Source of the DNA: a bacterium
Lineage (GTDB): Bacteria > Patescibacteriota > UBA1384 > JAMDBS01 > DAOVQR01
Direction: 5' to 3'
Assembly (NCBI GenBank): GCA_030628575.1
Contig: DAOVQR010000012.1
Location: 1 to 10,489, forward strand
DNA: 10,489 bases
Position 1 is the stretch's first letter. Each line of letters begins with the position of its first letter. This document shows positions 1 through 10,489 of this stretch, piece after piece. The position numbers and the translations under genes were made by a program. Below the pieces are notes generated by a model that searched no databases, was not told the origin of the DNA, and was given only the letters and a program-made list of their open reading frames with translations.

Positions 1-5
1 ATTGG

Positions 6-37
6 CCGGGGTTTGTTCTAAATCCCGGTGTTTTTTT
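6..37 (+). terminator. Intrinsic terminator of an upstream gene
   Basis: Bases 6-14 (CCGGGGTTT) pair with 20-28 (AAATCCCGG) in a 9-bp stem with one G:U pair and a 5-base loop (15-19). A run of seven T follows at 31-37 after a 2-base gap. The opposite strand has no matching T run, so the signal acts on + strand transcription. It would end a gene left of the window and so separates that unit from the purine operon. The structure is read directly; its function is inferred. Confidence 0.78.
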
Positions 38-41
38 ACTC

Positions 42-70
42 TTGTAAATAAATAATATCTTTGATAAATT
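42..70 (+). promoter_or_regulatory. Possible promoter of the purine operon
   Basis: Between the terminator and purL the best sigma70-like pair I can find is TTGTAA (42-47), a 17-base gap, and TAAATT (65-70). TAATAT at 53-58 is a competing -10. The region is almost pure A+T, so such matches arise easily by chance. A promoter here is expected from the gene layout, but the exact boxes are uncertain. I see no riboswitch aptamer or clear operator palindrome in this ~70-base leader. Confidence 0.25.
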
Positions 71-108
71 AAAAGTAAGAATAAAGGTTAGTTTATCACA
101 GGAGATAG

Positions 109-3100
109 ATGTCAAAGAATAAACAAAAAATATTTAGAACTTCCATAGATTCAAAAGAAAAAAGTTCTGAGGCAAAAATACTGGAGAAAAAAATTAAAGG
201 ATTAGGTTTTAATGTAAAACTCAGAATTAGTAATATTTATACTATCAAATATAATTTCTCTGATAAACAAATAAAAAAAGTTGCTGATGTATTACACAAT
301 AAAATTGTCCAAAAAGTAAGAATCAATCAACCCTTTAAAGAAAAATTCAACTGGGTTTTGGAACTTGGTTTTTTACCCGGTGTCACTGACAATGTTGCCA
401 ACACCACCACAGAAATTATTAATGATCTATTAATGTTGCCAACTTCAACCTACGAGGTTGAGGATTCTAATGTTAAAGTATTCACTTCAAAAGTATTATT
501 TATTACTTCTAAAAATTTAAAAAGAAAAGATATTGAAAAAATTGCCCAAGAGTTAATCAATGATCTAATCATGCGGTATCATATTAAAAATTACAAAGAA
601 TATAAAAAAAACAAAGGCATGGATTATATTGTTCCGGAAGTTCATCTTAAAAATCCACCTAAAGCAATGGAAATTAATCTAAATATAAATAATGATGATT
701 TAAAAATTTTGGGGAAAAAGGGAATTTTAGATCCTGATACCAAAATCAGACGCGGACCGTTAGCTTTAGATTTTGATTATTTAGAGGCAATTAAAAAATA
801 TTTTAATAAAAAGAAAAGGAAACCAACAGATATTGAATTGGAATCAATTGCCCAAACTTGGTCTGAGCATTGCAAACATACTTATTTTGCTGCTCAGCTC
901 GATGATATAAAAGAGGGAATCTACAAAACTTACATTAAAAAAGCCACCAATAAAATTAGGCAAAAATTAGGCAAAAAGGATTTCTGTATTTCAGTATTTA
1001 AGGATAATTCTGGAGGAATTGTTTTTGATAAAGATTATATGATTACAGATAAAGTGGAAACTCATAACAGTCCTTCAGCTCTTGATCCTTTTGGCGGCGC
1101 CATAACCGGCATCGTTGGGGTTAATCGCGATACCATTGGCTTTGGTTTAGGAGCCAAACCAATTGCCAATCGCTATGGATTCTGTATTGGCAAACCTGAA
1201 GATAAATCCGTAATGTATCGTGGCAAGAATAAAACTAATCCTGCCCTATCACCAAGAAAAATCCTAGAGGGAATCATAGAGGGAGTGAATGTGGGTGGCA
1301 ATTGTTCGGGTATCCCCACACCGCAAGGATTTGTTTATTTTGATGATTGCTATAAAGGCAAACCATTGGTTTTTGTCGGCACTATTGGTCTAATTCCTCG
1401 TAGATTAAAATCCGGTAGGTTGAGCCACAAAAAGAAAGCAAAATTGGGTGATAATATTGTCATAATTGGTGGCCGTGTTGGTAAAGATGGAATTCATGGA
1501 GCTACATTTTCCTCCGAAGCACTTACCCAAGGCAGTCCGGCAACAGCTGTGCAAATTGGTGATCCCATCACTCAAAAAAAATTATCTGATGCTGTAATTA
1601 AAGAAGCGCGCGATAGAAATTTATATAACAGCATTACCGACAATGGCGCTGGTGGATTATCTTGTTCAGTGGCGGAAATGGCTCAAGAATGCGGCGGCTT
1701 TATTGTTGATTTGGAAAAAGTACCTTTAAAATATCCTGGCTTACAGCCATGGGAAATTTGGATTTCAGAATCTCAAGAAAGAATGACTTTGGCAGTACCT
1801 GATAATAAATTAGCTGAATTTAATCAATTGATGAAAAGCCGAGGAGTAGAATCAACAAATATTGGAAAGTTTAATAAAAGCAAAAAAGCAATTGTAAAAT
1901 TTAAAGGCAAAAAAATTCTTAATCTTGATATGAAATTTTTGCATAATGGTTTACCAAAAAGATATTTAAAAACAAAACCATATCTTTATAATAAAAAAGA
2001 ATCAGAAATAAAAGTTAAAAATCAAAATAAATTATTGGAAAAAATTTTAGGTTCTCTTAATAATTCAAGTTTCGAATTTATTTCTCAACAATACGATCAT
2101 GAAGTACAAAATAGTTCTATAATCAAACCTCTGCAAGGCAAAGGAAGAGTCAATAATCAAGCCACTGTAATTAAACCTCTATTTAATAGTGATAAAGGTG
2201 TTGTTTTATCACAAAGTTTATATCCTAGATTGAGTGAAATCAGTACTTATGATATGGCTGCCTGCACAATTGATACTGCCATTAGAAACTGTGTGGCAGT
2301 GGGTGGTAATATTGATCACTTAGCATTACTTGACAATTTCTGCTGGTGCAGTTCGGGTGAACCTGAAAGATTGGTGCAATTAAAAGATGCCACTAAGGCA
2401 TGCTACGATTATGCCGTAGAATACAAAACTCCTTTTATTTCTGGCAAAGACAGCATGTTCAATGATTTTAAAGGATTTGATGAGAAAAATAATCCTTTAA
2501 AAATTTCTGTGCTTCCTACGCTTTTGATTTCATCGATTGGGGTAATAAATGACATTTATCATACAACCACTGTGGATTTTAAGAATTCGGGTGATTTAAT
2601 ATACATTATTGGCAATACCAAAGATGAATGTGGTGGTTCAGAATTTTATAATACATTTGGAAAAATTGGCGGCAATGCACCAAAAGTTAACGCGCGAGAA
2701 GCAAGAAAATTATATGAAAAAATGTATAAGTTACACATAAAAGAACTACTGAGTGCCTGCATGTCAGTAAGTAGAGGTGGATTGCTGGTTGGTCTGGTAA
2801 AAATGGCAATTGCTGGCCGACTCGGAGCCAAAATTGATATCAATAAAATACCAAATGATAATTTATCAGTGGAAAAAATATTCTATTCGGAAACCCAAAG
2901 CCGATTTATCGTCACTATTAATGCGAGAAATAAAAAGAAGTTTGAAAAACAAATGCAAGGTTTTGTTTATACAAAAATCGGCCGCGTATTAAATAAAACT
3001 GATTTTGTTGTCACAAAAAACAACAAAATCCCGATGGTTTCGCCAAAGACGAACCAATCGAGGATCCTCGACAGGACAAAGTCCGCCGGGACAATAATTA

Positions 3101-3156
3101 AAAATAATATCAATAATTTAGAAACAATATATAAAAAAAGATTTAAAAATTATTAG
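109..3156 (+). CDS. purL: Phosphoribosylformylglycinamidine synthase, PurS-like/PurL fusion
   Basis: Synthetase subunit of FGAM synthase. It converts FGAR to FGAM in the cytoplasm with ATP and with ammonia delivered by the PurQ subunit encoded next. At 1015 aa it lies between small PurL (~740 aa) and the large glutaminase-fused form (~1290 aa). Residues ~1-165 look like a PurS-type N-terminal region (LGFLPGVTDN near 87-96), ~170-245 a linker, and the rest the two AIR-synthase-like halves. Key motifs are SEHCKH at 252-257, ETHNSP at 317-322, TDNGAGG at 510-516, SGKDS at 778-782 and SRGG at 888-891. There is no glutaminase domain, which fits the separate purQ. The start is set by AGGAG at 100-104, four bases before ATG. 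Residues 974-995 are encoded by a G+C-rich palindromic insert, after which a typical C-terminal segment (NLETIYKKRF) resumes. The stop is TAG. The family call is firm; the PurS domain border is approximate. Confidence 0.97.
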   Translation: MSKNKQKIFRTSIDSKEKSSEAKILEKKIKGLGFNVKLRISNIYTIKYNFSDKQIKKVADVLHNKIVQKVRINQPFKEKFNWVLELGFLPGVTDNVANTTTEIINDLLMLPTSTYEVEDSNVKVFTSKVLFITSKNLKRKDIEKIAQELINDLIMRYHIKNYKEYKKNKGMDYIVPEVHLKNPPKAMEINLNINNDDLKILGKKGILDPDTKIRRGPLALDFDYLEAIKKYFNKKKRKPTDIELESIAQTWSEHCKHTYFAAQLDDIKEGIYKTYIKKATNKIRQKLGKKDFCISVFKDNSGGIVFDKDYMITDKVETHNSPSALDPFGGAITGIVGVNRDTIGFGLGAKPIANRYGFCIGKPEDKSVMYRGKNKTNPALSPRKILEGIIEGVNVGGNCSGIPTPQGFVYFDDCYKGKPLVFVGTIGLIPRRLKSGRLSHKKKAKLGDNIVIIGGRVGKDGIHGATFSSEALTQGSPATAVQIGDPITQKKLSDAVIKEARDRNLYNSITDNGAGGLSCSVAEMAQECGGFIVDLEKVPLKYPGLQPWEIWISESQERMTLAVPDNKLAEFNQLMKSRGVESTNIGKFNKSKKAIVKFKGKKILNLDMKFLHNGLPKRYLKTKPYLYNKKESEIKVKNQNKLLEKILGSLNNSSFEFISQQYDHEVQNSSIIKPLQGKGRVNNQATVIKPLFNSDKGVVLSQSLYPRLSEISTYDMAACTIDTAIRNCVAVGGNIDHLALLDNFCWCSSGEPERLVQLKDATKACYDYAVEYKTPFISGKDSMFNDFKGFDEKNNPLKISVLPTLLISSIGVINDIYHTTTVDFKNSGDLIYIIGNTKDECGGSEFYNTFGKIGGNAPKVNAREARKLYEKMYKLHIKELLSACMSVSRGGLLVGLVKMAIAGRLGAKIDINKIPNDNLSVEKIFYSETQSRFIVTINARNKKKFEKQMQGFVYTKIGRVLNKTDFVVTKNNKIPMVSPKTNQSRILDRTKSAGTIIKNNINNLETIYKKRFKNY
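3029..3091 (+). repeat. In-frame palindromic element inside purL
   Basis: These 63 bases (21 codons) are 57% G+C (36/63) within an A+T-rich gene and are packed with inverted repeats. TCCCG (3029-3033) faces CGGGA (3087-3091) as an outer arm. GATGGTTTCG (3033-3042) pairs with CGAACCAATC (3050-3059), with two bulges. TCGAGGATCCTCGA (3058-3071) is a perfect 14-base palindrome. GGAC-AAA-GTCC (3074-3084) is a short hairpin. The segment keeps the reading frame and adds about 21 residues between the last conserved strand of PurL (IGRV, 957-960) and the terminal helix. It has no T tract, so it is not a terminator. I interpret it as a small dispersed palindromic element inserted in frame, comparable in behaviour to the Rickettsia palindromic elements. 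Copies elsewhere in the genome cannot be seen from here. Confidence 0.65.
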
Positions 3157-3194
3157 ATATTTGTTATTAATTATAATTAGCCATTAGGAGCTAA

Positions 3195-4004
3195 ATGAAA
3201 CCAAAAGTATTAATTATGTCAGGTTACGGAATAAACTGCGAAGCTGAAAGTGCCCATGCTTTTGAGTTGGTTGATGCTAAAAGTCAGATTGTCCATATCA
3301 ACGATTTAATATCCAAAAAAGTCAAACTTTCAGATTTCCAAATTATAATGTTTCCCGGCGGATTTTCTTACGGGGATGATACCGGCTCAGGAAATGCCTT
3401 TGCCAATAAATTAAAAAATAATTTATGGCTAGATCTGATTGAATTTATTAATTCTCGCAAATTGATATTGGGTATCTGTAATGGTTTCCAAGTAATGGTA
3501 CATTTAGGATTATTTACTCTACCACATACGTTCTACGGACAACGAAAGTATGCCTTACTGCCAAATACCAACAATAGATATGAATGTCGATGGATATATA
3601 TTAAAACTAATCCTTCAAAATGTATATTTACCAAAGATATTGATATGATCCACATTCCTGTTGCTCATGGTGAAGGAAGATTTTATTGTGATCAAAAAAT
3701 ATTAAAAAAATTAAAACATAATAATCAAATAGTTTTTAGATATTGTAATGCAAAAGGCCAAAAAGCAAAAGGTTTCTATCCTTTTAACCCAAATGGGGCC
3801 CTAGAAGATATTGCGGGAATTTGTGACAAATCGGGAAGATTAATGGGGATGATGCCTCATCCTGAAAGAGCAATATATTTAATCAATGATCCAGAATTTC
3901 ATCTAAAAAAAGAAATTGCCAAAAATAAAGGCGAAAAATTACCGAAATTTATTAACTCTAACCTTAAAATTTTTAAAAATGCGGTTGAATATTTTAAAAA
4001 TTAG
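3195..4004 (+). CDS. purQ: Phosphoribosylformylglycinamidine synthase, glutaminase subunit PurQ
   Basis: Class I glutamine amidotransferase that hydrolyses glutamine and passes ammonia to PurL for the FGAR to FGAM step. The triad is visible: nucleophile C95 in GICNGFQ (93-99), and H222 and E224 in MPHPE (220-224). FPGGFSYGDD, typical of PurQ, lies near residues 54-63, and HGEGRFY near 158-164. The protein has 269 aa, longer than the ~225 aa of the Bacillus-type subunit; the extra length lies partly in the second half and at the C-terminus. TAGGAG at 3185-3190, four bases before ATG, supports the start. It begins 38 bases after purL and ends 12 bases before the purC-purE fusion, so co-translation with PurL is likely. 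All catalytic residues are present and I see no sign of decay. Confidence 0.96.
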   Translation: MKPKVLIMSGYGINCEAESAHAFELVDAKSQIVHINDLISKKVKLSDFQIIMFPGGFSYGDDTGSGNAFANKLKNNLWLDLIEFINSRKLILGICNGFQVMVHLGLFTLPHTFYGQRKYALLPNTNNRYECRWIYIKTNPSKCIFTKDIDMIHIPVAHGEGRFYCDQKILKKLKHNNQIVFRYCNAKGQKAKGFYPFNPNGALEDIAGICDKSGRLMGMMPHPERAIYLINDPEFHLKKEIAKNKGEKLPKFINSNLKIFKNAVEYFKN

Positions 4005-4016
4005 AAAGGAATAACT

Positions 4017-5519
4017 ATGGACATCATACAAGATTACAGAAAAATTATTAAAAAAAATCTATCAAATACAATTGACGAAGGTTATATTCCAGAGCTAGGT
4101 AGGCATAAATCAGGAAAAGTTCGTGAAATTCATTTCAAATCAGACAAAATAGGTAGTCCAATAATAATGATTGCAACAGATAGAGTTTCATCTTTTGATC
4201 ATATTTTATCAAGATGTATCCCGTTTAAAGGAAAAGTTTTGAATTTATTTAGTAAGTGGGCTTTTGCCAATACAAAAGATATTGTTGATAATGCCATGAT
4301 AGAAAGCCCGCATGATAATGTAATAATACAAAAAAGAATGAAAAAAATTCCTTTTGAATTTGTAGTTCGTGGTTATGTATGGGGTAGTATGGCAAAGGAT
4401 TATGAAAATGGAAAGCGTGAATTTTGCGGAATTAAATTATCAAATAAATTATTGAAATATCAAAAACTGCCAGAACCATTATTTACGCCGGCAACTAAAG
4501 CAGAACAAGGAAATCATGACATCAACGTTAGTTTTGAATATATGGCAAAAAGAATCGGCAGAAAATTATCTTCTAAATTAAAAAATATATCAATTAAATT
4601 ATTCAATAGGGCATCTAAATTAGCAAAGAATAAAAGATTTATTTTTATTGATACAAAATATGAATTCGGACTGGACTCACATGGAAAAATATTCTTAATT
4701 GATGAAGCCAATACTCCTGATTCATCAAGATATTGCAGTAAAGATGAATACGAAAAATTCATCAAGATAGAAAAGGAAATGGCATCAGGCAAATACAAAA
4801 ATGTTTCGGAATTGATAAAACAAAAAGCAAAATTAAAAATCAAAGAACTTTCCAAACAATTTGTGAGAGATGCGTTGATTAAAAAAGGATTTGACCATGA
4901 CAGTATTGGTGATATTCCAAATCTCACCAATGAAGATGTTATTGAGGTATCTTATCGTTATATAACACTGTATGAAAAATTAACCGGCAATAAGCTTAAT
5001 TTTCCTCAAACAAATATCAGACAAGAATTATTAGATAAACTAAAACAAGAAAACTATATCAAAGGTGGTGTGGCAATTATCATTGCCGGCTCAGATTCTG
5101 ATTTACCGCATATCAAAAAGATCCAAATTGAACTTGATAAATATGATATTGCTTCAATTATAAGAATTTGTTCTGCTCACAAACAACCAGCTAAATGTGA
5201 AGAGATAGTAAATAAATATAATCAATCAATTGAACCGATTGTATTTATTTCAGTTGCGGGAGGCACTGATGCTCTCTCAGGTGTTGTATCATATCATAGT
5301 GTGCATCCAGTAATTAGTTGTCCACCAAATGCAGAAAAATATCAATCATGCATTAATAATCCACCCATCAGTTCCAATTCATTAATACTTCGTCCTCAAA
5401 ACGTAGCTAAACATACTGCCAAAATACTAGGACACAATAATCCAGAAATTAAAGAGATAATAAATAAAAAGAAAAAAGATAAAATTAAGAAATTAGAAGA
5501 AGCTGATAAACAATTTTAA
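4017..5519 (+). CDS. purC-purE: Bifunctional SAICAR synthetase / AIR carboxylase (PurC-PurE fusion)
   Basis: Two consecutive enzymes in one 500-aa chain. Residues ~20-330 are SAICAR synthetase: KSGKVR (31-36), DRVSSFD (55-61), VRGY (117-120), FTPATKA (156-162), DTKYEFG (212-218) and TPDSSR (233-238). This half ligates aspartate to CAIR using ATP. Residues ~350-500 are an AIR carboxylase: GSDSD (358-362), SAHK (386-389), AGG (414-416) and PVISCPP (431-437). The order PurC-PurE, the Lys in SAHK where bacterial PurE usually has SAHR, and ISCPP all recall the animal PAICS protein, whose PurE half (class II) uses CO2 directly. I infer class II chemistry, which would make PurK unnecessary. The PurC half is of the long Ade1-like type. 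The last ~25 residues are lysine-rich, as in PAICS tails. AAAGGA at 4005-4010 lies six bases before ATG. No frameshift joins the halves: the frame is continuous across a ~20-residue linker. Confidence 0.93.
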   Translation: MDIIQDYRKIIKKNLSNTIDEGYIPELGRHKSGKVREIHFKSDKIGSPIIMIATDRVSSFDHILSRCIPFKGKVLNLFSKWAFANTKDIVDNAMIESPHDNVIIQKRMKKIPFEFVVRGYVWGSMAKDYENGKREFCGIKLSNKLLKYQKLPEPLFTPATKAEQGNHDINVSFEYMAKRIGRKLSSKLKNISIKLFNRASKLAKNKRFIFIDTKYEFGLDSHGKIFLIDEANTPDSSRYCSKDEYEKFIKIEKEMASGKYKNVSELIKQKAKLKIKELSKQFVRDALIKKGFDHDSIGDIPNLTNEDVIEVSYRYITLYEKLTGNKLNFPQTNIRQELLDKLKQENYIKGGVAIIIAGSDSDLPHIKKIQIELDKYDIASIIRICSAHKQPAKCEEIVNKYNQSIEPIVFISVAGGTDALSGVVSYHSVHPVISCPPNAEKYQSCINNPPISSNSLILRPQNVAKHTAKILGHNNPEIKEIINKKKKDKIKKLEEADKQF

Positions 5520-5522
5520 AAT

Positions 5523-5540
5523 TAATTAAAAATTTAATTA
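5523..5540. repeat. A+T-only inverted repeat between purC-purE and purM
   Basis: TAATTAAA (5523-5530) and TTTAATTA (5533-5540) are perfect inverted copies two bases apart, just after the purC-purE stop. With no G or C and almost no loop, the hairpin would be weak. No T tract follows, so I do not read it as a terminator. It could be a chance product of base composition, or a weak processing or stability site in the 40-base gap. Confidence 0.3.
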
Positions 5541-5559
5541 GAGTGATCGGATATAAATT

Positions 5560-6678
5560 ATGGATTATAAAAAATCAGGTGTAAATATAAAACTTGGCGA
5601 TGATGCATCAAAAGTTTTGTACCAAGCAGCCAAACAAACTTTTAAAAATAGAAAGGGTGATATTGGTGAGCTAATTGTTCCCTTTGATGATTTTAGTGGA
5701 TTAAGAGTGGTTGATATTAGTAATCTACCTAAAGACAGTGTAATGTCTATGGGATTTGATGGAGTAGGTACAAAAGTGGAAATTGCCCAAAGAATGAATA
5801 ATTATCGAACCATTGCCTTTGATTTATTTGCCATGGTTTGTGATGATGCTGTGGTGCGCGGAGGAGAACCGATACTTATTGGAACCGTTTTAGACGTTAA
5901 CTCGTTAAGCAAAGACAAAAAATCAAACATCGAAGCTATAAAACAATTGGCTGAAGGATATATCAAAGCAGCAAAAGCCGCAAATGTGGCAATAATAAAT
6001 GGTGAAATCGCCGAACTTGGTAATCTTGTTGGCGGATATGGAAAGTTTAAATATAATTGGTCCGCTGGACTTATTTGGTTTGCCAAAAAAAACAAAATTT
6101 TTACCGGACGTGAAATTAAATTAGACGATTCAGTTGTTGTTTTTGAAGAAAAAGGATTTAGATCAAATGGCTTATCTTTGGTCAGGAAAATTTTTAAGAA
6201 AAATTTTGGAGACAATTGGCATAATAAAAAATATAGAGGTAAAAAATTAGGAAATTTAGTTCTAACACCATCTAAAATATATTCTCAAGCAATGGTAAAT
6301 ATACATGGTGGATTTCAGACAAAAGGGACTTGTAAAATTCACGGAGTTACTCATATTACTGGTGGTGGATTGCCGGAAAAACTATCACGAATATTAAAAC
6401 CTTGTGGATATGGCGCAAAACTTGATAATCTATTCGAACCTTGTAAGGTGATGCAATATTGTCAAAAACTTGGTAAAATTAAAGACAGAGAAGCATATAA
6501 AACTTGGAATATGGGTCAAGGAATGGCAATAATTACTCCGGAGCCAGAAAAAGTTGTTAAACAAGCAAAAAAAATTGGAATTTTGGCAAAAATTGCTGGT
6601 GAAATTGTAAAAGACAAGAAAATCATCATAACAAGCCAAGGAATATTTAATAAAAGGAAACAAATAATATTTAAATAA
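5560..6678 (+). CDS. purM: Phosphoribosylformylglycinamidine cyclo-ligase (AIR synthetase)
   Basis: Closes FGAM to AIR with ATP, linking the PurL/PurQ product to PurE. Family motifs in order: DGVGTK (67-72), a D-D pair in AMVCDD (91-96), GEIAE (148-152) in place of the usual GGETAE, RSNGLSLVRK (201-210) for the usual HSNGYSLVRK, LTPSKIY (235-241), HITGGG (265-270) and NMG (317-319). At 372 aa it is somewhat longer than the usual ~345 aa, with extra length near residues 40-60 and at the C-terminus. The sequence is clearly diverged from proteobacterial PurM, yet the nucleotide-binding landmarks remain. The ribosome-binding site is weak: only CGGA near 5548-5551, eight bases from ATG. The ATG choice fits the family start, where YKxxGV comes right after the initiator Met. 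It begins 40 bases after purC-purE. Confidence 0.93.
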   Translation: MDYKKSGVNIKLGDDASKVLYQAAKQTFKNRKGDIGELIVPFDDFSGLRVVDISNLPKDSVMSMGFDGVGTKVEIAQRMNNYRTIAFDLFAMVCDDAVVRGGEPILIGTVLDVNSLSKDKKSNIEAIKQLAEGYIKAAKAANVAIINGEIAELGNLVGGYGKFKYNWSAGLIWFAKKNKIFTGREIKLDDSVVVFEEKGFRSNGLSLVRKIFKKNFGDNWHNKKYRGKKLGNLVLTPSKIYSQAMVNIHGGFQTKGTCKIHGVTHITGGGLPEKLSRILKPCGYGAKLDNLFEPCKVMQYCQKLGKIKDREAYKTWNMGQGMAIITPEPEKVVKQAKKIGILAKIAGEIVKDKKIIITSQGIFNKRKQIIFK

Positions 6679-6707
6679 ATTATCATTTTTTGATTCAGGA
6701 TTAATTA

Positions 6708-8138
6708 ATGACAAATAATAACATTTTATCAAAAAGATATGCAACTAAAGAAATAAACAAAATATTTTCCGAAAAAGGAAAAATTCTTTTGGAAAGAAAA
6801 TTGTGGATTGCCTTGATGAAAGCCCAAAAAAAGCTGGGGCTTGATATCTCATCTAAAAGCATTAAAAAATATGAATCAGCTAAAGATAATATTAATTTAA
6901 AACGTATAAACGAAATCGAACAAAAAACAAAGCATGATGTTAAGGCAAAAATCGAAGCATTTGTTGAAGTTGCCAATGCAGAAGAAAATATCCATAAAGG
7001 AATGACCAGCAGAGATTTAACTGATAATGTCGAGCAAATGCAGATTATGTTAGCTGCTAAAATAATATTTGGAAAATATCTTTCAATATTAAAGCATATG
7101 CTTGATAAATCAAATAAATATAAAGATATTGTTCTGACTGCGCGAACTCATCACCAACCAGCCCAAGCAACTCTTTTGGGAAGACGAATGGCAATGTGGG
7201 CAGAAGAACTACTATTTCATTTGGAGAAATTTGAAAAGTTTATTGAGAATTATCCTCTACGAGGAATTAAGGGCCCAATTGGAACCCAATTTGATATGCT
7301 TACACTCCTAGGTAGTAGAGAAAAGGTAAAAACATTAGAAAATAAAGTAGCAAACGAACTTGGCTTTACAAAAATATTGAGTTCTCCGGGACAAATTTAT
7401 CCTAGATCGTTGGATTTTAAACTTATATCAAATCTCTTGTTGCTGTCTTCTGCTTGTGAAAATTTTGCCAAAGGAATGAGATTAATGGCTGGTTATGAAT
7501 TAGTTACAGAAGGATTTAAAAAAGGTCAGGTAGGTTCCAGTGCCATGCCTCATAAAATGAACACTAGAAGCTCAGAAAGAATCTGCGGCTTCGGCGAACT
7601 GCTTAAAATGTATGCTGATGGAGCTTCAAGATTATTAGGAGACCAATGGGAAGAAGGGGATATCTCCTGTTCGGTTGTCCGAAGGGTAATAATTCCTGAT
7701 TCATTCTATGCTTCTGATGGTTTATGTGAAACCAGTTTAACTGTTCTAAATAATATGGGAACATATGACGCGATTATTAATAAAGAAATAAATAGATATT
7801 TGCCATTTTTGGCTACAACAGAAATTTTAATGATAGCTATTAAATCAGGGTTAGGAAGAGAAACCTCCCACAAAATAATCAAAAAATATGCAATTGGTGA
7901 AGCATTAAGAATGAGACAGAAAAATTATAAAGAGAATAAGCTGAGCGAATTATTGACAAACGATCCTAAATTTGTCCGAGCAGGAATAACGAAAAAAAGA
8001 ATTGATAATATTATTTCCAATAAATATCATTTTATTGGAAATGCAAAAAAACAGATAGCATCAATTACAAAAAAGGCAAAAAAATTACTTGATAAATATT
8101 CTGAACAAATAAAATATAAACCAAAAGATATACTCTAA
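6708..8138 (+). CDS. purB: Adenylosuccinate lyase
   Basis: Fumarase/aspartase-superfamily lyase. In this operon its role is SAICAR to AICAR plus fumarate; the same enzyme also converts adenylosuccinate to AMP. Motifs: KGMTSRDLTDN (97-107), ARTHHQPAQ (145-153) and the superfamily signature GSSAMPHKMN (276-285), which carries the mobile catalytic serine loop. EEGDISCSVVRR follows about 40 residues later, a pattern typical of the longer bacterial and eukaryotic forms. The 476-aa length fits that subgroup rather than the ~430-aa Bacillus type. The chain is mostly helical with no membrane segment, and the active enzyme is expected to be a cytoplasmic tetramer. CAGGA at 6696-6700, seven bases before ATG, supports the start. 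It lies 29 bases after purM and 12 before the first purP, between the SAICAR-making and AICAR-using enzymes. Confidence 0.96.
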   Translation: MTNNNILSKRYATKEINKIFSEKGKILLERKLWIALMKAQKKLGLDISSKSIKKYESAKDNINLKRINEIEQKTKHDVKAKIEAFVEVANAEENIHKGMTSRDLTDNVEQMQIMLAAKIIFGKYLSILKHMLDKSNKYKDIVLTARTHHQPAQATLLGRRMAMWAEELLFHLEKFEKFIENYPLRGIKGPIGTQFDMLTLLGSREKVKTLENKVANELGFTKILSSPGQIYPRSLDFKLISNLLLLSSACENFAKGMRLMAGYELVTEGFKKGQVGSSAMPHKMNTRSSERICGFGELLKMYADGASRLLGDQWEEGDISCSVVRRVIIPDSFYASDGLCETSLTVLNNMGTYDAIINKEINRYLPFLATTEILMIAIKSGLGRETSHKIIKKYAIGEALRMRQKNYKENKLSELLTNDPKFVRAGITKKRIDNIISNKYHFIGNAKKQIASITKKAKKLLDKYSEQIKYKPKDIL

Positions 8139-8150
8139 GAAAAGGTAGAT

Positions 8151-9164
8151 ATGTTCAATCATAAAATCGCTACAATTGGTTCTCATTCTGCCCTACAAAT
8201 TCTTAAAGGAGCAAAAGATGAGGGTTTTTCTACGATCGTAATATGTATAAAAAACAGAGAAAAACTATATAAATTATTCGATGTGGCAGATGAGATTATA
8301 ATAATAAATGACTATAAGGAATTTCCTAAAATTCAAAATAAATTGAAAAAGGAAAAAGCAATAATAATCCCACACGCTTCTTTTATTGCCTACCTTGGTC
8401 TTAAAACAATTGAAAAACTCAAAATCCCATATTATGGAAACAAAAAGATCCTCCACTGGGAATCAGACAGAAACAAAGAAAAAAAATGGCTGGCAAAATC
8501 TAAGCTAAATTTACCAAAAATATTCACCAAGGCAGAAAAAATTGATAGACTAGTTATTGTAAAACTGCACGGAGCAGATGGAGGCAAGGGATATTTTTTA
8601 GCAAAAGACAAAGATGATTTTATTAAAAAAACTAAAAGCCAGCCCAAACAAAATTACTTTATTCAAGAATATATTATTGGGGTTCCCATCTATATTCACT
8701 ACTTCTATTCGCCAATCACCAACCAAGTAGAAATTATGGGTTTTGATAAACGTTACGAAACTAATGTTGATTCCCTCGGCAGAATTAACAGTTATGATCA
8801 ACTTGATCTACCAAAAAAAATGATTGATCCTAGTTATGTAGTTATCGGCAACTTCCCCATGGTAGTGAGGGAATCATTATTACCAAAAATTCTTGAGATG
8901 GGACAAAATGTTGTTAAAGCAAGCCAAAAAATAGCTCCGCCGGGTTTATTTGGTCCTTTTTGTTTAGAAACCATTTTAACTTCAGAATCAAAATTCTATA
9001 CCTTTGAGATTTCGGCCAGGATAGTTGCCGGAACTAATCCTTATATTAATGGCTCACCTTATACTTGGATAAAATATAATGAACCAATGTCCACTGGAAG
9101 AAGAATTGCTAGAGATATCAAGCAAGCGATAGAACAAAACAAGCTAGAAAAAATATTGTATTAA
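8151..9164 (+). CDS. purP: Formate-dependent FAICAR synthetase PurP (archaeal type), copy 1
   Basis: ATP-grasp-like ligase that formylates AICAR with formate and ATP to FAICAR, replacing the folate-dependent PurH transformylase. It matches the archaeal enzyme family throughout: IGSHSALQILKGAK (9-22), HASFIAY (75-81), ESDR (104-107), VIVKLHGADGGKGYF (135-149) with the Gly-rich ATP loop intact, EEY-like QEY (172-174), HYFYSP (183-188), ESLLP (241-245), GPFCLE (268-273), FEISAR (285-290) and GRRIAR (316-321). All landmarks look functional, so this is the likelier active copy. An in-frame TAA at 8136-8138 and AAGG at 8142-8145 fix the start at this ATG. The protein therefore lacks about 15 N-terminal residues seen in copy 2 and in archaeal PurP as I recall it. 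It also has a shorter segment around residues 150-170. The gene follows purB by 12 bases in the same frame. In bacteria this gene is uncommon, so transfer from archaea is plausible. Confidence 0.93.
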   Translation: MFNHKIATIGSHSALQILKGAKDEGFSTIVICIKNREKLYKLFDVADEIIIINDYKEFPKIQNKLKKEKAIIIPHASFIAYLGLKTIEKLKIPYYGNKKILHWESDRNKEKKWLAKSKLNLPKIFTKAEKIDRLVIVKLHGADGGKGYFLAKDKDDFIKKTKSQPKQNYFIQEYIIGVPIYIHYFYSPITNQVEIMGFDKRYETNVDSLGRINSYDQLDLPKKMIDPSYVVIGNFPMVVRESLLPKILEMGQNVVKASQKIAPPGLFGPFCLETILTSESKFYTFEISARIVAGTNPYINGSPYTWIKYNEPMSTGRRIARDIKQAIEQNKLEKILY

Positions 9165-9233
9165 GTAGTATGTATGAAGTAGTATGCATAATACAAAATG
9201 CATGATACATAATACATGCTACATACTACATAT
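9164..9233. repeat. Palindromic ~14-base-period repeat between purP copies
   Basis: The 74-base gap is almost filled by five units of about 14 bases: starts at 9164, 9178, 9192, 9206 and 9220. Units 1 and 2 both begin AGTAGTATG and agree at 12 of 14 bases. Units 4 and 5 both begin TACATA and agree at 11 of 14. The whole is palindromic: GTAGTATGTA (9165-9174) pairs with TACATACTAC (9220-9229), and ATGCAT (9184-9189) with ATGCAT (9198-9203) across an 8-base loop. It has no T tract. It looks like a small dispersed palindromic repeat of the kind often found in A+T-rich gaps of uncultivated bacterial genomes. In RNA it could fold into a branched hairpin just before the next start codon. Confidence 0.6.
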
Positions 9234-9238
9234 CAATC

Positions 9239-10366
9239 ATGATTACACAACAAAAAATCAACAATATATTAAATAAATACGATAAGAGCCAAATCACCAT
9301 TGGTGTTTTGGGTGGCCATTCTGCTCTTGATGTCTGTCGGGGAGCAAAAAAAATGGGATTTAAAACAGTGGCAGTTTGTCAAAAAGGTAGAGAGTTAACT
9401 TATGCTAGATATTACAAAACAAGAAATAATAAAGGTATTATTGATAAAGTCATCTTAGTCAATAAATTCGCTGATATTGTTAAAGAAAAAGTGCAAAAAA
9501 AATTAAGAAAACTAAATACCATATTTATTCACAACAGGTATTTCTGGGTTTATTGTGATTTTAATGAGATTGAAAATAAATTTTTAGTTCCGATTTTTGG
9601 CACGAGAACAATGTTAAAACTTGAAGAAAGAGATATATCTAAAAATCAATATTATTTATTAAAACAGGCAAGAATCAGAATGCCAAAAATATTTGCCAGT
9701 CCTAAAAAAATCGATAGATTGGTGATTGTTAAAGTTGCAGAAGCCAGACGCAGTTACGAACGCGCTTTCTTTTTATGCAATAATTTCCAAGAATATCAAC
9801 AAAAATCAAAAGAATTATTAGAGAAAAAAATAATCAAACAAGAAGTTTTAAACAAAGCAGTTATTGAAGAATACATAGTCGGCGCTCAAACAAATTTCAA
9901 TTATTTTTACAGCCCGATAACTCAAGAACTTGAATTGATGGGAATTGATACTAGAAGACAAACTAATCTTGATGGTATAATCAGATTACCAGCTGATCAA
10001 CAGCTAGAAGTTTTAAAACATCTCCAATTAAAAATTATCGAAACTGGCCCTCTGGCTTGTACTACCAAAGAATCAATCCTGGAAAAAGCATTTTTTATCG
10101 GGGAAAAATTTGTCAAAACTTGCAAAAAAGAACATTCACCGGGAATTATTGGTCCTTTTGCCCTACAGGGTTCAATTGCTCCCTTTGCAAATAAAGAAGA
10201 AATTGTTATATTTGATGTATCAATGAGAATTCCCGGCAGTCCCGGAACAAGATTTACACCATATTCTGGATATCTGTATGGCGAATCACTTAGTTATGGG
10301 GAAAGGATTGCCATGGAAATAAAAAAGGCAATTTCAAAGAATAAACTTGATGTAATTTGTACATAA
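9239..10366 (+). CDS. purP: PurP paralogue, copy 2 (divergent, activity uncertain)
   Basis: A full-length member of the PurP family (375 aa), but with key positions unlike copy 1. Conserved: GGHSAL (25-30, H27), DRLVIVK (159-165), EEYIVGAQ (210-217), YFYSPIT (222-228), GIIGPFALQ (302-310) and FDVSMR (325-330). Changed: the Gly-rich loop GADGGKGYF of copy 1 becomes EARRSYERAFF (168-178), HASF becomes HNRY (98-101), HYFYSP becomes NYFYSP (N221), FEISAR becomes FDVSMR (E to D326), and the following loop reads PGSPGTRFTPYSGY. These features recall the second PurP paralogue that Thermococcales-type archaea carry beside the first, whose role is less well established. It may be a second subunit, a ligase with another substrate, or a regulator. 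The ATG has no Shine-Dalgarno site; it was chosen because the N-terminus (MI..I...KYDK..ITI) matches the family start as I recall it. The gene lies 74 bases after copy 1, behind a palindromic repeat. Confidence 0.85.
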   Translation: MITQQKINNILNKYDKSQITIGVLGGHSALDVCRGAKKMGFKTVAVCQKGRELTYARYYKTRNNKGIIDKVILVNKFADIVKEKVQKKLRKLNTIFIHNRYFWVYCDFNEIENKFLVPIFGTRTMLKLEERDISKNQYYLLKQARIRMPKIFASPKKIDRLVIVKVAEARRSYERAFFLCNNFQEYQQKSKELLEKKIIKQEVLNKAVIEEYIVGAQTNFNYFYSPITQELELMGIDTRRQTNLDGIIRLPADQQLEVLKHLQLKIIETGPLACTTKESILEKAFFIGEKFVKTCKKEHSPGIIGPFALQGSIAPFANKEEIVIFDVSMRIPGSPGTRFTPYSGYLYGESLSYGERIAMEIKKAISKNKLDVICT

Positions 10367-10382
10367 ATTAAACATAAATTAA
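10361..10382 (+). repeat. Perfect tandem duplication of 11 bases over the purP copy 2 stop
   Basis: ACATAAATTAA occurs twice back to back (10361-10371 and 10372-10382). The first copy contains the last codon and the TAA stop of the second purP, and the second copy repeats an in-phase-looking TAA beyond it. Probably a recent slippage duplication with no effect on the protein. Confidence 0.5.
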
Positions 10383-10489
10383 ATCCGAAATTCAAAACAC
10401 AAAATCCTTTTAAAATTAACCTGATGAATAATTAATGATCCAATGACTAAATAAATTCAATTTAGACATTTAGAAATTAGACATTGGGA
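10383..10489. other. Right-edge spacer with decayed short repeats
   Basis: No open reading frame, RNA gene or terminator is visible here. The spacer holds low-complexity A+T-rich sequence with short echoes: TTAGACATT at 10462-10470 and again at 10477-10485, and AATGA at 10432-10436 and 10441-10446 within an AATGATCCAATGAC segment. Such worn repeat patches are common in gaps of Patescibacteria genomes in my experience of the group. The window ends before the next gene, so the operon may or may not continue. Confidence 0.4.

Follow-up and report, generated by a model that had tools for sequence, protein, structure and literature searches.

Rickettsia and Wolbachia provide the best-known palindromic inserts that lie in frame within protein genes (PMC10969869, PMC4224334). 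RPE are small palindromic repeats of ~150 bp that occur in frame in unrelated genes and have a conserved peptide (PMC10969869), and WPE-like elements are likewise palindromic repeats in frame in unrelated genes (PMC4224334). A further well-described group comprises the REP, REPIN and BIME sequences, palindromic hairpins that often stand head to head, some of them in genes and some of them bulged; REP hairpins are processed by Y1 enzymes of the RAYT type (TnpA-REP), and RPE-4 and RPE-6 have been counted among the CGTC repeats (PMC3733652, PMC6006769).

Here, we analyzed a window of 10,489 nucleotides (the whole stretch of DNA under study), which carries a purine operon and is a contig of a fragmented, 68%-complete genome of 823 kb. 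With a probability of about 0.9, a 63-bp segment of its purL gene is in our judgement both a copy of a family of palindromic elements and a mobile insert taken up in frame. A description of this palindromic family was not found in limited searches of open-licence full texts, with most subscription papers outside their reach.

Like RPE and WPE, the family has copies in frame in unrelated genes, in agreement with the Rickettsia-like behaviour that an earlier note on this DNA had proposed. Unlike RPE, as far as a comparison by description goes, it has no conserved peptide: its core is read in three frames, its arms are variable and its copies are 41–166 bp long. Copies in tRNA sequence and tRNA genes carried as cargo also have no parallel in the RPE and WPE descriptions cited above, and we infer that the host phylum of the family differs from the hosts of RPE and WPE. 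With REP pairs, the family shares palindromic, bulged and paired hairpins, but, according to the flank table, its hairpins lack the unpaired GTAG or CGTC tag that stands at one foot of the hairpin in REP/REPIN and CGTC repeats, and many copies lie in tRNA sequence, which again sets them apart from REP/REPIN. In mitochondrial double-hairpin elements two hairpins form the mobile unit; these resemble the family by description, but reside in organelle genomes. Integron attC sites combine a variable sequence with a conserved hairpin containing bulged bases, and the family core does not resemble the attC boxes. Target-duplicating MITEs differ as well, as no target-site duplication is seen in 21 of 26 tRNA junctions of the family. 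To our knowledge, no mover has been described for the in-frame palindromic inserts of the RPE and WPE kind. A second large family of this sort, with its preferred target positions, its fixed bulges, its tRNA cargo and most of its junctions free of target duplication, would make movement and absorption into proteins directly testable.

The 63-bp segment of purL and its host protein

The host gene purL occupies positions 109..3156 on the plus strand (NCBIfam PurL, alignment and AlphaFold model). Within it, the palindromic element was placed at 3029..3091 on the plus strand by a covariance model built from copies of other genomes (R3, see below); its core is of the TCCCGA...GGGA type, and it comprises 21 codons, keeps the frame and accounts for residues 974–994 of the protein. 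Its G+C content is 57% (36/63 bases) compared with 33% in purL. Reading of the sequence shows a perfect 14-bp central palindrome, TCGAGGATCCTCGA (3058..3071), translated as S-R-I-L-D in the purL frame. The elevated G+C content, the palindrome and the 21 in-frame codons are as the earlier note had described them. Based on the family alignment and pair counts, the segment divides into a first hairpin TCC-CGA-arm-TCG-A-GGA with the single A as bulge (3029..3064, plus strand; also seen by direct reading) and a second hairpin TCC-T-CGA-arm-CCG-GGA with the T as bulge and a diverged stem (3065..3091, plus strand). The C at 3092 on the plus strand, at the 3' side of the element, is probably a target base, judging from the corresponding base in other copies. 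The three hairpins originally reported match the predicted RNA fold of the diverged purL copy, which has three arms on an outer stem (z −1.9, 5/200 shuffles as good), but members of the family fold as two bulged hairpins. The DNA fold of 3029–3093 has a z of −2.4, with 6/200 shuffles as good. Folding of the purL segment by itself is weak evidence; the comparative evidence is strong.

For the comparison with relatives, 80 PurL proteins were taken from those listed, of which 78 extend past the insert site (L114 and L117 do not). In the 21 insert columns, 34 of the 78 have no residue and 41 have a single one, with five, five and eight residues in the remaining three; the lack of residues ~974–995 that the earlier note had looked to in close relatives is seen in 75/78, with only 0–1 of the 21 residues. 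The emptiness of the site is a protein-level observation, and the nearest genomes compared belong to the same class. The best PurL profile match stops at residue 974, the start of the insert. On sequence grounds, we regard the 63 bases of purL as an in-frame insertion. In an AlphaFold model of PurL built with 20 aligned PurL proteins (mean pLDDT 79.7), the insert appears as a low-confidence loop (pLDDT <50 at residues 973–992) between the strands 965–970 and 994–1000. The insert would lengthen this loop of PurL, probably without having any job there.

Next to the element, purL contains a perfect 11-bp inverted repeat at 3001–3030, whose last two bases overlap the element start and which perhaps served as a hairpin target for the element. 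Elsewhere in the window, 4017–5519 encodes an apparent fusion of PurC and PurE of 500 residues (PurC profiles 16 to 341, PurE profile 354–499), and two tandem PurP-type genes (formate--phosphoribosylaminoimidazolecarboxamide ligase) lie at 8151–9164 and 9239–10366, both under the curated cut-offs. The closest PurL relatives among those listed, with 64–69% identity over the best segment, come from records whose labels name DPANN-type archaea instead of bacteria; these labels suggest gene exchange or mislabelled bins.

Detection and architecture of the family

The full 63-mer is single-copy in its own genome. A search of 61 genomes with this sequence returned the query as the only full-length match besides short and weak ones, and an exact 19-mer from the 3' end of the element, with 3 mismatches allowed, found its own copy only. 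Through the central palindrome, a further family copy was recognized in the same genome, located between genes on contig C6, with 10 differences from the purL copy over 38 aligned bases, all of them transitions as read by eye; two family copies are known in this genome. Among 55 genomes of the class, a 19-base pattern matched in three, namely the genome itself, G036, where the match is a true copy, and G018, where no such structure was seen and the match was rejected. Across 379 genomes of the phylum (~0.4–2 Mb each), an exact gapped pattern matched six times, in three genomes; the reversed control gave 0.

Covariance models extended the search. A model from six copies (R1) recovered a held-out copy of G126 at an E value of 1.3e-7 and matched 8/379 genomes at E 0.001 or better, the genome of the window counted. 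A second model (R2) matched at least 84/383 genomes in the class of G126, which belongs to the same phylum, and at least 75 of the 337 good ones; only about eleven candidates were scored per genome, so that both counts are lower bounds. G126 has a bacterial 16S match, and, given the genome sizes stated above, the phylum is probably Patescibacteria (CPR). As an independent test, the model R3, made from copies of other genomes only, scored the purL copy at 37.4 bits (3028–3091, minus strand, E 1.9e-7) and 35.8 bits (3029–3092, plus strand) and the C6 copy at 50.3 bits, and the next score in 121 kb of this genome was 10.3 bits. Chance pattern matches on viral contigs reached an R3 score of at most 16.7 bits; the full pattern had 0 matches on these contigs, and half of the pattern occurred in 10 of them, in none of which a closing TCGGRAC followed within the 80 bases inspected. 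The 80 named PurL loci (1.36 Mb) held no family match, and Rfam at gathering threshold placed no family on an element in the window, L293, L237 or L223. Across these searches, the purL segment is, to judge from its sequence, a member of a real and large family that is spread over the phylum. Further copies, whose absence from the genome the earlier note would have counted against its reading, were obtained both in this genome (C6) and in others; the idea that the family is this genome's own had to be given up, given copies throughout the phylum and only two here.

The family architecture consists of two back-to-back bulged hairpins, TCCCGA-arm-TCGAGGATCCTCGA-arm-TCGGGA: a hairpin TCC-CGA-arm-TCG-N-GGA is joined to its mirror image, and the consensus is its own reverse complement. 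The arms are variable in sequence, and their complementarity is kept. In an alignment of 34 distinct rows, 98.3% of cells are paired and covariation is 0.361 versus 0.142 in shuffled alignments (0/500), a score favoured by the inclusion of both strands of each copy and by the fit to the model. An unfitted alignment of six rows has a covariation of 0.300 versus 0.110 (0/500), with two of its five measures not clearly above shuffles (90/500 and 142/500). Conservation is thus found at the level of the palindrome and not of the protein, the reverse of what the earlier note had named as speaking against its reading.

For counts across the family, we used 130 copies in 102 stretches, comprising the best-scoring listed matches and a first set; this sample is non-random, and some copies are related or duplicated. 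The 122 copies that could be split yielded 244 hairpins, with a 1-nt bulge after pair 3 in 226 and a 2-nt bulge after pair 12 in 50. These fixed bulges suggest recognition by a protein. TCGAGGATCCTCGA is intact in 74/130 copies, and direct reading of the core (TCCCGA, TCGAGGATCCTCGA, TCGGGA) shows no stop codon in any frame. The 3' base is C in 115/130 copies, a count biased by the inclusion of that C in the model; at the flanks, T then G is favoured on the left and C then A on the right.

Copies in protein genes and in tRNA sequence

Frames open on both sides surround 38 of the 130 copies (44 readings, 42 distinct ORFs), two of which are also tRNA-junction copies whose frames are probably no genes. 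Core lengths divisible by 3 occur in 32/38 of the open-frame copies versus 35/92 of the others, where the open-frame requirement in itself favours such lengths. This shows a family without a built-in 3n length, whose survivors within genes have it. Pfam analysis of 30/42 distinct open-frame ORFs revealed a domain in 27 (none for L262, L228 and L263). In total, ORFs with a Pfam domain host 28 copies, those in leuS, pheS, folD, secA and tsaD among them, with L241 left out, where the element is located well ahead of the domain and probably outside the gene. In 11 ORFs, the element stands inside one continuous Pfam domain match, namely in folD, a glycosyltransferase, pheS, dus, galT, leuS (three times), an ileS/valS-like synthetase, an HhH-GPD protein and secA; the copies in the last two have uncertain ends and lengths that are not 3n. 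The three leuS copies (L240, L247 and L293, from three families) have a common site and similar second arms and, as expected, fit one old insertion. In the proteins, the core is read in its three frames as SRILD, RGSS and EDPR. The central proposal of the earlier note, that purL tolerates an in-frame palindromic element, is borne out by the 75/78 relatives without it, the palindrome-level conservation and the other copies. For annotators, this is a warning that mobile DNA rather than function can account for extra protein loops in these genomes. The stretch L237 (4517–9220) contains a 1568-residue open frame with three elements and an endosialidase-chaperone domain.

To identify copies in tRNA sequence, 30 bases from either side of each copy were joined and compared with tRNAs. 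A tRNA match ran across the join in 26/129 junctions versus 5/3900 control places. A recheck with more targets gave 27 matches, of which 8 are weak (E 1e-4 to 1e-3) and not all come from independent copies; the junction L298:5489 was gained, the match at L259:5563–5663 was dropped, as the predicted tRNA overlaps the element itself, and 26 tRNA junctions in 21 stretches stand. The join falls at tRNA positions 10–12 in 9 cases, 23–27 in 9, 53–56 in 4 and elsewhere in 4. As 21/26 junction alignments are free of gaps and 5 have gaps, copies appear to enter tRNA sequence mostly at an exact point and without duplicating the target; where tRNA cases were read by eye, the 3' C is part of the tRNA. ARAGORN recognized a tRNA in 0/130 single joined junctions (control 3/2600), which would in part reflect double insertions and decay.

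Four copies contain a complete tRNA in one arm, namely Lys(ctt), Thr(tgt), Thr(cgt) and Thr(tgt). Removal of all copies in a stretch restored a tRNA gene in L267, Thr(tgt), and in L272, Thr(cgt); in L250 and L297 ARAGORN restored none, and the agreement there comes from anticodon loops read by eye. In 4/4 cases, including the two read by eye, the carried and the broken tRNA are of one kind. One might picture a selfish element throughout the phylum that attacks tRNA genes at fixed positions and can bring along a spare of the same tRNA kind in its arm to save the host, with a stop-free core letting other copies live in essential proteins; this picture is tentative, and we would sooner bet against it in its entirety.

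Possible movement and rival explanations

In our preferred reading, the purL segment represents one copy of a mobile palindromic element that is small and non-autonomous. Each strand would fold into two bulged hairpins when single-stranded, and a hairpin-binding enzyme acting in trans, for which an HUH/Y1 transposase of the IS200/RAYT type is the likeliest candidate, would cut the element and paste it before a C. Copies would persist where they are harmless, that is between genes, in spare tRNA copies and in in-frame loops of proteins. The mostly exact insertion without duplication, the paired bulged hairpins and the 3' C fit single-strand HUH/Y1 transposition; target duplication is not known from the IS200/RAYT group. 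Y1 genes were found in 63/84 element-bearing versus 161/299 other genomes (Fisher p 4.5e-4), a hand count uncorrected for kinship in which two draws of 383 genomes were taken as the same. PF01797 is common in the class of G126, yet has no match in 21 of the 84 element-bearing genomes, and G126, listed as 100% complete, bears the element and has no Y1 match. For an HUH/Y1 transposase as the mover, we would put the odds a little short of even.

Copying might also need no dedicated enzyme, with template switching or recombination at replication forks giving rise to the hairpins and spreading them. This would suit the highly variable and still complementary arms as well as the copies L223:5001 and L223:10739, which have one hairpin in common and differ in the other; only this within-locus case is used, as short arms are alike and arm-sharing counts across genomes are noisy. 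The fixed core, the fixed bulge spacing and the recurrent tRNA positions point to recognition by a protein instead, so that we consider such copying unlikely. An enzymatic alternative is that small GIY-YIG endonuclease genes, through cutting followed by repair, carry the palindromes into tRNA genes. A GIY-YIG domain indeed lies within 200 bp of 12/130 copies versus 1.42% of control places, and in the first set a PF01541 match is no more than 200 bp away from 5/17 copies, at 4 loci (distances by hand). However, 9 of these 12 copies are tRNA-junction copies, away from tRNAs the count falls to 3/104 (p 0.18), and 10/15 GIY-YIG domains in the stretches have an intact tRNA no farther than 200 bp away. 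GIY-YIG genes and elements may therefore simply share tRNA remnants, and we judge the endonuclease less probable still than copying that needs no dedicated enzyme.

Far less credit is due to the view that the 21 residues, or RNA hairpins, serve PurL or the purL mRNA and were selected rather than inserted. The leuS element at one site in L240, L247 and L293 could reflect use, but equally mere inheritance, whereas the occurrence of the same element in unrelated genes, tRNA sequence and spacers, the very low model confidence of the PurL loop and the lack of an Rfam family on the element of the window at gathering threshold make a function in PurL highly improbable. An artefact of assembly or binning might be suspected in a window from a fragmented, 68%-complete genome; with the family present in many other genomes, including the one-contig genomes G496, G444 and G210, an artefact is excluded for the family, and we give this view practically no weight.

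Besides the family, several neighbouring features were observed. Small GIY-YIG genes occur within or beside broken tRNA copies in L285, L302, L292 and L223. In L293 (5947–9170), 42 bp separate the end of an element from the 16S-like start that follows it at 6062; the Rfam 16S match extends from 6966 to 9170 (2.2 kb), and the gene seems to bear insertions. In L211 (~5080–5190) and L133 (~1375–1490), palindromes of the form CCCCGTTA...TAACGGGG flank whole tRNA genes beside elements and are perhaps a second tRNA-carrying palindrome family. The genome of the window also contains hairpins of another repeat type, ATCCCGAA...TTCGGGAT (L040:4080 and L026:3929).
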